The notes: generated by a model from the letters alone, not told the origin. DNA of 64,000 nt from Paludisphaera mucosa (GCF_029589435.1 NZ_JARRAG010000002.1:1-64000); one strand, 5' to 3'; positions 1 through 64,000 are shown, counted from the first letter of the stretch. Made by a program: numbers and translations.

Positions 1-150
1 GGGTGTAGATCTCGGTGGTCGCCGTATCATGGCCGCGCCCGAGCCGGCCCCGCCGCCGAGCCCGAAGCCGCCCCGACCCCCGTCGAGGCCCCGGCCGAAG
101 CCGCCCCGACGCCCGACGAGGCCCCGGCCCCGGCCGGCGAAGGCGCCTGA
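1..150 (+). CDS. rpsB: 30S ribosomal protein S2, C-terminal tail (partial)
   Basis: An open frame enters from the left edge and ends at a TGA at 148-150, 155 bases before tsf. Its last 30 residues are an Ala/Pro/Glu-rich acidic tail (repeats of the type EAAPTPVEAP), as often seen on extended planctomycete ribosomal proteins. The assignment to S2 rests mainly on the conserved rpsB-tsf-pyrH-frr order, because no S2 core is visible. The first 15 codons of this frame look non-coding, while the next frame reads GVDLGGRRIMAAPEPA there. A one-base slip near 45-55 would join the two, so the frame near the window edge is uncertain. Confidence 0.4.
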   Translation, partial: GCRSRWSPYHGRARAGPAAEPEAAPTPVEAPAEAAPTPDEAPAPAGEGA

Positions 151-305
151 TCCGTCGGGACGTCGCGCCCCCCGCGCCCGGGAACGCCCCGGCGCGGGGC
201 GGCGCCGCCGACGTCCCGCCCCCGCACGCCGCGACCGGGCCGGCCGCCCGACACCGCATCAAGACATCAGACATTCGACATACGAACGCCAGAGGAGAGA
301 TTTCG

Positions 306-902
306 ATGGCCGCGATCACGGCTCAGGCTGTCAACGAGTTCCGCAAGAAGACCGGGCTGGGCCTGATGGAGTGCAAGAAGCTCCTGACCGAAGCCGACGG
401 CGACCTCGCCAAGGCCGAGACCCTGGCCAAGGAGCGCGGGCTCAAGCAGGCCGAGCTCCGCGCCGGCCGCGCCGCCAAGGCCGGCCGCGTCGAGGCGTAC
501 ATCCACCACGACTCCAAGTCGGGCGTCCTGGTCGAGCTGAACTGCGAGACCGACTTCGTCGCCCGCAACGACGAGTTCAAGCAGCTCGCCAAGGACCTCG
601 CCCTGCACGTCATGGCGTCCAACCCGAAGTACGTCCGCCGCGAGGACGTGCCCGAAGAGGCCGTCGCCGAGCAGAAGCGGATCTTCATGAGCCAGGTCGG
701 CGACAAGCCGGTCAACATCCAGGAGAAGATCGCCACGGGCAAGCTCGACTCGTGGTACGCCGAGTCGGTCCTGATGGACCAGCCGTTCATCCGCGACGAC
801 TCGAAGAGCGTCAAGGACGTGATCATCGCCGTCAACGCCCGGACCGGCGAGAACATCTCGGTCGCCCGCTTCGCCCGCTTCATCGTCGGCGAGGAGCGCT
901 GA
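306..902 (+). CDS. tsf: Elongation factor Ts
   Basis: EF-Ts is the cytosolic nucleotide exchange factor that releases GDP from EF-Tu during translation. The 198-residue product is the short type (Thermus-like length, shorter than E. coli). The N-terminal UBA-like part carries [12 protein letters not shown] near residue 16, and the signature [11 protein letters not shown] starts at residue 79. The ATG at 306 was chosen because AGGAGAG lies just upstream at about 292-298 and the family N-terminus ([17 protein letters not shown]) begins there; the same frame is open further upstream but that part is low-complexity. It sits between rpsB and pyrH in the usual bacterial order. Confidence 0.97.
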
Positions 903-917
903 GCCGCCCCCCTCGAC

Positions 918-950
918 GCGTCGGACGCGAGCCGCCCTCGCGTCCGACGC
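918..950 (+). terminator. Strong hairpin between tsf and pyrH
   Basis: GCGTCGGACGCGAG and its exact complement form a 14-bp perfect stem around a 5-base loop (CCGCC). No T-run follows, so this is either an intrinsic terminator of the GC-rich, U-poor kind, an attenuator, or an mRNA-stabilising hairpin between tsf and pyrH. Confidence 0.6.
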
Positions 951-1017
951 GGCCCTCACTCCCCGCCCCCGAGGTCGGACGGACCCGCCGCGTCGCATCG
1001 CAACGAAGGGACAGGAC

Positions 1018-1794
1018 ATGGACTCCAGCGTCTCGACCGGGAAGCCCGCCTTCCGCCGCATCCTCCTGAAGCTCTCGGGCGAAGGCTTCTGCCGCCCCGG
1101 CGAGGGGGGCATCAGCGTCGAGGAGGTCAGCCGGATCGCCAGGCAGGTCTCGCGGGTCGCCTCGCTCGGCGTCGAGATCGCCGTGGTCGTCGGCGGCGGC
1201 AACATCCTCCGCGGAGCGCAGCTCAGCCGGGGCTCCGACGTCATCAAGGAGGCCACCGCCCACTACATGGGCATGACGGCCACCGTCATCAACGGCCTCG
1301 CCCTCCAGGACGCCCTGGAACACCAGGGCTGCGAGACCCGCCTGCTGACGACGATCCGCATGGACGAGATCGCCGAGCCGTTCATCCGCCGCCGCGCCCT
1401 CTCGCACCTGGCCAAGGGCCGGATCGTCGTGCTGGCGACCGGCACCGGCAGCCCCTTCGTGACCACCGACACCGCCGCCGCCCTCCGCGGCAAGGAGCTG
1501 GGCGTCGAGGTCCTGATGAAGGCCACCCGGGTCGACGGCGTCTACTCGGCCGACCCCGAGAAGAACCCCCACGCCATCCTCTACGAGTCGCTGACCTACG
1601 ACCAGGTGCTCCGCGACGAGCTGAAGGTCATGGACATGACGGCCATCGGCATGTGCATGGAGAACCGCCTGCCGATCCTCGTCTTCAACTTCAAGAAGGA
1701 CGGCAACATCGAACGCGCCGTCTGCGGCGAGCCCCTCGGCACCTGGGTCGCCGCCAAGTCCCGCCCCCGCGCCGGCGCCGCCGCCGACGCCTGA
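1018..1794 (+). CDS. pyrH: Uridylate kinase (UMP kinase)
   Basis: This cytosolic amino-acid-kinase-fold enzyme phosphorylates UMP to UDP with ATP in pyrimidine nucleotide synthesis. The 258-residue product shows LKLSGEGF near residue 18 (phosphate binding), [10 protein letters not shown] near 57-66, and a C-terminal nucleotide-binding region with TDTAAALRG and VYSADPEKN. The ATG at 1018 follows AAGGGACAGG. A Pro/Ala-rich tail of about 15 residues extends past the usual end. It lies between tsf and frr, the standard bacterial arrangement. Confidence 0.97.
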
Positions 1795-1932
1795 GGCGCC
1801 CCGGGGCCTTTTCCGGACGCCCGGGCCGCGGTTAAGATGATCCCGCGACCGTCCGGTCCGCCCCGCCCCGCCCCCCCGATCGGATCCGATTCGATCCCAA
1901 CGCGACCGCCGCCAAGCCAGGGAGTCGTCCCG

Positions 1933-2493
1933 ATGAGCATCGAAGAAATCGTCCTGGAAGCCGAAGATCGGATGGAGAAGAGCGTCACCCTCCTGACCGA
2001 CCAGCTCCGCGGCATCCGCACCGGCCGGGCCAACGTCGGCCTCGTCGAGTCGGTCCGCGTCGAGTACTACGGCTCCTTCACGCCGCTCAAGCAGCTCGCC
2101 AACCTGAGCACGCCCGAGCCCCAGCAGATCCTGATCCGCCCCTTCGACCCGTCCGTCGTCGGCGACATCGTCAAGGCCATCCAGACCAGCGACCTGGGCC
2201 TGACCCCCAACTCCGACGGCAAGGCCGTCCGCCTGAACATCCCGCCGCTCTCGGTCGAGAACCGCAAGAAGCTCGTCGGCCGCGTGAAGGACCTGGCCGA
2301 GGAGGCCCGCGTCTCCATCCGCAACATCCGCCGCGACGCCAACAAGCAGGCCGACGTGGAGCAGACCGACAAGATCCTCACCGAGGACGACGTCGCCTCG
2401 TGCAAGGACGAGATCCAGGGCCTCACCAAGAAGTTCGAGGGCAAGGTCAACGACCTGGCCGAGAGGAAGTCGGGCGAGATCATGGAGTTCTGA
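1933..2493 (+). CDS. frr: Ribosome recycling factor
   Basis: RRF works with EF-G to split the post-termination ribosome. The product is 186 residues, the normal family length. It carries the typical MEKSVTLLTDQLRGIRTGRA segment (about residues 16-35) and a C-terminal triple-helix region with KKLVGRVKDLAEEARVSIRN. The frame is open for 32 codons upstream, but ATG 1933 gives the family N-terminus (MSIEEIVLEAEDRMEKS) and follows GGGAGTCG at about 1920. It closes the rpsB-tsf-pyrH-frr block. Confidence 0.97.
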   Translation: MSIEEIVLEAEDRMEKSVTLLTDQLRGIRTGRANVGLVESVRVEYYGSFTPLKQLANLSTPEPQQILIRPFDPSVVGDIVKAIQTSDLGLTPNSDGKAVRLNIPPLSVENRKKLVGRVKDLAEEARVSIRNIRRDANKQADVEQTDKILTEDDVASCKDEIQGLTKKFEGKVNDLAERKSGEIMEF

Positions 2494-2534
2494 CCCCCGC
2501 CCCCGCGCCTCGCCGCTTCTTCCCGACCGCCCTC

Positions 2535-2563
2535 TTGACCCACCGCCCCTCGGCCTCTATATT
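2535..2563 (+). promoter_or_regulatory. Sigma-70-type promoter for tRNA-Val
   Basis: TTGACC (2535-2540) and TATATT (2558-2563) are separated by exactly 17 bases and lie 35 bases upstream of the tRNA. The AT-rich -10 stands out in this GC-rich sequence. Transcription would start near 2570. Confidence 0.75.
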
Positions 2564-2598
2564 AGGTTTCCCCGGGGCGACTTGCTCCCCAAAACCCC

Positions 2599-2672
2599 GG
2601 GCGATTAGCTCAGTTGGCTAGAGCGCATGCTCGACACGCATGAGGTCACAGGTTCGAATCCTGTATCGCCCA
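2599..2672 (+). tRNA. tRNA-Val (anticodon GAC)
   Basis: A full cloverleaf can be drawn. The acceptor GGGCGAT pairs with ATCGCCC, followed by discriminator A at 2672. The D stem is GCTC/GAGC, the anticodon stem CATGC/GCATG, the variable loop AGGTC, and the T arm ACAGG-TTCGAAT-CCTGT. CCA is not encoded. The 7-base anticodon loop is TCGACAC, giving anticodon GAC for Val GUC/GUU. Position 33, almost always U, is C here. A broken integrase gene begins 97 bases downstream, so the tRNA 3' end is a plausible attachment site. Confidence 0.93.
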
Positions 2673-2734
2673 CTCCGTAACCTCCGCCTAAGGCTCACTT
2701 TCGAGCTTATCTACCGTTGCCAGGTGGTGCGGCC

Positions 2735-2756
2735 CAATTCGGTAATTACCGAATTG
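2735..2756. repeat. 22-bp perfect palindrome upstream of integrase
   Basis: Half-site CAATTCGGTAA is followed directly by its exact reverse complement. It lies between the tRNA-Val and the TTG start of the integrase remnant, in a locally AT-rich stretch. It could be an operator for the integrase, a recombinase or excisionase site, or a small terminator for the tRNA. The sequence does not decide between these. Confidence 0.6.
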
Positions 2757-2769
2757 AAGGCTGCCCACC

Positions 2770-3563
2770 TTGCACGCGAGAACTCTCCGGACCCCTTCCT
2801 GCAGGCTTCACAAGCCTAGCGGCCAGGCCGTCGCCACTCTGAACGGCCGAGACATTTATCTCGGGGCCCACGGCTCCGATGACAGCAAGCGGACGTATGA
2901 TCGGGTCGTCAGCGAATGGTTGACGAACGGCCGTGAGCCTGTGGACGCCGAGCCCATCACGGTGGTGGAATTGCTGGTCCGCTACCTGGCTCATGTCGAC
3001 GCCCGCTCTTCTTCGGGCGAGCCCGCCAGCATACGGCACGCGCTCAAGCCGGTCCGCGAACTGTACGACATGCTGCCCGCCGCCGACTTCGGCCCCCTGG
3101 CGCTCAAGGCGATCCGATCTCGCGTCATCGACTCCGGCAACTGCCGTTCGATGGTCAACCGACGCGTCCGGTCCATCGTCCGCATGTTCAAGTGGGGGGT
3201 CTCGGAGCAACTCGTCTCGGCTTCGACCTGGGAAACCTTCGCTCCGTCGAAGGCATCCGCCGGGGGACGGCGGGCGCCCGGGAATCCGCGCCGGTCAAGC
3301 CGGTCTCCGACGCCGTCGTCGAAGCGACCCTCCCCCACCTGCCCCGCCAGGTCCGGGCGATGGTCGAAATCCAGCGCCTGACCGGAGCCCGGCCGGGCGA
3401 AGTGTGCATGCTGCGCACGGCCGATCTGGCGACGTCAAGCAAGGTTTGCGATTACCGCCCCGTCAGCCACAGGACGGCCCATCACGGCAATACCCGGACA
3501 ATCTTCATCGGTCCGGCCGCTCAGGTGGCCTTAGCCCCCTGGCTCCGCTCCATCCCGACTGAG
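2770..3563 (+). pseudogene. Tyrosine-type integrase, frameshifted and truncated
   Basis: The first frame (TTG at 2770) encodes an N-terminal arm and core-binding domain (RLHKPSGQAVATLNGRDIYLG, then RYLAHVDARSSSGEPASIRHALKPV and a TWET segment). Near 3237 the homology moves to another frame (LRSVEGIRRG..., VEIQRLTGARPGEVCMLRTADL, with the first catalytic Arg in ARPGE). Adding one base at about 3237 restores T-W-E-T-L-R-S-V-E-G. The reading ends at LRSIPTERLF, where a TIR-flanked element begins, so the HxxR box and catalytic Tyr are missing. These integrases normally mediate site-specific recombination, often at tRNA genes. This copy cannot be active as read. Confidence 0.85.
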
Positions 3564-3818
3564 AGACTGTTCCAAAAGGTCGGTTGGATTCCCGTATCAC
3601 GGCCTTCCCCCCTCGCGGGGGAAGGCAGACCCCGCAGGGGTCGGATGAGGGGGACGACCAGCAAGGACGCCGTCGGAATTCGCGATCCGGCCTCTTCTTA
3701 AGGGAAGGGCCGCCTGCTCGTCTTCCCCCTCATCCGGCCGTTCCGGCCACCTTCCCCCGCAAGGGGGGAAGGCCGTCGGGAGGCGGGTCCCATCGGCCTT
3801 TCGGAACAGTCTCTCAGT
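3558..3818. mobile_element. MITE-like element with 16-bp terminal inverted repeats
   Basis: The left end ACTGAGAGACTGTTCC (3558-3573) recurs inverted at 3803-3818. Similarity continues inward (AAAAGG left, GAAAGG right after inversion). The 261-bp interior has no credible gene and consists of a palindromic repeat. CTGTTCCAAAAGG is identical to the inner part of one terminus of the IS at 6959-7858, so that transposase family could have moved it. It interrupts the integrase on the left and abuts the stop codon of a small pseudogene on the right. No clear target duplication is seen. Confidence 0.65.
3601..3774. repeat. Palindromic intergenic repeat, copy 1
   Basis: The left arm (3601-3654) is GGCCTTCCCCCCTCGCGGGGGAAGG-like: a CTTCCCC/GGGGAAG hairpin, a small ACCCC/GGGGT hairpin, then GGATGAGGGGGA. 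The right arm (3723-3774) is the inverted version (TCCCCCTCATCC, small GGCC hairpin, CCTTCCCCCGC, AAGGGGGGAAGGCC). The same layout recurs at 33508-33709. The outer stems are conserved while the small inner hairpin differs in sequence but keeps pairing. Confidence 0.8.
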
Positions 3819-4083
3819 ACTCGCTGGGCAGCAGGATCGTGGTCGATGACCTGTCGGCCTCCGTGATGATCCAGAACGACGTCCCGTCCTCCTTGTAGGC
3901 CGAGAGAATCCGAAACCCCTCCTTCACGGAACGCTCCTTCTCCTCCGCGTCCTCCGGCAGGACTTCGCCCCAGTCGCCAGAGACGTGGCGGGCCAGCAGG
4001 CCGCAGATTTGGCCGTGGTTCAGTAGGGCGGCGGCGCCAGGTGTGACGACGACCTAGCCGAGGGGGAATCTGGGTTGTGACAT
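3814..4083 (-). pseudogene. Small conserved protein (about 90 aa) with in-frame amber codon
   Basis: Read on the minus strand from ATG at 4083, the 90-codon frame gives MSQPRFPLG, then TAG at 4056-4054, then VVVTPGAAALLNHGQICG, LLARHVSGDWGEVLPEDAEE, KERSVKEGFRILSAYKEDGT, SFWIITEADRSSTTILLPSEY and a natural TGA. From memory it belongs to a family of about 90 residues with FPLGQ(I/V)VxTPGA at the start, a central RHxxGDWGE and a C-terminal ITEADRSxTTxLLPSEY. TAG stands where Gln (CAG) is expected, so one C-to-T change explains it. Function unknown. The stop codon lies inside the terminal repeat of the neighbouring MITE-like element. Confidence 0.75.
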
Positions 4084-4381
4084 GGGGTGCTCCTGCTCCG
4101 GTGGTTAATGAAGGTCAGTCCGCTCAAGCGGCCTGACCTTCTGCCATGCGGCGAGCAGGGAGAGGGAGATTTGCAAGGGGCGGCGGGCCGTCTGCACGGA
4201 GCTTTAGCGGAGGAAGATGGCCCGACGACTCGCGTAACCCTTGCAAAGCGGGGGAGGGAACGGACCCGCTTCTGCGATAGTGATCGAAGCCGCTTGCGGC
4301 CGAGACCCTTCAGGGGCTCGGTTCACGAGAGCACGGGCCGGAGGCATCGCCCTGGCCCGCAGTTTTTCGGAGGAGCTGGCG
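4084..4381. other. Non-coding stretch with one hairpin
   Basis: No credible gene is seen. AAGGTCAG (4111-4118) and CTGACCTT (4133-4140) form an 8-bp stem, with an inner CCGCT/AGCGG pairing. It may terminate transcription entering from the left or be a remnant repeat. The rest shows no conserved reading frame. Confidence 0.5.
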
Positions 4382-4436
4382 TTGACTCGATCACCGAGCC
4401 TGATAGATTTTAAAAACCAAATTTGGAATACCAAAT
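4382..4436 (+). promoter_or_regulatory. Promoter and likely BlaI-type operator
   Basis: TTGACT (4382-4387) and TAGATT (4404-4409) are 16 bases apart. Just downstream, over the expected start point, is the perfect 10-bp palindrome CCAAATTTGG (4417-4426), followed by another CCAAAT at 4431-4436. A dimeric winged-helix repressor of the BlaI family commonly binds such a site over its own promoter. The exact operator differs from the classical TACA/TGTA bla operator, so its use here is inferred. Confidence 0.65.
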
Positions 4437-4454
4437 CGGCCAGGGGAGACCGGC

Positions 4455-4838
4455 ATGGGACGCCCGCCAGCGAAAGACCTGACGGACCGGGAACTCGAAG
4501 TCATGCAGGCCTTCTGGGGCTACGACGACGCCACGGCGGCGGAGGCTCGCGATCGCCTAGCCGGGTCGGGGCTCGACAGGACATACGTGACGATCGCCAA
4601 CCTCGTGCGGGGGCTGGCCGACAAGGGATTTCTGCGACAGATTAACGATGACAAGCCCTTCCGCTACCGGGCCATCCGGTCGTACGAGGAGATATCCGGA
4701 CGCATCCTGAGCGACCTGGTCCATCGCGTCTTTCGCGGTTCCCGCGCCCAGTTGCTGAAGCAGCTCGTGGAACAACGCGCCTTGACGGATGAGGAACGCG
4801 ACATGCTTCGCGAAGTCTTGAAGGAGCGAGGACGATGA
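4455..4838 (+). CDS. BlaI/MecI/CopY family transcriptional repressor
   Basis: A 127-residue winged-helix DNA-binding repressor. LTDRELEVMQAFW (about 9-21) begins the family's wHTH, TYVTIANLVRGLADKGFL (36-53) holds the recognition helix, and FRYRAIRSYEEISGRILSDLVHRVFRG leads into the C-terminal dimerisation helices. These proteins repress operons with an M56 sensor protease and are inactivated by cleavage. Here the M56 gene follows with an ATGA overlap. The ATG at 4455 follows AGGGGAG. It probably represses itself through the palindrome 29 bases upstream. Confidence 0.93.
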   Translation: MGRPPAKDLTDRELEVMQAFWGYDDATAAEARDRLAGSGLDRTYVTIANLVRGLADKGFLRQINDDKPFRYRAIRSYEEISGRILSDLVHRVFRGSRAQLLKQLVEQRALTDEERDMLREVLKERGR

Positions 4839-6958
4839 CGGATCTCGGCTTGATGCTGGCCTGGTCCGCGGTCCAGGCTTCGCTCGTGCTGGCGACGACC
4901 GCGGCGATCTACCTTCGTGCTTCCCGACGAAGCCCGGCGTCGGGCGCCTGGGCCGCCTCGCTGGGCCTGGGCCTCGCCTTGGCTGTCGGGCTGCTGTCGA
5001 TGGCCATGCGGACCCGGGCGTCTTCGCCGACGCCTATCGCCGACGTGAATGTCCCGCCCGCCGTGAACGCGAGCTCGGCCCGCGGCGTCGCCGACCCCGC
5101 GCCGCAGGCCTTCTCCGGCGACCGTCGGCCGTTGCTATCCAGCATCCGCGAGGCGTGGAGTCACCTCGATCGGACGGCGGCGGCCCCTGCGGACATCTGC
5201 CGTAGCTGGGCCTCCATGCTGGCCGTCGTCGGGCTGGCAGGTATCGCCTGCGGAGTGCTCCGGCTGCTCGCCGGGCTATGGGCCGTCCATCTCGTCAGGG
5301 TGCGGAGCCGTCGGGTGGACGACGCCGAGCTGTTGCGTCTCCTCTCGGAGGTACGATCCGAGATGTTATGCAAGAAGCGGGTCGAGTTCCGCGAATCCGC
5401 CGAACTGACCGCCCCGGCCACGGCGGGATGGCGCAGCGCCGTGATCCTGCTGCCCGATGACTGGCGGTCGTGGGACGAGGACGCGCGTCGGGCCGTACTG
5501 TCGCATGAACTGGCCCATATCCTTCGCGAGGATTACATCACCGGGGTCGTGGCGCGTGCCGCCCAGGCCCTGTACTTCTACAACCCCCTCGTCCACTGGT
5601 TGGCCGCCCGCCTCCGGTTGGAGCAGGAGTTGGCCGCCGACGCCCTTGGGGCGAAGTTCTCGGGCGGGAACGATCGGTATTTGCACAGCTTGTCTCGACT
5701 GGCTCTTCGACAGGACGGACGTCCCCCATGCTGGCCGGCCAGGGCGTTCCTGCCGGTGAAGGGGACCTTGATCAGGAGGATCGACATGTTGCGTGACGAG
5801 AAGAAATCTCCGTGCCGCCCCTGGGCGGGTCTGCATCGGGCGTCGGCGGCCTCGCTTATGCTCTCCGCGGCGATCGTCGCCTCGCTGCTGCACGGGCCGG
5901 CCCGTGCGGACGACCGCGACGGCCAGCCCTTCGCGGACGCGGCGCGGCGAGCGGCCGAGCCGTTCGACCTGTCGTACGTCATGGACGAGGATTCGCAGAG
6001 CTTCGTCGCGTTCCGCCCCGCGGCCGCCTTTCAGCTCGCCGGCATGGAGCTCTACCGCACCATGCTGAACCTGGCGATCGGCCAGCAGTGGGCGCTCGCG
6101 GCGAACCAATTCAAGTTCGACCCGACCAAGCCCGGCCAGACCGCCCCGAAGGTCGAGATGTTCGAGCAGGTCACGGCCGACATACGAATTGCTCGGGTGG
6201 ACGGCCCGAAGCCGAACGGGCGGATCTTCGTCACCAGGCTCACGTGCAGGACGGCCGAACCGGTGGACTGGAAGGCCGTCTTCCGGCTGTTCGGGGCGGT
6301 CGTCTCAGAGGTCCGCGACGGGAACGGATCTTATTTCCGCGTGACGAATTTGCCGACCAAACTCGACGCGTTCTTCTTCTGCCCCGACGAGCGGACCCTG
6401 GTGGTTTCCGGAGAGGAGCGTCCCGCCGATTCGGAGAAACGAATGCTCAAGCTCCTCCATCGCGATCGGGCCGCCGCACCGCCCACTTCCGTGTTCGCGC
6501 AGGGGAAGGATTGGGACCGGCTGCTCGGCGGCCTCTTGGTGGTCGGCCTCGACAACCGCGGCGGGAAGCTGACGAAGGTCTTCCGGACTGACGACCCGAC
6601 GGACTTCGATATCGACCCCGTCCCCGCGTTCGAGCACGCCGACCTCTGGGCGATCGGACTCGAGGACGACGAACAGATCCGATTCCGGGCCGTCGGGACG
6701 TGCCCGGATGCTGAAGCGAGCGGCTCGACCGTCCGGGCGGTTACGGACATCTTCGACCAGGTAAGACGACAGATCGAGGCGCATGCGCCGTCGAAGACTC
6801 CCCTTCGGCCCGAGGTGACGAAAGCGGAGCAGATGACCCGGGAGTTCTTCAGGAATACGCAGGTCACCGGCGAGGGTCGTTCGGTCCTCCTGCAATCCAC
6901 CGGCGCCGGGTCGCTGGCCGACCTCGCCTGGCTGTTCGCCGCCGGGGTCGTCAACTGA
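4835..6958 (+). CDS. M56 family (BlaR1-type) membrane metalloprotease with unusual sensor region
   Basis: This is a 707-residue inner-membrane zinc protease paired with the preceding repressor. Hydrophobic segments lie near residues 4-27, 41-58, 128-153 and 332-350. The cytoplasmic protease domain carries HELAH at residues 224-228, followed by EQELAADALGAKF with the likely third ligand. In BlaR1/MecR1 this domain cleaves the repressor when the outer sensor is acylated. The C-terminal part (about 355-707) shows no recognisable penicillin-binding sensor and is rich in beta-type sequence, so the signal may not be a beta-lactam. The natural stop TGA is the target duplication of an IS, so the protein remains full length. 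Confidence 0.9.
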   Translation: MTDLGLMLAWSAVQASLVLATTAAIYLRASRRSPASGAWAASLGLGLALAVGLLSMAMRTRASSPTPIADVNVPPAVNASSARGVADPAPQAFSGDRRPLLSSIREAWSHLDRTAAAPADICRSWASMLAVVGLAGIACGVLRLLAGLWAVHLVRVRSRRVDDAELLRLLSEVRSEMLCKKRVEFRESAELTAPATAGWRSAVILLPDDWRSWDEDARRAVLSHELAHILREDYITGVVARAAQALYFYNPLVHWLAARLRLEQELAADALGAKFSGGNDRYLHSLSRLALRQDGRPPCWPARAFLPVKGTLIRRIDMLRDEKKSPCRPWAGLHRASAASLMLSAAIVASLLHGPARADDRDGQPFADAARRAAEPFDLSYVMDEDSQSFVAFRPAAAFQLAGMELYRTMLNLAIGQQWALAANQFKFDPTKPGQTAPKVEMFEQVTADIRIARVDGPKPNGRIFVTRLTCRTAEPVDWKAVFRLFGAVVSEVRDGNGSYFRVTNLPTKLDAFFFCPDERTLVVSGEERPADSEKRMLKLLHRDRAAAPPTSVFAQGKDWDRLLGGLLVVGLDNRGGKLTKVFRTDDPTDFDIDPVPAFEHADLWAIGLEDDEQIRFRAVGTCPDAEASGSTVRAVTDIFDQVRRQIEAHAPSKTPLRPEVTKAEQMTREFFRNTQVTGEGRSVLLQSTGAGSLADLAWLFAAGVVN

Positions 6959-7858
6959 GAGTCTGTTCCATAAGGCTTAAGCGGCCGCCTTGGGCGGCCG
7001 CTTGAAGCGGAATTTCTTTCGACCGCGCGGCGGGCTGGCTCGGCGGACCATCCTATGGATCGCGCTGAGCTTCACCATCGCCGCGCTGGTCGTCGCCAGC
7101 CTCTCGAGGTCGCGGACCAACCGCCGCAGGCGGAGCATGCAGCCGAACGTCTGCTCCACCGCCCAACGCTTCTTCAGCGGCTTGAACCCGATCGCCCCCT
7201 CCGGCTTCGACGAGATCTCCAGCCGCAGGCGGCGTTGTCCCGCCAGCCATTCGTCCAGCTTGTTGTTGCGATACTTCCGGTCGGCCCACACGACCGACAG
7301 CCGCGGGAAGCTCGCCGCGGGCAGGCCGGCGAGCAGCCGCGGCGCCGTCGCCCCGTCGTCGGCGTTCGCCGCCGTCACCACCACGATCAGCAGCAGGCCC
7401 ACCGTGTCCGTGACGACATGCCGCTTCCGGCCCCGCACCATCTTCCCGCCGTCGACCCCGACCTACGCGCCGCCGGAGGCCGTCTTCGCCGACTGGCTGT
7501 CGATGCACGCGCCGCTCGGCGTCGGGTCGCGTCCCAGCTTCTTCCGGACCGCGACCCGCAGGGCCGCGACCAGGGAGTCCCAGGTCCCGTCGGACTCGAA
7601 GCGGCGGAAGAAGTTGTAGCAGGTCTTCCAGTGCGGGAGGTCGTGCGGCAGGGCCCGCCACGAGCAACCCTCGCGGTCGACGTACAGCAGGGCGTCCATC
7701 ACCTCGCGCATGTCGTACTTGCGCGGCCGCCCGCCGGGCTTCACACCGGGGGTCAGCGGCGCGATGAGCCGCCATTGCGCATCGGTCAGGTCGCTGGGGT
7801 AGGGCTTGCGTTCCATCCCGTCAGGTTACGTCGCCCGAACCCCTTTTGGAACAGACTC
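6959..7858 (-). mobile_element. IS5-like insertion sequence, 900 bp
   Basis: Terminal inverted repeats GAGTCTGTTCCATAAGG (left) and the complement of GAGTCTGTTCCAAAAGG (right) bound the element. TGA flanks it directly on both sides (6956-6958 and 7859-7861), a 3-base TNA duplication typical of IS5-family groups such as IS1031. It carries one transposase frame on the minus strand, broken by a stop codon. The insertion falls exactly on the stop codon of the M56 gene and duplicates it. Confidence 0.88.
6977..7816 (-). pseudogene. IS5-family DDE transposase interrupted by an amber codon
   Basis: A 279-codon frame starts at 7816 (MERKPYPSDLTDAQWRLIAP), includes the N-terminal DUF4096-like part (GGRPRKYDMREVMDALLYV, CSWRALPHDLPHW), and reaches IDSQSAKTASGGA. 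A TAG at 7465-7463 follows, and the same frame continues VGVDGGKMVRGRKRHVVTD. Catalytic residues are recognisable: D in IDSQS, D in VVWADRKYR, and E in RWAVEQTFG. Only the amber codon prevents a complete protein. The two halves could be made separately only if ATG 7441 is used. The 3' end forms a GCGGCCGCC/GGCGGCCGC hairpin that could terminate transcription. Confidence 0.85.
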
Positions 7859-7861
7859 TGA

Positions 7862-8309
7862 ATACCAGTTTCAGCCCCGAGCGGCCCAGGGCGAGCGCAT
7901 GGAGGCCCTCAGGGCGGCTCGTTTGGGGAGATGAGTTACCGGACGCCCGACGGCTCACCGCCCGGCCCCATCCGCGGCCGGTGGGGCCGTGGCCGGCGGG
8001 GAGGGTCCAGTCGCGGCGACGCTGCGCGCTCACCACGAGCCAGATGCGGACGGTTCCGGGGGGTCGGTCGCTCGGCGCCGGCGGGACGCGGGCGGCTTCG
8101 CCGCGCTAGGCCCGCCGACGACGACGTCACCTGACCCGTGGCGGCCCGGCGGTTCAGTGCGGAGGAGGCGGAACGCGACGGCGGCTCGGGTCTCGAAACG
8201 AGCGAGAGATGGAGGATGGAGACCTGCGGCCTTGTCGTCGTCGGCCAAACTTGAGAAGGCCTGCGCCCGGCCGCAAACGCCGATCGGTAGGGGCTCATCC
8301 GGGTGAGCT
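7862..8309. other. Gene-poor stretch right of the IS
   Basis: About 450 bases that follow the IS on the original flank of the M56 gene. Several short open frames exist on both strands, as expected at this GC content, but none has a family signature or a convincing ribosome binding site. No tRNA, repeat arm or terminator was seen. Confidence 0.4.
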
Positions 8310-8693
8310 TTAATCGCCCGCCGTGAGATCGAGCGGCATGGTTTGCGAGGGCCGCCCGGCGGACGCCTCGTCTTTCCACTGGACCCACCTCGACCTCATC
8401 GCGCGAACCAGGTATCGGCCGACCGGCCGTCCCGCGCGCCACGTGACCGCGCGGAAGGTCTGCCCGGGGAAGCGTTCGACGATCTCCGTGACCGCGATGA
8501 TCGTCGCGCAGGCCCCGAGTCGACGGCCTTCGAGCGTTTGCAGATCGATCCAATCGGCCGGCCCGTCGCGATCGACGCCGGACTGGGAGTAGAGCCGGCC
8601 CGTCGAGATCGGCACGCCTCGCCTCGTTTCAGGGTTGATGGCACCGCCTGGGCGAGCCGCAGCCTCGCACATCGAGCGTTGTATGGCCAGCAT
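8310..8693 (-). CDS. Hypothetical protein, possibly a transposase remnant
   Basis: A 127-codon minus-strand frame with GC-rich third positions. The central part reads GVDRDGPADWIDLQTLEGRR, then VTEIVERFPGQTFRAVTWR and AGRPVGRYLVRAMRSRWVQW. RFPxQTFRxVTWR faintly recalls DDE transposases of the IS701/IS4 type, but the match is weak and no catalytic set is seen. The start is uncertain because the first 30 codons look unlike coding sequence. It lies in the accessory island between the IS and the reductase gene. It may be a degraded fragment or not a gene. Confidence 0.25.
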   Translation of the reverse strand: MLAIQRSMCEAAARPGGAINPETRRGVPISTGRLYSQSGVDRDGPADWIDLQTLEGRRLGACATIIAVTEIVERFPGQTFRAVTWRAGRPVGRYLVRAMRSRWVQWKDEASAGRPSQTMPLDLTAGD

Positions 8694-8699
8694 ACTTTA

Positions 8700-8715
8700 T
8701 GTCCGCTAGCGGACA
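8700..8715. promoter_or_regulatory. 16-bp perfect palindrome in an AT-rich patch
   Basis: TGTCCGCTAGCGGACA is an exact inverted repeat inside an unusually AT-rich stretch (about 8680-8870) for this sequence. It looks like a dimeric regulator site, but no clear gene starts next to it; the nearest is the doubtful minus-strand frame ending upstream. Alternatively it is a trace of a mobile element end. Confidence 0.4.
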
Positions 8716-8858
8716 AAACAAATCCTCCGAAATTGGCAAACATAACGACTTCGCCCATACGCATGGACTCTTCTTAACAATCCCGAAGACCCCGGTCGGC
8801 CCGCACTCGTGCCGACCTCCGCGACGGCTGATCGGCGAAAATTGTATCCTCCTGGACC

Positions 8859-9494
8859 TCATGCTTTCCGATCGAGCTGGAATGTGACGCGAGTCCCATG
8901 ACCTCGGAATAAAGCGAGATTGATCCAGAGCAAGGCTATCGGTTCGAGGAGACGAGCCATCGTCAGCGGGCCGGCGACCACCGGGTCGAAGCCGACGTCG
9001 CGGGCCAGGCCGCAGGCGATCGCCTTCGCGGCCTCGTCGTCGCCGGCGATGAGCATGGTCGCGGGCCTGCCGTGGAAGTCGGGGTCGGCCATGTTCTCGA
9101 ATCCGGTGGTGTTGAACGCCTTCACCACGCGAGCCTCCGGCGCCCAGGTCGCCACCAACTCCGCGCCCGAGGAGGTCCGACCGACGAGCAGGACGGACAG
9201 GTCGTCGGCCAGCGGGTTGGTGCAGTCGATGAGCACCTTTCCCGACAGGTCGCCGGCCTCCCGCACCGCCGACTCGGTCGCCGGCCAGGGGGTGGCGAGG
9301 ACGACCACCTCCGCGCCGGCCGCCGCCTCGGCGACTCCGGCCGCGCGGGCCCGGCCGGCGGTCGTCGCGACGACGGAAGCGACCCTGTTTCCGGCCGGGT
9401 CCCGGACTCCGAAGACGATTTCGTGGCCGGCCGCGGCCCAGGCCCTCCCCAGCGTCCCGCCGACCTGACCCGCCCCGATGATCGCGATTTTCAT
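8859..9494 (-). CDS. F420-dependent NADP oxidoreductase-like protein
   Basis: A 211-residue cytosolic Rossmann protein of the NADPH-dependent F420 reductase-like family. It begins MKIAIIGAGQVGGTLGRAW, with GAGQVG binding the dinucleotide phosphate, and continues VLATPW, DCTNPLADD and VVKAFNTTGFENM, all typical of this family. Many members outside F420 producers use other substrates, so the acceptor is unknown. It is divergent from an HxlR regulator gene about 200 bases away, a common pairing in which the regulator controls the reductase. Confidence 0.88.
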   Translation of the reverse strand: MKIAIIGAGQVGGTLGRAWAAAGHEIVFGVRDPAGNRVASVVATTAGRARAAGVAEAAAGAEVVVLATPWPATESAVREAGDLSGKVLIDCTNPLADDLSVLLVGRTSSGAELVATWAPEARVVKAFNTTGFENMADPDFHGRPATMLIAGDDEAAKAIACGLARDVGFDPVVAGPLTMARLLEPIALLWINLALFRGHGTRVTFQLDRKA

Positions 9495-9694
9495 GATCGT
9501 GTCCCTGCGCGAACCAGGTCGCCGATTTTCGACTCCGTCATCTCGCCCACGCGCGACCTGACGGCGGACGATCTCGACGACCTTCTCCTCCCGCCGATCC
9601 CCGGTCCCTCCGGGACGTCGGGTCTTGTATCATCCCGTTCTGGGAGGGAGAAGGAGTGTCGAGGAAGTGGCCGAGGCACGAAAAGGATACCGCG

Positions 9695-10018
9695 ATGGAC
9701 GAGTCCGAATGCCCGATCCGGACGACGCTGGATGTGATCGGCGGGAAGTGGAAGCCGCTCATCCTCTTCCAGCTCAAGGCCGGGCCGCGGCGATTCAGCG
9801 CCCTGCGGCGGGCCATCCCCGAGGTGACGCCGAAGATGCTCACCGACCATCTGAAAGAGCTGGAGCGGGACGGGATCGTCCGACGGGAAGTTTTCGCCGT
9901 CGTGCCGCCCCGCGTCGAATACGCCTTCACCCCGTACGGCGAGGGCCTGAAGCCGATCCTGACCGCGATGGCGGAGTGGGGCGCCGGACATCGAGCGAGA
10001 AATCCGGCGTCGTCCTGA
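9695..10018 (+). CDS. HxlR family transcriptional regulator
   Basis: A 107-residue winged-helix regulator. CPIRTTLDVIGGKWKPLILF is the family signature with the N-terminal Cys often used in redox or aldehyde sensing. FSALRRAIPEVTPKMLTDHL is the HTH, and ELERDGIVRREVF and PPRVEYAFTPYGEGLKPIL form the wing and C-terminal helix. ATG 9695 (MDESECPIRTT) is preferred over an in-frame ATG at 9656 because AAAGGAT lies before it and it fits the family N-terminus. It is divergent from the reductase gene and probably regulates it. Confidence 0.92.
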   Translation: MDESECPIRTTLDVIGGKWKPLILFQLKAGPRRFSALRRAIPEVTPKMLTDHLKELERDGIVRREVFAVVPPRVEYAFTPYGEGLKPILTAMAEWGAGHRARNPASS

Positions 10019-10058
10019 TTCCCAAGCCTGCGAAGGCCAGTTCCGAGGGAGGATTCCC

Positions 10059-10874
10059 GTGATGGCGGACGAGCGGCTGATCTCCGACCGGTTCCCCCGC
10101 GCCTCGGCCTATAACCCCGAGTGGCTGCTCGCCGGGGTCGGCGGCGCGGCGAACCCCCTATGGATGACCGAGTGGCTGGCCGGGGCGCTCGACCTGCGAC
10201 CCGGCATGCGCGTGCTGGATCTCGGCTGCGGTCGCGCGATGTCGTCGATTTTCCTGCGCCGCGAGTTCGGCGTGCAGGTCTGGGCCGCCGACCTCTGGTT
10301 CAGCGTCTCGGAGAACCTGCAACGGGCCCGCGACGCGGGGGTCGAGGACGGGGTCTTCCCGCTCCACGTCGACGCGCGCTCGCTCCCCTTCGCATCGGAG
10401 TTCTTCGACGCGATCGTGTCGATCGACTCGTTCCCCTACTACGGCACCGACGACCAGTACCTCGGTTATCTCGCGCGGTTCGTGAAGCCCGGCGGCCAGC
10501 TGGGGATCGTCGGGGCCGGCCTGATCCGAGAGATCGAGGGCGAGGTCCCCGCTCATCTTCGGGGATGGTGGACGCCGGACCTGTGGTGCCTGCACTCGGC
10601 GGCCTGGTGGCGACGGCACTGGGAGCGGACCGGCATCGTGGACGTCGCGACGGCCGACGCCCTCCCCGAAGGCTGGCGGCGCTGGCTGGACTGGCTCGGC
10701 CTGGTCGCCCCCGAGAACGTGACGGAGGTCCAGGCGATCGAGGCCGACGCCGGCGATTACCTGGGCTACGTCCGCGTGGCGGGACGACGCCGTGCCGAGG
10801 CGCAGCCGTCGGAGCCGATCACGTCCGTCCCCACGCAATATGAGAAGAAGCCCCTGCTCCGCGACTCGGAGTGA
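10059..10874 (+). CDS. Class I SAM-dependent methyltransferase
   Basis: A 271-residue soluble protein with a Rossmann-type methyltransferase core. Motif I is RVLDLGCGRAMSS (about residues 50-62); VWAADLW gives the acidic residue after beta-2; FDAIVSIDSFPYYG and VKPGGQLGIVG are motifs II and III. The C-terminal half has many Trp residues (GWWTPDLWCLHSAAWWRRHW). The substrate cannot be inferred. It follows the HxlR gene on the same strand by 40 bases, so it may be co-transcribed. It ends convergently with a secreted-protein gene, with a strong terminator between. Confidence 0.88.
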   Translation: MMADERLISDRFPRASAYNPEWLLAGVGGAANPLWMTEWLAGALDLRPGMRVLDLGCGRAMSSIFLRREFGVQVWAADLWFSVSENLQRARDAGVEDGVFPLHVDARSLPFASEFFDAIVSIDSFPYYGTDDQYLGYLARFVKPGGQLGIVGAGLIREIEGEVPAHLRGWWTPDLWCLHSAAWWRRHWERTGIVDVATADALPEGWRRWLDWLGLVAPENVTEVQAIEADAGDYLGYVRVAGRRRAEAQPSEPITSVPTQYEKKPLLRDSE

Positions 10875-10908
10875 GTTGGTTTTCCTGAGCGTAACTTTCG
10901 AACGCCGA

Positions 10909-10952
10909 GGAGCCCTCGGGGGCCGTCGCAGGAGACGGGCCCCGAGGGCTCC
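10909..10952. terminator. Bidirectional hairpin terminator
   Basis: GGAGCCCTCGGGG and CCCCGAGGGCTCC form a 13-bp perfect stem with a loop of about 18 bases. It lies between two convergent genes (ending at 10874 and 10984), the expected place for a shared terminator. No strong T-run is present. Confidence 0.7.
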
Positions 10953-10983
10953 GGAATCGGGATCGAGCGGCAGCCCGGTCGTG

Positions 10984-12645
10984 TCAGTTGCCGGCGAAGA
11001 ACTGGGCGGCGGCCTCGGGGTCGTTGACGACGCGGCCGACCAGCTCGAATTCGAGCTTCTGGTTGAACGGCAGCTTGAGGGCCAGGGGCTTGAGCGGGAC
11101 CAGGAACTGGGCGCCCTGGAACGGGGACGGGAAGAGTCCCGACGCGATCAGGTTGTTGAGCGGCGGAAGGCCCTGGAGCTTCTTGAGGGCCGGCATGAAG
11201 GAGGACTTGATCGCCTTCATGTCGGTCTTCTTGGCCTCGGACTTCGGGACCTCCGGCGTGCTGGGGGCCGCCTCGGCCTCGGGATCGGACGCAGGCGTCG
11301 CCGGCTTTCGGCGCGACTGGGGGCTGGCGAGGGGCTCGGACGACTCGTCGGACGCCGGCTCGGCCGGCTGCTCGTCTTCGGGGAGCGTGGGGAGCGCGGC
11401 GGGGGTGCCGTCGGCGTGGACGCCCTGCGGCAGCGAGCGGCTGGGCAGCTCGGGGAGGGCCGCCGCGGTGCGCGGGGCCTCGGGCCGCTCGGGCGTCGCG
11501 GGGACGGCCGCGGGGGGCTCGTGGCGGGTCGGGACGGCGGCCGGCTGATCATCGTCGTCATCGGCCTCGGCCGAGATCACGGCCAGGTGCTCGCGGACGA
11601 CGGCCTTGCCCTCGGCGTCGGCCACGGTGTGGGGCCCGAAGCCGACGACCAGGACCTCGCCGTCGGGGATCAGCCATTCGCCGGCGGCCGAGGCGCGACC
11701 GACCTCGGGGATCTGGACGCCCCCCTCGCCCGACGCCTTCCAGCCCGCGCGGGCGGTCGAGGCGTCGGTCTTCGCGGCGGCGGTCTTAGAGAGCTTGCAG
11801 CTCGGCGTGGTTTTCCCGTCGGCGGTGCGTCCCTCGTCGCACTTGACCTCGCAGGCGTGGACCGCGCCGGCGCCGGCGGTCGAGGCCTGGCAGCAGGCGG
11901 AGTCGTGCCGGCACCGGGTCGCGATCGCGGCGGACTTCACGATCGCGACGGACTTGCTGGGGAACCAGTCGGCGGGAATCCTGATGCTGGTCACGGGCTT
12001 CGCGGCCTCGTCGGGATTGGCGTCGAGGTCCATCGAGGCGCTCACCGTCACCGACACGCCGTGGTGCAGCTCGGCGGCCTGAAGCGCCTGAAAGGGGCAT
12101 GGCGCGTCGGCTCGCATCTCGGCCAGAGCCACTTTCGCGTCCGATTCCGGCCGGCGGGCTTGCTTCACGGTCGGCGAGGCGATCGTGTGGACGCTGCGGA
12201 CGTCGACGTCGTCGATGACGAGCTGGGCGAGCACGCCCTGGTCGATCCGGCGGCCGACGACGGTCGCGACGACGCCCTCGCGGACGCTCTCGGTGACCGG
12301 CCGGGGGGCCTTGCCCTTGCCCTTCCAGACGACCTGGGTGACGAACTCCTGGCTCTTGCAGGTCGACAGGTGGACGGGGGCCTGGGCGGGGCCCTTGACC
12401 TCGGCCGGGTCGGCGGCGACGGCCTGGGCCTCGGCGGGGAGCCGGTCGAGGAAGTCGTCGGGGGTGGTCCAGACGCTCACCGCGTTGTGCTGGGCGACCG
12501 GCTTGAGGCCGGTCCCGCGCCAGGCGAGGCCCTTCACTTCCACCATCCGGAAGCGGTAGGTGATCTGCGGCTTCGTCTCCTCCGGCGGGGCCCCCGGACC
12601 CGAAGCGGCCAGGGCCACGGCCAGCCATCCCAGTGCGACGCCCAT
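10984..12645 (-). CDS. Hypothetical secreted protein with Cys cluster and Pro/Ala-rich linker
   Basis: A 553-residue product from ATG 12645, where MGVALGWLAVALAASGPGAP forms a signal peptide; 14 upstream codons are less likely. Residues about 25-240 form a globular region (ITYRFRMVEVKGLAWRGTGL at its start). Next comes a Cys-rich patch (CRHDSACCQAS, HACEVKC, CKLSK), then a region near 300-360 with GEWLIPDGEVLVVGFGPHT, a long disordered Pro/Glu/Ala segment (about 370-460), and a C-terminal domain ending FELVGRVVNDPEAAAQFFAG. No family was recognised. It is divergent from glpD across 273 bases with no clear promoter, and probably acts outside the cytoplasm. Confidence 0.75.
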   Translation of the reverse strand: MGVALGWLAVALAASGPGAPPEETKPQITYRFRMVEVKGLAWRGTGLKPVAQHNAVSVWTTPDDFLDRLPAEAQAVAADPAEVKGPAQAPVHLSTCKSQEFVTQVVWKGKGKAPRPVTESVREGVVATVVGRRIDQGVLAQLVIDDVDVRSVHTIASPTVKQARRPESDAKVALAEMRADAPCPFQALQAAELHHGVSVTVSASMDLDANPDEAAKPVTSIRIPADWFPSKSVAIVKSAAIATRCRHDSACCQASTAGAGAVHACEVKCDEGRTADGKTTPSCKLSKTAAAKTDASTARAGWKASGEGGVQIPEVGRASAAGEWLIPDGEVLVVGFGPHTVADAEGKAVVREHLAVISAEADDDDDQPAAVPTRHEPPAAVPATPERPEAPRTAAALPELPSRSLPQGVHADGTPAALPTLPEDEQPAEPASDESSEPLASPQSRRKPATPASDPEAEAAPSTPEVPKSEAKKTDMKAIKSSFMPALKKLQGLPPLNNLIASGLFPSPFQGAQFLVPLKPLALKLPFNQKLEFELVGRVVNDPEAAAQFFAGN

Positions 12646-12918
12646 GTGACGACCTCCGTTTCGTCTTCCTCGATCCTCGAAGCGCATCTCGACCGTCGCC
12701 GGTCGGAGCGGGGCGGATCATACGACCGTCGATCGGGTCGGTCAATCGCGGCTGTCGGCCTTTTCGCGCCCGAACTTGAGCGATTCCGGACGCGGCCCCC
12801 TGGCGGCGTTTCGCGGCGTCTAGCCAAGACGGCCCCGGGACCGGACAATCGCAGGATCGGGGATTCGGCGCGCGTCGGTCGCGAGGGCCTTCCCGTTCCG
12901 GTACACGATGGGACGGCC

Positions 12919-14544
12919 ATGTCGCCGAACACGCTCTCGCGCGGGGAGAACCTGGAGCGCCTCCGGGCCGGGACGACGTGGGACGTCGTCGTCGTGGGCG
13001 GCGGGGCGACGGGCCTCGGGGCCGCCGTCGACGCCGCCGCACGGGGCTACAAGACGCTCGTCCTGGAGTCGCTCGACTTCGCCCACGGGACGTCGAGCCG
13101 GAGCACCAAGCTGGTCCACGGCGGCGTCCGCTACCTGGCCCAGGGGAACATCCCCCTGGTCCGCGAGGCGCTCCACGAGCGCGGCCTGCTGACCCGGAAC
13201 GCTCCCCACCTCGTCCACCCCCGCGACTTCATCGTCCCGGCGTACCGCTACTGGCAGATCCCGTTCTACGGCGTCGGGCTCTGGCTGTACGACCGCCTGG
13301 CCGGCCGCCTCAGCTTGGGCCGCTCGCGCTGGCTCTCGCGGAAGGACGTGCTGAAACGGACGCCGACGATCCGCGGCGAGGGGCTCCGCGGGGGCATCCT
13401 CTACATCGACGGCCAGTTCGACGACGCCCGCCTGGCCGTCGCGCTGGCCCGGACGGCGGTCGGCCTGGGGGCCTCGGCGCTCAATCACGTCGCCGTGATC
13501 GGGCTCGTCAAGGAGCTGGGCCGGATCGTCGGCGTGCGGGCGCGCGACGCCGAGACGGGCGAGGAGTTCGCGATCCGCGCGAAAGCGGTCGTCAACGCCA
13601 CCGGGGTTTACGCCGACGCCGTACGGCGGCTCGACCAGCCCGACGCCTCGGCGCTCCTCGCTCCGAGCCAGGGCGCGCACATCGTCCTGGACCGGTCGTT
13701 CCTGCCCGGCGACACGGCGATCATGATCCCCAAGACCGACGACGGCCGGGTTCTCTTCGCGATCCCCTGGCACCACCGCACGCTCATCGGCACGACCGAC
13801 GTCCCGCTCTCGCAGACGCCCCGCGAGCCCGGGCCGCTGGCCGAGGAGCTGGCCTTCCTGCTGGAGCACGCCGGCCGCCACCTGACCCGCACGCCGACCG
13901 CCGCCGACGTCAAGAGCCAGTTCGCCGGCCTCCGGCCCCTGATCAACTCCGAGGTCGGCCGCGGCGGCCAGACCAAGAAGCTCTCGCGCGAGCACGCCGT
14001 CGTCGTCTCCGACTCGGGGCTGATCACCGTCACCGGCGGCAAGTGGACGACCTACCGCGTCATGGCCTGCGACGCCGTCGACCACGCGGCCGAGGTCGGC
14101 GCGCTGGCTCGCAAGCCGTGCGCGACCGAGAATTTGCACCTCCACGGCTGGACCGACCACCTCGCCGATCGCGAGGAGACGCTGGCGATCTACGGCTCGG
14201 AACTGGCCGACCTGAAGGAGCTGATCGCCCGGTCGCCCGAAGCAGGGCGGAAGCTGCACGCGGCCCTGCCCTACGTCGAGGTCGAGGTGATCTGGGGCGT
14301 CCGCCACGAGGCGGCCCGCACGATCGAGGACGTCCTGGCCCGCCGCACCCGGGCCCTCTTCCTGGACGCCCGCGCCTGCATCGAGGTCGCGCCCCGCGTC
14401 GCCGAGATCATGGCCGCCGAACTCGGCGAGGACCAGGCCTGGCAGGACCGGCAGGTCGCCGATTTCCGCGCATTGGCCGCGACCTATCTCCCGCCGGCCG
14501 GCGATGCGATCCCGACGCGCCCGACCCGCGGGCATCCGTCGTGA
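12919..14544 (+). CDS. glpD: Glycerol-3-phosphate dehydrogenase (aerobic, FAD)
   Basis: A 541-residue membrane-associated flavoenzyme that oxidises sn-glycerol 3-phosphate to dihydroxyacetone phosphate and passes electrons to quinone. DVVVVGGGATGLG (22-34) binds FAD, and FAHGTSSRSTKLVHGGVRYL is the family signature. GIGTTD-type IGTTDVPL and SGLITVTGGKWTTYR lie in the C-terminal half, followed by the DAO C-terminal helical domain. The frame is open far upstream, but that part is antisense to a secreted-protein gene, so ATG 12919 is used. A hydrolase gene overlaps its end by 4 bases (GTGA). Confidence 0.95.
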   Translation: MSPNTLSRGENLERLRAGTTWDVVVVGGGATGLGAAVDAAARGYKTLVLESLDFAHGTSSRSTKLVHGGVRYLAQGNIPLVREALHERGLLTRNAPHLVHPRDFIVPAYRYWQIPFYGVGLWLYDRLAGRLSLGRSRWLSRKDVLKRTPTIRGEGLRGGILYIDGQFDDARLAVALARTAVGLGASALNHVAVIGLVKELGRIVGVRARDAETGEEFAIRAKAVVNATGVYADAVRRLDQPDASALLAPSQGAHIVLDRSFLPGDTAIMIPKTDDGRVLFAIPWHHRTLIGTTDVPLSQTPREPGPLAEELAFLLEHAGRHLTRTPTAADVKSQFAGLRPLINSEVGRGGQTKKLSREHAVVVSDSGLITVTGGKWTTYRVMACDAVDHAAEVGALARKPCATENLHLHGWTDHLADREETLAIYGSELADLKELIARSPEAGRKLHAALPYVEVEVIWGVRHEAARTIEDVLARRTRALFLDARACIEVAPRVAEIMAAELGEDQAWQDRQVADFRALAATYLPPAGDAIPTRPTRGHPS

Positions 14545-15473
14545 CCCGACTAGAGGCGGCGTGTGCGGGGCTCGTCGTCGGAATCACCCTCGGACTTGTG
14601 TCGCTCGACTGTGGAGGGCGGCCGTCCGGCGACCTCGACCTGCCCCGCCCGACGCCCGGCCTCGAACTCAGGTCCGAGGATTTCGCCCGCGCCCGGGCCG
14701 GATTCTCGACCCGACTGGTCCGTCGCGGGCCGTCGCCCTCGACGGGCGAGCCGCTCGCGACCCCGGCCGACGCCGAGGCGGTCGAGTATCGCTCGGGCGG
14801 CCTGCGGTTGCGGGCCTACCGCAGCCGGCCCGCGCCCGACGGCGTGAGGAGGGCGGCCGTCCTCTTCCTCCACGGCGGGTTCGCCTTCGGCGAGGGGCAC
14901 TGGGAGATGAGCCGCCCCTTCCGCGACGCCGGCTACGTCGTGATGACGCCCGTCCTGCGCGGCGAGAACGGCCAACCGGGGGACTTCTCCCTTTTCTACG
15001 ACGAGGTCGACGACGTGCTCGCCGCGGCCGAGGCATTGGCCGCGGCGCCGGATGTGGATCCGGAAAACCTGTTCGTGGCCGGCCACAGCGTCGGGGGAAC
15101 TCTGGCGATGATGGCCGCGTCGGCCTCCCCGCGGTTCCGCGCCGCAGCCTCCATGTCGGGCTCCCCGGACCTGATCGCCTACCTCCAGGTCAGCCGCACG
15201 CCCGCGCCGTTCGAAGCCTCCTCGGAGGCCGAGGTCCGGCTCCGTTCTCCCGTCGCCTACGCGGCCAGCTTCAAGTGCCCCGTCCGACTGTATTGCGGCG
15301 AGGACGAATTCTGGGTGCAAGGCGGCACCCGCCGGACGGCGATGCTGGCCGAGAGGGCTGGGATCGATGCAGCGGCCGTCGAGGTGCCGGGCGACCACTC
15401 CTCCTCGGTGCCGGAGGCGATCCGGGAGATCCTCGCTTTCTTCCGCAAGGTGAGACGCGCGTCCTCGGAGTGA
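14541..15473 (+). CDS. Alpha/beta hydrolase, exported or membrane-anchored
   Basis: A 310-residue serine hydrolase starting at GTG 14541, which overlaps the glpD stop. The N-terminus (LEAACAGLVVGITLGLVSLDCGG) is a signal or lipoprotein-like segment with a poor lipobox. LFLHGGFAFGEGHW gives the oxyanion HGG. The catalytic set is Ser183 (AGHSVGG), Asp255 (CGEDEFW) and His286 (PGDHSSS). The fold resembles dienelactone hydrolase/prolyl oligopeptidase-type esterases. The substrate is unknown. Overlap with glpD implies one transcript, but a functional link to glycerol metabolism is only an inference. Confidence 0.87.
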   Translation: MTRLEAACAGLVVGITLGLVSLDCGGRPSGDLDLPRPTPGLELRSEDFARARAGFSTRLVRRGPSPSTGEPLATPADAEAVEYRSGGLRLRAYRSRPAPDGVRRAAVLFLHGGFAFGEGHWEMSRPFRDAGYVVMTPVLRGENGQPGDFSLFYDEVDDVLAAAEALAAAPDVDPENLFVAGHSVGGTLAMMAASASPRFRAAASMSGSPDLIAYLQVSRTPAPFEASSEAEVRLRSPVAYAASFKCPVRLYCGEDEFWVQGGTRRTAMLAERAGIDAAAVEVPGDHSSSVPEAIREILAFFRKVRRASSE

Positions 15474-15507
15474 GCCCTCCCGGCTCAACGACCCTTCACC
15501 TGCGTGC

Positions 15508-15879
15508 TCAGCGCCAGAAGCAGTCCATCGGGTCCATGACGATGTATTCCAACGCGTCGTCGAGGCCCAGGATGACGTCGCCGAAGTCGCCGATCGTCCG
15601 CCAGCGCTCGCTGAAGACGCTCCAGTAGAGGACGGCGAAGCGGCCGTCGGCCCGGGGCCGGAGTCGGGCGATCGGCTCGCCGCAGTCCTCCAGGAAAAGG
15701 GTGTAGCCGTGGCGGTCCTTGCGGACGCCCACGCCCCCGCCGCGCTTGTCGTTGAACGCCGCGATCCGACTCTCGACGAAATCGAGGATCACCGGTTTTT
15801 CTTCCGCCACGGCCACCCCGGCCCCGCCGGCCTTGCCGCCGCCCCGGGACTTCGGCCCGCCCGTCTTGCTGGTCTTCAT
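15508..15879 (-). CDS. Hypothetical protein, DUF3024-like
   Basis: A 123-residue product from ATG 15879. The first 30 residues are Gly/Lys-rich and probably disordered. The rest reads VESRIAAFNDKRGGGVGVRK, LFLEDCGEPIARLRPRADGR, FAVLYWSVFSERWRTIGDFG and ends EYIVMDPMDCFWR. The order (basic strand, PIARLR, LYW...RW, terminal CFW) recalls DUF3024, but the assignment is tentative. No catalytic residues can be named. It ends convergently with the hydrolase gene, 34 bases apart. Confidence 0.7.
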   Translation of the reverse strand: MKTSKTGGPKSRGGGKAGGAGVAVAEEKPVILDFVESRIAAFNDKRGGGVGVRKDRHGYTLFLEDCGEPIARLRPRADGRFAVLYWSVFSERWRTIGDFGDVILGLDDALEYIVMDPMDCFWR

Positions 15880-16225
15880 GATTCGAGATCCGGTGCGATC
15901 CGGCCCCCCGCGACTTCGAGTCGAGATGAACCCCGCGTCCTGCTCCGGCTTCGTGTTCTTCAAATCATCACGATCGCTACGGCCGGCACGCAAGGAAATT
16001 CCGACGACGGTACATGACATTTGTTCAGATTATTCGCCGCCCGGGCGTTTCCGGAAAGCCCCCCCGCGACGGGATGGGACGAACTGGCCTTGCCACCGGG
16101 CTCCTCGGGTCCGACCCTAGGAGATATTCCGGAAGCCGCTCCCGCCCGTGGGGGCTTGCGAGCCGAGTTCCAGAACCCGTTTCAGGAGTCGCCGCCCCGG
16201 TCCGATCGGGGCGCTGAGCACGACC
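15880..16225. other. Divergent intergenic region
   Basis: 346 bases between the minus-strand DUF3024-like gene and the plus-strand DinB gene. Short open frames extend both genes into it but lack family similarity and binding sites. ATTATTCGCC-type AT-rich patches near 15965-16030 may hold promoters, but no clean -35/-10 pair was found. Confidence 0.4.
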
Positions 16226-16723
16226 ATGGCCGATCAGACTCTGCTGACCTTGTGGGACGACGTCCGCGCCAAGACCCTCGACGTCCTGAAGGGTCTCGAC
16301 GACGTACACGCAAGATGGGCGCCCCCGAACCTGCAAAATTCGTGCTTGTGGCACGCCGGCCATGCGTTCGTCGTGGCCGAGTTCCTGGCTTCGCGGGCGC
16401 TGGGCCTCACGGCGCAGATGCCGGCGGGCTGGCAGAAGATGTTCAGCTGGGAGAGCAACCCGGCGCACACGCGGCCCGAAGAATGGCCGACGCTGGCCGT
16501 CGTCGTGACCGCCCTTTCGGAGCAGCACCGCCGCCTGCGCGAAGTCTACGCCGCCCTCTCGCCCGACCAGCTGGACACGGCCGACCCAGGCAAGACCGAG
16601 CGCTCGGCGCGCCGCACGATCCTCGTCGCCATGCAGGACGAGGCCCGGCACACCGGCGAGATCCAGCTGTTGAGGAAGCTCATGACCAAGACGTTCGTCG
16701 TCGCCGGGACGTCGATCGCCTGA
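16226..16723 (+). CDS. DinB family protein
   Basis: A 165-residue four-helix-bundle protein of the DinB/YfiT-like superfamily. LWDDVRAKTLDVLKGLDDVHARWAPP opens the first helix; SCLWHAGHAFVVAEFL has the first metal-type His; AMQDEARHTGEIQLLRKLM has the paired H late in the chain, the usual H...H...H metal arrangement. Members are thiol-dependent or metal-dependent transferases, mostly uncharacterised. ATG 16226 is chosen because the family starts here; the upstream frame is not conserved-looking. No operon partner. Confidence 0.85.
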   Translation: MADQTLLTLWDDVRAKTLDVLKGLDDVHARWAPPNLQNSCLWHAGHAFVVAEFLASRALGLTAQMPAGWQKMFSWESNPAHTRPEEWPTLAVVVTALSEQHRRLREVYAALSPDQLDTADPGKTERSARRTILVAMQDEARHTGEIQLLRKLMTKTFVVAGTSIA

Positions 16724-16725
16724 GG

Positions 16726-18105
16726 TCAGCGCCGGGGGGGGGCGGAGGCGACGCGGCCTTCGCGAGGACGGTCGAGGCGACTCTCCAGCACCGGGGCGAG
16801 CGCCTCGGCCGCCAGGCGGTGGCCCTCTTCCGACCAGTGCGTGTCGTCGGGCAGGTAGACGAGCCCGCCCGCCTCGGCCGCCGCGCGGAACGGCGGCGTG
16901 AGGTCGACGAAGCCCACGTCCGGTCCGAGCCCGGCGACCACGCGCCCGACGTCGTCGGGGAGGTCGTCGCTAGGCCAGGCCGTACAGGGCGAGTCGGGCG
17001 CGAACCGGCAGAGGTCGCGATAGACGCGGAACTTGGCGGGCACGAAGGCGACGACGAGGTCGACGCCGTGCTCGCGACACAGGGCCCGGGCGTCGGCCAG
17101 GATCGCCCGGATCCGCTCCAGCTCGGGAGAGGTCCCCCGGGGGAACTCCGGCCCCCCCGCGCCGTGCTGGATGCCCGTGCCGAAGACCATCGGCACTTCC
17201 CGGCCGTCGCGGTCCGTGAACAGGCCCGTGTACGCCGCGGCCGGCCGCGTGGCATCGGGTCGGAGCCAGTTCCGGATCGCGAAGCCCAGGCCGTTGCGCA
17301 CGAAGCTCCGGCCGTAGACGCCGTCGGACCGTCGCTCGTCGAGGATGTAGCGGAGGTTCTTCCGGTTGGCGTCGAACTCGTGCAGGTCCTGCAGGTCGTT
17401 GCCCTCGTAGAAGGCCCAGACGCAGGCGGACGGTTTGAGGGCGACCCCGTAACGGCGGAGGACGTTCGCCTCCTGCTGCGGGCCGTAGCCCGTCCGGCCC
17501 AGGTTCACGACGCTGCGCCCCAGCATCTCGGCGAGTTGCGAGGTCACGAGCGCGTCGGCCTCGACGTGCAGGCCTTCGATGAACGAGTCGCCGATCACGA
17601 CGACGTCGGCCCGGGCCGCGTCGGTCGGGTTGCGGAAGCCGTGGGCGTCGGTGACCAGCTCGCAGTTGTAGCGTCGCCAGGGCTTCGCGCCGCGGAGGCC
17701 GTACAGCTCGGCCCCGTCGTAGCGGAATCGGGTCTTCTGGTGGGGCCGCCGGACGTAGATCAGGTCGGGATCGGGCCCGTTGCCCGCGCGCTGCCAGGGG
17801 GGCGTCGGCGCGGTGAAGACGACGCGGTAATCGACCAGCCGGAGCATTGCCGGGACCTCCATCGCCCCCAGCGCCAGCCCGAGCGCGCCGGTGCAGAGCG
17901 CGAACCGCCCGAGCGTCCCCGCGGGCCCGTGCGGCGAGAAGACGAAATAAGGCCCCCAGGCCGCCAGGTAGGCCAACCCGAGGAGCCCTACGAGGTGCTC
18001 GGGGTTCGTGTCGAACGCGGTCCCGCCGATCCGCAGGGCCAGGCCGAGCACGCCCAGCCAGCTCGCATAGACCAGCACCCGAACCGCTCGCCTGCGTCGA
18101 TCCAT
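16726..18105 (-). CDS. Membrane-anchored SGNH/GDSL-like hydrolase
   Basis: A 459-residue protein (ATG 18105; a TTG 26 codons upstream is also possible). Three to four hydrophobic segments fill the first 100 residues (VLVYASWLGVLGLALRIGG, LVGLLGLAYLAAWGPYFVF, FALCTGALGLALGAMEV). An extracytoplasmic SGNH domain follows: VVVIGDSFIEGLHV holds the nucleophile Ser, VNLGRTGYGPQQE the Gly block, WAFYEGNDLQD the Asn, and LPDDTHWSEEGHRLAAE the C-terminal Asp/His pair. The layout resembles acyl- or acetyl-transferring AlgX/AlgJ-like proteins. The substrate is unknown and there is no operon context. Confidence 0.85.
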   Translation of the reverse strand: MDRRRRAVRVLVYASWLGVLGLALRIGGTAFDTNPEHLVGLLGLAYLAAWGPYFVFSPHGPAGTLGRFALCTGALGLALGAMEVPAMLRLVDYRVVFTAPTPPWQRAGNGPDPDLIYVRRPHQKTRFRYDGAELYGLRGAKPWRRYNCELVTDAHGFRNPTDAARADVVVIGDSFIEGLHVEADALVTSQLAEMLGRSVVNLGRTGYGPQQEANVLRRYGVALKPSACVWAFYEGNDLQDLHEFDANRKNLRYILDERRSDGVYGRSFVRNGLGFAIRNWLRPDATRPAAAYTGLFTDRDGREVPMVFGTGIQHGAGGPEFPRGTSPELERIRAILADARALCREHGVDLVVAFVPAKFRVYRDLCRFAPDSPCTAWPSDDLPDDVGRVVAGLGPDVGFVDLTPPFRAAAEAGGLVYLPDDTHWSEEGHRLAAEALAPVLESRLDRPREGRVASAPPRR

Positions 18106-18265
18106 CGCGCGCCAGCCCCCGACGTCCGTGCAGCCTTCCCCGACGAACGCCCGGATTAGGGACCGGCCGTTGTTTTTTGTCAACGCGAGCCGGCTAGGTG
18201 CACAAAGTGAAGAACTGGCGAAGTGCAGCCTTGGGGGACGCGCCGGCGTGTGATAATTTCACATT

Positions 18266-19678
18266 GTGATCCACGATTCGAGCCATTCCATCGAATCCTT
18301 CTCGTCCTCGGACCTCCCGGCTCCCGTCGACGAGTCATGCAGACACCGCCAGGAGCCGGCCCCATGCTCTCTCGCGCGCCGGGTCGTGGCGCAAGGATTC
18401 ATGGCGGCCGGCCTGGTGGCTTCCTGCATCGCGGCCCGCGCGGACCTGCCCTATGACCGCGAGCCCATCAATTACCTGACGGCCGAGGCCCACGACCCCG
18501 TCGCCGGGCTCAAGCGTCTCGTCGAGTCGAAGCAGGTCGTCCTTGAGAAGGAAGGCCCGCAGGGATACCTCCGCGCGGTGCTCAGGGCGCTCGACGTCCC
18601 GGTCTCGTCGCAGGTCCTGGTCTTCTCCAAGACGAGCTTCCAGGTCACGAAGATCTCGCCCCGATCGCCCCGGGCGTTGTACTTCAACGACGAGGTGTAC
18701 GTCGGGTTCGTGCAGGGGAGCGACACGCTGGAGTTCTCGGCCGTCGATCCCGAGCTGGGCGGGGTCTTCTACCTGATCGAACAGAAGGCCGACGGCCCGC
18801 CCGAGATCGAGCGGCGCACGCACGACTGCCTCCAGTGCCACGTCTCGGGCAAGACGCAGGACGTCCCGGGCCACATGGTGCGGTCGATCCAGACCGATCC
18901 CACCGGACGCCCCGTCTTCAGCTCGGGGAGCTTCACCAGCACCCACGAGAGCCCGCTCAAGGAGCGCTGGGGGGGCTGGTACGTCACCGGCAAGGCGGGC
19001 GGCCAGGCCCACATGGGGAACGTCCTGACCCCGCCGCGCGAGAAACTTGAGCCGCTGGAAGTCCAGTCTGCGGGCGACGTGCTCGACCTCGCGGGGCGGC
19101 TCAGCCTCAAGCCCTACCTCTCGCCCCACAGCGACATCGTCGCGCTCCTCGTCCTGGAGCATCAGGTCAAGATGCAGAACCTGATCACCGTCGCCAACTA
19201 TCAGGCGAAGCTGGCGATCCAGTACGCCAGGGAGATCAGCAAGGCGTTCGGCGAGCTGGAAGGGACGATCTCCGAGAGCACCGCCAGGCGCTACGAGGGC
19301 CCGGCCGAGCAGCTCGTGAAGTACATGCTGTTCGTGGACGAGGCCCCGCTGGCCGGTCGCGTCGAGGGCTCGTCCGCGTTCGCCGCCGAGTTCGCCGCCC
19401 GCGGCCCGCGCGACCCCCAGGGGCGTTCGCTGCGCGACTTCGACCTGACGACCCGGCTGTTCAAGTATCCCTGCAGCTACCTGATCTACTCGAAGGCGTT
19501 CGACGCCCTCCCCGCCCCGGTCAAGGAGCGGACCTACCGCCGGCTCTGGGACGTCCTGACGGGCAAGGACCCGTCGCCGGCCTTCGCCCGCCGCACCCCC
19601 GAGGAGCGCCGGGCGATCCTCGAGATCCTGCTCGCCACCAAGCCCGGCCTGCCGGACTACTGGCGCGCCTCGCCCTGA
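18266..19678 (+). CDS. Periplasmic mono-heme cytochrome c-like protein
   Basis: A product of up to 470 residues with one heme c motif, CLQCH, in RRTHDCLQCHVSGKTQDVPG. It is exported: RRVVAQGFMAAGLVASCIAARA precedes DLPYDREPINYL. The start is uncertain; GTG 18266 gives the longest form, while ATG 18401 begins inside the signal-like segment. The region after the heme motif (RPVFSSGSFTSTHESPLKERWGG, LSPHSDIVALLVLEHQVKMQ) is typical of planctomycete cytochromes of unknown role. A TGATAAT element lies at 18251, immediately upstream of GTG. It precedes the large redox fusion gene on the same strand by 130 bases. Confidence 0.82.
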   Translation: MIHDSSHSIESFSSSDLPAPVDESCRHRQEPAPCSLARRVVAQGFMAAGLVASCIAARADLPYDREPINYLTAEAHDPVAGLKRLVESKQVVLEKEGPQGYLRAVLRALDVPVSSQVLVFSKTSFQVTKISPRSPRALYFNDEVYVGFVQGSDTLEFSAVDPELGGVFYLIEQKADGPPEIERRTHDCLQCHVSGKTQDVPGHMVRSIQTDPTGRPVFSSGSFTSTHESPLKERWGGWYVTGKAGGQAHMGNVLTPPREKLEPLEVQSAGDVLDLAGRLSLKPYLSPHSDIVALLVLEHQVKMQNLITVANYQAKLAIQYAREISKAFGELEGTISESTARRYEGPAEQLVKYMLFVDEAPLAGRVEGSSAFAAEFAARGPRDPQGRSLRDFDLTTRLFKYPCSYLIYSKAFDALPAPVKERTYRRLWDVLTGKDPSPAFARRTPEERRAILEILLATKPGLPDYWRASP

Positions 19679-19807
19679 CGCGACCCCGCGCAGGCGTCGC
19701 GACGATTGCCCGGGCCGCTCGGGGGCGATAACCTGAGGGGGTCGGGACCGATCCGTCGCCGCACGCCCACCGTCCACCACCCCGCCCGGCCACCGAAGGG
19801 TTCACTC

Positions 19808-22800
19808 ATGCCGAAGCCGCCCTCGCCCGCCCGTCGCTCGCGGAGGATCGCCTGGGGCCTCTTCCTCGGGCTCGTCTCGCTCCTGGCGGCCGACCTGATC
19901 CGCGCCCAGGTGCTGCGGATCGAAGCCGGGGGCTCGCCGCCCGCCGAGGTCCCGAAGGACGCCAGGGCCGACTCGTCCCTCTTCGCGCGCGAGAACCTGA
20001 CGGCCTGGTGCATCGTCCCGTTCGACTCGAAGAAGCGGAACCCGGAAGAGCGCGCGGCGATGCTCGAACGGCTGGGCTTCAAGCATTTCGCCTACGACTG
20101 GCGGGCCGAGCACGTCCCGACGTTCGACGAGGAGTTCGAGGCCCTCAAGCGGCACGGCGTGAGCCTCGACGCCTTCTGGGGCCCCGCCGAGCTGAACGAC
20201 GACTCGAAGCGGATCCTCGACGTGCTGAAGCGGCATAACGCCAAGGCGCAGCTCTGGGTCCTGACCGACTTCGGGCCCGACAAGGCGACCGGGGCCGAGC
20301 AGGAGAGGCGAGTGACAGAAGGCGCCGCGCGGGTCAAGCCGCTCGCCCAGGCCGCGGCCGAGATCGGCTGCACCGTCGCCCTGTACAACCACGGCGGCTG
20401 GTTCGGCGAGCCCGAGAATCAGATCGCCATCATCGAACGCCTCAAGAAGGACGGGATCGCGAACGTCGGCCTCGTCTACAACCTGCACCACGGCCATCCC
20501 CACGTCGAGCGCCTGAAGCCGCTCTTGCAGACGATGATGCCGTACCTCCTCGCCCTGAATATCAACGGCATGGATCCGGGGGGCGACGGCGGTGCCCGCA
20601 AGATCCTGCCGCTGGGCCAGGGGGGGCTCGACCTGGGCCTGTTGAAGCTGATCCGCGAGAGCGGCTACAAGGGCCGGATCGGCATCCTCGGCCACACGCA
20701 GGACGACGCCGAGGAGCGGCTCCGCGACAACCTCGACGGCCTCGACTGGCTCGTCCCGCAGCTCGACGGCGCGGCGCCCGGCCCCAAGCCGACCCCGCGC
20801 ACGCCCGTCCCCCCCCCGCCCGCCCCGACTCCGGCCGCCGCGGCCGCGGGCCTCTCGCCGGCGCAGGCGCAGGAGGTCGCGACGGTGCTCGACGCCGCCC
20901 GCCGCGACGGCGACCCTGCCCGGGGCGCGGCGGTGTTCACCGACGTCCGGTTCACCTGCTTCTCCTGCCACAAGGTCGGCGACCAGGGGGGCACGATCGG
21001 CCCCGAGCTGACCGCGCTGGTCAAGACGATGCCGCCCGAGGACGTCGTGGCGTCGGTCCTCTGGCCCCGGCTCAAGGTCAAGGAGGGCTACGAGGCCTTC
21101 GCCTTCGCGCTCGACGACGGCCGGCTGCTCCAGGGCTACAAGGTCGAGGAGACGCCGACCGCGATCAAGGTGCGCGACGTCGCGCTCGGCGACATCGTCC
21201 CGGTGCCCAAGAACGCGATCGAGGAGAGCAAGCCCCTGGGCACGCTCATGCCCGAAGGCCTGGCCGCCACGATGTCGCCCCGTGAGCGGAGCGACCTCCT
21301 GAGCTTCCTGCTCAAGCTCGGCGCCGAGGGCACGGCGACACCCTCGCTGACGCTCCCCGCGCACGCCCACGCGCCCGCGGAGTTCGACTACGACCAGAAG
21401 CCCCTCCGGCCCGAGTTCTACACGAGCGCCGCCGATCACGTGAACCGCAACCGGATCTTCGACTTCTACGCCAAGGAAGCCGACTTCTTCCGCAAGCAGC
21501 CCTCGCCGCCCCCCCTGCTTCCGATGTATCCCGGCCTCGACGGCGGCAAGCAGGGCCACTGGGGCAACCAGAATGAGAGCACCTGGGCCGACGGCCGGTG
21601 GAACGAATCCGACCTGGGGACGGTCCTCGGCGGCGTCTTCCGCGTCAACGGCGAGACCATCCCCAAGGCGGTCTGCCTGCGGCTGGGCGAGAAGGGCGAG
21701 CTGTCCGCCTGCTTCAACCCCCAGACGCTCAACTACGAGGCCCTCTGGACCGGCGGGTTCGTCCGCTTCTCCAGCGTCCGGCACGGCTTCATGGAAGGCC
21801 TGATCCTCGACGGCAAGCCGCTGCCGAAGCCCGCGGCCACCGCGCCGAGCAAGCCCTTCGTCTACAAAGGGTACTACCGCCACGGCAAGCGAGTCATCTT
21901 CTCCTACACGTTCGACGGGGAGGAGTGGCTCGACGCCCCCTGGGCCGACGAGAAGGGCGGTTTCGTCCGCGAGGCCGGCCCGGCCGCGACCCACCGATTC
22001 CGCGACCTCACCCGCGGGGGCGGGGCGCAGTGGCCCCAGGTGCTCGTCACCCACGGCCGGCCCGGCCAGTCTCGGCCGTTCGCGATCGACACGATCGAGC
22101 CCCCGTTCGAGAACCCCTGGAAGGCCCTGATGTTCTTCAGCGGCCTCGACTTCCTCGCCGACGGCACGGCGATGATCGCCACGATGGAAGGCGACGTCTG
22201 GCGCGTCTCAGGCCTCGACGACGGCCTGGCGAACGTGTCCTGGAAACGGTTCGCCTCGGGCCTGCACCAGCCGCAGGGCGTTGTGGCCGCCGACGGCAAG
22301 GTCTACGTCCTGGGCCGCGACCAGATCACGGAACTCCAGGACCTCGACGGCGACGGCGAGGCCGACTTCCTCCGCTGCGTCGACAACGCCTACACGACCT
22401 CGCCCGCCGGCCACGACTTCATCTGCGGCCTCCAGCGCGACGCGGCCGGGAACTTCTACACGGCCTCCGGACCCCAGGGCGTCCTCCGCATCCCGCCCGA
22501 CGGCGGCCCGCCCCAGGTCCTCGCCACCGGATTCCGCAACCCCGACGGGCTGGGCCTCACCCGGTCGGGCGTGTTGACCGTCCCCCAGTCCGAGGGCGAG
22601 TGGGTGCCCACGTCGCAGGTCTGCGAGATCCGGCCCGGCCGCCATTACGGCTATCCCGGCCCGAAGAACGACGAGCCCCCCGCCCTGCCCCTCGTCTACC
22701 TGCCCCGCGGGATCGACAACTCCAGCTCCGAGCAGGTCGAGGTCACGAGCGACCGCTGGGCCCCGTTCCAGGGGAACCAGATCCACCTCTCGTTCGGCGC

Positions 22801-23848
22801 GGGGGGCGCGTTCCTGCTGCTCCGCGACGAGGTCGACGGCCAGCCCCAGGGGGCCGTCTCGCCGATCCCCGGCGACTTCCTGTCGGGGATCCATCGCGGC
22901 CGGTTCAGCCCGCGCGACGGCCAGCTCTACGTCTGCGGCCAGGCCGGCTGGGGGACGTACACCTCGCTCGACGGCTGCTTCCAGCGGCTGCGCTACACGG
23001 GCGACCCGGTGCAGGCCCCGCGGTCGATCCACGCGGTCGAGAACGGCGTCGTTTTGACCTTCCACCAGCCCGTCGATCCGGCCGTGGTCGGCCGTCCCGG
23101 CGCGTGCTTCGCGCAGGCCTGGAACTACCGCTACAGCAGCGGCTACGGCTCGCTCGAATACTCGACCCGGCATCCGGGGACCCCCGGCCACGACGTCCTG
23201 CCGATCCGAGCCGCGCACGTCGTCGGCGACGGCCGCACGCTGTTCCTGGAGATCCCCGACATCCAGCCCGTCGACACGCTCCACCTCCGCCTGGACGTCG
23301 ACGCCGGCCCGCCCCAGGAACTCTTCGCGACCGTCCACAAGCTGGCCCCGCCCTTCACCGGGTTCGAGGGCTACAAGCCGACGCCCAAGATCGTCGCGGC
23401 CCACCCCCGGCTGGCCGACATGGCCGCCCTGAAATTCAAGAGGACTCCGAACCCCTGGGCGACCAAGATCCCCCGGGCGCGCACGATCGAGATCGCCGCG
23501 GGCCGGAACCTGACCTACACCGTGCCGGCGATCAAGGTGAAGGCGGGCGAGGCGGTCAAGCTGACGTTCCTCAACCCCGACGTCGTCCCCCACAACTGGG
23601 TCCTGCTCCGGCCCGGGACGCTGGCGACGGTCGGCGACCTGGTCAACAAGATCATCGCCGAGCCCGACGCCGCCGCCCGCAACTACATCCCGAAGACCGA
23701 GGACGTCCTCGTCTACGTCGACGTCGTCGACCCCGGGACCGAGGCCGCCATCTACTTCAAGGCCCCCGACTCGCCCGGACGCTACCCCTACCTGTGCAGC
23801 TTCCCCGGCCACTGGATGGTCATGAACGGCGTCATGACCGTCGAGTGA
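19808..23848 (+). CDS. Large secreted fusion: TIM-barrel, cytochrome c, propeller and azurin-like cupredoxin
   Basis: A 1346-residue exported protein (signal segment at about 10-35). Residues about 60-320 resemble a sugar phosphate isomerase/epimerase barrel (HFAYDWRAEHVPTFDEEFEAL, ALYNHGGWFGEPENQ, NVGLVYNLHHGHPHVERL). A Pro/Ala linker leads to heme motif CFSCH (384-388) with the PVC-type downstream region (PPEDVVASVLWPRLKVKEGY). A long propeller-like part follows (about 520-1160; LDFLADGTAMIATMEGDVWRV, GFRNPDGLGLTRSGVLTVPQ). The last 130 residues are a cupredoxin with type-1 copper ligands H1262, C1330, H1335 and M1339 in CSFPGHWMVM. It is probably a periplasmic oxidoreductase passing electrons between heme and copper; the substrate is unknown. 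Confidence 0.9.
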   Translation: MPKPPSPARRSRRIAWGLFLGLVSLLAADLIRAQVLRIEAGGSPPAEVPKDARADSSLFARENLTAWCIVPFDSKKRNPEERAAMLERLGFKHFAYDWRAEHVPTFDEEFEALKRHGVSLDAFWGPAELNDDSKRILDVLKRHNAKAQLWVLTDFGPDKATGAEQERRVTEGAARVKPLAQAAAEIGCTVALYNHGGWFGEPENQIAIIERLKKDGIANVGLVYNLHHGHPHVERLKPLLQTMMPYLLALNINGMDPGGDGGARKILPLGQGGLDLGLLKLIRESGYKGRIGILGHTQDDAEERLRDNLDGLDWLVPQLDGAAPGPKPTPRTPVPPPPAPTPAAAAAGLSPAQAQEVATVLDAARRDGDPARGAAVFTDVRFTCFSCHKVGDQGGTIGPELTALVKTMPPEDVVASVLWPRLKVKEGYEAFAFALDDGRLLQGYKVEETPTAIKVRDVALGDIVPVPKNAIEESKPLGTLMPEGLAATMSPRERSDLLSFLLKLGAEGTATPSLTLPAHAHAPAEFDYDQKPLRPEFYTSAADHVNRNRIFDFYAKEADFFRKQPSPPPLLPMYPGLDGGKQGHWGNQNESTWADGRWNESDLGTVLGGVFRVNGETIPKAVCLRLGEKGELSACFNPQTLNYEALWTGGFVRFSSVRHGFMEGLILDGKPLPKPAATAPSKPFVYKGYYRHGKRVIFSYTFDGEEWLDAPWADEKGGFVREAGPAATHRFRDLTRGGGAQWPQVLVTHGRPGQSRPFAIDTIEPPFENPWKALMFFSGLDFLADGTAMIATMEGDVWRVSGLDDGLANVSWKRFASGLHQPQGVVAADGKVYVLGRDQITELQDLDGDGEADFLRCVDNAYTTSPAGHDFICGLQRDAAGNFYTASGPQGVLRIPPDGGPPQVLATGFRNPDGLGLTRSGVLTVPQSEGEWVPTSQVCEIRPGRHYGYPGPKNDEPPALPLVYLPRGIDNSSSEQVEVTSDRWAPFQGNQIHLSFGAGGAFLLLRDEVDGQPQGAVSPIPGDFLSGIHRGRFSPRDGQLYVCGQAGWGTYTSLDGCFQRLRYTGDPVQAPRSIHAVENGVVLTFHQPVDPAVVGRPGACFAQAWNYRYSSGYGSLEYSTRHPGTPGHDVLPIRAAHVVGDGRTLFLEIPDIQPVDTLHLRLDVDAGPPQELFATVHKLAPPFTGFEGYKPTPKIVAAHPRLADMAALKFKRTPNPWATKIPRARTIEIAAGRNLTYTVPAIKVKAGEAVKLTFLNPDVVPHNWVLLRPGTLATVGDLVNKIIAEPDAAARNYIPKTEDVLVYVDVVDPGTEAAIYFKAPDSPGRYPYLCSFPGHWMVMNGVMTVE

Positions 23849-23885
23849 AGACTTCGGACCGTAACGTCTCGTGCGGCGATCCGGC

Positions 23886-24794
23886 TCAGAACGCCTCGCC
23901 GTCGACGAGCACGCCGTCGGAGCGATGGGCCAGGGCCTGGAGGACGCCGCGGTTGATCCGGCTCTTGAGCATCCGCACCGAGCCGTCGCCGAACAGGAAG
24001 TTCGCGCCGCCCGTGTGGAAGCTCGAGAAGCCGCCGACCAGGTCGGCGTCGATCTCGCCGTTGTCGATCATGGCCTGAAGGACGACCGGGTCGAAGGCCT
24101 GGCCCGGCCTGAGGCCCGATTGCGACGACTTCGTCGCGAACGCGACGTCGGGGCGGCCCTCGTCGTCGAGGCCCCAGCCCGTGTTGCGGAGCGTGGCCGC
24201 CGTCCCCATCGCCCAGGTGCCGAACGAGAGCGTCGACCGCCCCGACTCGCCGACGAAGAACGTGAACGCCGGCCCGTCGACGAGGTCCTCGCGGGGGACG
24301 CGGCTGTTGAGGAAGAAGACGCCGTGGTTGTCGACGTCGATCGGGCCCTCGAGGTCGTTGTGGCACGCCGCGTAGTTCGTGCCCGTCGAGCTCGGGTTCG
24401 AAGGGCACAGGAAGGTCGAGATCCGGACCTCCACGGCCGTCGCGTTGCCGTCGGAGAAGGCTCCCAGCCGGAAGTTGAGGTGGTTGTAGACGTTCCTCTG
24501 CTCCAGGAACGGCAGCAGCCGCGCGGCCCAGCCGAAGCGATAGCCCGTCGGGTCGCTCGTCACGGGTCCCTGGAAATCGACCACCCCGGGCGGATAGACG
24601 CGGTTCGACGAGTGGTAGTTCTCCAGGGCGAGGCCGACCTGGAACAGGTTGTTCGTGCACTGCATCCGGCGCGCGATCTCGCGGGCCGACTGCACCGCCG
24701 GCAGCAGGAGCGCGATCAGCACGCTGATGATGCCGACGACCACCATGAGTTCGACCAGCGTGAAGCCGCGGCGGCCTTCAGAACGAGCCATCAT
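23886..24794 (-). CDS. DUF1559 prepilin-like protein 3
   Basis: A 302-residue protein with a type IV prepilin N-terminus: short basic leader, G|FTLVELMVVVGIISVLIALLL with Glu5, and [21 protein letters not shown]. The globular DUF1559 domain ends in the hallmark GGANFLFGDGSVRMLKSRI. The leader would be cut by prepilin peptidase before assembly into a pseudopilus-like fibre or surface array. It is the last gene of the machine operon and overlaps the previous DUF1559 gene by 17 bases. Its tail (RSDGVLVDGEAF) parallels those of its two paralogues. Confidence 0.93.
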   Translation of the reverse strand: MMARSEGRRGFTLVELMVVVGIISVLIALLLPAVQSAREIARRMQCTNNLFQVGLALENYHSSNRVYPPGVVDFQGPVTSDPTGYRFGWAARLLPFLEQRNVYNHLNFRLGAFSDGNATAVEVRISTFLCPSNPSSTGTNYAACHNDLEGPIDVDNHGVFFLNSRVPREDLVDGPAFTFFVGESGRSTLSFGTWAMGTAATLRNTGWGLDDEGRPDVAFATKSSQSGLRPGQAFDPVVLQAMIDNGEIDADLVGGFSSFHTGGANFLFGDGSVRMLKSRINRGVLQALAHRSDGVLVDGEAF

Positions 24795-25737
24795 CGATCT
24801 CCTCCCCGTCGTCGCGATGACCCAGCCGCCGGAAGACGGTCGGGTCGATGGAGGCCCTCAGGAACCGGACCGAGCCGTCGCCGAAGACGAAGACCGCCCC
24901 GTCGCCGCGATGGTTGCTGCCGAACCCGCCGACGTACCCGGGAGGCGGGGTGATGCGCTGGTCGACGATCAGCGCCTCCAGGTCCGCGGGCGTACGTCCC
25001 GAAGAGCGCCACGCTTCCGACTTCGCCGCGTCGCCGAGCGCGGCGGCGTCGAGGCCGTTGATCGCCGCCCCCGTGTTGCGGAGCGAGCCGCGCCCGCCCA
25101 CGAGCCAGCCCGTCGCCGCCGGCGCGACGACCTCGCCCACGAAGATCGTCTGCGAGAGGCCGTCGAAGACCTCGGCCGCGCGGACGCGGCTGTTGAGGAA
25201 GAAGACGCCGTGGTCGTCGACGTCGACGGCCTTCTCGATCTCGTGATGACACCCGGCGTAGCTCGTGCGGCCGAACTCGGGCGACGTGACCTGCCCCGCG
25301 GAACCGGCCAGGACGCTCCTCGAAGATCCGACCCAGCCGCCGTAGGGGAGCGAGTCCGGACAGGCCATCATATTGATGGTCGTCCGCCGCGCCGTCGAGT
25401 TGGCGGCGTCCGCGGCCCCGGCGTCGAAATTCAGCGTGTCGTAGACGGCCCGCTGCTCGCAGAAGGGCAGGAGCATCGCCGTCCAGGGCGTCCGCATCAC
25501 GGCCCCCGTCTCGGAGAAGGGCCGCGAACCGTCGACGACGCCCGGCGGGTAGACCTCGTGGGTCGCGTGGTAGCCGTGGAGGCCCAGGTGGATCTGCTTC
25601 AGGTTGTTCATGCACTGGATCCGCCGCGCCGCCTCGGTCCCGCCCCGCAGGACGGGGAGCATCAGGGCCAGGATGACGGCGATCACGCCCAGCACGATGA
25701 TGAGTTCGATCAGCGAGAAGCCCGACGTGCGTTTCAT
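24778..25737 (-). CDS. DUF1559 prepilin-like protein 2
   Basis: A 319-residue paralogue of its two neighbours. The prepilin leader MKRTSG|FSLIELIIVLGVIAVILAL has Gly -1 and Glu5, followed by ARRIQCMNNLKQIHLGLHGYH. The domain contains TPWTAMLLPFCEQRAVYDTLNF and the C-terminal [18 protein letters not shown]. It sits 28 bases after the first DUF1559 gene and overlaps the third. The 17-base overlap downstream implies translational coupling. It is probably a structural subunit of the pseudopilus built by the GspE/GspF set upstream. Confidence 0.93.
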   Translation of the reverse strand: MKRTSGFSLIELIIVLGVIAVILALMLPVLRGGTEAARRIQCMNNLKQIHLGLHGYHATHEVYPPGVVDGSRPFSETGAVMRTPWTAMLLPFCEQRAVYDTLNFDAGAADAANSTARRTTINMMACPDSLPYGGWVGSSRSVLAGSAGQVTSPEFGRTSYAGCHHEIEKAVDVDDHGVFFLNSRVRAAEVFDGLSQTIFVGEVVAPAATGWLVGGRGSLRNTGAAINGLDAAALGDAAKSEAWRSSGRTPADLEALIVDQRITPPPGYVGGFGSNHRGDGAVFVFGDGSVRFLRASIDPTVFRRLGHRDDGEEIDDGSF

Positions 25738-25765
25738 GGTCCGCCCCCCTTCGACCGGCCGCGGG

Positions 25766-26686
25766 TCAGTACGACGAGGAGTCGATCATCTCGCCATCGG
25801 CCCGGCTGCCGAGCCGGCGGTAGATCTCGGCCTGGACGGATGACTTGATGAACCGCACCGAGCCGTCGCCGAACACGAAGTTGACGCCGCCGGGATGCCG
25901 GCTGGCGAAGCCGCCGACGTATTTGAGGGCCTGGTCGGGCGGCCCGCCGGGGGCCAGCAGGGTGGCGGGATCGACGGGGCCGGCCTCGGTCCAGACCAGC
26001 TGGGTCGAGTTGGCGTTGGGCATCGTCCCCATGTTCCGCAGGCTGGCCCGCGTGCCCGACGCCCAGCCCAGGTCGAGGCCGTCGTTGAGCTTCTCGCCGA
26101 CGAACAGGGTCTGGCTGGTGCCGTCGGGGATCTCCTCGTAGCGGATCACGCTGTTCAGGAAGAGCACGCCACGGTTGTCGGCCGCGATCGGGGCCTCGAC
26201 GTCGTGGTGGACGCCGGCGTAGCTCGTCAGCGGGATCCCCTGGGCGTTCCGCGACTTGCCCGCGTCGGCCGACGGGCAGAGGAACGAATGGACCAGGTTC
26301 CCCCGGGTCGTGAGGTTCGCCTGATCGTAGAGGCTGGCGTTGAAGTTGAAGTGGTTGTAGACGTTCTTCAGCTCCATGTACGGCGTCAGGCGGGCGACCC
26401 AGCCGAAGCCGTAGCCCTTGGCCTGGTCGAGCACGGGGCCCTTGCCCTCGTCGACCACGCCGGGGGGGAGGACCTCGAAGGCCCCCTCGTAATTGTGCAG
26501 GGCCAGGCCGACCTGCATCAGGTTGTTGACGCACGTCACCCGCCGCGCGGCCTCGCGAGCCGACTGGACGGCGGGCAGCAGGAGCGCGACCAGGACGGCG
26601 ATGATCGCGATCACCACCAGCAACTCGATCAGCGTGAAGGCCGGCCGGCGGGACGTGCCGGGGACGGGCGACGGACGCGATGTCAT
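25766..26686 (-). CDS. DUF1559 prepilin-like protein 1
   Basis: A 306-residue DUF1559 protein from ATG 26686; the frame is open upstream but only over the opposite pilin genes. The leader [25 protein letters not shown] is longer than in its paralogues and has Ala rather than Gly before the cleavage site, which prepilin peptidases tolerate poorly. The hydrophobic helix [23 protein letters not shown] and the C-terminal [19 protein letters not shown] are typical. It is the first of three tandem copies, 17 bases after the minor-pilin gene. Confidence 0.93.
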
Positions 26687-26703
26687 GACGGGACTCCTCG
26701 ATA

Positions 26704-27129
26704 TCAGGGCGTGTCGGACAGGACGACTTCCCGGCTCGATCGGACGCGGCGCGGGGGGTCGGGGGGATAGTCGGCCTGGACGCGGACCGTCCGCGCCCCG
26801 CCGCCGGGGGAGGCCGTTTCCACGCGGATCGTCACCAGCGCCGCGGTCCCGGGGCCAGCGCCGGACGCCGCGCCGAGGGCCTCGGCGGGGATCTCCCAGC
26901 GTTCGCCCGTGTATCCGGGCGCGGCCGAGAGCCGGGCGAACGCCCGGTCGAGGCCCGCGTCGGCGAGCAGCTCGGATTGCAGGCTCCGATCGTGGGCGCG
27001 GGCCCGGTCGCGGAAGGTCACGCTCAGCCGCACCAGCGAGGCACCGACGAGCGCGATCACGAAAAGGAGGACCAGCACGGCGACCGAGGTCAGGCCGCGG
27101 CGGCGCGATCGCCTGGGGGGGATTCTCAC
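26704..27129 (-). CDS. Minor pseudopilin-like protein (GspK/PilX-type)
   Basis: A 141-residue protein with an N-terminal basic stretch and one hydrophobic helix ([21 protein letters not shown]), then a short coiled helix ([29 protein letters not shown]) and a beta-rich tail. The position of Glu5 is not kept (GLTSVAVL), as in GspK-type minor pseudopilins, which also start with RRGxxLV-like leaders. It overlaps the preceding GspJ-like gene by 4 bases and lies before the DUF1559 genes. A role in fibre initiation is inferred from place and architecture. Confidence 0.75.
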
Positions 27130-27665
27130 GGCTTGCCTCCTTCCGGCTTCCCGGCCGGCGCGCCCTTGCCCGCGAGAGCCAGGATCTCCACGGGCCGGAC
27201 CGGATCGATCCGGTCCTTCCGGGGCTGGACGTCGACGACGATCGCCGCGAACCGTCGGCCTTCGATCTCGCGGATCTCCAGCCGGGCGGCGACGGCCTGG
27301 GGGATGCGGTACGGCTCTCGCGCCGCATCCTTGCCCCCCTCGACGACGACGCGCGAGACCGCCCCGTCGTCGGCCACGCGGTACTCGACGGCCCGCCCGG
27401 GCCGGGGTTGCAGCTTGAGGGTCCGGCCGTCGAGGGCGACGCCTCGCGCCTCGTGGACGTCGGCCCGGAAGCGCCCCGCCAGGCGGTCGAGCGCCTCGGA
27501 TCGCTCGAACGCGGCCCGGCCGTCGGCCTCCAGCCGCATCGCCAGGCCCAGGAGCATCACGCAGGTCCCGAGCATGAGCGCGACGGCCGTCAGCAGGACC
27601 ATCAGCTCGACCAGCGTCACGCCGCGGCGTCTACTTTGCGACCGTCGATTCGCCGGGGTGCTCAT
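27126..27665 (-). CDS. Minor pseudopilin-like protein (GspJ/PulJ-type)
   Basis: A 179-residue product from ATG 27665. The leader [37 protein letters not shown] has Gly -1 and Glu5. [21 protein letters not shown] after the helix is the region where GspJ-like proteins read LERxLxxDxxxA. The rest is a beta-rich domain ending in a Gly/Lys/Pro tail. It overlaps the GspI-like gene upstream and the GspK-like gene downstream by 4 bases each, so translation is probably coupled. Confidence 0.82.
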
Positions 27666-28090
27666 GACTTCTCCTTCCGGCGGTGGACCCAGGTCGTCAG
27701 CCGCACCGGGGCGTCCCAGCCGCCGCTTCGATTGCGCCAACGGAGTTGCAGGCCGATCCGCTTCGAACCCGCGCCGCCGGCGGGGTCGTCGGCGACGACG
27801 TCCGCCTTCAACTCGGCCCCCGGCAGCGCGCGGGCCGCTTCCGGGGCCAGCGCCAGCCCCGGGACGGGGCCGGTCGCCAGGGCGTCGAAGGGACGCGCCG
27901 ACAGCCGCTCCATGACGTTGGCGGCCTCGGCCGTCGCGCACCGGCGGCGGTCCCAGGCCCGTCGCTCGGAGGCGACGGAGGCGACCACCTTGGTGATCAG
28001 CGTCATGGCGATCATCAGCATCAGGGCCGACATCGCCGTCTCGATCAGCAACGACCCGCGTCGCGCGGATCGCCTTCGTGCCGCGATCAT
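27662..28090 (-). CDS. Minor pseudopilin-like protein (GspI-type)
   Basis: A 142-residue protein from ATG 28090. MIAARRRSARRG|SLLIETAMSALMLMIAMTLI has a Gly -1 and a Glu5 prepilin site. VVASVASERRAWDRRRCATAEAANVMERL follows, resembling the GspI helix (ARxxQ...A...A..L). The frame continues upstream, but only antisense to pilus genes. It overlaps the preceding GspF gene by ATGA. A minor pseudopilin role is inferred from size, site and order I-J-K. Confidence 0.8.
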   Translation of the reverse strand: MIAARRRSARRGSLLIETAMSALMLMIAMTLITKVVASVASERRAWDRRRCATAEAANVMERLSARPFDALATGPVPGLALAPEAARALPGAELKADVVADDPAGGAGSKRIGLQLRWRNRSGGWDAPVRLTTWVHRRKEKS

Positions 28091-29304
28091 CCCGCAAGCC
28101 TCCCGATCAGCTCGACCAACGGAGCGAAGAAACCGACCGCCAGGAACATGACGAGCGCCCCGAGCGACAGGATCACGAACGGCCAGATGGCCTGGGCCAG
28201 CAGCGACATCCGCAGGGCCGTGCGACGATCGGCCGCGTCGGCCAGGTCGTTCATCGCCCAGGGGAGGTTGCCGACGGCCGCGGCGGTGTTCAACACCTCG
28301 TGATCGGTCGCGCGGATCAACCCCTGCCGCGCCAGGGCCTCGCGCCAGTCGACGCCGCGCCGCACCTCGTCCTCGGCCGCCGCGATCCGCCGTCGGACCC
28401 AGCGCGTTGGGTAGCGGCTCGCCAGCGTGTGCAGGCCGTCCTCGATGGGCCGCTTGGACTCGGCGGTCATCGCCAGCGAACGCAGGATCAGCGCCGCGTG
28501 CCGCCGCCGGAAGAGGCGGCCGATCAGCGGGAAGTCGAAGCCCGCCCCTCCGGTCAGGGCTCGGGGGATGATGAACAGGAGGCCGAGGGTCAGGAGCGGG
28601 AGCCAGATCGGCACGAGGAGCTGCGAGGTCGCGAAGTGCGCGCCGGAGAGCATGATCTTGGTCGACGTCGGCAGGGCCACTCCGAAGTCCAGGAAGATCG
28701 CCTCGAACTTGGGCACGATGAAGTAGAGCAGGAATCCCGTGATCACCTGCGTGATCAAGAGGAGGATCAGCAGGTAGCTCGCCTGCGAGGCGAGGGTCGC
28801 TCCCACGGCCGAGCGGCTCGACTGGATCGCGGCCGCCCTCCGCAGGGTCGGCCCCAGGCGACCGCTCTCCTCGCCCATCTCCACCAGCATCGCCGAGTCG
28901 GCCGACGCCAGGCCCCGCACGTCCCGCAGGGCGAAGGAGAGGCTGGCCCCCTGGTCCAGGAGCGCGGCGAGCCTCAGCACGCGGCGGCGGAACCAGCCGC
29001 GGTACTGGTTCGCGAACGCCTCCACGGTCGTCGCCAGCGGCATGCGGTGCTCGGCGGCGATCGCCAGCATCCAGAGCAGCGCGTGCTGCTGGCTGGCGTG
29101 GCCGCGGATCGCCATGAACACCCAGCCCACGATCAGGGTGACGAGCAGGAGGATGAGCAGGACGACGGCCCAGCCGCCGATGGCGGTGTAGGCCCATAAG
29201 AAGACCGCCACGTTCAGGACCAGCACGAGCATGTGCCAGAGCCGCCACGGCTCGGCCGCGGAGTAAGTCGCGCGCGCCTCGTTCGCCCCCGGCCCCTGGC
29301 TCAT
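28087..29304 (-). CDS. gspF: GspF/PilC-type inner-membrane platform protein, copy 3
   Basis: A 405-residue inner-membrane protein of the type II secretion F family. N-terminal hydrophobic segments (VLVLNVAVFLWAYTAIGGWAVVLLILLLVTLIVG) are extra compared with its paralogues. Two GspF repeats follow (EAFANQYRGWFRRRVLRLAA..., and LRSLAMTAESKRPIEDGLHTL...). The central hydrophobic part includes VPKFEAIFLDFGVALPTSTK, nearly identical to the same part of copy 2. The last helix is WPFVILSLGALVMFLAVGFF. F proteins anchor the ATPase and turn pilin loading at the membrane. It is 1 base from the small membrane-protein gene and overlaps the GspI-like gene. Confidence 0.9.
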   Translation of the reverse strand: MSQGPGANEARATYSAAEPWRLWHMLVLVLNVAVFLWAYTAIGGWAVVLLILLLVTLIVGWVFMAIRGHASQQHALLWMLAIAAEHRMPLATTVEAFANQYRGWFRRRVLRLAALLDQGASLSFALRDVRGLASADSAMLVEMGEESGRLGPTLRRAAAIQSSRSAVGATLASQASYLLILLLITQVITGFLLYFIVPKFEAIFLDFGVALPTSTKIMLSGAHFATSQLLVPIWLPLLTLGLLFIIPRALTGGAGFDFPLIGRLFRRRHAALILRSLAMTAESKRPIEDGLHTLASRYPTRWVRRRIAAAEDEVRRGVDWREALARQGLIRATDHEVLNTAAAVGNLPWAMNDLADAADRRTALRMSLLAQAIWPFVILSLGALVMFLAVGFFAPLVELIGRLAG

Positions 29305-29305
29305 G

Positions 29306-29551
29306 TCAACGTCTCCGCTGCTCGGCGACCAGGCCGGTGACCGTCCCCAGGGCCACGAGGCCGACGGCCAGCCCGGCCGCCGCCAGGACGCCGATCAGCA
29401 ACTCGACCCGCGTCGCCTCCATCCGCACGAGGCCGCCGATCGCCGCGATGAGGACGGCGGGCCCGGCCGCATAGCACATCGCCTGGGCGGCCCGCACCGC
29501 CGAGGCGTCGTCGCACAACCGCAGGGCGGCTAGCCTGGTCATCGTCTTCAT
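29306..29551 (-). CDS. Small membrane protein of the pseudopilus operon
   Basis: An 81-residue protein with two hydrophobic helices (AMCYAAGPAVLIAAIGGLV about 26-43, VELLIGVLAAAGLAVGLVALGTVTGLV about 48-74) and a C-terminal EQRRR. No family recognised. It lies between two gspF genes, 34 bases after one and 1 base before the next, in the same direction. It is probably a real operon member and an inner-membrane accessory, but no function can be claimed. Confidence 0.7.
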   Translation of the reverse strand: MKTMTRLAALRLCDDASAVRAAQAMCYAAGPAVLIAAIGGLVRMEATRVELLIGVLAAAGLAVGLVALGTVTGLVAEQRRR

Positions 29552-29585
29552 GGATCCTGGTCTCCTTGTCTGAAGGGTCTTCGAT

Positions 29586-30815
29586 TCAGCCCGAAAGCTT
29601 CGAGATGAGCGTGATCAGGGGCAGGAACATTCCGATGACGACGATGAAGACGCCCGCGACGACGCCGACCGTGGCCAGGAAGGCCACGACGCCGCCGCCG
29701 AACGACGCCTCGGCCCGGGAGCGGGACTGGAAGGTCTCGCCGGCCATGTGCAGCACCTCGGCGATCGCCGAGCGGCCCTCCGCCCACCGCAGAAGCCTGG
29801 GGAGCCCCTCGGGCATCGACCGGCGGATCGCCCGCGAGCCCGCCTCGACCTCCAGCAGGTCTCCCAGCGGCGGGGCCTCGGCGGGGCCGAAGTCCTTGTC
29901 GGCGGGGGCCCCGCTCACGTCGTCCCACTGGGGCTTGGGGCGGGCCAGGTGGTCGAACGGGCCCGTCGGGGCCGGGACGGCCCCCCCCTGCATGGCGGCG
30001 GAGAGCGAGGCGCCCTGCTCGACGCTCCGCGCCATGGCGCGGCAGGCGAGGTCGACGTCGTTGTTCTCGACCCCCGAGCCGGTCAGCCGGAGCGCCTCGG
30101 GGAGCGGCAGGTCGGCTTCCAGGAGCATGGCCAGCAGGTGGCAGAACTCCGCCCACGACGTGAACCGCCAGAGCGGCCCGAAGATCGGCAGCCGGCCGAG
30201 CAGGCTGTTGCGGCTCGCACGCGGCAAGATCAGGCCGACGAACGCCCAGCCGGCGACGATCGCCAGGACGGCCGCCAGCACGGCCGGCCAGAGCAGGCGG
30301 ACCGCGTGCGAAACCTGCAGCATGAACCGCGTCAGCGTGGGCAGCGGCACGCCGAAATCGAGGAAGATCGCCTCGAACTTCCCCACGATGAGCAGGTCGA
30401 CCAGCACGAACAGCACGCCGGCCAGGCTGATGGCCAGCAACGGGTAGGCCATGCCGATCCAGAAGCTCCGCTTGAGGTCGGCGCCGACGCTCGCGACGGC
30501 CGAGAACCGGCCGAGGACGTCGCCCAAGTTGCCCGTGCGGAGCCCCGCTCGGATCAGCCCGCGGAGGTGGGGCGGGATCCGGCTCGCCTCGTCATCCACC
30601 GCCGCTTCCAGGGGGACGCCGCGCTCGATCGAGTCGGCCAGCCCCCGCAGCGTGTCGCGGAACGCGCCGCGCGGCGATTCCTCGGCCAGCGCCCGCAGGC
30701 CCGGCCCCAGCGGCAAGCCCGCCTCGGCGACCCCGGCGACGTGCTCCGACAGCCGGTTCGCCTCGCCGGGGGTCAGGCCCCCGCCCCCCCCGTGATTCTC
30801 GCGCGACTCGATCAT
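29586..30815 (-). CDS. gspF: GspF/PilC-type inner-membrane platform protein, copy 2
   Basis: A 409-residue T2SS F-family protein. The first F repeat covers about 15-130 (LSEHVAGVAEAGLPLGPGL, IRAGLRTGNLGDVLGRFS). Membrane helices are about 135-160 and 185-215, with VGKFEAIFLDFGVPLPTLTR between. The second repeat (FCHLLAMLLEADLPLPEAL) is interrupted by a Pro/Asp-rich insert of about 50 residues near 285-335. A final helix GGGVVAFLATVGVVAGVFIVVIGMF closes the chain. The insert is unusual for the family and may be a partner-binding loop. Confidence 0.9.
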   Translation of the reverse strand: MIESRENHGGGGGLTPGEANRLSEHVAGVAEAGLPLGPGLRALAEESPRGAFRDTLRGLADSIERGVPLEAAVDDEASRIPPHLRGLIRAGLRTGNLGDVLGRFSAVASVGADLKRSFWIGMAYPLLAISLAGVLFVLVDLLIVGKFEAIFLDFGVPLPTLTRFMLQVSHAVRLLWPAVLAAVLAIVAGWAFVGLILPRASRNSLLGRLPIFGPLWRFTSWAEFCHLLAMLLEADLPLPEALRLTGSGVENNDVDLACRAMARSVEQGASLSAAMQGGAVPAPTGPFDHLARPKPQWDDVSGAPADKDFGPAEAPPLGDLLEVEAGSRAIRRSMPEGLPRLLRWAEGRSAIAEVLHMAGETFQSRSRAEASFGGGVVAFLATVGVVAGVFIVVIGMFLPLITLISKLSG

Positions 30816-30882
30816 GACGGACGCGGCCTCGACTACAAGTCGGATTCGAAGATTCGGGGATGCACGACGTCGGGACGACGCC

Positions 30883-31965
30883 TCAGGGGCCGGCCAGCTC
30901 GTTGAGCATCCCCGACAGGGGCAGGAAGAGGGTCAGGGCGTAGAGCAAGGTCGCCGACGTGCCCACCAGGATGATCACGAGCGCCGGCAGCAGGACCCGC
31001 ATCTTCTCGGCCGTGAGCGCGGCGCGGGTGCGGTACATCGGCGCGAGGTTGCGCAGGGCCCGGACCATCGAGCCCTCCGACCGGCCGTGCGCCAGCACCC
31101 AGCGGAGCATCGGCGAGAAGGACCGGAACGCCCCGCCGGCGACGGCCTCCTGGGCCGAACGCCCCCGCTCCAGGTCACCGGCGATCGCGCGGGCCTCGGC
31201 GATCAGGGCGGCGTTCCCCGTCGCCTCGGCGGCGAGCGTCACGGCCTTCGGGTAGGCGATCTGGTTCTCCAGCAAGAGGGCCAGCAGCTCGGCGAAGCCC
31301 GCCGACTGGTAGTCCCTCACCAGCGACCGCATCCAGGGGAAGAGGCCCAGGAACGTCCACGAGCCGGCGTCGAACCGCGAGGCCCGCCCCGATCGCACCC
31401 AGGCCACGGCGATCGCCGCCAGGGCGATCGGCCAGATCGGCCACCAGAGCCAGGCGGTCCGGCCCAGCCACACGACGACGTCGAGGGCCCGCGTCGCCGG
31501 CAGCCCGAGCGACGTGAACGCGGCCCCGAAACGCGGCGCCACCACGACCACGATGCCGACGAAGAGGATGTAGGCCAGGGTCGCGACGACCAGGGGGTAC
31601 CAGAGCGCCAGCCCCACCGCGTCGCGGGCGTCGGCGAACCCGCGCAGGTAGCGAGTCATCCCTTCGAGGGCCGCCGAAACGTTCCCGGTCCGGGCGCCGG
31701 CCTCGACCACCGCGCGGTACAGCGGGGGGATCGTCGCCTTCTCGGCGTCGAGCGCCTCGACGAGGCTCTCGCCCCGCTTCATCCGCTCGGAGAGCGTCGC
31801 GGCGATGCGGCCCAGGTTGCCGGGCAGCTCCGCACCCGACCGCCCCAGGCCCGCCTCCAGCGGCGAGCCGGCCCTCACCAGGGCCGCGATCTCCTCGTTG
31901 AGCGCGACCAGCTCCTCGACCGACACCGGCCGGACGCCCCCGCCCTCCGAACCCGTGCTCGCCAT
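30883..31965 (-). CDS. gspF: GspF/PilC-type inner-membrane platform protein, copy 1
   Basis: A 360-residue T2SS F-family protein from ATG 31965 (an upstream in-frame ATG would add 24 residues across the inverted repeat and is less likely). The first repeat has LNEEIAALVRAGSPLEAGL and YRAVVEAGARTGNVSAAL; the second has FAELLALLLENQIAYPKAVT. Helices: LWYPLVVATLAYILFVGIVVVV, AWLWWPIWPIALAAIAVAW, ALVIILVGTSATLLYALTLFL. It follows gspE by 136 bases that contain a paired 12-base inverted repeat. It is the most distant of the three F paralogues. Confidence 0.9.
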   Translation of the reverse strand: MASTGSEGGGVRPVSVEELVALNEEIAALVRAGSPLEAGLGRSGAELPGNLGRIAATLSERMKRGESLVEALDAEKATIPPLYRAVVEAGARTGNVSAALEGMTRYLRGFADARDAVGLALWYPLVVATLAYILFVGIVVVVAPRFGAAFTSLGLPATRALDVVVWLGRTAWLWWPIWPIALAAIAVAWVRSGRASRFDAGSWTFLGLFPWMRSLVRDYQSAGFAELLALLLENQIAYPKAVTLAAEATGNAALIAEARAIAGDLERGRSAQEAVAGGAFRSFSPMLRWVLAHGRSEGSMVRALRNLAPMYRTRAALTAEKMRVLLPALVIILVGTSATLLYALTLFLPLSGMLNELAGP

Positions 31966-31988
31966 CGGACCCCGCCCTCCGCGGCCTA

Positions 31989-32026
31989 TGACAACTGTGA
32001 CAGAATCAGGTCTATCACAATTGTCA
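31989..32026. promoter_or_regulatory. Inverted pair of 12-base repeats between gspE and gspF
   Basis: TGACAACTGTGA (31989-32000) and TCACAATTGTCA (32015-32026) are inverted copies with one mismatch, 14 bases apart, 24 bases upstream of the first gspF start. This could be a two-site operator or a hairpin that attenuates transcription between gspE and the gspF genes. Confidence 0.55.
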
Positions 32027-32100
32027 CAGGGCGTCAAGCGGCCCGCCCGCGATTCCTTACATTTGTCGGATGCCAGCCGGTCGGGATGGGATTCCGGGGC

Positions 32101-33303
32101 TCAGCGGTCGGTCATGCCGAGCACGCGGCGGACCTCGGCGGGGGACGTGCGGCCTTCTTCGACGGCGGCCCGGGCGCGGGCCCAGCGGGTGGTCATGCCG
32201 GACTCCACGGCGATCGTTTCCAGGCGGCGGACGTCGGCGCGGGCGAGGACGGCGCGGCCGAGTTCGTCGTCTAGGGGCGGGAGCATCTCGGCGAGCACGA
32301 TCCGACCGGCAAATCCCGAACCGCCGCACTGCGGGCATCCCCGAGCCGTGCGGGCCGAATGAACGGCCAGGCCCAGGAACCCGGCCGGGTCGTCGACCGC
32401 GACCGAGCAGGCCGGGCAGAGCTTCCGGACCAGCCGCAGCGCGATCACGGCGCGGAGGCCGCTGCGGATCGCGTAGGGCTCGATGCCCATGTCGAGCAGG
32501 CGGCCGACGACCTCGCAGGCGCTGCCGGCGTGGAAAGTCGTCAGGGTCAGGTGGCCGGTCAGGGCGGCTTGCAGCGTCGTCTCGGCGGTCGCGCGGTCGC
32601 GGATCTCGCCGACGGCGACGACCTCGGGGTCTTGCCGCAGCAGGGCGCGGAGGCCCGCTTCGAGGGTCAGGCCGGCCGCGACGTCGACCTGCGACTGCGA
32701 GACGCCATCGAGCGCCGCCTCGATCGGATCCTCGAGCGTCGCCAGGCTGCGCCGGCCCTCGGTGCGGCGGGCCAGCTCGCGGAGGCAGGCGTAGATCGTG
32801 GTGGTCTTGCCGCTGCCCGCCGGGCCGGCCAGGACGATCGCCCCGGTCGTCTCGTCGAGCAGCCCCGACAGCGCGACGCGGACCTCCTCGGGGAGTCCCA
32901 GGTCGTCCGGGACGAGGAAGCGGCCCGGCCCGGCGAAGAGGCGGACCACGGCCTTCTCGCCATGGAGCGTGGGGAACGTCGAGAGTCGCATCTCGACCTT
33001 GCCGGGCTCGCGGCGGATCCGGCCCTCCTGGGGGGAGTCGGTCTTGTAGGTCAGCAGCTCGGCCAGCACCTTGAGCCGGGCGACGACGTTCGGAGCGCCC
33101 CGCCGCGGCAGGGTCGCGACCGGATGGAGGACGCCGTCGACCCGCCAGCGGACGTCCAACCCGTCCTCGATCGGATGGACGTGGACGTCGCTCGCGCCCG
33201 CGGCGACGGCCGCGGCGAGCAGGGCGTCGACGACCGAGGAGGCGTACTGGGGATTGTTCGGATCCAGCGCCTTCAGGCTGTCGGACAGGGGCGTCGCGGC
33301 CAT
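32101..33303 (-). CDS. gspE: GspE/PulE-type secretion or pilus ATPase
   Basis: A 400-residue cytosolic ATPase that powers pseudopilus assembly. ASDVHVHPIEDGLDVRWRVDGVL (38-60) is the N2 domain. Walker A GPAGSGKTT is at 160-168, the Asp box near LATLEDPIE, Walker B-type DPEVVAVGEIRD at 225-236, and His box LTGHLTLTTFHAG at 248-260. Zinc ligands are C296/C299 and C323/C326 in the CM domain. It lacks the N1 domain of longer GspE proteins (about 500 residues). It is 6 bases after a small zinc-ribbon gene. Confidence 0.95.
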   Translation of the reverse strand: MAATPLSDSLKALDPNNPQYASSVVDALLAAAVAAGASDVHVHPIEDGLDVRWRVDGVLHPVATLPRRGAPNVVARLKVLAELLTYKTDSPQEGRIRREPGKVEMRLSTFPTLHGEKAVVRLFAGPGRFLVPDDLGLPEEVRVALSGLLDETTGAIVLAGPAGSGKTTTIYACLRELARRTEGRRSLATLEDPIEAALDGVSQSQVDVAAGLTLEAGLRALLRQDPEVVAVGEIRDRATAETTLQAALTGHLTLTTFHAGSACEVVGRLLDMGIEPYAIRSGLRAVIALRLVRKLCPACSVAVDDPAGFLGLAVHSARTARGCPQCGGSGFAGRIVLAEMLPPLDDELGRAVLARADVRRLETIAVESGMTTRWARARAAVEEGRTSPAEVRRVLGMTDR

Positions 33304-33309
33304 GTCAGT

Positions 33310-33482
33310 TCACCCCCGTCCGCCCTCGCAGCAGGTCTCGCAGATGGTATGGCAGCGCGAGCAGATCAGCTCCCCTTGCGCTCGACGAGCTTCCCCCCGC
33401 ACGCCGGGCAGGCGGGCCGGCAGGCGCCCGCATCCGCCGGGGGCGGCGGCGAGGAAGGTCGTTCAAGCGGAGGCTCGGCCAT
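33310..33482 (-). pseudogene. Small zinc-ribbon protein, one-base frameshift
   Basis: From ATG 33482 the frame gives MAEPPLERPSSPPPPADAGA and CRPACPACGGKLVERKGS, then a stop at 33366. Adding one G in the GGGG run (33372-33375 on the plus strand as CCCC) gives ...KLVERKGELICSRCHTICETCCEGGRG with a stop at 33310. Three CxxC pairs and a final CCEGGRG look like a small planctomycete zinc-ribbon protein. It stands immediately before gspE. Function unknown. The slip may be a sequencing error in a homopolymer rather than a mutation. Confidence 0.6.
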
Positions 33483-33507
33483 GGGAAGCCCCTTTTCTAA
33501 TCTCAAC

Positions 33508-33709
33508 GGCCTTCCCCCCTCGCGGGGGAAGGTGGCCGAAGGGCCGGATGAGGGGGAAGACGCGTCAGGAAGCTGTCACACTTGAATGTGAATGTCTTTG
33601 CGTTCTTCCCCCGAAGAACTCAGCCGACTCGAATTCCACAGGTTTTCATGCGCGTCTCCCCCTCATCCGGCCCTTCGGGCCTCCTTCCCCCGCGAGGGGG
33701 GGAAGGCCG
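33508..33709. repeat. Palindromic intergenic repeat, copy 2
   Basis: The left arm 33508-33558 (GGCCTTCCCCCCTCGCG..., small GGCC-GAA-GGGCC hairpin, GGATGAGGGGGA) and right arm 33656-33709 (TCCCCCTCATCC, GGCCC-TTC-GGGCC, CCTTCCCCCGCGAGG) match copy 1 at 3601-3774. The interior differs and contains its own hairpin GTTCTTC-CCCC-GAAGAAC (33602-33619). No terminal ACTGAGAGACTG repeat is present here, so the palindromic unit is independent of the MITE that carries copy 1. It lies between the pseudopilus operon and the PVC dehydrogenase gene. Confidence 0.8.
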
Positions 33710-33719
33710 TTATGGGAGG

Positions 33720-36700
33720 TTACTTCCCGAGGACGGGCCGGACCTGGGCGGGGGAGCCTTCGACGTCTTCGAGGACGCATCGGAAGCCGTCGCCGCGTCG
33801 GCCCGGCTCGAAGCCGACGTAGAGGGCGTGGACGCCGCGGTCGAGTTCGACGGTCAGGGCGTCGGGGGCCTTCGGGTCGGGTTCGACGCGGCGGCCGTCG
33901 ATCCAGAAGGCCAGGTCGCGGGCCGAGTCGAATTTCAGCCGCACCGCGCCGGGGGTGGTGACCTCGACGTCGGAGCGGACGAGCGTCATCGGCGGGGCGC
34001 CGCTCACCCGGGGGTTCGCCGGAAGCTCGCTCGGGACCAGCCGGCCGCCGACCGTCGCGTAGGCGGTCTTCCAGGGCAGCGCGTCCTGGCCCTGGATCAC
34101 GGCCTCGACGCTCGACCGGATCATGGCCGTGGCGGCCTCCTTCGTGCTGGCGAGCGCCCGCCAGCGCCGCAGGACGCGCTCCTTGCTGACCGCGTAGTCG
34201 CCGATCTTGCCCAGCTCGGACAGGAAGCGGACGAGGTCGACCAGCTCGGGCCGGGTCAGGGGCTCGGTGAGCCCGGCGGGCATGATCGAGCCGGCGACCT
34301 TCTGCTCCTCGATCGCGTCGAGGGGGATGGCGATCTCCTGGTCCTCGGCGTCGCGGAGGACCAGCTCGGAATCGGTCTGGCGGACGCGGATGCCCGTGAC
34401 GATCCGGCCCTCGTTGGTGGCGACGACCGTGGCGTGGAAGTTCTCCTTGACGGCCTTGTTGGGCTCCAGGATCGAGTCGAGCAGGTAGTCGATCGGGGCG
34501 CTCGCGCCGATGCTCTCCATGCTGGGGCCGACCTGGCCGCCGGCCCCGGCGATCGCGTGGCACTTCAGGCAGGTCATGTCCTCGCGGCGGAAGATCGCCT
34601 CGCCCCGGACGGGGTCGCCCTTGGCCAGCTCGGCGAGGATCGACGCCTTCTCTTCGGGAGGGTACGTCCGGTTGGTGTCGCCCAGCGATCCGGACTTCGC
34701 CAGGGCGTCGATCAGCTCCTGCGCCGAACGGCCGTTGGCGCGGATGTCGCGGACGGCGAGCTTCGCCAGGTCGGGGTCGAGCTTCACGGCCGCCAGCGCC
34801 TTCGCCAGCGCGGCCGGGCCGTCGCGACGGCCCAGGAACGAGGTCAGCACGGCCTGCGCCTCGTTCAGGCGGGCGGCCTTCAGGCCCGCGAGCCACTTCG
34901 CGGCGCGGTCGGCGACGGCCGCCGGGTCGTGCGAGGCCAGCGAGGCGATCGCCAGCGTCTGGCCCAGGGAGTCGCCTCCCGGCTCGGCGAGCTTGGCGAC
35001 GAGGGCCACGGATTCGGGGTCGGCGAACGCGATCAGGCCTCGGATGGCCTCCAGCCGCAGGGGGGCCGAGGCCTCGGCGGCGACGGCCAGCTCGGCGAGC
35101 TTCGGCCGCAGGCCGGCGATCTTCCACGCGCCGACCGCCGCGGCCGCCGCCGACCGCAGAGACTCGTCGGGCTGGGTCAGGAGCGGGCCGATCCGCGCGA
35201 GGTCGCCGGCGGGGACGATCTTGCGCTCGCGGCCGGCGCGGACGAGGGCCGTGAGCAGGGCCGACTGGCGGGCGGGCGGCAGGGCGTCCTTCTTCCCGAT
35301 CAGGTCCAGCAGCAGCCCCAGCTCGGCCGGGCCGCCCACGGCCGCGATCAGGTTCAGGGCGGCGGCGTCCTGTTCGTGCGGGACGCGGCCCTCCTTGTAA
35401 AGGGCCAGCAAGGGCTGGAGCACGTCGGGCGAGCCCATGGATTCCAGGGCGAAGACCAGCCGGCGGGCGTCTCCGCCGAAGTCGAAGCGGCCGGCCCGGA
35501 CGGCGGGCAGCCATGCGGGGGCCAGGTCGCGCGCGGCCAGCCAGAGGGCGTAGTCGAGGAACCCGTCGACCGGCTTGTCGAGCGCCTTGAGCGCCAGCTC
35601 CGCCGACTTCTCGTTCGGCATCCGCGCCAATGAACGAACGGCCTCCAGCCGGACGCGCGGGGCTTCGTCCGCGACCAGCGGGGCCAGCAGTTCGTCGGGG
35701 TCGGTGACCCGGCTCTTCCAGAAGGGGACGATCCGCGCGGCCGCCGCCCGGACGCGGGCGTCCTTCGAGTTCAAGGCCTCTTCAAGCAGGGCCGGCCGGG
35801 CGACGTCGAGCGCCTGGAAGGTCCAGAGCCCTTCGAGCCGATTGCGCTCGAAGTCGGGGTCGGCGGGATCGAGCGTGGCGACCCAGTCCGACAGGACCGG
35901 ACCGACCGCGGCGGGCCCGCGCTCCTTGAGGACGCGCTTGGCCTGCCGGCGGGTGTATTCCTCGGGGGCCTTGAGGGCTTCGAGCAGGGCCGGGACGGCG
36001 GCGTCCACGAGCTTCGGCCGCTCGACGACCGGGCGGTTCTTGGCGGTGACGCGCCAGATCCGGCCCCGGGTGTGGTCGCGGCGGGGGTCGCGGAAGTCGA
36101 CCTCGCCGTGCTGGATGATCGGGTTGTACCAGTCGGCGATGTAGATGGCCCCGTCCGGGCCCATCAGGACGTCGATCGGCCGGAAGGAGACGTGCTTCGT
36201 CTTGATCAGCTCGGACTGCTCGCGCGAGGAGAACCCCGCGCCGTCGTCGCTGACGACGAACCGGCAGACTCGGTTGCCGCGGAAGTCGTTGGTCAGCAGG
36301 CTCCCCTGCCAGGAGTCGGGCAGGTGTCGACCGCTGGCGACCTCCAGCCCGCAGTACTTCGGGCTGCCCGGGTTCAGGCCCTTGAGCAGGCGGACGGCGT
36401 CGACCGCGGTGACGTAGTAGGCGCCCGGCAGGCAGTAGTTGATCCCCTCGCCGCCCGCGCCGTCGGTCGCGAACGACTGGCCCCAGGCGTCGACCTGATG
36501 GCCCCAGCCGTTGACCAGGCCGCGGATGAAGACGTCCAGCTCCATCGTCTCGGGGCGGAACCGCCAGATGCCGCCGCCGTTCAGCCGACGCACGCCGTGG
36601 GGGGTCTCGATGTGGCTGTGGATGTAGATCGACTGGTTGAAATAGAGCATGCCGTCGTGGCCCCACCGCAGCGTATGCAGCAGGTGGTGCGTGTCCTCGG

Positions 36701-37205
36701 TGCCGAAGCCCGAGAGCACGACGCGGGTGGAGTCGGCCTTGCCGTCGCCGTCGGTGTCCTTCAGGTGGAGCAGCTCGGTGCTGTTGGCGACGTAGACGCC
36801 GCCGTCGCCCGGCTCCACCCCGGTGGGAATCAGCAGCCCGTCGGCGAAGACCGTCGTCTTCTCGGCCCGGCCGTCGCCGTCCTTGTCTTCCAGCACGAGG
36901 ATCTTGTCGTTGGCCTCCTGGCCGGGCTTGATCTGGGGGTAGACCTCGGAGCTGGCGATCCAGAGCCGGCCGGCGGGGTCGAAGTTCATCTGGATCGGCT
37001 TGGCGATCAGCGGGTCGGCCGCGTAGAGGTTCACCTCGAACCCGTCGGCGACGATGAACGACCGCCGCTCGACCTCGGGATCCGGATCCGGCGGCGGCCC
37101 GACCGCGTTCTGGGCGCGCGACGAGGTCGAGAGGGCGAAGACCAGGCCCGCCGCGACGGCCAGGCCCCGGGGGAAGGCGCTCCCGCGCCGGGATCGGATG
37201 CTCAT
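33720..37205 (-). CDS. PVC-type membrane-bound dehydrogenase with HEAT repeats and cytochrome c
   Basis: An 1161-residue exported protein from ATG 37205, overlapping the upstream SGNH gene by ATGA. Signal segment at about 13-31. Residues 45-430 form a propeller dehydrogenase-like domain (FIVADGFEVNLYAADPLIAKP, GRLWIASSEVYPQIKPGQ, DVLMGPDGAIYIADWYNPII). About 450-830 are HEAT-type helical repeats (VRLEAVRSLARMPNEKSAELA). Heme motif CLKCH is at 879-883, followed by the PVC heme-binding region (PIDYLLDSILEPNKAVKENF). A C-terminal carbohydrate-binding-like domain closes the chain. It is probably periplasmic and oxidises a sugar-like substrate; the substrate is inferred only from the family. Confidence 0.92.
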   Translation of the reverse strand: MSIRSRRGSAFPRGLAVAAGLVFALSTSSRAQNAVGPPPDPDPEVERRSFIVADGFEVNLYAADPLIAKPIQMNFDPAGRLWIASSEVYPQIKPGQEANDKILVLEDKDGDGRAEKTTVFADGLLIPTGVEPGDGGVYVANSTELLHLKDTDGDGKADSTRVVLSGFGTEDTHHLLHTLRWGHDGMLYFNQSIYIHSHIETPHGVRRLNGGGIWRFRPETMELDVFIRGLVNGWGHQVDAWGQSFATDGAGGEGINYCLPGAYYVTAVDAVRLLKGLNPGSPKYCGLEVASGRHLPDSWQGSLLTNDFRGNRVCRFVVSDDGAGFSSREQSELIKTKHVSFRPIDVLMGPDGAIYIADWYNPIIQHGEVDFRDPRRDHTRGRIWRVTAKNRPVVERPKLVDAAVPALLEALKAPEEYTRRQAKRVLKERGPAAVGPVLSDWVATLDPADPDFERNRLEGLWTFQALDVARPALLEEALNSKDARVRAAAARIVPFWKSRVTDPDELLAPLVADEAPRVRLEAVRSLARMPNEKSAELALKALDKPVDGFLDYALWLAARDLAPAWLPAVRAGRFDFGGDARRLVFALESMGSPDVLQPLLALYKEGRVPHEQDAAALNLIAAVGGPAELGLLLDLIGKKDALPPARQSALLTALVRAGRERKIVPAGDLARIGPLLTQPDESLRSAAAAAVGAWKIAGLRPKLAELAVAAEASAPLRLEAIRGLIAFADPESVALVAKLAEPGGDSLGQTLAIASLASHDPAAVADRAAKWLAGLKAARLNEAQAVLTSFLGRRDGPAALAKALAAVKLDPDLAKLAVRDIRANGRSAQELIDALAKSGSLGDTNRTYPPEEKASILAELAKGDPVRGEAIFRREDMTCLKCHAIAGAGGQVGPSMESIGASAPIDYLLDSILEPNKAVKENFHATVVATNEGRIVTGIRVRQTDSELVLRDAEDQEIAIPLDAIEEQKVAGSIMPAGLTEPLTRPELVDLVRFLSELGKIGDYAVSKERVLRRWRALASTKEAATAMIRSSVEAVIQGQDALPWKTAYATVGGRLVPSELPANPRVSGAPPMTLVRSDVEVTTPGAVRLKFDSARDLAFWIDGRRVEPDPKAPDALTVELDRGVHALYVGFEPGRRGDGFRCVLEDVEGSPAQVRPVLGK

Positions 37206-38416
37206 CGGGAGGCCTCGCTCTCGGGGACCAGCTCGTAGGTGTGCGGGACGGGCTTGCGCAAGGCGGCGATCTCCTTCTCCTTCGCGTCGACCAGCGGGTC
37301 GAACTGGGGGATCTCCACGGCGTTGCGGCCCTGCTCGTGCTTGCGGAAGCCGAACAGGTAGGTGATGTTCTGCGGCCGCCAGCGGTAGAAGAAGAGCAGG
37401 TTCTTGGCGTTGATCGCCGCGCGGAGCTTCTCGACCTGCTCGGCCTCGGGCACGATCGGGATCGTCTGCCCCGCGGCCCATTCCGCGTCGGTCTTCGTCG
37501 CGACCGCGCGGCCGTCGATCTTGAGCGTGTAGCGGCCGGGCTTCAGCTTCTCGACCTTGAGCTTCCGGGCGTCGGCCGAATCTTCGCCCTTCTGCGGGGA
37601 GGCGGGGGGCGGGAGCGGGCCGGCGGCGACGTAGCGGACCGGCGCGTCGCCCGCCGTCACGACCTTGGTGTGCGAGGACGGGTCGGGGTTCAATCCCAGG
37701 ACGGGGAGGTTGGCCAGCCGCCACGAGCCCAGCTCCGTCAGGTGGATGCCGTCGTCAGTGTCGGGGGCCGAGCCGGTGGGCCGGGACTCCAGGCGGGCGC
37801 GATCCTTGGCGAACGCGTCGAAGAGGTCGACGAACGCGGCGTCGCGCTCCTCGGCGATCTTGCGGACCGCGTCGGCGTAGAGCCGCAGGTCGCGGTTGTG
37901 CGCCGAGGGGTCCGGCAGCGGCGGCGGCATGGTCTCGTGGGGCAGCGGCGAGAGCAGGACGAGCCGGGCCTTGAGCGGCGCGACGGCGTCGAGGAACGCG
38001 TTGTAGCCCTCGACGAACCGCGAGAGGCCGGCCTCGCCGTCGAACGAGTCGGCCATGCCGTAGCCGACGACGAGCACGGTCGGCTTGGCGTCGGTCACCT
38101 GCCGCTTCAACTCGCGGAAGCCCGCCTCGGGCGGGTCGAAGCCGGCCCGCGAGAGCCCGCGGACCGTGTCGCCGCTCCAGCCCAGGTTGCGGAACGTCAG
38201 GTCCTTGTCCGGGTTGGCGAGCGTCAGGCTCGTCTCAAGGTATCCGTAGCGCTGGTCTCGCTCGATGAACGTGTCGCCGACCAGGACGACACGGTCGCCG
38301 CTATGGAAGTCCCACGGCGGCGGCGGCGGCTTGGCGACGGCCGTCGAGGCCGTCGCCGCGAGGATGAGGAGCCCGGCGAGGAGGGTCCGGGCGGGCGAAA
38401 GGCGGGCTGCGGGCAC
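37202..38416 (-). CDS. SGNH/GDSL-family protein with Thr in the nucleophile position
   Basis: A 404-residue exported protein. GTG 38416 is preferred because GGAG precedes it and the signal segment TLLAGLLILAATASTAVAK starts nearby; an ATG at 38494 without a binding site would add 26 residues. Block I reads VVLVGDTFIERDQRYGYLET, so GDT replaces the catalytic GDS. VGYGMADSFDGEAG and DDGIHLTELGSWRLA (late Asp-x-x-His) are present. The C-terminal half ends in a region typical of PVC proteins (AKNLLFFYRWRPQNITYLFG). It overlaps the PVC dehydrogenase gene, so they are probably made together, perhaps for carbohydrate breakdown. Confidence 0.88.
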   Translation of the reverse strand: MPAARLSPARTLLAGLLILAATASTAVAKPPPPPWDFHSGDRVVLVGDTFIERDQRYGYLETSLTLANPDKDLTFRNLGWSGDTVRGLSRAGFDPPEAGFRELKRQVTDAKPTVLVVGYGMADSFDGEAGLSRFVEGYNAFLDAVAPLKARLVLLSPLPHETMPPPLPDPSAHNRDLRLYADAVRKIAEERDAAFVDLFDAFAKDRARLESRPTGSAPDTDDGIHLTELGSWRLANLPVLGLNPDPSSHTKVVTAGDAPVRYVAAGPLPPPASPQKGEDSADARKLKVEKLKPGRYTLKIDGRAVATKTDAEWAAGQTIPIVPEAEQVEKLRAAINAKNLLFFYRWRPQNITYLFGFRKHEQGRNAVEIPQFDPLVDAKEKEIAALRKPVPHTYELVPESEASR

Positions 38417-38560
38417 GGTCGGGCTCCGACGTTCACGAGGGAGGGCGAGCGGCCGGCCGGCGCGCCCGCCGGTCGGGAAGCGGCAAAGGGGCATGGAAGC
38501 AATCTACCGCCCCGGCGCCGGCGGGTCGAGGGCTTGCGCCGGGCCGAGACGGGCCGACGG

Positions 38561-39043
38561 TCACTTCGCCGTCTTCGGGAGCCACTTCATGAAGTAGAAG
38601 ACGACCGGCTCGGGCCCGGAGCTGGAGATGTTGTGCGGGACGTTGGGGGCCGAGAACATCACCGAGCCGGGGCCGACCTTCATGGTCTTGCCGTCGCAGA
38701 AGATCTCGCCGCGGCCGGACTCGACGATCAGGATCTCCTCGTCCGGATGGACGTGGGGCGGGTGCGGCGACTTCCCGGGGTCGATCACGAACCGGCCCGC
38801 CACCAGGCTGGAGCACAGCTCGGTCGGGCCCTCGAAATAGAGGCCCGCCCGGCCCACCGGCTTCCCCTCGTCCTTGTACACCGACATCGCCACGTCGTCG
38901 ACGTTCACGGTCTTCGAGGTCGTGATCGGCCTCGCCTCCTGCGCGTGCGCGACCTCGCGCCAGGCCCAGCCGGCGGCCAGGGCCAGGGCGAGCAGGCTGG
39001 GGAGGACCGTCGAGGGGCGGAACAGCGGCGTGCGTCGCGTCAT
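38561..39043 (-). CDS. Exported cupin-domain protein
   Basis: A 160-residue protein from ATG 39043 (GGAG upstream). One N-terminal hydrophobic segment (TVLPSLLALALAAGWAWREVAHA) exports or anchors it. The cupin core has motif 1 PHPPHVHPDEEILIVESGRGE (His, His, Glu) and motif 2 GSVMFSAPNVPHNISSSG (His), so the metal ligands are complete. The role is unknown. It precedes the SGNH gene on the same strand by 145 bases and could share its transcript. It is divergent from the membrane coiled-coil gene. Confidence 0.88.
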   Translation of the reverse strand: MTRRTPLFRPSTVLPSLLALALAAGWAWREVAHAQEARPITTSKTVNVDDVAMSVYKDEGKPVGRAGLYFEGPTELCSSLVAGRFVIDPGKSPHPPHVHPDEEILIVESGRGEIFCDGKTMKVGPGSVMFSAPNVPHNISSSGPEPVVFYFMKWLPKTAK

Positions 39044-39311
39044 GAGGTCAGGCTCCGGAGGCGGGAATTCGAGGGGATTTCGTCTCCCAGATGGTAATGT
39101 GTGGACCGGCTCCGGGGGAACGTGCGACCGGCGGCCGCCCGACGAGTCGACGGAATTGGAACGATTTTCGCAGGTTGCGGAAAATGCGCCCACCATCGAA
39201 GGCGATCCCGCCCGACAGGCGACGTCGCGCGACGAAGCTCATGGTGCGGCGTCGAGTCGGGGCGACGGGAAGCCCCGCGACGCGAGACGGCCAACGGGAG
39301 AGGTTCCGGCG

Positions 39312-40367
39312 ATGATGTCGATGTCCGCGTTCCCCGAGATGCGCCTGCCGATGGTCCTGATCCTCCTCTTCGGGGGTCTGGGCGTGGCGGCCTTGCTGAT
39401 GTTGTACCGGCGGAACCGCCAGATCCAGGCGGTCGCCGAGGAGCAGTTCAAGGACTTCCGCGAGCGGGCCGTCGGCCTGATGGACCAGATCGACGCGCTG
39501 CGGACCCGCCACAAGGCCCTGCCGGCCACCGACCCGGACTTCACCGAGCCGATGACCGGCGAGACGAAGGCGCTCTACGAGAAGCTCGCCGCCGACCTCG
39601 ACCGGCTCTGGGAGCGCTGGCTGGCCGTGATGGAGCTGTGGAACAAGGCCGAGCAGCGGATGCAGTCGACCTCGACCTTCCGCGTCGCGCCCAGCGAGGA
39701 GGCCCGGGCGATGCTCTCGTCGGGCCGCCTCGAAGAGCTGCTGCACGAGTCGAGCGTCTGCAAGGAGGGCCTGGACCGCCTGAACCTGGCCCACGAGGTC
39801 GCCGCCAAGACGCTCAAGGACGCCCGACGCGAGGTGGCGGCGGTGTCCGCGACGGTCGCCCGCGGCGGCCCATCGGGCGGCGAGGGGGACCTCTACGGCC
39901 GCGAGATTCGTCTCATCAACCACGAGCTGGAAGACGCCGAACAAACGATCGCCGCCGATCCCATCGGCGCGACCGGGGCGATCGACCGGGCCCGCGACTC
40001 GCTCGCCGACCTCCAGCAGCCCCCCGTCCCCCGTCGGCCCCGGGGCGGCTTCGCGCCGACGGCCCCCTCGCGGACGATCCTCGACGACCTGGTCGTCGCC
40101 GCCGGCCGGCTCCAGGAGCTGGCGTCGAAGATCCGGGTGATCGACATCGTCGGACTGCTCGTCAAGGGATGGGTGGCGCTCTGGGTCCTGGGCCTCTTCC
40201 TGGCGGTCCTGCCCGCGCTGATGCCGCTCATCCTCCTGTTCATGGCGTTCGTGGTCTTCGGCTCGGGGTTCCGGGTCTTCCAGCGGATCGCCACCCCCTG
40301 GGCCTGGGACGGGACGGCCCCGCAACGGCCTCGGCCCTGGCCGCAGCCGAAAAAATGGCGGAGGTGA
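39312..40367 (+). CDS. Hypothetical membrane protein with coiled coil
   Basis: A 351-residue protein from ATG 39312. One N-terminal helix (MVLILLFGGLGVAALLMLYRR, about 13-33) is followed by a long helical coiled-coil region (about 35-220; FKDFRERAVGLMDQIDALRTR, LYEKLAADLDRLWERWLAVM, INHELEDAEQTIAADPIGAT). A Pro-rich linker and two further hydrophobic segments near the C-terminus (LVKGWVALWVLGLFLAVL, ALMPLILLFMAFVVFGSGF) complete it. No family was recognised. The architecture suggests a periplasmic or cytoplasmic coiled-coil spacer between membrane helices. It stands alone between divergent and same-strand genes. Confidence 0.78.
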   Translation: MMSMSAFPEMRLPMVLILLFGGLGVAALLMLYRRNRQIQAVAEEQFKDFRERAVGLMDQIDALRTRHKALPATDPDFTEPMTGETKALYEKLAADLDRLWERWLAVMELWNKAEQRMQSTSTFRVAPSEEARAMLSSGRLEELLHESSVCKEGLDRLNLAHEVAAKTLKDARREVAAVSATVARGGPSGGEGDLYGREIRLINHELEDAEQTIAADPIGATGAIDRARDSLADLQQPPVPRRPRGGFAPTAPSRTILDDLVVAAGRLQELASKIRVIDIVGLLVKGWVALWVLGLFLAVLPALMPLILLFMAFVVFGSGFRVFQRIATPWAWDGTAPQRPRPWPQPKKWRR

Positions 40368-40442
40368 GACCGGGAGGCCGCCCGGGAGGCCGCCGGGGGC
40401 CGGGACTCTCCCGGTCGCGAGGATTTACGTCAAGCGTCGCCC

Positions 40443-40471
40443 TTGATGAGCCGATGGAATAAGAGTATTAA
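40443..40471 (+). promoter_or_regulatory. Sigma-70-type promoter upstream of the polysaccharide operon
   Basis: TTGATG (40443-40448) and TATTAA (40466-40471) are 17 bases apart within the gene-free stretch 40368-40746. The -10 area (GAATAAGAGTATTAAG) is the only AT-rich spot there. A transcript would have a leader of about 270 bases before the nucleotide-sugar dehydrogenase. Nothing else recognisable lies in the stretch. Confidence 0.55.
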
Positions 40472-40746
40472 GCACTCCCGTCCGCGCCTGGAGTCGATTC
40501 TTCTCCGGTCGATCGGGAGTGGCCCCCCGTCATGTCGAGACGAGGCCGCGGTGCAGGGGCGAGAGGGTTGGTCTGGGACCTCCCTTCGAGCCGGGAAGTC
40601 GAAGCTGGCAAGGACGCGAGCGAGAGGGCGCCCCGCGAGGGACGGGCCGACGGGACCGACGTGCGATTTGGCCGTCGGGACGATCGATGCGCCGGCCGAC
40701 GGTCCGGCGGGGCGTCGGAAACGATCTCCGAAAAGGGATTTTCGAG

Positions 40747-41961
40747 ATGAAACATTCCGTCTGCATCGTCGGAGGCTGCGGCCACATCGGCCTCCCGCTG
40801 GGGATCGCGCTCTCGGTCGCGGGCGCGCGGGTGACCCTCCTCGACAACAGCGAGTCGCGGGTGAGGAGCGTCGCCGAGGGGCGGATGCCGTTCCTCGAGC
40901 GGGGCGCGGACGAGTCGCTGGCGGAAGTCCTCGCCGACGGCCGCCTGAGCGTGACCATGGATCCGGACGCCGTCGGCCGCAGCGAGACGGTGATCGTCAC
41001 GATCGGCACGCCGGTCGACGAGTTCCTCAGCCCGCAGATCCGGACCTTCGACCGGGCGATGGGGGCGATCCTCGACCGCATGCACGACGGCCAGCTCCTC
41101 ATCCTGCGGAGCACGGTCTTCCCCGGCGTCACCAGCCGGCTCGACCAGCGGACCCGCGACCGGGGCCTCCGGGTCGACGTGGCCCACTGCCCCGAGCGCA
41201 TCGCCCAGGGCTTCGCGCTCGAAGAGACCGGCAGCCTCCCCCAGATCATCGGCGGGGCCACCCCGACGGCGACCCGGCGGGCCTCGGCGCTGTTCGGCAT
41301 GCTGGGCTCGAAGATGATCGAGATCCCGCCGGTCGAGGCCGAGCTCTGCAAGCTCTTCTGCAACAGCTACCGCTACATCAACTTCGCGATCGCCAACCAG
41401 TTCTACGTGATCGCCGGCAAGTTCGGCGCGGACTTCGACCGCGTCCGCAAGGCGATGACCACCGACTATCCCCGCATGTCCGGGTTCCCCGGGGCCGGGT
41501 TCGCCGGCGGGCCCTGCCTGCTCAAGGACACGATGCAACTCGCCGCGTTCAACCACAACGACTTCGTGCTCGGCCAGGCCGCGATGATGATCAACGAGGG
41601 GCTGCCCACGTTCCTCGTCGAGTCGGCCAAGGCGCGCTACGACCTGTCGACGGCGACCGTCGCGATCCTGGGAATGGCGTTCAAGGGGAACAACGACGAC
41701 CCCCGCGACTCGCTGGCCTACAAGCTCCGGAAGGTCTTGACGTTCGAGAGCCGCAAGGTACTCTGCACCGACCCCTACATCGACGACCCGTCGTTCGTCT
41801 CGCTGGAGACGGCGCTCGACGAGGCCGACGTGGTGTTCCTGGGGGCCTGCCACGACGACTATCGGGGGCTCTCGATCCGCAAGCCGGTGGTCGACGTCTT
41901 CAACTTCCTGAAGCGGCCGTCGGAGCAGGACGTCGAGGCCGAGACCCGCACCGCCGCCTGA
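40747..41961 (+). CDS. Nucleotide-sugar dehydrogenase (UDP-glucose/GDP-mannose type)
   Basis: A 404-residue NAD-dependent enzyme of the UDP-glucose/UDP-ManNAc dehydrogenase family, making a uronic-acid sugar nucleotide for surface polysaccharide. The Rossmann loop is GGCGHIG (9-15). LRSTVFPGVTSRL, HCPERIAQG and the central helix (EAELCKLFCNSYRYINFAIAN) are typical. The catalytic Cys is C257 in GGPCLLKD. ILGMAFKGNNDDPRDSLAYKL marks the C-terminal domain. ATG 40747 follows AAAAGGGA. The exact sugar cannot be read. It leads a run of epimerase, GT2 and methyltransferase genes. Confidence 0.92.
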   Translation: MKHSVCIVGGCGHIGLPLGIALSVAGARVTLLDNSESRVRSVAEGRMPFLERGADESLAEVLADGRLSVTMDPDAVGRSETVIVTIGTPVDEFLSPQIRTFDRAMGAILDRMHDGQLLILRSTVFPGVTSRLDQRTRDRGLRVDVAHCPERIAQGFALEETGSLPQIIGGATPTATRRASALFGMLGSKMIEIPPVEAELCKLFCNSYRYINFAIANQFYVIAGKFGADFDRVRKAMTTDYPRMSGFPGAGFAGGPCLLKDTMQLAAFNHNDFVLGQAAMMINEGLPTFLVESAKARYDLSTATVAILGMAFKGNNDDPRDSLAYKLRKVLTFESRKVLCTDPYIDDPSFVSLETALDEADVVFLGACHDDYRGLSIRKPVVDVFNFLKRPSEQDVEAETRTAA

Positions 41962-42124
41962 CGCCGGGCCCGATGCGGGGCCGGGGCCCGAGCCCCCCTC
42001 CCCGCACGGCCGGATGGAGCCTCGCCCGTTCCGATCGATCGCCCGGCCGCCTCGGGCCGATCGCCCCCTTCCCCCGTATGGATACCGGCCGCGCGACCCG
42101 CGCCAGGCCCGAGAGGGACCGTTC

Positions 42125-43147
42125 ATGAAGATCATGGTGACAGGATCGGCCGGGTTCATCGGCGGCTACCTCGTCGAGGAGTTGCTCGCGCACGGCCACG
42201 AGGTCGTCGGCGTCGACAACTTCTCGAAGTACGGCGACATCGAGCACAACAGCCTCGACAACGCGAACTACACGCTGGTCCGCGGCGACGCCAAGGACGT
42301 CGGGCTGATGAAGGAGCTGCTCGCCGACTGCGACCACGTCGTCGCCGGCGCGGCCATGATCGGCGGCATCAGCTACTTCCACACGTTCGCCTACGACCTG
42401 CTGGCCGAGAACGAGCGGATCACCGCCTCGACCTTCGACGCGGCCATCTGGGCCTACCGGCACGCCAGGTTGAAGAAGATCACCGTCGTCTCGTCGTCGA
42501 TGGTCTTCGAGAACGCGACGCGGTTCCCCAGCCACGAGGGCGACCACCGGGCCTGCCCGCCGCCGGCCTCGACCTACGGCTTCCAGAAGCTGGCCGTCGA
42601 GTACTTCGCCCAGGGCGCCTACGAGCAGTACGGGCTGCCGTTCACGATCGCCCGGCCGTTCAACTGCGTCGGCATCGGCGAGCGCCGGGCCAAGTGCGAC
42701 GTCGAGATCCTCTCGGGCAACGTCAAGCTCGCCATGAGCCACGTCGTCCCCGACCTGGTCCAGAAGGTCCTCAAGGGCCAGGACCCGCTGCACATCCTCG
42801 GCGACGGCACGCAGGTGCGCCACTACACCTACGGCGGCGACCTCGCCCGCGGCATCCGGCTCTGCGTCGAGCACCCGGCGGCCATGAACGAGGACTTCAA
42901 CCTCTCGACGGCCGCCTCCACGACCGTCATGGAGCTGGCCGAGCTGATCTGGAAGAAGGTCCACGGCGAGTGGAAGCCGTTCCGCACGGTCTCCGACAAG
43001 CCCTTCCAGTACGACGTGCAGTGCCGGATCCCGACCGTCGAGAAGGCCCGCGACCTGATCGGCTTCTCGGCCGACACGCCGCTCGACGAGATCCTCGACG
43101 AGGTCATCCCCTGGGTCGACAAGCAGCTCGCAGCCGGAGTCATCTGA
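42125..43147 (+). CDS. NAD-dependent sugar epimerase/dehydratase
   Basis: A 340-residue extended short-chain dehydrogenase. GSAGFIG (7-13) binds NAD. VVSSSMVFEN gives the Ser region and YGFQK (Y151, K155) the catalytic pair. RPFNCVGIGERR and GDGTQVRHYTYGGDLARGI are typical of UDP-glucose epimerase or dTDP-glucose dehydratase-like proteins. It converts a nucleotide sugar, most likely the product of the preceding dehydrogenase gene or a related donor. Its stop overlaps the start of the GT2 gene (TGATG). Confidence 0.93.
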   Translation: MKIMVTGSAGFIGGYLVEELLAHGHEVVGVDNFSKYGDIEHNSLDNANYTLVRGDAKDVGLMKELLADCDHVVAGAAMIGGISYFHTFAYDLLAENERITASTFDAAIWAYRHARLKKITVVSSSMVFENATRFPSHEGDHRACPPPASTYGFQKLAVEYFAQGAYEQYGLPFTIARPFNCVGIGERRAKCDVEILSGNVKLAMSHVVPDLVQKVLKGQDPLHILGDGTQVRHYTYGGDLARGIRLCVEHPAAMNEDFNLSTAASTTVMELAELIWKKVHGEWKPFRTVSDKPFQYDVQCRIPTVEKARDLIGFSADTPLDEILDEVIPWVDKQLAAGVI

Positions 43148-43944
43148 TGGGAACGCAGACGACGGGAGCCCGACGGACCGGCCGACGCATCGGGGCCGGC
43201 CCCCACGCCGTGGTCGGCCCCCGCGCCGACAAGCCCCTGGCGCTGGTCGTGCCGGTCTACAACGAGGGGGAGAACTTCCCCGCGCTGCTGGCCGAGATCG
43301 AGCGCGACGTGCCGCGGCCGTTCGAGCTCCACGTCGTCTACGACTTCGACGAGGACACGACGGTCCCCGTGGCCCGGTCCTTCGCCCAGGACCGCCCCTG
43401 GCTGCGGCTGGTGAAGAACCGCCACGGCCGGGGCGTCGTCGGGGCGATCAAGACCGGGTTCGACGAGGTCGGCGACGGCCCCGCCCTGGTCGTCATGGCC
43501 GACCTCTCGGACGACCTGCGGGTCGTCCCCGGGATGCTCGACCTGTACCGCCAGGGCCACCGGATCGTCTGCCCCAGCCGCTACATGAAGGGGGGGAGCC
43601 AGGAGGGGGGCCCGTGGCTGAAGCGGACCCTCAGCCGCCTGGCCGGCCTCTCGCTCTGGTACGTCGCGCGGTTCCCGACCCACGACGCCACGAACAACTT
43701 CCGGCTCTACGACGCCGCCCTGGTGCGCGAGATGGGCATCGAGAGCACCGGCGGCTTCGAGCTGGCGCTGGAGCTGACCGCCAAGGCCTTCCGCCGCGGC
43801 GAGGCGATCGCCGAGGTCCCGAGCCACTGGCGGGACCGCACGGCGGGCGAGTCGCGGTTCCGGCTCATGAAATGGCTCCCCCGTTACTTGTACTGGTACG
43901 CATACGCCCTTTCGCCCCGGCGGGCGCCGCGAGGAGCACGATGA
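43147..43944 (+). CDS. Family 2 glycosyltransferase
   Basis: A 265-residue cytosolic or membrane-associated GT-A enzyme. LALVVPVYNEGENFPALLAEI (about 31-51) is the GT2 start; YDFDEDTTVPVA and VVMADLSDDL supply the Asp residues for the sugar nucleotide and metal. GRGVVGAIKTGF resembles dolichol-phosphate-mannose-type synthases, and TNNFRLYDAALV and STGGFELALELTAKAF continue that similarity. It may load a sugar on a lipid carrier. It overlaps both neighbours (TGATG upstream, ATGA downstream). Confidence 0.92.
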   Translation: MGTQTTGARRTGRRIGAGPHAVVGPRADKPLALVVPVYNEGENFPALLAEIERDVPRPFELHVVYDFDEDTTVPVARSFAQDRPWLRLVKNRHGRGVVGAIKTGFDEVGDGPALVVMADLSDDLRVVPGMLDLYRQGHRIVCPSRYMKGGSQEGGPWLKRTLSRLAGLSLWYVARFPTHDATNNFRLYDAALVREMGIESTGGFELALELTAKAFRRGEAIAEVPSHWRDRTAGESRFRLMKWLPRYLYWYAYALSPRRAPRGAR

Positions 43945-44642
43945 CGCGAACGATCGGAATCGAGGCGGACGCGCCGCTGGAGAACCTCGTCGAGCAGATC
44001 TACCGCAACCGGTTCGGCAAGCAGGTGCTGACCCGGCGCACGGCGGTCTGGCGGGTCCTCTGCGAGTCCTGGTTCAACCGCTACGTCCCCGCGGGCGGCA
44101 GCGTGCTCGAGGTGGCCGCGGGCTATTGCGAGTTCATCAACAACGTCGAGGCCGGCGAGCGCGTCGCGGTCGACCTGAACCCCGAGACCCGCCGCCACGC
44201 CAACCCCGACGTGACGGTCCACGAGATCGCCGCCGAGCGGCTCGGCGAGGTCGTCCCCGCCGCGCACTTCGACGCGGCCTTCATGTCCAACTTCCTCGAA
44301 CACTGCCGGACCCGCGAGCAGGTCCTGGCCGTCTTCGAGGCCGTCCGCGGCGCGCTCAAGCCGGGCGGGCGGGTCATGATCCTGGGGCCCAACTTCCGCG
44401 CCTGCGCGGCCGACTACTACGACTACTTCGACCACCACCTGGCGCTCACGGAGAAGTCGGTCGCCGAGGCCCTGGAGCTGTCCGGCTTCCAGGTCGAGGT
44501 GGAACTCGCCCGCACGCTGCCGTTCTCGTTCCGGAGCAAGCTCCCGAGCGCCCCCTGGCTGGTCCGGCTCTACCTGCAGATGCCGTGGGCCTGGCGGTTC
44601 TTCGGCGCCCAGTTCTTCCTCGTCGCCCGTCGCCCCGCCTGA
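43941..44642 (+). CDS. Class I SAM-dependent methyltransferase
   Basis: A 233-residue protein. GSVLEVAAGYCEFINNV is motif I, VAVDLNPETRR gives the ribose-binding Asp, FDAAFMSNFLEHC and LKPGGRVMILGPNF are the later motifs. It belongs to the group of methyltransferases that sit in polysaccharide clusters and may methylate a sugar or lipid-linked glycan. The start overlaps the GT2 stop by ATGA, so the two are translationally coupled. Confidence 0.9.
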   Translation: MTRTIGIEADAPLENLVEQIYRNRFGKQVLTRRTAVWRVLCESWFNRYVPAGGSVLEVAAGYCEFINNVEAGERVAVDLNPETRRHANPDVTVHEIAAERLGEVVPAAHFDAAFMSNFLEHCRTREQVLAVFEAVRGALKPGGRVMILGPNFRACAADYYDYFDHHLALTEKSVAEALELSGFQVEVELARTLPFSFRSKLPSAPWLVRLYLQMPWAWRFFGAQFFLVARRPA

Positions 44643-44736
44643 CCGGAGCCGGGAGTCGGACCCGACGGCCGCGGCAGGACGCCGCCCGTCCGAACGCCGG
44701 CGCGACGCGCCGACGGAGCCTGTCATGGAGGATGCG

Positions 44737-46698
44737 ATGACCGCGGAGCCGGGGCTGATCGCCGACGCGAGCCGAGATGATGCGACCCCCGTCGCCGGGA
44801 TCGTCTGGCGCGTCCTCCTGCTGGTGGCTTTCATCATGCTCACGATCCCCCAGTGGATCACGCAGATGGGCGCCGGCCTCGACCCCTCGTGGTGCGCCGC
44901 GTTGTACCTCTCGGCGGCCAAGGGACTGGTCCACGGCCGCGACTTCGTGTTCACCTACGGGCCCCTGGGCTTCGCCCTCATCCCCAAGGAATACGGCGAC
45001 GTCAACCTCCACGCGGTGGCCCTGCGGCTGGGGCTCCACCTCTTCTGGTGGACGTCGGTCGGCGTCCTGCTCTTCCGGGTCAAGGGCTACATCGCCCCCC
45101 TGGTCTTCGCCGCCACGACGGCGATGAGCGGCATCGCCCTGGACAACGACTTCAACCTGATCCTCGCCGGCGCGATGATCCTGACCGTCACCGGCTTCCT
45201 CGTCCTTGCGGAGCTCGACCGCCGGCCCGAATGGGCCGTCCCGGCCGCTTTCATCGCCGGGGCGGCGGTCCTGACGAAGTTCAACCTCGGGGTCGCCTGC
45301 ACGGGCGCCCTGGGGATATGGGTGCTCATGCGACTCGCCCGCGACCACAGCCCGCGGGTGTGGATGCGCCTCGCCCTGCTGGGCCTGGTCTATTTCGGCT
45401 CGATGGCCGCGTTCTTCCGGGCCTACAGCGGCCCGCTCGACGCCCTCTGGCCGTTCCTCCGGGCGTCGCGAGAGCTGGCGTCGGCCTATTCGACCCAGAT
45501 GACCAGCGACGATCCGGCGAGCAGCGGGTTCAACCTGATGGTCAGCATGCTGGGCCTCGCGGCCCTGGGCCTGATCGTCAGCCTGGCGCGGCGGTCGGCG
45601 ATGGCGCCGGCGTTCGCGATCATGCTCTTCCCGATGTTCGTCCTCTACAAGGGGACGGTCGTCCGGCAGTCGCTCGGCCACTTCCTGAGCGCCTGGCCCG
45701 TGATGGTCAGCCTTTCCGCGCTGGTGCTGCCGGCGGCGAGCCGCACATTCAGGACGAGGATCGGGGCGACCGTCGCCGTCGCACTCATCCTGGTCTCGGG
45801 CTTCTGGTACGCCCCCACGTCGGTCGAGAAGGTCGTGACCCGCGGGGCCGAAAACTGGGTCGCCCTCTGCAAGCTCGATCGGACCCGGGCCGCGATGCGC
45901 GCCTACGACTCCAAGGCGAAGCGCGAGCAGGTCCTGCCGGACGCGTTCCTGGAGCGGATCGGCACGGCCCCCGTCGACATCTATCCGTGGGAGACGTCGT
46001 ACGTCTGGGCCAACGACCTGAACTGGCGGCCGCGGCCGGTCTTCCAGTCGTACTGCGCCTACACGCCGCTGCTCGACCAGATGTGCGCCGATCACTACCG
46101 CGGCGCGAACGCGCCGAAGTTCATCGTCTACTCGCACGTGGCGATCGACTACGAGCATCCCTGCATCGTCGATCCGCGGACCTGGATCGAGATGCTCCGC
46201 TGGTACGACTGCGTCGCGGGCGACGGCCCGCTCCTCCTGCTCCAGCGGCGGGAAAAGCCCCGATGGCAGGGGACGCAACGGCTCGACGTCGCCTCGAGCG
46301 GCTTCACGAAATCCTATCAGCCGCCCGACGCCGGCCGCGGGCTGACGTTCATCAAGGTCGATTTCGAGCTGTCGCTGCTGGGCAAGCTCCAGGCGATGCT
46401 CTACAAGGTGGATCCGCCCCTGATCCGGGTCGAGTACAAGGACGGCGAGCCGGCCAACCACCGGCTCGTCTGGCGGAACACGGCGGGCGGGTTCCTCGTC
46501 AGCAGCCTCCCGCGCAACATCATGGGCGTGGTCCACCTCTTCCAGGAGGGCGTCGCCGACGAGGTGATCGGGGTCTCGTTCCACGACCCGAGCGGGCGGC
46601 TCAAGCCCGAGTTCAAGATCACGGCACTGAAGTCGGGCGGCGACGTCGTGGCCCCGCCGGCCGTGGCGACCTCGACCGGGGGCCCCGTCGCACGCTGA
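44737..46698 (+). CDS. Large polytopic membrane protein of the polysaccharide cluster
   Basis: A 653-residue protein. ATG 44737 is preferred over ATG 44725 because GGAGG lies at 44727-44731, between them. About ten hydrophobic helices fill residues 20-370 (IVWRVLLLVAFIMLTIPQW, YIAPLVFAATTAMSGIAL, LNFNLILAG-type segments, MLGLAALGLIVSLARR). An early luminal loop has GAGLDPSWCAALY and GRDFVFTYGPLGF, and a soluble C-terminal domain follows (about 380-653). The layout resembles GT-C or O-antigen ligase-like proteins, but no family can be named. It probably handles lipid-linked glycans. Confidence 0.8.
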   Translation: MTAEPGLIADASRDDATPVAGIVWRVLLLVAFIMLTIPQWITQMGAGLDPSWCAALYLSAAKGLVHGRDFVFTYGPLGFALIPKEYGDVNLHAVALRLGLHLFWWTSVGVLLFRVKGYIAPLVFAATTAMSGIALDNDFNLILAGAMILTVTGFLVLAELDRRPEWAVPAAFIAGAAVLTKFNLGVACTGALGIWVLMRLARDHSPRVWMRLALLGLVYFGSMAAFFRAYSGPLDALWPFLRASRELASAYSTQMTSDDPASSGFNLMVSMLGLAALGLIVSLARRSAMAPAFAIMLFPMFVLYKGTVVRQSLGHFLSAWPVMVSLSALVLPAASRTFRTRIGATVAVALILVSGFWYAPTSVEKVVTRGAENWVALCKLDRTRAAMRAYDSKAKREQVLPDAFLERIGTAPVDIYPWETSYVWANDLNWRPRPVFQSYCAYTPLLDQMCADHYRGANAPKFIVYSHVAIDYEHPCIVDPRTWIEMLRWYDCVAGDGPLLLLQRREKPRWQGTQRLDVASSGFTKSYQPPDAGRGLTFIKVDFELSLLGKLQAMLYKVDPPLIRVEYKDGEPANHRLVWRNTAGGFLVSSLPRNIMGVVHLFQEGVADEVIGVSFHDPSGRLKPEFKITALKSGGDVVAPPAVATSTGGPVAR

Positions 46699-46702
46699 AC
46701 GG

Positions 46703-47335
46703 TCAACCCTCGCCGACGCGAAGGAAGAACTTGACGGTCGCGTAGACGAAGTACACCGCCTCGATCAGGAGCCCGGCGGCGACGATCTTCAGGGACAGCC
46801 CCCGCCACGACCGGTCGTCCTGTTCGCTCGCGCCCAGGCCGTCGTCGTCCAGGTCGTCCCAGTCGTCGTCCTCGATTCCCAGCTCGGCGGAGTCTTTGGA
46901 CCAGGTCTGCGAGAGGATGACGCGGGCGTCCCCCGCCAGGCTCTGCGGCACGCGTAGGACGACCCCGCCGGTCGCGATCGCATACATCGACCGAGACCCC
47001 ATGCGCTCGCCGTCGATCGTGGTGGGGATGCCTTCGGCCTCCAGCCGGATGCGCAGGGGCTGGCAGTCCATGGCGTCGGGATAGTGGGCCACCTCGACCC
47101 AGGGCCCCGCCGCATCGACGCCCGAGGAGGTCGGCGGGGCCGCCTCCAGCGGCACGTCGTGCTTGCGGCAGACCGCCCCGTCCCCCCCGAGCTGGAAGCC
47201 CTCGCAGACCGGGCAGTAGCCCTGGGGGACGATCCTGTCGCCGCAATGGGCGCAGAGCTTCGACGGGTCGGCCTTGGCGACCGTCCGACGGCAGGTGGGG
47301 CAATACCCGGGGATTCGAGTCGGCGTGGTTCGCAT
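46703..47335 (-). CDS. Zinc-ribbon protein with DUF2007-like domain and C-terminal helix
   Basis: A 210-residue protein. Two or three zinc ribbons open it: GYCPTCRRTVAKADPSKLCAHCGDR and GYCPVCEGF...CRKH. A DUF2007-like signal-transducing domain follows (WVEVAHYPDAMDCQPLRIRL, EAEGIPTTIDGERMG), then an acidic linker (DDDWDDLDDDGLG) and one C-terminal membrane helix (GLSLKIVAAGLLIEAVYFVY). It is probably a membrane-tethered cytosolic protein. Its role is unknown. It converges with the large membrane-protein gene, 4 bases apart. Confidence 0.82.
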   Translation of the reverse strand: MRTTPTRIPGYCPTCRRTVAKADPSKLCAHCGDRIVPQGYCPVCEGFQLGGDGAVCRKHDVPLEAAPPTSSGVDAAGPWVEVAHYPDAMDCQPLRIRLEAEGIPTTIDGERMGSRSMYAIATGGVVLRVPQSLAGDARVILSQTWSKDSAELGIEDDDWDDLDDDGLGASEQDDRSWRGLSLKIVAAGLLIEAVYFVYATVKFFLRVGEG

Positions 47336-47373
47336 CGAAGGTGCTCCCGGGAGGGTGAGTCGCGACCGGCCGT

Positions 47374-47799
47374 TCAGCTTTCGAGCGCCGCGTCGAGGGT
47401 GATCTCGGCCTTCAGGAGCTTCGAGACCGGACAGCCGGCCTTGGCCTTGGCGGCCAGTTCCGCGAACTTCGCCTCGTCGGCGCCCGGGATCTTCGCCCGG
47501 AGCGTCAGGTGGACCGTCTTGATCGCGAAGCCGTCGCCCTCCTTGTCGAGGGTCACGTCGGCCGTGGTCTCCATGCGCTCGGCCGTGAGCCCGGCCTCGC
47601 CCAGGATCAGCGAGAGCGCCATCGTGAAGCAGCCGGCGTGGGCCGCCCCGATCAGCTCTTCGGGGTTCGTGCCCGGCTTGCCCTCGAAGCGGCTGGAGAA
47701 GCCGTAGGGGTATTCCTGGAGCGCCCCGCTCCTGGTCGAGATCGCGCCCTTGCCGTCCTTGATCCCGCCCCGCCAGACGGCGGACCCGTGCGTTTTCAT
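47374..47799 (-). CDS. OsmC/Ohr family peroxide reductase
   Basis: A 141-residue protein of the OsmC group, which reduces organic hydroperoxides with two Cys residues: C57 in GAAHAGCFTMAL and C123 in KAGCPVSKLL. SRFEGKPGTNPEELIGAAHAG is the family core, and Arg/Glu partners are recognisable. It is cytosolic, usually reduced by lipoylated proteins. Upstream (plus-strand side) is an intergenic gap of about 90 bases before the PlsY fusion ends. It appears to be a single-gene transcript. Confidence 0.95.
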   Translation of the reverse strand: MKTHGSAVWRGGIKDGKGAISTRSGALQEYPYGFSSRFEGKPGTNPEELIGAAHAGCFTMALSLILGEAGLTAERMETTADVTLDKEGDGFAIKTVHLTLRAKIPGADEAKFAELAAKAKAGCPVSKLLKAEITLDAALES

Positions 47800-47888
47800 G
47801 ATGGTGCTGCGCCCTCGTGGAGTCTCGTCATGGAGGAAGTTCGCCCGGAACTTCCAATCATTGTACGGAACGGCCGCGAATCAACCCC

Positions 47889-49697
47889 TCAGCGGGCGGC
47901 GAAGCGGGACGCCGGGGGTGCCGCGGCGATCGCGTCCACCCGCGATTCCAGGCGGATGAGATGGACCGTTCCCGGCTTGGTCGCGGCGGCCAGCAGCCGA
48001 CGACGCGCGCAATAGGCCAACCCTGAAGGCTCGGCCCCGCCCACGTTCAACGGCCCGAGGACCGGGAACCGTCCCAGCACGATCGGCGGGGCGATCTGGA
48101 CCATCTCGAGCGAGGAATCGTCCGGCCGCGCGACGACGAGATAGCCGGCTTTCCCCGCAGATTCTTGATGCTGGGCTTGGACCGGCGACGACGTGACCGC
48201 GACGGCGTCGCGCTCGTCCTGGGCGGGGACGAGGATCCAGTCGCCGTCGTCCGACGCCGAGACGTAAGGCTCATCGACGCGTTGAAGGTCCATTCGGCCG
48301 GCCAGACGAGGGGTCGACGGATCCGTCAGGTCGATCGCGACCGCGGTCTTCTGCCGGACCAGCGTCGCCAGCGCGTGAGATCCGCGTTGCGAGAGGGTCA
48401 GCCGGTCGAGGTCGTCGCCGTCCTCGAACGCGAGCCTGCCGACGGCCGTGGTGGGAGTCGATCCAAGGACCGCCGACGTCGCGAAGACGGACAGTTCGGG
48501 GGCGTGCTTCGTGACGTCCCCTTCGCCGCGGCCGGAGGCCAGGACGATCAGGAAGGCCCCGTCGGGCGTGGCCGCCAGGTCGTCGGGATAATACCCCGCC
48601 TCGACCCGCGACCCGACCCGCCCGCCGTCGAGCGCGAAGACGTCGAGCCAGCCGGGCCCGAGGTGCTTGGCGTCGTTGACGGGCCGCTGGAGCACGGCGA
48701 CGTTCCCGCCCACGACCGCGATGGCCACGGGCCGGCCGTCGACGGCGATCTTCGCCAGAGGCGAGAGCTTGGCGTCGTCGTCAATGCGGTAGGTCAGGAT
48801 GCGATTGTAGCGCGGGCAGAGGACCGCGAGGCGATCGCCGGCCGCGTCGAAGGCGACCCGCGTCGAGCGTTGCTGGCCGGTGGCCTCGCGGTGGGTCTCG
48901 TGGAGGAGCCACGGCCCGGCGATCGCCTCGACGGGCGTCTGGGCCCGTCGGAGGATCAGGGCGCCGGCCCCGAACAGCACGGCTGCGGCGACGGCCAGGC
49001 CCGCGAGCACTCCCGGGCGGATCATGCCCGAGGGCTGCGCGGGGGGCGACGCGCCGTCCGCCTTCGGCCGCCGGAAGTTCACGCGGTTCTCGGTCCCCGC
49101 CAGCAGCCGGCCCACGTTCTTGCGATGCCGCGCGATCAGCAAGACGACCACGGCCGCGACCAGGGCGCTCAATGCGCGATGCGACGGGGCCCAGGGGTCC
49201 GACGTCCACCAGAAATAGCTCGCCCCGAAGGCCAGCCCGCCGGCGATCGACGAGAGCGACACGTACCGCGAGACCGCGAAGACGGCGAAGAACGCGACCG
49301 CCGCGACGCCGCAGCATCCCGGCAAAAGGGCCAGCAGGGCCCCCAGGCTGGTCGCCACCCCCTTGCCGCCGTGGAAGCCCAGGAAGACCGGGAAGTTGTG
49401 CCCGAGGATCGCCCCCAGCGCCGCCGCGACGGGGAGGTCGGTCGGGACGTCCCAGCCCAGCCGGGCGAACATCATCGGCAGCAGTAGCGTCGGCAGGAGG
49501 CCCTTGAGCACGTCGAGCGCGAACACGAGGACGAAGAAGCGGAACCCCAGCAGCCGGCCGACGTTCGTCGCGCCGATGTTGCCCGAGCCGACCTTGCGCA
49601 CGTCTTCTTTGGTGAGGGCGTAATAGATCAGGTAGCCGAACGGGATCGACCCGATCAGGTAGGCGGCGAGGGCGGTCGCGACGTAGGTCCAGCTCAA
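47889..49697 (-). CDS. plsY: PlsY acyltransferase fused to a C-terminal beta-propeller-like domain
   Basis: A 602-residue protein from TTG 49697, with GGGAG at the correct distance. Residues 1-210 are PlsY, an inner-membrane enzyme that acylates glycerol 3-phosphate with acyl-phosphate. It has the motifs YLIGSIPFGYL, GSGNIGATN and GHNFPVFLGFHGGKGVATSLG. A Pro-rich linker (KADGASPPAQPSG) leads in the same frame to a new membrane helix (VLAGLAVAAAVLFGAGALIL, about 245) and then a region of repeated blades (TRVAFDAAGDRLAVLCPRYN, YYPDDLAATPDGAFLIVLAS, LTLSQRGSHALATLV). No stop codon separates the parts. It is 14 bases downstream of the nucleotidyltransferase gene. Confidence 0.88.
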   Translation of the reverse strand: MSWTYVATALAAYLIGSIPFGYLIYYALTKEDVRKVGSGNIGATNVGRLLGFRFFVLVFALDVLKGLLPTLLLPMMFARLGWDVPTDLPVAAALGAILGHNFPVFLGFHGGKGVATSLGALLALLPGCCGVAAVAFFAVFAVSRYVSLSSIAGGLAFGASYFWWTSDPWAPSHRALSALVAAVVVLLIARHRKNVGRLLAGTENRVNFRRPKADGASPPAQPSGMIRPGVLAGLAVAAAVLFGAGALILRRAQTPVEAIAGPWLLHETHREATGQQRSTRVAFDAAGDRLAVLCPRYNRILTYRIDDDAKLSPLAKIAVDGRPVAIAVVGGNVAVLQRPVNDAKHLGPGWLDVFALDGGRVGSRVEAGYYPDDLAATPDGAFLIVLASGRGEGDVTKHAPELSVFATSAVLGSTPTTAVGRLAFEDGDDLDRLTLSQRGSHALATLVRQKTAVAIDLTDPSTPRLAGRMDLQRVDEPYVSASDDGDWILVPAQDERDAVAVTSSPVQAQHQESAGKAGYLVVARPDDSSLEMVQIAPPIVLGRFPVLGPLNVGGAEPSGLAYCARRRLLAAATKPGTVHLIRLESRVDAIAAAPPASRFAAR

Positions 49698-49711
49698 CGG
49701 CGACGCTCCCG

Positions 49712-50467
49712 TCAGTCGTCCCGGCCGATCTTGAGGACCGCCTTGTCGGGCTGCCCCAGGAACGCGGCGCGGCGGTTGTCGAAGATCTCGTTGGCCGTCG
49801 CGTAGTCGTCGTGGCGGCCGATGTCCAGCCAGTAGCACTTCTGCTTGTAGCAGTGGACGGGCCGGCCGGTCTTCCGCATCGCTTCGAGCAGCTCGGGCAT
49901 CGTCACCGCCTGGCCGGGGACGAGGTAGTCCCACGCCAGGGGGTCCAGGATGTACACGCCCATGCTGACCTGGAAGGAATACTCGGGCTTCTCCTGGTAC
50001 CCCGTCAAGACGTGGGGGTCGTCGCCGAACTGGAGGACGCCGAAGTCGATCTTCACCTCGCGCGGGTAAGACGCGATCGTCGCCGCCGCGCCGCGGGTCT
50101 GGTGGAAGTCGAACATCGAGCCGTAGTCGAGCGTCGTGAGGATGTCGCCGTTGATGACGAGCACCGGCTCCTCGGGGCGCTTGATCAGCGTCAGGCCGCC
50201 CGCCGTGCCCAGGGGCGCGACCTCGCGACGGTACGAGATCTTCGCGCCGAACTTCCGGCCGTCGCCGCAGAAGGTCTCGATCAGCTCGGTGAGGTAACCG
50301 GTGATGATCGTGACGTCGCGGAAGCCGAAGCGGGCGAGCTGCCGCAGGACGACCTCGATGATCGGCATCGGGTCGTCTTCGCCCAGCGGCATCAACGGCT
50401 TGGGCAGGACGTGGGTGTAGGGCCGCAATCGCGTCCCCTTCCCTCCCGCCAGGATCACGGCCTTCAT
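49712..50467 (-). CDS. Sugar-phosphate nucleotidyltransferase
   Basis: A 251-residue cytosolic enzyme of the NTP_transferase family (like glucose-1-phosphate or mannose-1-phosphate nucleotidyltransferases). The N-terminal signature is VILAGGKGTRLRPYTHVLPK, followed by PLMPLGEDDPMPIIE. LGTAGGL, VINGDILT and GYQEKPE supply the sugar and metal sites. It makes a nucleotide sugar for the glycan genes nearby. It lies 61 bases after the GT4 gene and 14 before the PlsY fusion. Confidence 0.94.
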   Translation of the reverse strand: MKAVILAGGKGTRLRPYTHVLPKPLMPLGEDDPMPIIEVVLRQLARFGFRDVTIITGYLTELIETFCGDGRKFGAKISYRREVAPLGTAGGLTLIKRPEEPVLVINGDILTTLDYGSMFDFHQTRGAAATIASYPREVKIDFGVLQFGDDPHVLTGYQEKPEYSFQVSMGVYILDPLAWDYLVPGQAVTMPELLEAMRKTGRPVHCYKQKCYWLDIGRHDDYATANEIFDNRRAAFLGQPDKAVLKIGRDD

Positions 50468-50528
50468 GGTCCCGTCCTCCCCTTCCCTGGTACTCGTTGG
50501 ATCGAATTCCGAACGGCTCGGGCGGGCG

Positions 50529-51776
50529 TCAACCCCGTCCCGCCTTCTTGCGATTCCTGGTCTTCGCGACGTGCGGGGCGGCGGGCCGCTTGCCGTGCGA
50601 GGCGTGCTTCGCCTTGGCGGCGGCGACCTCCTGGAAGACCCGCACGAGGGCCTCGACGTGGCGGTCGAAGGTCCATTCCCGACCCAGCTTCGCAGCCTCG
50701 GCCGACATCGCGCGGCGGTGGGCGTCGTCGGCCAGGCGGTCGAGCGCGGCGACCAGCTCGGTCCGCGCGTCGGGCGTCGGCAGCACGTATCCCTGGCGGC
50801 CGTCGGTCATCAGCTCGCTGGCGCCGTTGCAGGCGGTGGTGATCACGGGCAGGCCGCAGGCCAGGGCCTCGAAGACGACCAGCGAACAGGGGTCGTAATA
50901 CGTCGGCGAGACGAAGAAGTCGCTCGACCAGTAGCACTCGCGGACGTCGTCGTGGAACCCGAGGAAGTGGACGTATTCGCCCACGCCCAGCCGATTCGCG
51001 AGGCGGCGATACCATCCCGGACGGCCGCCGCCGCAGACGATCAGGTGGATGGGCTTCAACTCGGTCCCATTCCGGGCGGCAAGTCCGCGGATCAGCGGTT
51101 CGAGGCCCTTGAGCGCGTAGTTGTGGCCGACGAACAGGCCGACCAGGTCGCCCGGCTCCAGCCCGATCCGGTTGCGGAAGGCGCAACGCGTCGCCCCCGG
51201 CTGGGGGACGAGGACGCGGTCGGGGTCGATCGCGTTGGGGACGACGTGAATCCGCGATTTCGGGACCCCGGCGAATTCCTGGAGGTGCCGGGAGACCATC
51301 CGGCTCACCGCCACCACCCGGGCCTGGCGTTCGGGGGCGTACTGCCGCTTCTCGATGGCGCGGAAGGTCCAGAACTTGGGGTTCAGAACCTTGCCCATGA
51401 CATAGAGCCGCCGCGCGACGGGATTGGCGAACCGCATCGCGTTCGCCCGCAGGCTGCCGGCGTGGACGCCCCCCTGGGGGATGATGACGTCGTGCTCGTA
51501 CGTGTTGATGAACCCGACGGTGCAGTCGTAGTCGGCGGCTTTCAACAGACGCGCCGAGGCGTCGGCGAAGCCGGCGACCTGCTCGCGGCGGCTGCGGCCC
51601 TCGGCCTCGACGCGGATGCAGCGGACCTCGGGCGGGAGCGCCCCTTCGGCCCAGCTCGACGTGAAGAGGTCGACCTGGTGCCCGCCGCGCGTGAGGCTGC
51701 GGCAGAGGTCGACGATGTAGGTCTCGGCCCCGCCTTTCGTGGGATCGACCCTCGGGAAGTTCAGGGCAAGCCGCAT
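50529..51776 (-). CDS. Family 4 glycosyltransferase
   Basis: A 415-residue GT-B enzyme. MRLALNFPRVDPTKGGAETY at the N-terminus has the GGAE loop. VVPNAIDPDRV, GLFVGHNYALKGLEPLIRGL, and YYDPCSLVVFEALACGLPVITT with E-x7-E give the donor site. ATG 51776 is used (GGAG 9 bases upstream); an ATG 9 bases earlier overlaps that site. The tail is Lys/Arg-rich. It probably builds LPS or exopolysaccharide; the acceptor is unknown. The gene is downstream of the Kdo-kinase-like gene on the same strand. Confidence 0.93.
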   Translation of the reverse strand: MRLALNFPRVDPTKGGAETYIVDLCRSLTRGGHQVDLFTSSWAEGALPPEVRCIRVEAEGRSRREQVAGFADASARLLKAADYDCTVGFINTYEHDVIIPQGGVHAGSLRANAMRFANPVARRLYVMGKVLNPKFWTFRAIEKRQYAPERQARVVAVSRMVSRHLQEFAGVPKSRIHVVPNAIDPDRVLVPQPGATRCAFRNRIGLEPGDLVGLFVGHNYALKGLEPLIRGLAARNGTELKPIHLIVCGGGRPGWYRRLANRLGVGEYVHFLGFHDDVRECYWSSDFFVSPTYYDPCSLVVFEALACGLPVITTACNGASELMTDGRQGYVLPTPDARTELVAALDRLADDAHRRAMSAEAAKLGREWTFDRHVEALVRVFQEVAAAKAKHASHGKRPAAPHVAKTRNRKKAGRG

Positions 51777-51895
51777 GGGTTCCATCTCCGCGTCCTTGCA
51801 CGTCGGGCCCTCGCCCGGCGATCCGTCATCGTCTGTTCTTCGCCCCCGGGCGGCCCGCGACTGGAGCTTTTCCCCGGGACCCGGCGGGTTTTCGA

Positions 51896-52747
51896 TCAGC
51901 CCTGGTTGTGGGCCGCATACCGCGCCGCCTTCAGCCGGATCATCGTCGCCTGCCATTCGGGCCGATGCAGGCCCGCCGCCTTGCGGTAGTGCTTCCAGAA
52001 CCGGAGCGCATCGCGAGGGGCGACGCCGGCGACCCCCTCCATCGAGAAGAGGAGCTGCCCCAGGTCCTTCCAGCGCCAGCGATCGGCCGTCAGCCGGTGT
52101 TCGCGGAGCCGGTGCAGGTCGATCAGGGTCAGCTCGACGTCGCGCGGGTCGCGGGCCAGCTTCTCCAGGTTCACGAAGAAGTGACAGAGGTAGAGGTCCT
52201 TGTGGAAGACCCGGGCGCGGTGCATCGTCGCGGCGATGCGGGCCATCTCGCGGACGATCCGGCGCTTCATCGCGGCGAAGCTCTCGGGGTCGAGCGATCG
52301 CTCCAGGTCGGGGAGGACCTCGTTCAGCTCGCGGCCGGGCAGCTCGGCGACGGCGAGGTAGCTCTGCAAGGCACCCCACGGCCCGACCCGCTCGCCGACC
52401 GCGACGACGTCCGGGACCGGCACGCCGAGGGCCCGCGCCCGCTCCAGGTGGGCCCATTCGGCCGCCCCGGGGGAATGCCGACCGGCGGGGTTGAAGGTCG
52501 CCGCCAGCCGGGCAGGCCAGGGGAGCCGGAAGTGTCGCTTCAGGTAGACCGAAACCCGACGCCCCTCGGGCGCGTGGAAGACGACGCGGGCCGTCGATCG
52601 CCCTTGCTTGGCGTGCAGCCGGTCGCGGCTGACGATCGTCATGACCGACGCGTCGAAGTCGGCCGGCAGGGCCTCGCGATAGCGGTCGTCGACCCACGAC
52701 CAGCGCGAGCCGCGGATCAGACGTTCCCAGAACGCGCGGAGGCTCAT
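51896..52747 (-). CDS. Lipopolysaccharide kinase-like protein (WaaP/InaA type)
   Basis: A 283-residue protein-kinase-fold enzyme. AKQGRSTARVVF and VSVYLKRHFRLPWP lie in the ATP lobe, with K70 as the likely phosphate-binding Lys. The catalytic loop is HKDLYLCHFFVN (D184) and the metal site is LIDLHRLREHRL. It resembles LPS core heptose or Kdo kinases and InaA. ATG 52747 overlaps the upstream GT39-like gene by 4 bases. With GT9 and lpxK nearby, a role in phosphorylating LPS core sugar is likely. Confidence 0.9.
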   Translation of the reverse strand: MSLRAFWERLIRGSRWSWVDDRYREALPADFDASVMTIVSRDRLHAKQGRSTARVVFHAPEGRRVSVYLKRHFRLPWPARLAATFNPAGRHSPGAAEWAHLERARALGVPVPDVVAVGERVGPWGALQSYLAVAELPGRELNEVLPDLERSLDPESFAAMKRRIVREMARIAATMHRARVFHKDLYLCHFFVNLEKLARDPRDVELTLIDLHRLREHRLTADRWRWKDLGQLLFSMEGVAGVAPRDALRFWKHYRKAAGLHRPEWQATMIRLKAARYAAHNQG

Positions 52748-54339
52748 GGTGCGAAGCCTTCCCAGGAGACCGGTTGGTTCACGCGGTAGATGCGCGTCCC
52801 GACGTCGCGGCCCTCGACGAGCGACGGGAAGTCCTGCACGGGCGTCGCCGCGAAGGCGAGCAAGGCGTGGAGGCTCTCGGAGCGTCGGCTCTTCGCCTCC
52901 AGCTCGTCCCGCCCCACGACGACGTAGGCGAGATGGCGGTCGGAGAGGGCCTGGCGGACGTGCCAGTAGTCGTAGCCGTCGGGCCGGCCGGCCACGAAGC
53001 GGGCCCAGCCGCGGGTGTCGAGGATCTGGTCGCCGGCCCCCGCGTGCGCGGCGAGCCATCGTCCGGCCTGCCAGTGGCCCCGCCGGCTCTCGTGACCCGT
53101 GCGAAGTTGATAGGCGACCAGGCCCGTCGCCACGACGGCCGTCGCCGCGACCACGACCGCACGCCAGGCCCGCGGCGAGGCCGGGACCTTCGTCCCCAGC
53201 CGTTGCAGGCAGATGACCATCCCCGCGGCCGACCAGATCGTCGAGATCGCCACCAGCGGCAGCACGTGCCGGCCCGACAGGTAGCCGAGGTTCGAGCCGT
53301 GACGCATTAGGACCAGCACGTACGTCGCGGCGAAGATTCCCAGGACCAGCCGCTCGGCGGAGCCATCGCCGGCCTCGCGACCGCAGGCGGTCCGGATGAA
53401 CCTCCGTCGGGCGAGGCCCCAGATCGCCATGATCGCGAAGCCCCAGCACATCTCGTCCCACCAGCGGCGGCCGACCCAGCGCAGGGCGTCGAATGGCCCG
53501 TCCAGCGTCCGCTCGTTCGACTCCTCCTTGGGCGAGAGGTCCAGCGCCGCCCGGTCGAGGCCCGGGGGGAGCGGCTGGGGCGTCGAACGACGAACGATCG
53601 TCTGAGGTCCGAGCGCGGCGGCGTGTCGCAGGGCGAGCTTCTCGGAGACCTGCCCCTTCGCCAGGGCGTACGAGCCGACGCAGACCAGGACGGCCAGCGC
53701 CAGGGCCGCCGGCGCGGGGGCCGTGGCGATCGAGCGGATGCCCCGCGTGCGGGCCAGGTGGACCAGGTACGCCAGGCCGACGGCCGCCGGCGCGACGATC
53801 GCCTCCGGCCTCGCCAGGTAGGCCGCCCCGCCGACCAGGCCGCAGGCCATGGCCAGCCGCCAAGAGTCGCGGCGGACCGCCGTCGCGCCCAGCCAGAGCG
53901 ACGTCGTCATCCCCAGCAGGCCGACCGCATTGCCAAGCGTGTCGCGACCGACCTCGGCCGGCACGGGGAGCAGCACGTACAGAAAGGCCGCGACCAGCGC
54001 CACGCGATCGTCGAAGATCCTGCGGGCGAGCGCGAACAGGGGCAGGAGCATGAGCAGCGACGCGGCGGCCGAGACCGCCTGGGCGGCGATCCGCCATGCG
54101 TCGGGCCCGGGGCCTGCGAGCGTCGCGGTCAGCGGCTCCGCGGCCGCGACGAGGGCCGGATAGAGGGGGTGCTGGTCGGTGCCGCGGACCACGTCGACCC
54201 AGGGGTCGGTCTGAAAGCGTCGCGCGACGGCGAGGAATTTGAGGCCGTCCTGCGCCGGGACGAGTGTGCGGGCGATCGCCGCGGCGTGGAGGAGCGCCGC
54301 GAACGCCAAGATGCCGATGAGCCAGCGACGGTGCGCCAC
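52744..54339 (-). CDS. GT39/ArnT-like membrane glycosyltransferase
   Basis: A 531-residue polytopic membrane protein. The N-terminal helix (WLIGILAFAALLHAAAIARTLVPAQDGLKFL) ends in an early extracytoplasmic Asp, and QHPLYPALVAAAEP with the following helices is typical of GT-C enzymes that use a lipid-linked sugar. About ten helices lie before residue 400. The soluble C-terminal part is about 400-531 (ILDTRGWARFVAGRPDGYDYW). It overlaps the Kdo-kinase-like gene by ATGA. The acceptor is probably LPS or a surface glycan. Confidence 0.88.
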   Translation of the reverse strand: MAHRRWLIGILAFAALLHAAAIARTLVPAQDGLKFLAVARRFQTDPWVDVVRGTDQHPLYPALVAAAEPLTATLAGPGPDAWRIAAQAVSAAASLLMLLPLFALARRIFDDRVALVAAFLYVLLPVPAEVGRDTLGNAVGLLGMTTSLWLGATAVRRDSWRLAMACGLVGGAAYLARPEAIVAPAAVGLAYLVHLARTRGIRSIATAPAPAALALAVLVCVGSYALAKGQVSEKLALRHAAALGPQTIVRRSTPQPLPPGLDRAALDLSPKEESNERTLDGPFDALRWVGRRWWDEMCWGFAIMAIWGLARRRFIRTACGREAGDGSAERLVLGIFAATYVLVLMRHGSNLGYLSGRHVLPLVAISTIWSAAGMVICLQRLGTKVPASPRAWRAVVVAATAVVATGLVAYQLRTGHESRRGHWQAGRWLAAHAGAGDQILDTRGWARFVAGRPDGYDYWHVRQALSDRHLAYVVVGRDELEAKSRRSESLHALLAFAATPVQDFPSLVEGRDVGTRIYRVNQPVSWEGFAP

Positions 54340-54409
54340 CCGATCCTCCTTGACCCTCGGCCTGCCGCGGGCCGATCCTCGGCCGCCGCCGCGATTATAG
54401 GTGCACCCT

Positions 54410-55351
54410 TCAGCCCGTCAATGGCAGCGCCATGCCGCCGCGCGCCGAGGCGGCGGACCAAAGGTCGGCCATCGACCGCTCGAACGGGATCGACGGTCGC
54501 CAGTCGGTCTCGGCCGTGATGCGGTCGAGACTGGCGCGCGAGTCGTCCGGCTCGCCCCGGCGTGTCGCACCCGCGTCGAGGCCGATCCGGACCGACCGGC
54601 CACTCAGGTGGATCAGCAGGTCGAGCCCCTCCTGGACCGTACGCGAGTGTCCCGACCCGATGTTGTAGATGCGGCGGGCCTGCCCCTGGTGCGCCAGCGC
54701 GACCAGCGCCCTGGCGGCGTCGCGGACGTCGACGAAGTCGCGGCGGGCGTCGAGGCGGCCGGCGAGGAGCGTCTGCGGGAGGTCCGGCGCCGCGAGCTGC
54801 GCGGCGAAACGGCCGAAGGCGAGCGACTCGGGCATCCCCGGCCCCACCGGGTTGAACACCCGGCCGACCACGATCTCCAGCGGCCCCCGAGCGACCAAGG
54901 CCGCGGCCGTCGCCATCGCCTTGCTGCGGCCGTAGGCCGTCATGGGCCGGCAGACCTGGTCCTCGACGACCGGCAGGTCGGCCGCTGCGACCGGGCCCAG
55001 CTCGGCGGCCGAGCCGGCGACGACCACGCGGACGGGCCGATCCAGGTGGCGGAGCGCGTTCAGGAGTCGGTCCGTCCCCCAGAAATTCGCCTCGTACATC
55101 TCTTCGTCGGGGGTCGGCGGCGTCTTGCCGGCGGCGTGGATCACGTAATCCGGCGCGACGTCGCGCACGGCCCGGCCGAGCCCTTCAGGGTCGCGGAGGT
55201 CGGCCCCGACGAAGAGCGCGCCGCGGAGCGACGCGGGCCGGTTCCGCCCCAGGACGACGATCCGGTCCCCGTCGGCCAGGGTCCGCCCGACGGCGTCGAG
55301 GACCCAGCCTCCCAGCCATCCGCCCGCACCGGTGATCAGCCAGGTCGCCAT
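54410..55351 (-). CDS. NAD-dependent epimerase/dehydratase family protein
   Basis: A 313-residue extended short-chain dehydrogenase. TWLITGAGGWLGGWVLDAV has the G-x-G-x-x-G-type loop GAGGWLG. VVAGSAAELG and YGRSKAMATAAAL give the YxxxK pair. VGRVFNPVGPGMPESLAFG and RRDFVDVRDAARALVAL are typical of sugar epimerases or GDP-mannose dehydratase-like enzymes. ATG 55351 lies inside the end of the GT9 gene (16-base overlap). It probably modifies a nucleotide sugar for LPS. Confidence 0.92.
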   Translation of the reverse strand: MATWLITGAGGWLGGWVLDAVGRTLADGDRIVVLGRNRPASLRGALFVGADLRDPEGLGRAVRDVAPDYVIHAAGKTPPTPDEEMYEANFWGTDRLLNALRHLDRPVRVVVAGSAAELGPVAAADLPVVEDQVCRPMTAYGRSKAMATAAALVARGPLEIVVGRVFNPVGPGMPESLAFGRFAAQLAAPDLPQTLLAGRLDARRDFVDVRDAARALVALAHQGQARRIYNIGSGHSRTVQEGLDLLIHLSGRSVRIGLDAGATRRGEPDDSRASLDRITAETDWRPSIPFERSMADLWSAASARGGMALPLTG

Positions 55352-56430
55352 GTCAACTCCTCGGTTCCGGGTCGCAGGCTCGCTCGTGGGCGTCGCCGTC
55401 CTGAAAGCATACGTCGCGAAGCGTCGAAGACGCGGTCGGGATTCAAGTTCTTCATGCAGAGGTGGTGGCCCAGCGGGCAGACGGGTCGCTGGCAGGGCCC
55501 GCAGGGGACCGGGTGGTACAGGTGGATCGCGTTGGGGTGGTTCGTCCGCGTCCACTCGATCCGCGTCGGCCCGAAGAGCGTGACGACCGGGGTGCCGAAC
55601 GCCGCGGCGAAGTGCCGGGGCCCCGAGTCGGTCGTCACGAGCAGGTCGGCGCGGCGCACCATCGCCTTCGACAGGCCGAGGCTCAAAGCCCGGTCGGCGA
55701 GGCTCGCGACCCGGGGATGCGCGGCCAGCGCGACGATCTTGCGGGCCTCGTCCCGCTCGGACGGGCCGCAGAGGACGACGACCGAGACGTTCGATTCTTC
55801 GGCCAGTCGGCGGGCCAGGACGCCGAACGATTCCGCGGGCCAGGCCTTGGCCGGGCCGAAGGCGCCGCCGGTGTTCAGGCAGACCAGGCCGGCCGAGGGA
55901 TCGACGCCGAGCGCGGTGCAGGCCTCGTCGGCCGCGGCCTCGTTGGCCGGGGTGGTCGCCAGTTCCAGGCGGACGCCCTCGCCGGGGCATCCCAGGACGT
56001 GGGCGAGGCCCAGGTAGTATTCGACGATCGGGCACGGCAGGAGCTTCCCGGCCGCGTCGCGGGGAGGCGCCAGGCGGTCGGTCAGCAGCCAGCCGCGGGC
56101 GTAGCGGTCGTAGCCCACCCGGCGCGGGATCCCCGACAGCCGCGCGATCCAGGCCGTGCGGATCGAGTTCGGCAGCAGGACCGCCGCGTCGGGGCGGTCG
56201 CCGCGGAGCCGGCGGATGAGCGCCGGCGTGCGCTGCTCGCGGAGCTTCGAGCGGGGGTGGAAGAGGATCGTCTCGTCGAACCAGTCGAGCCCGTCGAGCA
56301 CGGGGGCGACGTTGGGCTTCGCCACGATCGAGAGCCGGCCCGAGGGGAACCCGCGACGCAGGGCCCGGAGGGTGGGCGTCGCCATGACGGCGTCGCCGAT
56401 CAGGCTGGGGAGGAAGACGACGATGTTCAT
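55336..56430 (-). CDS. Family 9 glycosyltransferase (heptosyltransferase-like)
   Basis: A 364-residue GT-B enzyme of the LPS heptosyltransferase/GT9 family. MNIVVFLPSLIGDAVMATPT is the hallmark start, with the catalytic Asp in SLIGDAVM. NTGGAFGPAKAWPAESFGVL, VVVLCGPSERDEA and TTDSGPRHFAAAFGTPVVTLFGPT form the donor site. A Cys patch near the end (HPVPCGPCQRPVCPLGHHLCM) is common in this family. It transfers a heptose-like sugar to the LPS core. It starts 76 bases after lpxK on the same strand and overlaps the next gene. Confidence 0.94.
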   Translation of the reverse strand: MNIVVFLPSLIGDAVMATPTLRALRRGFPSGRLSIVAKPNVAPVLDGLDWFDETILFHPRSKLREQRTPALIRRLRGDRPDAAVLLPNSIRTAWIARLSGIPRRVGYDRYARGWLLTDRLAPPRDAAGKLLPCPIVEYYLGLAHVLGCPGEGVRLELATTPANEAAADEACTALGVDPSAGLVCLNTGGAFGPAKAWPAESFGVLARRLAEESNVSVVVLCGPSERDEARKIVALAAHPRVASLADRALSLGLSKAMVRRADLLVTTDSGPRHFAAAFGTPVVTLFGPTRIEWTRTNHPNAIHLYHPVPCGPCQRPVCPLGHHLCMKNLNPDRVFDASRRMLSGRRRPRASLRPGTEELTWRPG

Positions 56431-56506
56431 GCGCGGCCGGGCCCTTCCCTGGCAGGTCCGTCCGGCGTCCTTGCCGGCGGCCGATCCTCGCGGACTCCCC
56501 GCCCCC

Positions 56507-57583
56507 CTAGGCTCCCGGGACCGGCCGCGACTCGGGGATCAGGCCCGCCAGCAGGCCTTCCAGCGGCCGGGCGTCCCCCAGAAGTTCCAGGCCGATCCGG
56601 AGCGCGCGGAGGGGCGCGTCCCCGAGATTCGAGAGGCGGAGCTTCACCAAATCCTTCTGCGTGGTCAAGACGAGTTCGGCCCCCGTCGCCCCGGCCCAGC
56701 GGACGAGCCCGTCGACGTCGTCGGCCGAGTAGGGATGGTGGTCCGGGAAGACCCGCAGGTCGACCAACCGGCAACCCAGCGACTCGATCGTGCGGCGGAA
56801 GCCCACGGGGTTGCCGATGCCGCAGAAGGCCGCGACGGCCCGGCCGGGAAGGCCGTCGAGCGTGCCGACGGAGCCTTCGCCGTCGACGAGGTCTCGCGGT
56901 GCGTGGCGAGCTTCCAGGATCGGGACCGACGGCGCGTGGCGGCGGGCCTCATCGCGGATCCAGGCCCGGCGCTCGGCCGGGACGAGGTCCGCCCGCGAAA
57001 CGATCACCGCTCCCGCTCGCCGCAGCGACGAGGCCGGTTCGCGGAGCAGCCCGCGCGGGAAGATCCGGCCCAGGCCGAAGGGGTCCAGGGCGTCGAGCAG
57101 GACGAGGTCGAGGTCGCGGGCCAGCCGGCGATGCTGGAAGCCGTCGTCGAGTAGGATCAGCTCGGCTTCCAGCTCGTCGACCGCGATCTCGGCGAGCCGC
57201 GACCGGTCGGGGTCCTGGAGGTGGGGGACGTCGGGGAGGTTCTCCTCCAGCACGAGCGCCTCGTCGTTGACCGCGTCGGCCCGGCCGTAGCCGCGGCTGA
57301 TCAGGCAGACGCGAAGGCCGCGCTCGCGATACCAGCGCGCCAGCCACTCGACCATGGGGGTCTTGCCGGTCCCGCCCAGCGTCAGGTTCCCCACCGAGAC
57401 CACGGGCACTCGCGCGTGGTGGACGGCCTTGAGCCCGCGGTCGAACGCCGCGTTCCGCGCGGCGACGGCGACCCCGTAGCCCGCGGCCCCGAGGCCGAGC
57501 CCCATGCGGCCGAGGGCCGCCAGCGGGCCCCGGGTCTCGCCGCGGATCAGCCTGAGGAACACTTCGGGATCGATTCGGGCCAC
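56507..57583 (-). CDS. lpxK: Tetraacyldisaccharide 4'-kinase
   Basis: A 358-residue inner-membrane-associated kinase that phosphorylates the 4' position of lipid A precursor. The P-loop-like [13 protein letters not shown] is at 64-76, followed by [20 protein letters not shown] and [22 protein letters not shown], all LpxK signatures. A short N-terminal hydrophobic helix ([18 protein letters not shown]) anchors it. It shows that this organism makes lipid A-type LPS. It heads a minus-strand run of envelope genes and is divergent from the Mpo1-like gene. Confidence 0.96.
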
Positions 57584-57727
57584 GCCACCGCCGTCCTGGT
57601 GCTGGGTCTCGATCGGGCCGCGACTCCCGCAGGGCCGCGGCCGTCGTTACGATAGGACGAGGAGGCTAACCGCTGGCGACTCCGACCGTCAAGCCGCACC
57701 GAACCCCCTCCCACCCAAGGCCGACGC

Positions 57728-58132
57728 ATGATCCCGCCTCCCGAGCCGCCCCACCCCCTGGTCGTCCACTGGCTGAAACGGCACCTCAGCGGGGTCAGCT
57801 TCGTGCTCCACATGGTCGGCATCCCGCTGACCATTTTGGGGGTGCTGCTCTTCGCCGTGTACGCGTTCCTGATCTCGTTCCCCATCTTCGTGCTGGCGCT
57901 CGGGCTTTTCGTGGGCGGTTACGCACTCCAGATGGCGGGGCACTACCTGGAAGGGACCGACCCCGGCGAGGTCATCTACTTCAAGCGGCTGCTGGGCGTC
58001 CCTTACGTCGAATTCCCCCCGGGATCGGGCCCTTTCCACGAGCTGGACGGCCTGGCGCGGCCGTCGCCGGGCGACGGCGGGGGCGAATCCACAGCCGGGG
58101 CGGGAACGGCCCGAGTCGGCCCGTCCCTTTAA
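57728..58132 (+). CDS. Mpo1-like (DUF962) membrane protein
   Basis: A 134-residue membrane protein. LVVHWLKRHLSGVSFVLHMVGIP carries the H...H...G-P pattern, and YALQMAGHYLEGTDPGEVIYFKRL carries the second HxxE-type motif, as in Mpo1/YGL010w 2-hydroxy fatty acid dioxygenase relatives. Two helices lie between (LTILGVLLFAVYAFLISFPIFVLALGLFVGG). The C-terminus is Gly/Ala-rich. It may oxidise a 2-hydroxy fatty acid. It stands alone between lpxK (divergent) and the TolC-type gene. Confidence 0.75.
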   Translation: MIPPPEPPHPLVVHWLKRHLSGVSFVLHMVGIPLTILGVLLFAVYAFLISFPIFVLALGLFVGGYALQMAGHYLEGTDPGEVIYFKRLLGVPYVEFPPGSGPFHELDGLARPSPGDGGGESTAGAGTARVGPSL

Positions 58133-58550
58133 AGACGGCGGAGAGCGGAGACGGGGTGCGCCGACGGTTCCGCGTCGCGCCCTCGCATTTTCCCCTGGAG
58201 CAGAATCGGCACGATCGGTAAATTCCCCCTCATCGCTTCAAGTCGCAGAACACGAACGACCGATACCTTTCGACAGCCCGATTCCCCGATCACTTCATGG
58301 GAACCGGGACCGAGTCGTCGGATGTTCGATCAGACGCAGCAGGTTTTCGGCACGATGGACCGGCCACCGCATCTCTTCCCGGCCGGCCTCGTGGGTGTTG
58401 GAGAAGGGTCGCGACCGAGTCGGCCCGAATGCGACGGCGGCAGTCGAGTCGTGGGCGATAGACTCCGTGAGCCAAGCCAGGGATGGCGCGGCGTGATCCC
58501 ACGCCTCGGGTTACGCGTCACATGGCGATCTTAGTCAAGGACGGCTGGCC
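58133..58550. other. Non-coding leader before the TolC-type gene
   Basis: 418 bases without a credible gene. Short open frames on both strands lack family similarity. No convincing -35/-10 pair was found. A promoter for the TolC-type gene should lie here, as the previous gene ends at 58132 in the same direction. Confidence 0.45.
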
Positions 58551-60896
58551 ATGCGATTGACCTTACGCAGGAACCGTTGGACTCATATGGCCGTGCTGGC
58601 GGCCTGGGTGAGCTCCGCCGGTTGCCAGAGACTTCCCTACATCGACCAGACCAAGTCCGTCCCCCACGACAACATGGGGAAGATGGCCCTGGAGGACAAG
58701 GAGGTCACGCAGGCCGATTTCCTGTCGAGTAGCACGTCCTTGCCGATCCCCAAGATCGCCAAGCCCCGCACCACCAACGATCCCGAGGCCGACGAGATCT
58801 GGCCGATGACGCTCCAGGAGGCGATCCGGATCGGCCTGGACAACTCCGAGGTGGTCCGCGTGATCGCCTTCGGCGCCCAGGGCATCCCGGTCGGCGGCTT
58901 CGAGCCGTCGCCGCTGAACACCGGGGCCGGGGCGGGCGTCGCCAGCTCGCTCGGCGCCGGCACGCTCCAGACGGTGTACGACCCGGCGATCCAGGAGACG
59001 CAGATCGCCCAGGCGCTCAGCGTCTTCGACACCGGGCTCATCACCAACATGACCTGGGGCAAGAGCACCCAGCCGTTCAACAACGCCGTCCAGGGCGGTA
59101 CGTTCCAGCTCGCCGGGATCAAGACGCCGGTCATCTCGATCCAGGACACGGCCCAGTTCCAGGTCGGCCTGCAGAAGCGGACCGCCACCGGCGCCCAGCT
59201 CGGCATCGTCCACAACGTCAACTGGCTGTACCAGAACAGCACGTTCCTGGTGACGCCGTCGGCGTATACGACCAACCTGCAGATGACCCTGACCCAGCCC
59301 TTGATGGGCAGCGCGCCGATGCCCGGCCAGCAGGCCGGCCCGCCCGTCGGCCTGGAGGCCAACCGCGCCCCGATCGTCGTCGCCCGGCTCAACGCCGACG
59401 CGGCCGTCTGGCGATTCAAGGCCGAGATCATGGCCCAGGTCCGCTCGATCGAGCAGCAGTACTGGGCCCTGGCCCAGCAGCACGTGCAGCTCTGGTCGGC
59501 CGAGAAGGCCGTCGAGCTGGCCCGCGAGATCGTCAACCGCGAACAGGCCGAGCTGGTCGTCGGCAAGGGGACGGTCGCCGACGTCGCCGAGGCCCAACAG
59601 CGGATGGAGCAGTTCAACCTCGACCTGGTCACCAAGACGGCCGACGTGATCACGACCGAGCGTCAGCTCCGGAACATCCTGGGCCTGCCGCCGGCCGACA
59701 ACCGCCGGATCATCCCGGTCACGCCGCCGACCGAGGCCCGCCTCGAGCCCGACTGGGAGTCGAGCCTGGCCCAGATGGTCACGTTCCAGCCCGACATCGT
59801 CCAGCAGCAGCTGCTGGTCCGGATCGCCGAGCTGCAGCTCCTGGTCACCCGCAACCAGCTGCTCCCCCAGCTCAGCCTGAACGTCCTCTACCAGTTCAAC
59901 GGCCTGGGCCAGAACCTCGACACGGCCGAGGCCGTCATGACGGGGGCCACGGTCAAGGCCCTGGAACCCGTGGTCGCCGCCCAGCAGCGGGCCGCCGGCG
60001 TCGCGGGCAATCCCGGCCTGTACAACAACTTCCGGACCTGGCAGGTCGGCTGGTCGTTCCAGATGCCGCTCGGGATGCGGTCGCCGCTGGCCAGCACCCG
60101 GCAGGCCCAGTACACCCTGCTCCGGCAGCGGGCCTTCCTCCAGCAGGTCGTGCACCAGACGGTCCACTCGCTCAGCCGGTTCTTCCTGGAGGTCGACGCC
60201 AACTTCAAGCAGTTCAAGACCGCGTCGCGGCTGCGGGCCGCGGCCGCCGAGCGGCTCGCCGCCCAGCGGGCCTACTACGAAGAAGGCCGGATCACGATCG
60301 ACCGCTTCCTCGACGCCGTCAGCCAGTACGCCCAAGCCGTCGCCCTCGAGGCCCAGTACAAGACGACCTACAACATCTCGATCGTCGCCCTCGAGGAAGC
60401 CAAGGGGACGCTCCTGGCCTACAACAACATCGCGGTCGCCGAGGGCCCCAACCCCCGCAAGGCGTACGTCCAGGCCCGCGACATCCAGGAAGGCCACAAG
60501 CAGATCCCGATCCCGCCCGACGGCCCGATGTACCGCGAACGCGTCGTCGGCCCGCCCACGCCGGACCCCGTCGAGCCGCATCAGCCGCCGGGCGTCGAAG
60601 ACGGCGGCCCCCTGCCCGCGATGCCGGCCCCCGTCGGCCCGCTGGGACCGCCGCCGACCCCGATGCCCCCGTACCGCCCGGCCGGCGAGCCCCCGATCCT
60701 CTCGCAGACCCCCGCGCCGGAGGCCCGGCCGGCCGACGCCCCCCGGATCGACCCCGCCGCCCTGCCGGCGAGCGGACCGGCCCCGAGCCCGAGCCCGGCC
60801 CCCGCACCCGCCGCCGCACCGGCCGGTGCGCAGGAGGCCGAAGCCTTGCCCCCGCTCCCCGAGGTCGTCGACCTGCCCCCGCTGCCCCAGGGCTGA
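58551..60896 (+). CDS. TolC-family outer-membrane protein with Pro-rich tail
   Basis: A 781-residue outer-membrane protein. The N-terminus (MAVLAAWVSSAGCQRLPY) is a lipoprotein signal with lipobox SSAGC. Two TolC-type coiled repeats follow: EIMAQVRSIEQQYWALAQQH with REQAELVVGKGTVADVAEAQQR (about 280-360), and LLVRIAELQLLVTRNQLLPQ with QRAYYEEGRITIDRFLDAVSQYAQAVALEAQY (about 415-620). A Pro/Ala-rich region of about 110 residues closes it (residues 670-781), longer than usual. It is probably the exit duct of an efflux or secretion system. No inner-membrane partner is nearby. A rho-independent terminator follows. Confidence 0.92.
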   Translation: MRLTLRRNRWTHMAVLAAWVSSAGCQRLPYIDQTKSVPHDNMGKMALEDKEVTQADFLSSSTSLPIPKIAKPRTTNDPEADEIWPMTLQEAIRIGLDNSEVVRVIAFGAQGIPVGGFEPSPLNTGAGAGVASSLGAGTLQTVYDPAIQETQIAQALSVFDTGLITNMTWGKSTQPFNNAVQGGTFQLAGIKTPVISIQDTAQFQVGLQKRTATGAQLGIVHNVNWLYQNSTFLVTPSAYTTNLQMTLTQPLMGSAPMPGQQAGPPVGLEANRAPIVVARLNADAAVWRFKAEIMAQVRSIEQQYWALAQQHVQLWSAEKAVELAREIVNREQAELVVGKGTVADVAEAQQRMEQFNLDLVTKTADVITTERQLRNILGLPPADNRRIIPVTPPTEARLEPDWESSLAQMVTFQPDIVQQQLLVRIAELQLLVTRNQLLPQLSLNVLYQFNGLGQNLDTAEAVMTGATVKALEPVVAAQQRAAGVAGNPGLYNNFRTWQVGWSFQMPLGMRSPLASTRQAQYTLLRQRAFLQQVVHQTVHSLSRFFLEVDANFKQFKTASRLRAAAAERLAAQRAYYEEGRITIDRFLDAVSQYAQAVALEAQYKTTYNISIVALEEAKGTLLAYNNIAVAEGPNPRKAYVQARDIQEGHKQIPIPPDGPMYRERVVGPPTPDPVEPHQPPGVEDGGPLPAMPAPVGPLGPPPTPMPPYRPAGEPPILSQTPAPEARPADAPRIDPAALPASGPAPSPSPAPAPAAAPAGAQEAEALPPLPEVVDLPPLPQG

Positions 60897-60928
60897 GGCG
60901 TCGCCACGACGTCCGATCGAACCGAACG

Positions 60929-60973
60929 AAGGGCCGGCGCTCCCCACGGGGCGCCGGCCCTTCGGCGTTTTTT
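60929..60973 (+). terminator. Rho-independent terminator after the TolC-type gene
   Basis: AAGGGCCGGCGC and GCGCCGGCCCTT form a 12-bp perfect stem around CCCC-type loop TCCCCACGGG, followed by CGGCG and six T residues (60968-60973). It lies 33 bases after the stop of the TolC-type gene. Confidence 0.9.
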
Positions 60974-61007
60974 ACGACTGATGAAGGGGCGCGACGAGTC
61001 GACGGCC

Positions 61008-61037
61008 TTGCCGCGACGGAGCCGTCACCGATAAAAT
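61008..61037 (+). promoter_or_regulatory. Candidate promoter for the BON-domain gene
   Basis: TTGCCG (61008-61013) and TAAAAT (61032-61037) are 18 bases apart, 64 bases before the ATG at 61102 and just after the terminator. The -10 is AT-rich against its surroundings. The match to consensus is moderate. Confidence 0.45.
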
Positions 61038-61101
61038 TCATCGACAGGTCCCCCGCTCGACGCCACGCGCGCGGCACGTCTACCAGGAAGGGGCGAGCAT
61101 C

Positions 61102-62427
61102 ATGTCCCGACGCCTTCGATTCGTCGTCCTCGCGGCCCTCGCCGCCCCCTTAACTTCATCTTTCGCCGCCGCCGAGCAGCCCGCCGCGGCGCAAACCAGG
61201 GCGACCCCCGAGCAGGCCGTCGTCGACTCGCTTCGCGCGAATCCGCTCATCCTGCCCTATGCGATCCGGGTGACCACCGGCAAGGGCGGCGAGATCATCC
61301 TGGCGGGCAAGGTCGGGACCAAGGCGGTCCACGACATGGCGATCCGCACGGTCATCGACCTGGGCCTGGTCCCCCACGACGACCTGGTCATCGACACCGC
61401 CGAGGCCCAGCGCGTCGCGCTCGAACAGTCCTACGCCGCCGGCGCGGCGGTCGCCGCGGCCCCGGTCGGGCCGCCGCCGTATTTCGTCTACCCCGAGCCC
61501 CTCTTCGGCCGCCTCGACGATCCCTTCTGGGGCTTCGAGCCGCCGATCCTGAGCATCCCCCCCAGCTACGCCCGGCGCGGCGACGCGACGTCGGCCGCCG
61601 GCGAGGCGCGCCCGGCCCCGACGGCCGACGAGCGGCTGCGGCGCGCCTCCGCGCCCGTGAAGGGGCAAGTGCACCTGAGCGTCGACGAGTTCGGCCAGGT
61701 CTCCCTGTCCGGCGTCGTCGCCAGCGAAGAAGACAAGCGGATGATCGAGCAAGAGGCCAGGAAGGCTCCCGGCGTGACCCGCGTGTCGAGCGACCTCCGC
61801 GTCGCCAGCCGCGAGACGCCCCCTCCCCCGCCCCAGCCCCTCGACGGCAAGCCGATCGAGCTTCAGCCGAGCGTCCCGCCGCCCCCCGCCCCCGGAGACG
61901 TCCCGGCCCCGGCCCCGACGGCCGTCCCCGCGCCCCAGCCCGTTCCCGCCGCGGCCCCCGCGGCGCAGCCGGGCGCCTCGCTCTCGGCGCGAGCCGAGCA
62001 ATCGCTGGAGCGCCGCCCCTCGCTGAAGGGCCTGGGCGTCGACGTCCAGACCCGCGGCGACGTCGCCACGATCACGGGCAAGGTCCCTTCCGCCTACGAG
62101 GCGATGCTCGCGTACCGGGCCGTCGAGCAGACCGCGGGCGTCCGCGAGGTCGTCGACGACCTGGAATTCCCCCTGCCCGACGAGGATCATCCCAACCCGC
62201 TGCGGACCAAGGGCCGGCCCGACGACCTCGAGCCCTATTTCCTGCACCAGATCCGCCGCCACGCCGGCCAGTCCGCGCACGTCGACCGGGTCCGCGTGCA
62301 GGGCGACGTCGTGCAGGTGCGCGGCTCGCTGCCGCCGGCAGAAGATCCGGCGCGGCTCGACGCCCTGCTCCGCTCGATCCCTCTGCTCCGCGATTTCCAC
62401 ATCGAATCCACCTTTACGGCCGACTGA
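61102..62427 (+). CDS. Exported protein with BON-type domains
   Basis: A 441-residue exported protein (signal segment FVVLAALAAPLTSSFAAAE). It shows three BON-like units: residues about 40-120 (IRVTTGKGGEIILAGKVGTK), about 185-240 (VHLSVDEFGQVSLSGVVASE, EEDKRMIEQEARKAPGVTRV) and about 290-360 (LGVDVQTRGDVATITGKVPS, AYEAMLAYRAVEQTAGVREV), plus a related C-terminal stretch (VDRVRVQGDVVQVRGSLPPA). Pro-rich linkers separate them. BON domains bind phospholipid membranes or other envelope parts. ATG 61102 is preceded by AAGGGGCGAG. It probably acts in the periplasm. The partner is unknown. Confidence 0.87.
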   Translation: MSRRLRFVVLAALAAPLTSSFAAAEQPAAAQTRATPEQAVVDSLRANPLILPYAIRVTTGKGGEIILAGKVGTKAVHDMAIRTVIDLGLVPHDDLVIDTAEAQRVALEQSYAAGAAVAAAPVGPPPYFVYPEPLFGRLDDPFWGFEPPILSIPPSYARRGDATSAAGEARPAPTADERLRRASAPVKGQVHLSVDEFGQVSLSGVVASEEDKRMIEQEARKAPGVTRVSSDLRVASRETPPPPPQPLDGKPIELQPSVPPPPAPGDVPAPAPTAVPAPQPVPAAAPAAQPGASLSARAEQSLERRPSLKGLGVDVQTRGDVATITGKVPSAYEAMLAYRAVEQTAGVREVVDDLEFPLPDEDHPNPLRTKGRPDDLEPYFLHQIRRHAGQSAHVDRVRVQGDVVQVRGSLPPAEDPARLDALLRSIPLLRDFHIESTFTAD

Positions 62428-62666
62428 ATCGGCCGCCGCGCGACACTGAGAAGGATAGGCGGACTCTCCGCCCCCTCGACGCGACCGCCGGAAAATAGGT
62501 CGCAAATCGCGAGGGGGTTTGACCTTGATCGAATCTCGGCGACCCGCTTAGGATGACCTCCCACTCGGGGGGAGTCTCCCCACGCCCGCCTGCGCGCCGG
62601 GGATCATCGTCGATCTTCGGACGGGCCGCCATTCGATCACGACGCGAGAAAGAGGATCGACGACGC

Positions 62667-64000
62667 ATGATCGCCAACAAGGAGGGTGGCGCTCCCCAGG
62701 GCACCACGGCCCATTCCTTCATCCGGTCGTCGATGCCCCGAGAGTCGGCCCTCGCCCGCGGCCACGACGCCGCGCTCGACCGGACCCGGAACTGGCTGCG
62801 GAACGGCCAGCAGGCCGACGGCCACTGGGTGGGCGAGCTCGAAGGCGACTCGATCCTGGAATCCGAATCCATCCTCCTCATGGCCTTCTTCGGCCGCGAG
62901 CGCGAGGAGGTCTGCCGTCGCTGCGCCCGCTACCTGCTGAAGCACCAGCTCCCCGAGGGGGGCTGGCCCAACTATCCCGGCGGACCCGCCGAGATCAGCA
63001 CGTCGGTGAAGGCGTACTTCGCACTGAAGCTCACGGGCACGCCCGTCGACGACCCGGCGATGGTCAAGGCGCGGGCGGCCGTGCTCGCCCAGGGGGGCGC
63101 GGCGGCCTGCAACAGCTTCACGCGGTTCTACCTCGCCCTGCTGGGCCAGATCTCGTACGACGACTGCCCGACCGTGCCGCCCGAGATGGCCCTGATCCCC
63201 TCGCGGCTGGACTTCAGCCTCAGCGCGATGTCGGCCTGGACGCGGTCGATCGTCGTGCCGCTCTCGATCGTCTCGCACTGCAAGCCGGTCCGGAAGCTCC
63301 CCCCCGAGCGCGGGATCCACGAGCTGTTCATCGCCGGCGACAAGCGCTGGAAGAAACCGAGTCAACCGTTCTTCTCGTGGGGCCGGTTCTTCCTGACCGT
63401 CGACCGCGGCCTGAAGTGGGCCGACCGCCTGCTGCCGACCTCGTGGCGTCGTCGCGGGCTCCAGGCGGCGCATCGCTGGATGGTCGAGCACTTCGAGGAC
63501 TCCGACGGGCTGGGGGCGATCTACCCGCCCATGATCTACACGATCCTGGCCCTCAAGTGCCTGGACTACGACGACGATTCGCCGGCCGTGGCCTGGGCCT
63601 GGCGCCAGCTCGACGACCTGCGGATCGAGGAAGGCGACACGACCCGCTTCCAGCCCTGCGTCTCGCCCGTGTGGGACACGGCGATCGCGGCCATCGCGCT
63701 GGCGGACGCCGAGGACGCGACCGACGAGCCCGCCATCGAGAAGGCGGCGGACTGGCTGCTCGGCAAGGAGCTGCGCCGCGGCGGCGACTGGCAGGTGCGC
63801 CGGCCGGGCGTCGAGCCCACGGGCTGGCACTTCCAGTACGCCAACGGCTTCTATCCCGACATCGACGACACGGCCATGGTCCTGATGGCCCTGCTCCGGT
63901 CGTCCGAGGCCGACGAGCCCCGCTTCGCCGAGGCGATCAAGCGCGGCGTCGACTGGCTGCTCGCCATGCAGAACCGCGACGGCGGCTGGGCGGCGTTCGA
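62667..64000 (+). CDS. shc: Squalene-hopene cyclase (5' part)
   Basis: A class II triterpene cyclase that turns squalene into hopene/hopanoids at the inner membrane. The product runs 444 codons to the window edge without a stop. QADGHWVGELEGDSILESE and LPEGGWPNYPGGPAEISTS are QW-type repeats. The acid motif DIDDTA sits at about 398-403 (catalytic D400), in the expected middle of the chain. AMQNRDGGWAAF at the edge is another QW motif. ATG 62667 has AAAGAGGATCG upstream. About one third of the gene lies outside the window. Confidence 0.95.
   Translation, partial: MIANKEGGAPQGTTAHSFIRSSMPRESALARGHDAALDRTRNWLRNGQQADGHWVGELEGDSILESESILLMAFFGREREEVCRRCARYLLKHQLPEGGWPNYPGGPAEISTSVKAYFALKLTGTPVDDPAMVKARAAVLAQGGAAACNSFTRFYLALLGQISYDDCPTVPPEMALIPSRLDFSLSAMSAWTRSIVVPLSIVSHCKPVRKLPPERGIHELFIAGDKRWKKPSQPFFSWGRFFLTVDRGLKWADRLLPTSWRRRGLQAAHRWMVEHFEDSDGLGAIYPPMIYTILALKCLDYDDDSPAVAWAWRQLDDLRIEEGDTTRFQPCVSPVWDTAIAAIALADAEDATDEPAIEKAADWLLGKELRRGGDWQVRRPGVEPTGWHFQYANGFYPDIDDTAMVLMALLRSSEADEPRFAEAIKRGVDWLLAMQNRDGGWAAF

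Follow-up and report, generated by a model that had tools for sequence, protein, structure and literature searches.

The analysed window, a 64,000-nucleotide stretch of DNA from Paludisphaera mucosa, contains a gene (19808-23848, + strand) for an exported modular redox protein that is not a one-off but belongs to a family conserved in PVC bacteria. In this protein, a xylose isomerase-like (XI-like) TIM barrel, a heme c domain, a DUF6797 region with a beta-propeller, and a type-1 copper domain are joined on a single chain. Our preferred reading, to which we assign a probability of roughly 0.4, is that of an extracytoplasmic dehydrogenase-like assembly that probably acts on a sugar-derived compound, passes electrons via copper and/or heme, and has the barrel as a dedicated partner.

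Domain architecture of the protein

The gene is located in an 8.2 Mb genome, starts with ATG, and encodes 1346 amino acids; the orthologues align to it over the full length, with no stop codons and with identity down to about 40%. The hydrophobic N-terminus, as read from the sequence, is a predicted signal (residues about 1-33, RRSRRIAWGLFLGLVSLLAA; 19808-19906, as all following features on the + strand). Domains were assigned using Pfam and NCBIfam profiles with curated cut-offs, and AlphaFold2 models were examined, with mean pLDDT of 90 for the barrel and heme domains and 86 for the remainder. The barrel (residues 56-318; 19973-20761), identified by Pfam, the structure model and alignments, is followed by a poorly conserved Pro/Ala-rich linker (residues 319-364; 20762-20899) and the heme domain (residues 366-503; 20903-21316). 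Next is the DUF6797 region (residues 546-720; 21443-21967), which is predicted to be beta-rich and includes the PF20601 match (residues 634-708; 49.7 bits against the Pfam cut-off of 24.9), and then a six-bladed propeller resembling those of GSDH/Asd proteins in the structure model and profile alignment (residues 754-1065; 22067-23002). A connector that is conserved in alignments and beta-rich in the model (residues 1066-1222; 23003-23473) leads to the C-terminal copper domain (residues 1223-1346; 23474-23845). Domain search and predicted structure support all four modules named in the original prediction, namely, barrel, heme c, propeller, and copper domain; the long propeller-like region described there does contain a propeller, but also DUF6797, which had been missed.

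The heme domain matches TIGR02603 (residues 368-502; 76.1 bits against the NCBIfam cut-off of 68.15) and contains the CFSCH motif (residues 384-388; 20957-20971) and a candidate distal ligand, M481 (21248-21250). The latter aligns with Met292 of Kustd1711, a diheme cytochrome c from Kuenenia (7zs0), which was identified as the distal heme ligand by crystallography and mutation (PMC11791136). Kustd1711 is a solved relative of this domain, with a calcium-tuned heme potential of about +350 mV when calcium is bound (PMC11791136); unlike the protein described here, it consists of two such heme domains and no other module. Elsewhere in the window, a 1334-codon frame (33720-37724, - strand) encodes a further TIGR02603-like heme region (about 35% identity) together with a weakly matching propeller segment. 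A second protein of the same genome, encoded by a 1710-codon frame (L007, C2:1104973-1108308, - strand), combines a cupredoxin with a TIGR02603-like heme domain located C-terminal to it.

The copper domain matches PF00127 (residues 1230-1346; 36.7 bits against the Pfam cut-off of 21.2) and superimposes on auracyanin A with Z of 18.4 and rmsd of 1.5 A over 118 residues. It shares with auracyanin and azurin the fold and the four type-1 copper ligands, H1262, C1330, H1335, and M1339, as had been read from the sequence originally, and differs from them in being the C-terminal part of a 1346-residue chain and in falling short of the azurin equivalog TIGR02695 (33.7 bits against a cut-off of 105.1). 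The claim that heme c and type-1 copper are combined on one chain is borne out, with both profiles above their cut-offs and both ligand motifs in place. Because the copper ligands are invariant in all 39 aligned sequences, the combination of modules is not due to chance.

Exchange of modules around a constant core

Near-whole-protein matches were identified in 31 of the 45 genomes of the host's family, and orthologues with 40-83% identity are present in many contigs of Planctomycetota and Verrucomicrobiota, the closest named relative being that of Paludisphaera soli (83% identity across the entire length). The combination had been considered unusual even for PVC fusion proteins; in fact, it is widespread among PVC bacteria. 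The search for the same domain order in other genomes, which the original prediction proposed, recovered it in many Planctomycetota, with LamG replacing heme in Verrucomicrobiota.

The Isosphaeraceae proteins have the order barrel-heme-DUF6797-propeller-copper. In Verrucomicrobiota and one planctomycete contig (L061), the order is barrel-LamG-DUF6797-propeller-copper, and CxxCH is absent altogether; in Pirellulaceae and their relatives (L052, L055, L056), both modules are present (barrel-LamG-heme-DUF6797-propeller-copper). In Schlesneria and a relative (L088-L090), barrel-LamG-DUF6797-propeller is followed by five CxxCH motifs, and there is no copper domain. The barrel is combined with LamG, HEAT repeats, and heme in L091, occupies the C-terminus in L093, and is encoded by the next gene in L058. 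A paralogue in the P. mucosa genome (C2:3421808-3425722) has the order heme-heme-DUF6797-LamG-propeller, with neither barrel nor copper domain, and the core without the barrel was also found in L049, L050, L053, G320, and G250. Given that barrel, heme, LamG, and copper domain are swapped or dropped throughout this survey, the DUF6797-propeller is the constant core of the family, whereas heme is optional and the carriers vary. Every complete member examined that has this core carries heme c, type-1 copper, or both. In the tree of the core, there is a single change between presence and absence of heme (support 100/100); in this tree, the labels of the N-terminally truncated L080 (LamG) and L064 (heme) are unproven, and L052, L055, and L056, labelled as heme, carry LamG as well. 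An internal electron path from heme to copper, as originally suggested, does not hold as an essential mechanism of the family: the Schlesneria-like members have no copper, and the absence of heme from the chain of the Verrucomicrobia-type members led us to reject an obligate heme-copper wire for the family.

Among 294 planctomycete genomes, the barrel is encoded in 26, the core in 24, and both in 20, with the core called at a propeller score of at least 496 bits, a threshold set after the gap in the scores had been seen. The co-occurrence is significant by Fisher's test (4.5e-22), a number that overstates the evidence because the genomes are related and shared ancestry inflates it. In 6 of the 20 genomes (G150, G174, G179, G238, G242, G283), barrel and core are encoded by unlinked genes. 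Thus, the barrel can be fused N-terminally or C-terminally, adjacent, or unlinked, and yet it co-occurs with the core.

A barrel with a replaced metal site

The original prediction of a sugar isomerase-like barrel stands with respect to the fold but not the chemistry. The AP_endonuc_2 match (residues 156-310) is borderline, at 27.0 bits in hmmscan and 31.1 in the genome search against the Pfam cut-off of 31.1, whereas the model (pLDDT 90) is close to known structures, with Z of 21.6 for Art22 (8z1i) and 20.9 for 4ovx from Planctomyces limnophilus. The barrel shares this fold with the AP_endonuc_2/XI-like proteins Art22, UlaE, YcjR, and 4ovx (Z about 21). It differs from them in that it is exported and fused to redox modules, and that the canonical Glu-Asp-His-Glu metal quartet at the ends of strands 5-8 is replaced by Y193, N225, N251, and G295. 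In the profile alignment from which this replacement was read, 18 AP_endonuc_2 paralogues from the same genome were compared; 17, 17, 14, and 17 of these retain the respective ligands.

In the place of the quartet, there is a different conserved cluster of Tyr, Asn, and His residues. The conserved histidines of the barrel are H102, H195, H227, H228, H230, and H296. In a second set of 27 barrels, which extends to stand-alone genes and a group of divergent paralogues, Y193, N225, and N251 are identical in all, H296 is present in 26 (with Glu in L096), and H228 in 25; position 295 is variable (G, N, D, or A). Two divergent paralogues (L173 and L174, with ENLTAWLV) keep Y193, N225, N251, and H296, and have H102, H195, and H228 changed. 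The stand-alone barrels, judged by eye, seem to retain a signal sequence. As the quartet is replaced by a nearly invariant Tyr/Asn/His set even in stand-alone copies, the barrel is not an ordinary sugar isomerase, and with all four metal ligands missing, a functional metal-dependent isomerase is ruled out. The barrel has thus kept its fold but not the known metal chemistry.

Possible function and competing explanations

Under the preferred reading, a small molecule, probably a sugar or a sugar derivative, would be oxidised outside the cytoplasm at the DUF6797-propeller core, and the electrons would leave through type-1 copper to a periplasmic acceptor, with heme serving as an additional relay or store. 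The barrel would bind or convert the substrate before or after the oxidation, by means of the rebuilt site instead of the customary metal one. For catalysis by the propeller taken separately, we see the odds as somewhat short of even.

The case for a dehydrogenase starts from the predicted fold of the propeller, which is six-bladed in the model and matches sugar dehydrogenases (2ism, Z 18.9; 3a9g, 18.8; 3das, 18.1), although the scores of designed and NHL propellers are equal or higher (Z about 20). The profile alignment with GSDH is weak (probability 61%) and places R910-N911 in register with the Arg-Asn/Asp motif of GSDH proteins. Hence the six-bladed fold and this register appear to be common to our protein and the soluble aldose sugar dehydrogenase/GSDH family (2ism, 3a9g, 3das, 2g8s); unlike that family, the protein has no match to Pfam GSDH at E-values up to 1, and no PqqE above the cut-off was detected in the host genome. 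A search for PqqC, run without a positive control, was not positive either, so neither search supports PQQ as the cofactor. The conserved ligands of heme and copper, the presence of an electron carrier in every complete core member, and the co-occurrence of barrel and core also argue for a dehydrogenase, and a sugar context is suggested by LamG in many members and, in a single case, by a gene cluster with GH26. Counting against it, besides the negative cofactor and Pfam searches, type-1 copper and heme are carriers that name no reaction, and the nearest conserved neighbours, an amidohydrolase and DUF6807, are no plain pointer to sugar oxidation.

The GH26 case comes from a Bacteroidota contig (Lewinellaceae; L094:4795-10142), where the gene for a stand-alone barrel is flanked by those for a sodium:solute symporter and a GlcNAc 2-epimerase family protein, and GH26 lies upstream; this cluster is a single hint to mannan-type sugars. 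A gene for a RoxA-like cytochrome c adjoins it on the opposite strand. The amidohydrolase, which resembles Xaa-Pro dipeptidases, is encoded near the gene in 13 loci; with 254 bits against a curated cut-off of 500, it is not that equivalog. Two of these loci (L048, L084) are of the heme type from planctomycetes, and therefore the link to the amidohydrolase crosses the divide between heme and LamG. As a partner in the host genome it is rejected, with no orthologue there (best score 32 bits). A DUF6807 gene is nearby in 8 loci and an AraC-type regulator in several, and the family loci are repeatedly located near DUF1501 and PSCyt/DUF1549 genes. In six Verrucomicrobial loci (L060, L072, L073, L079, L082, L083), the AraC-type regulator, the amidohydrolase, and DUF6807 are all encoded beside the gene, and most of these amidohydrolases share 85-90% identity with the copy in L071.

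In the window, the gene immediately upstream (18266-19678, +) encodes an exported 470-residue protein with a CLQCH motif and no Pfam or NCBIfam match; it was dismissed as a conserved partner, since apart from the host's own genus, just one further genus of the family has it next to the gene. Downstream (23886-27328, -), a run of three or more genes encodes proteins with a pilin-like methylation motif at the N-terminus and a tail of the DUF1559 type (first gene searched).

The main rival to catalysis by the propeller is catalysis by the barrel, where the rebuilt Tyr/Asn/His cluster would form a new metal site (copper, zinc, or iron) or a metal-free one, the propeller would be a scaffold, and heme and copper would pass electrons to or from the barrel. 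In its favour, almost every barrel, whether fused or stand-alone, retains Y193, N194, N225, H230, N251, and H296, and several genomes encode the barrel but lack this core, which is what one would expect of an independent enzyme. Against it, the core is found without the barrel in the five cases listed above, and where the barrel stands alone, its chain bears no redox module. We consider this explanation unlikely.

A quite improbable alternative is a non-catalytic conduit or binding protein, in which the binding of partners or a polysaccharide would fall to propeller, DUF6797, and barrel, while copper and heme would shuttle electrons between other proteins. The LamG domains common in the family and the loss of the canonical catalytic ligands in the barrel are compatible with such a role, but the polar residues of barrel and propeller are strongly conserved across two phyla, more than scaffolding usually needs. 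The original prediction, too, envisaged a purely structural protein should the barrel lack its active site and the propeller be unrelated to dehydrogenases; the canonical metal quartet of the barrel is indeed gone, but the propeller resembles sugar dehydrogenases in structure, if no more closely than designed and NHL propellers, so that this refutation does not fully apply.

Least probable is a lactonase of the SMP-30/gluconolactonase type or another hydrolase in the propeller, with the redox domains oxidising its substrate or product at another site of the protein. Among the weak Pfam matches of the propeller relatives, SGL ranks second in frequency (8 of 18, best E-value 0.0024), and lactonase structures match with Z of 16-18, but sugar dehydrogenases score slightly higher, align over more residues, and show higher identity. 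Foldseek matches to the propeller and cupredoxin of nitrous oxide reductase involve no real superposition (rmsd 22-29 A), and those of the propeller to viral structures are chance propeller matches.

Returning to the family as a whole, it fits among the known multidomain cytochromes of PVC bacteria (PSCyt/PSD and TIGR02603/TIGR02604 heme proteins), which are likewise large, exported, and modular, and combine planctomycete-type heme domains with the carbohydrate-binding-like LamG (PMC5615132). The function of such large cytochromes is undescribed, with a possible role in carbohydrate metabolism (PMC5615132). Compared with these, the present family adds type-1 copper, the barrel with the replaced site, and the DUF6797-propeller core, and the P. 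mucosa protein does not reach the TIGR02604 cut-off (17.8 bits against 122.2). A literature search, to which subscription papers were mostly inaccessible, found no paper naming DUF6797 or this domain combination. It is conceivable, if rather doubtful, that we are dealing with a new class of extracytoplasmic PVC oxidoreductases, in which a barrel devoid of the metal quartet and rebuilt on Tyr/Asn/His is coupled to the DUF6797-propeller core, with type-1 copper, heme c, and multiheme serving as exchangeable plug-in carriers of single electrons. Part of the value of the family lies in the barrel, for which replacement of the customary catalytic metal site has been demonstrated. An unusual handle is also provided by the natural variants in which the core stays constant while heme, LamG, or copper is exchanged or lost, and their comparison would separate the module that performs the chemistry from those that are mere electron carriers.
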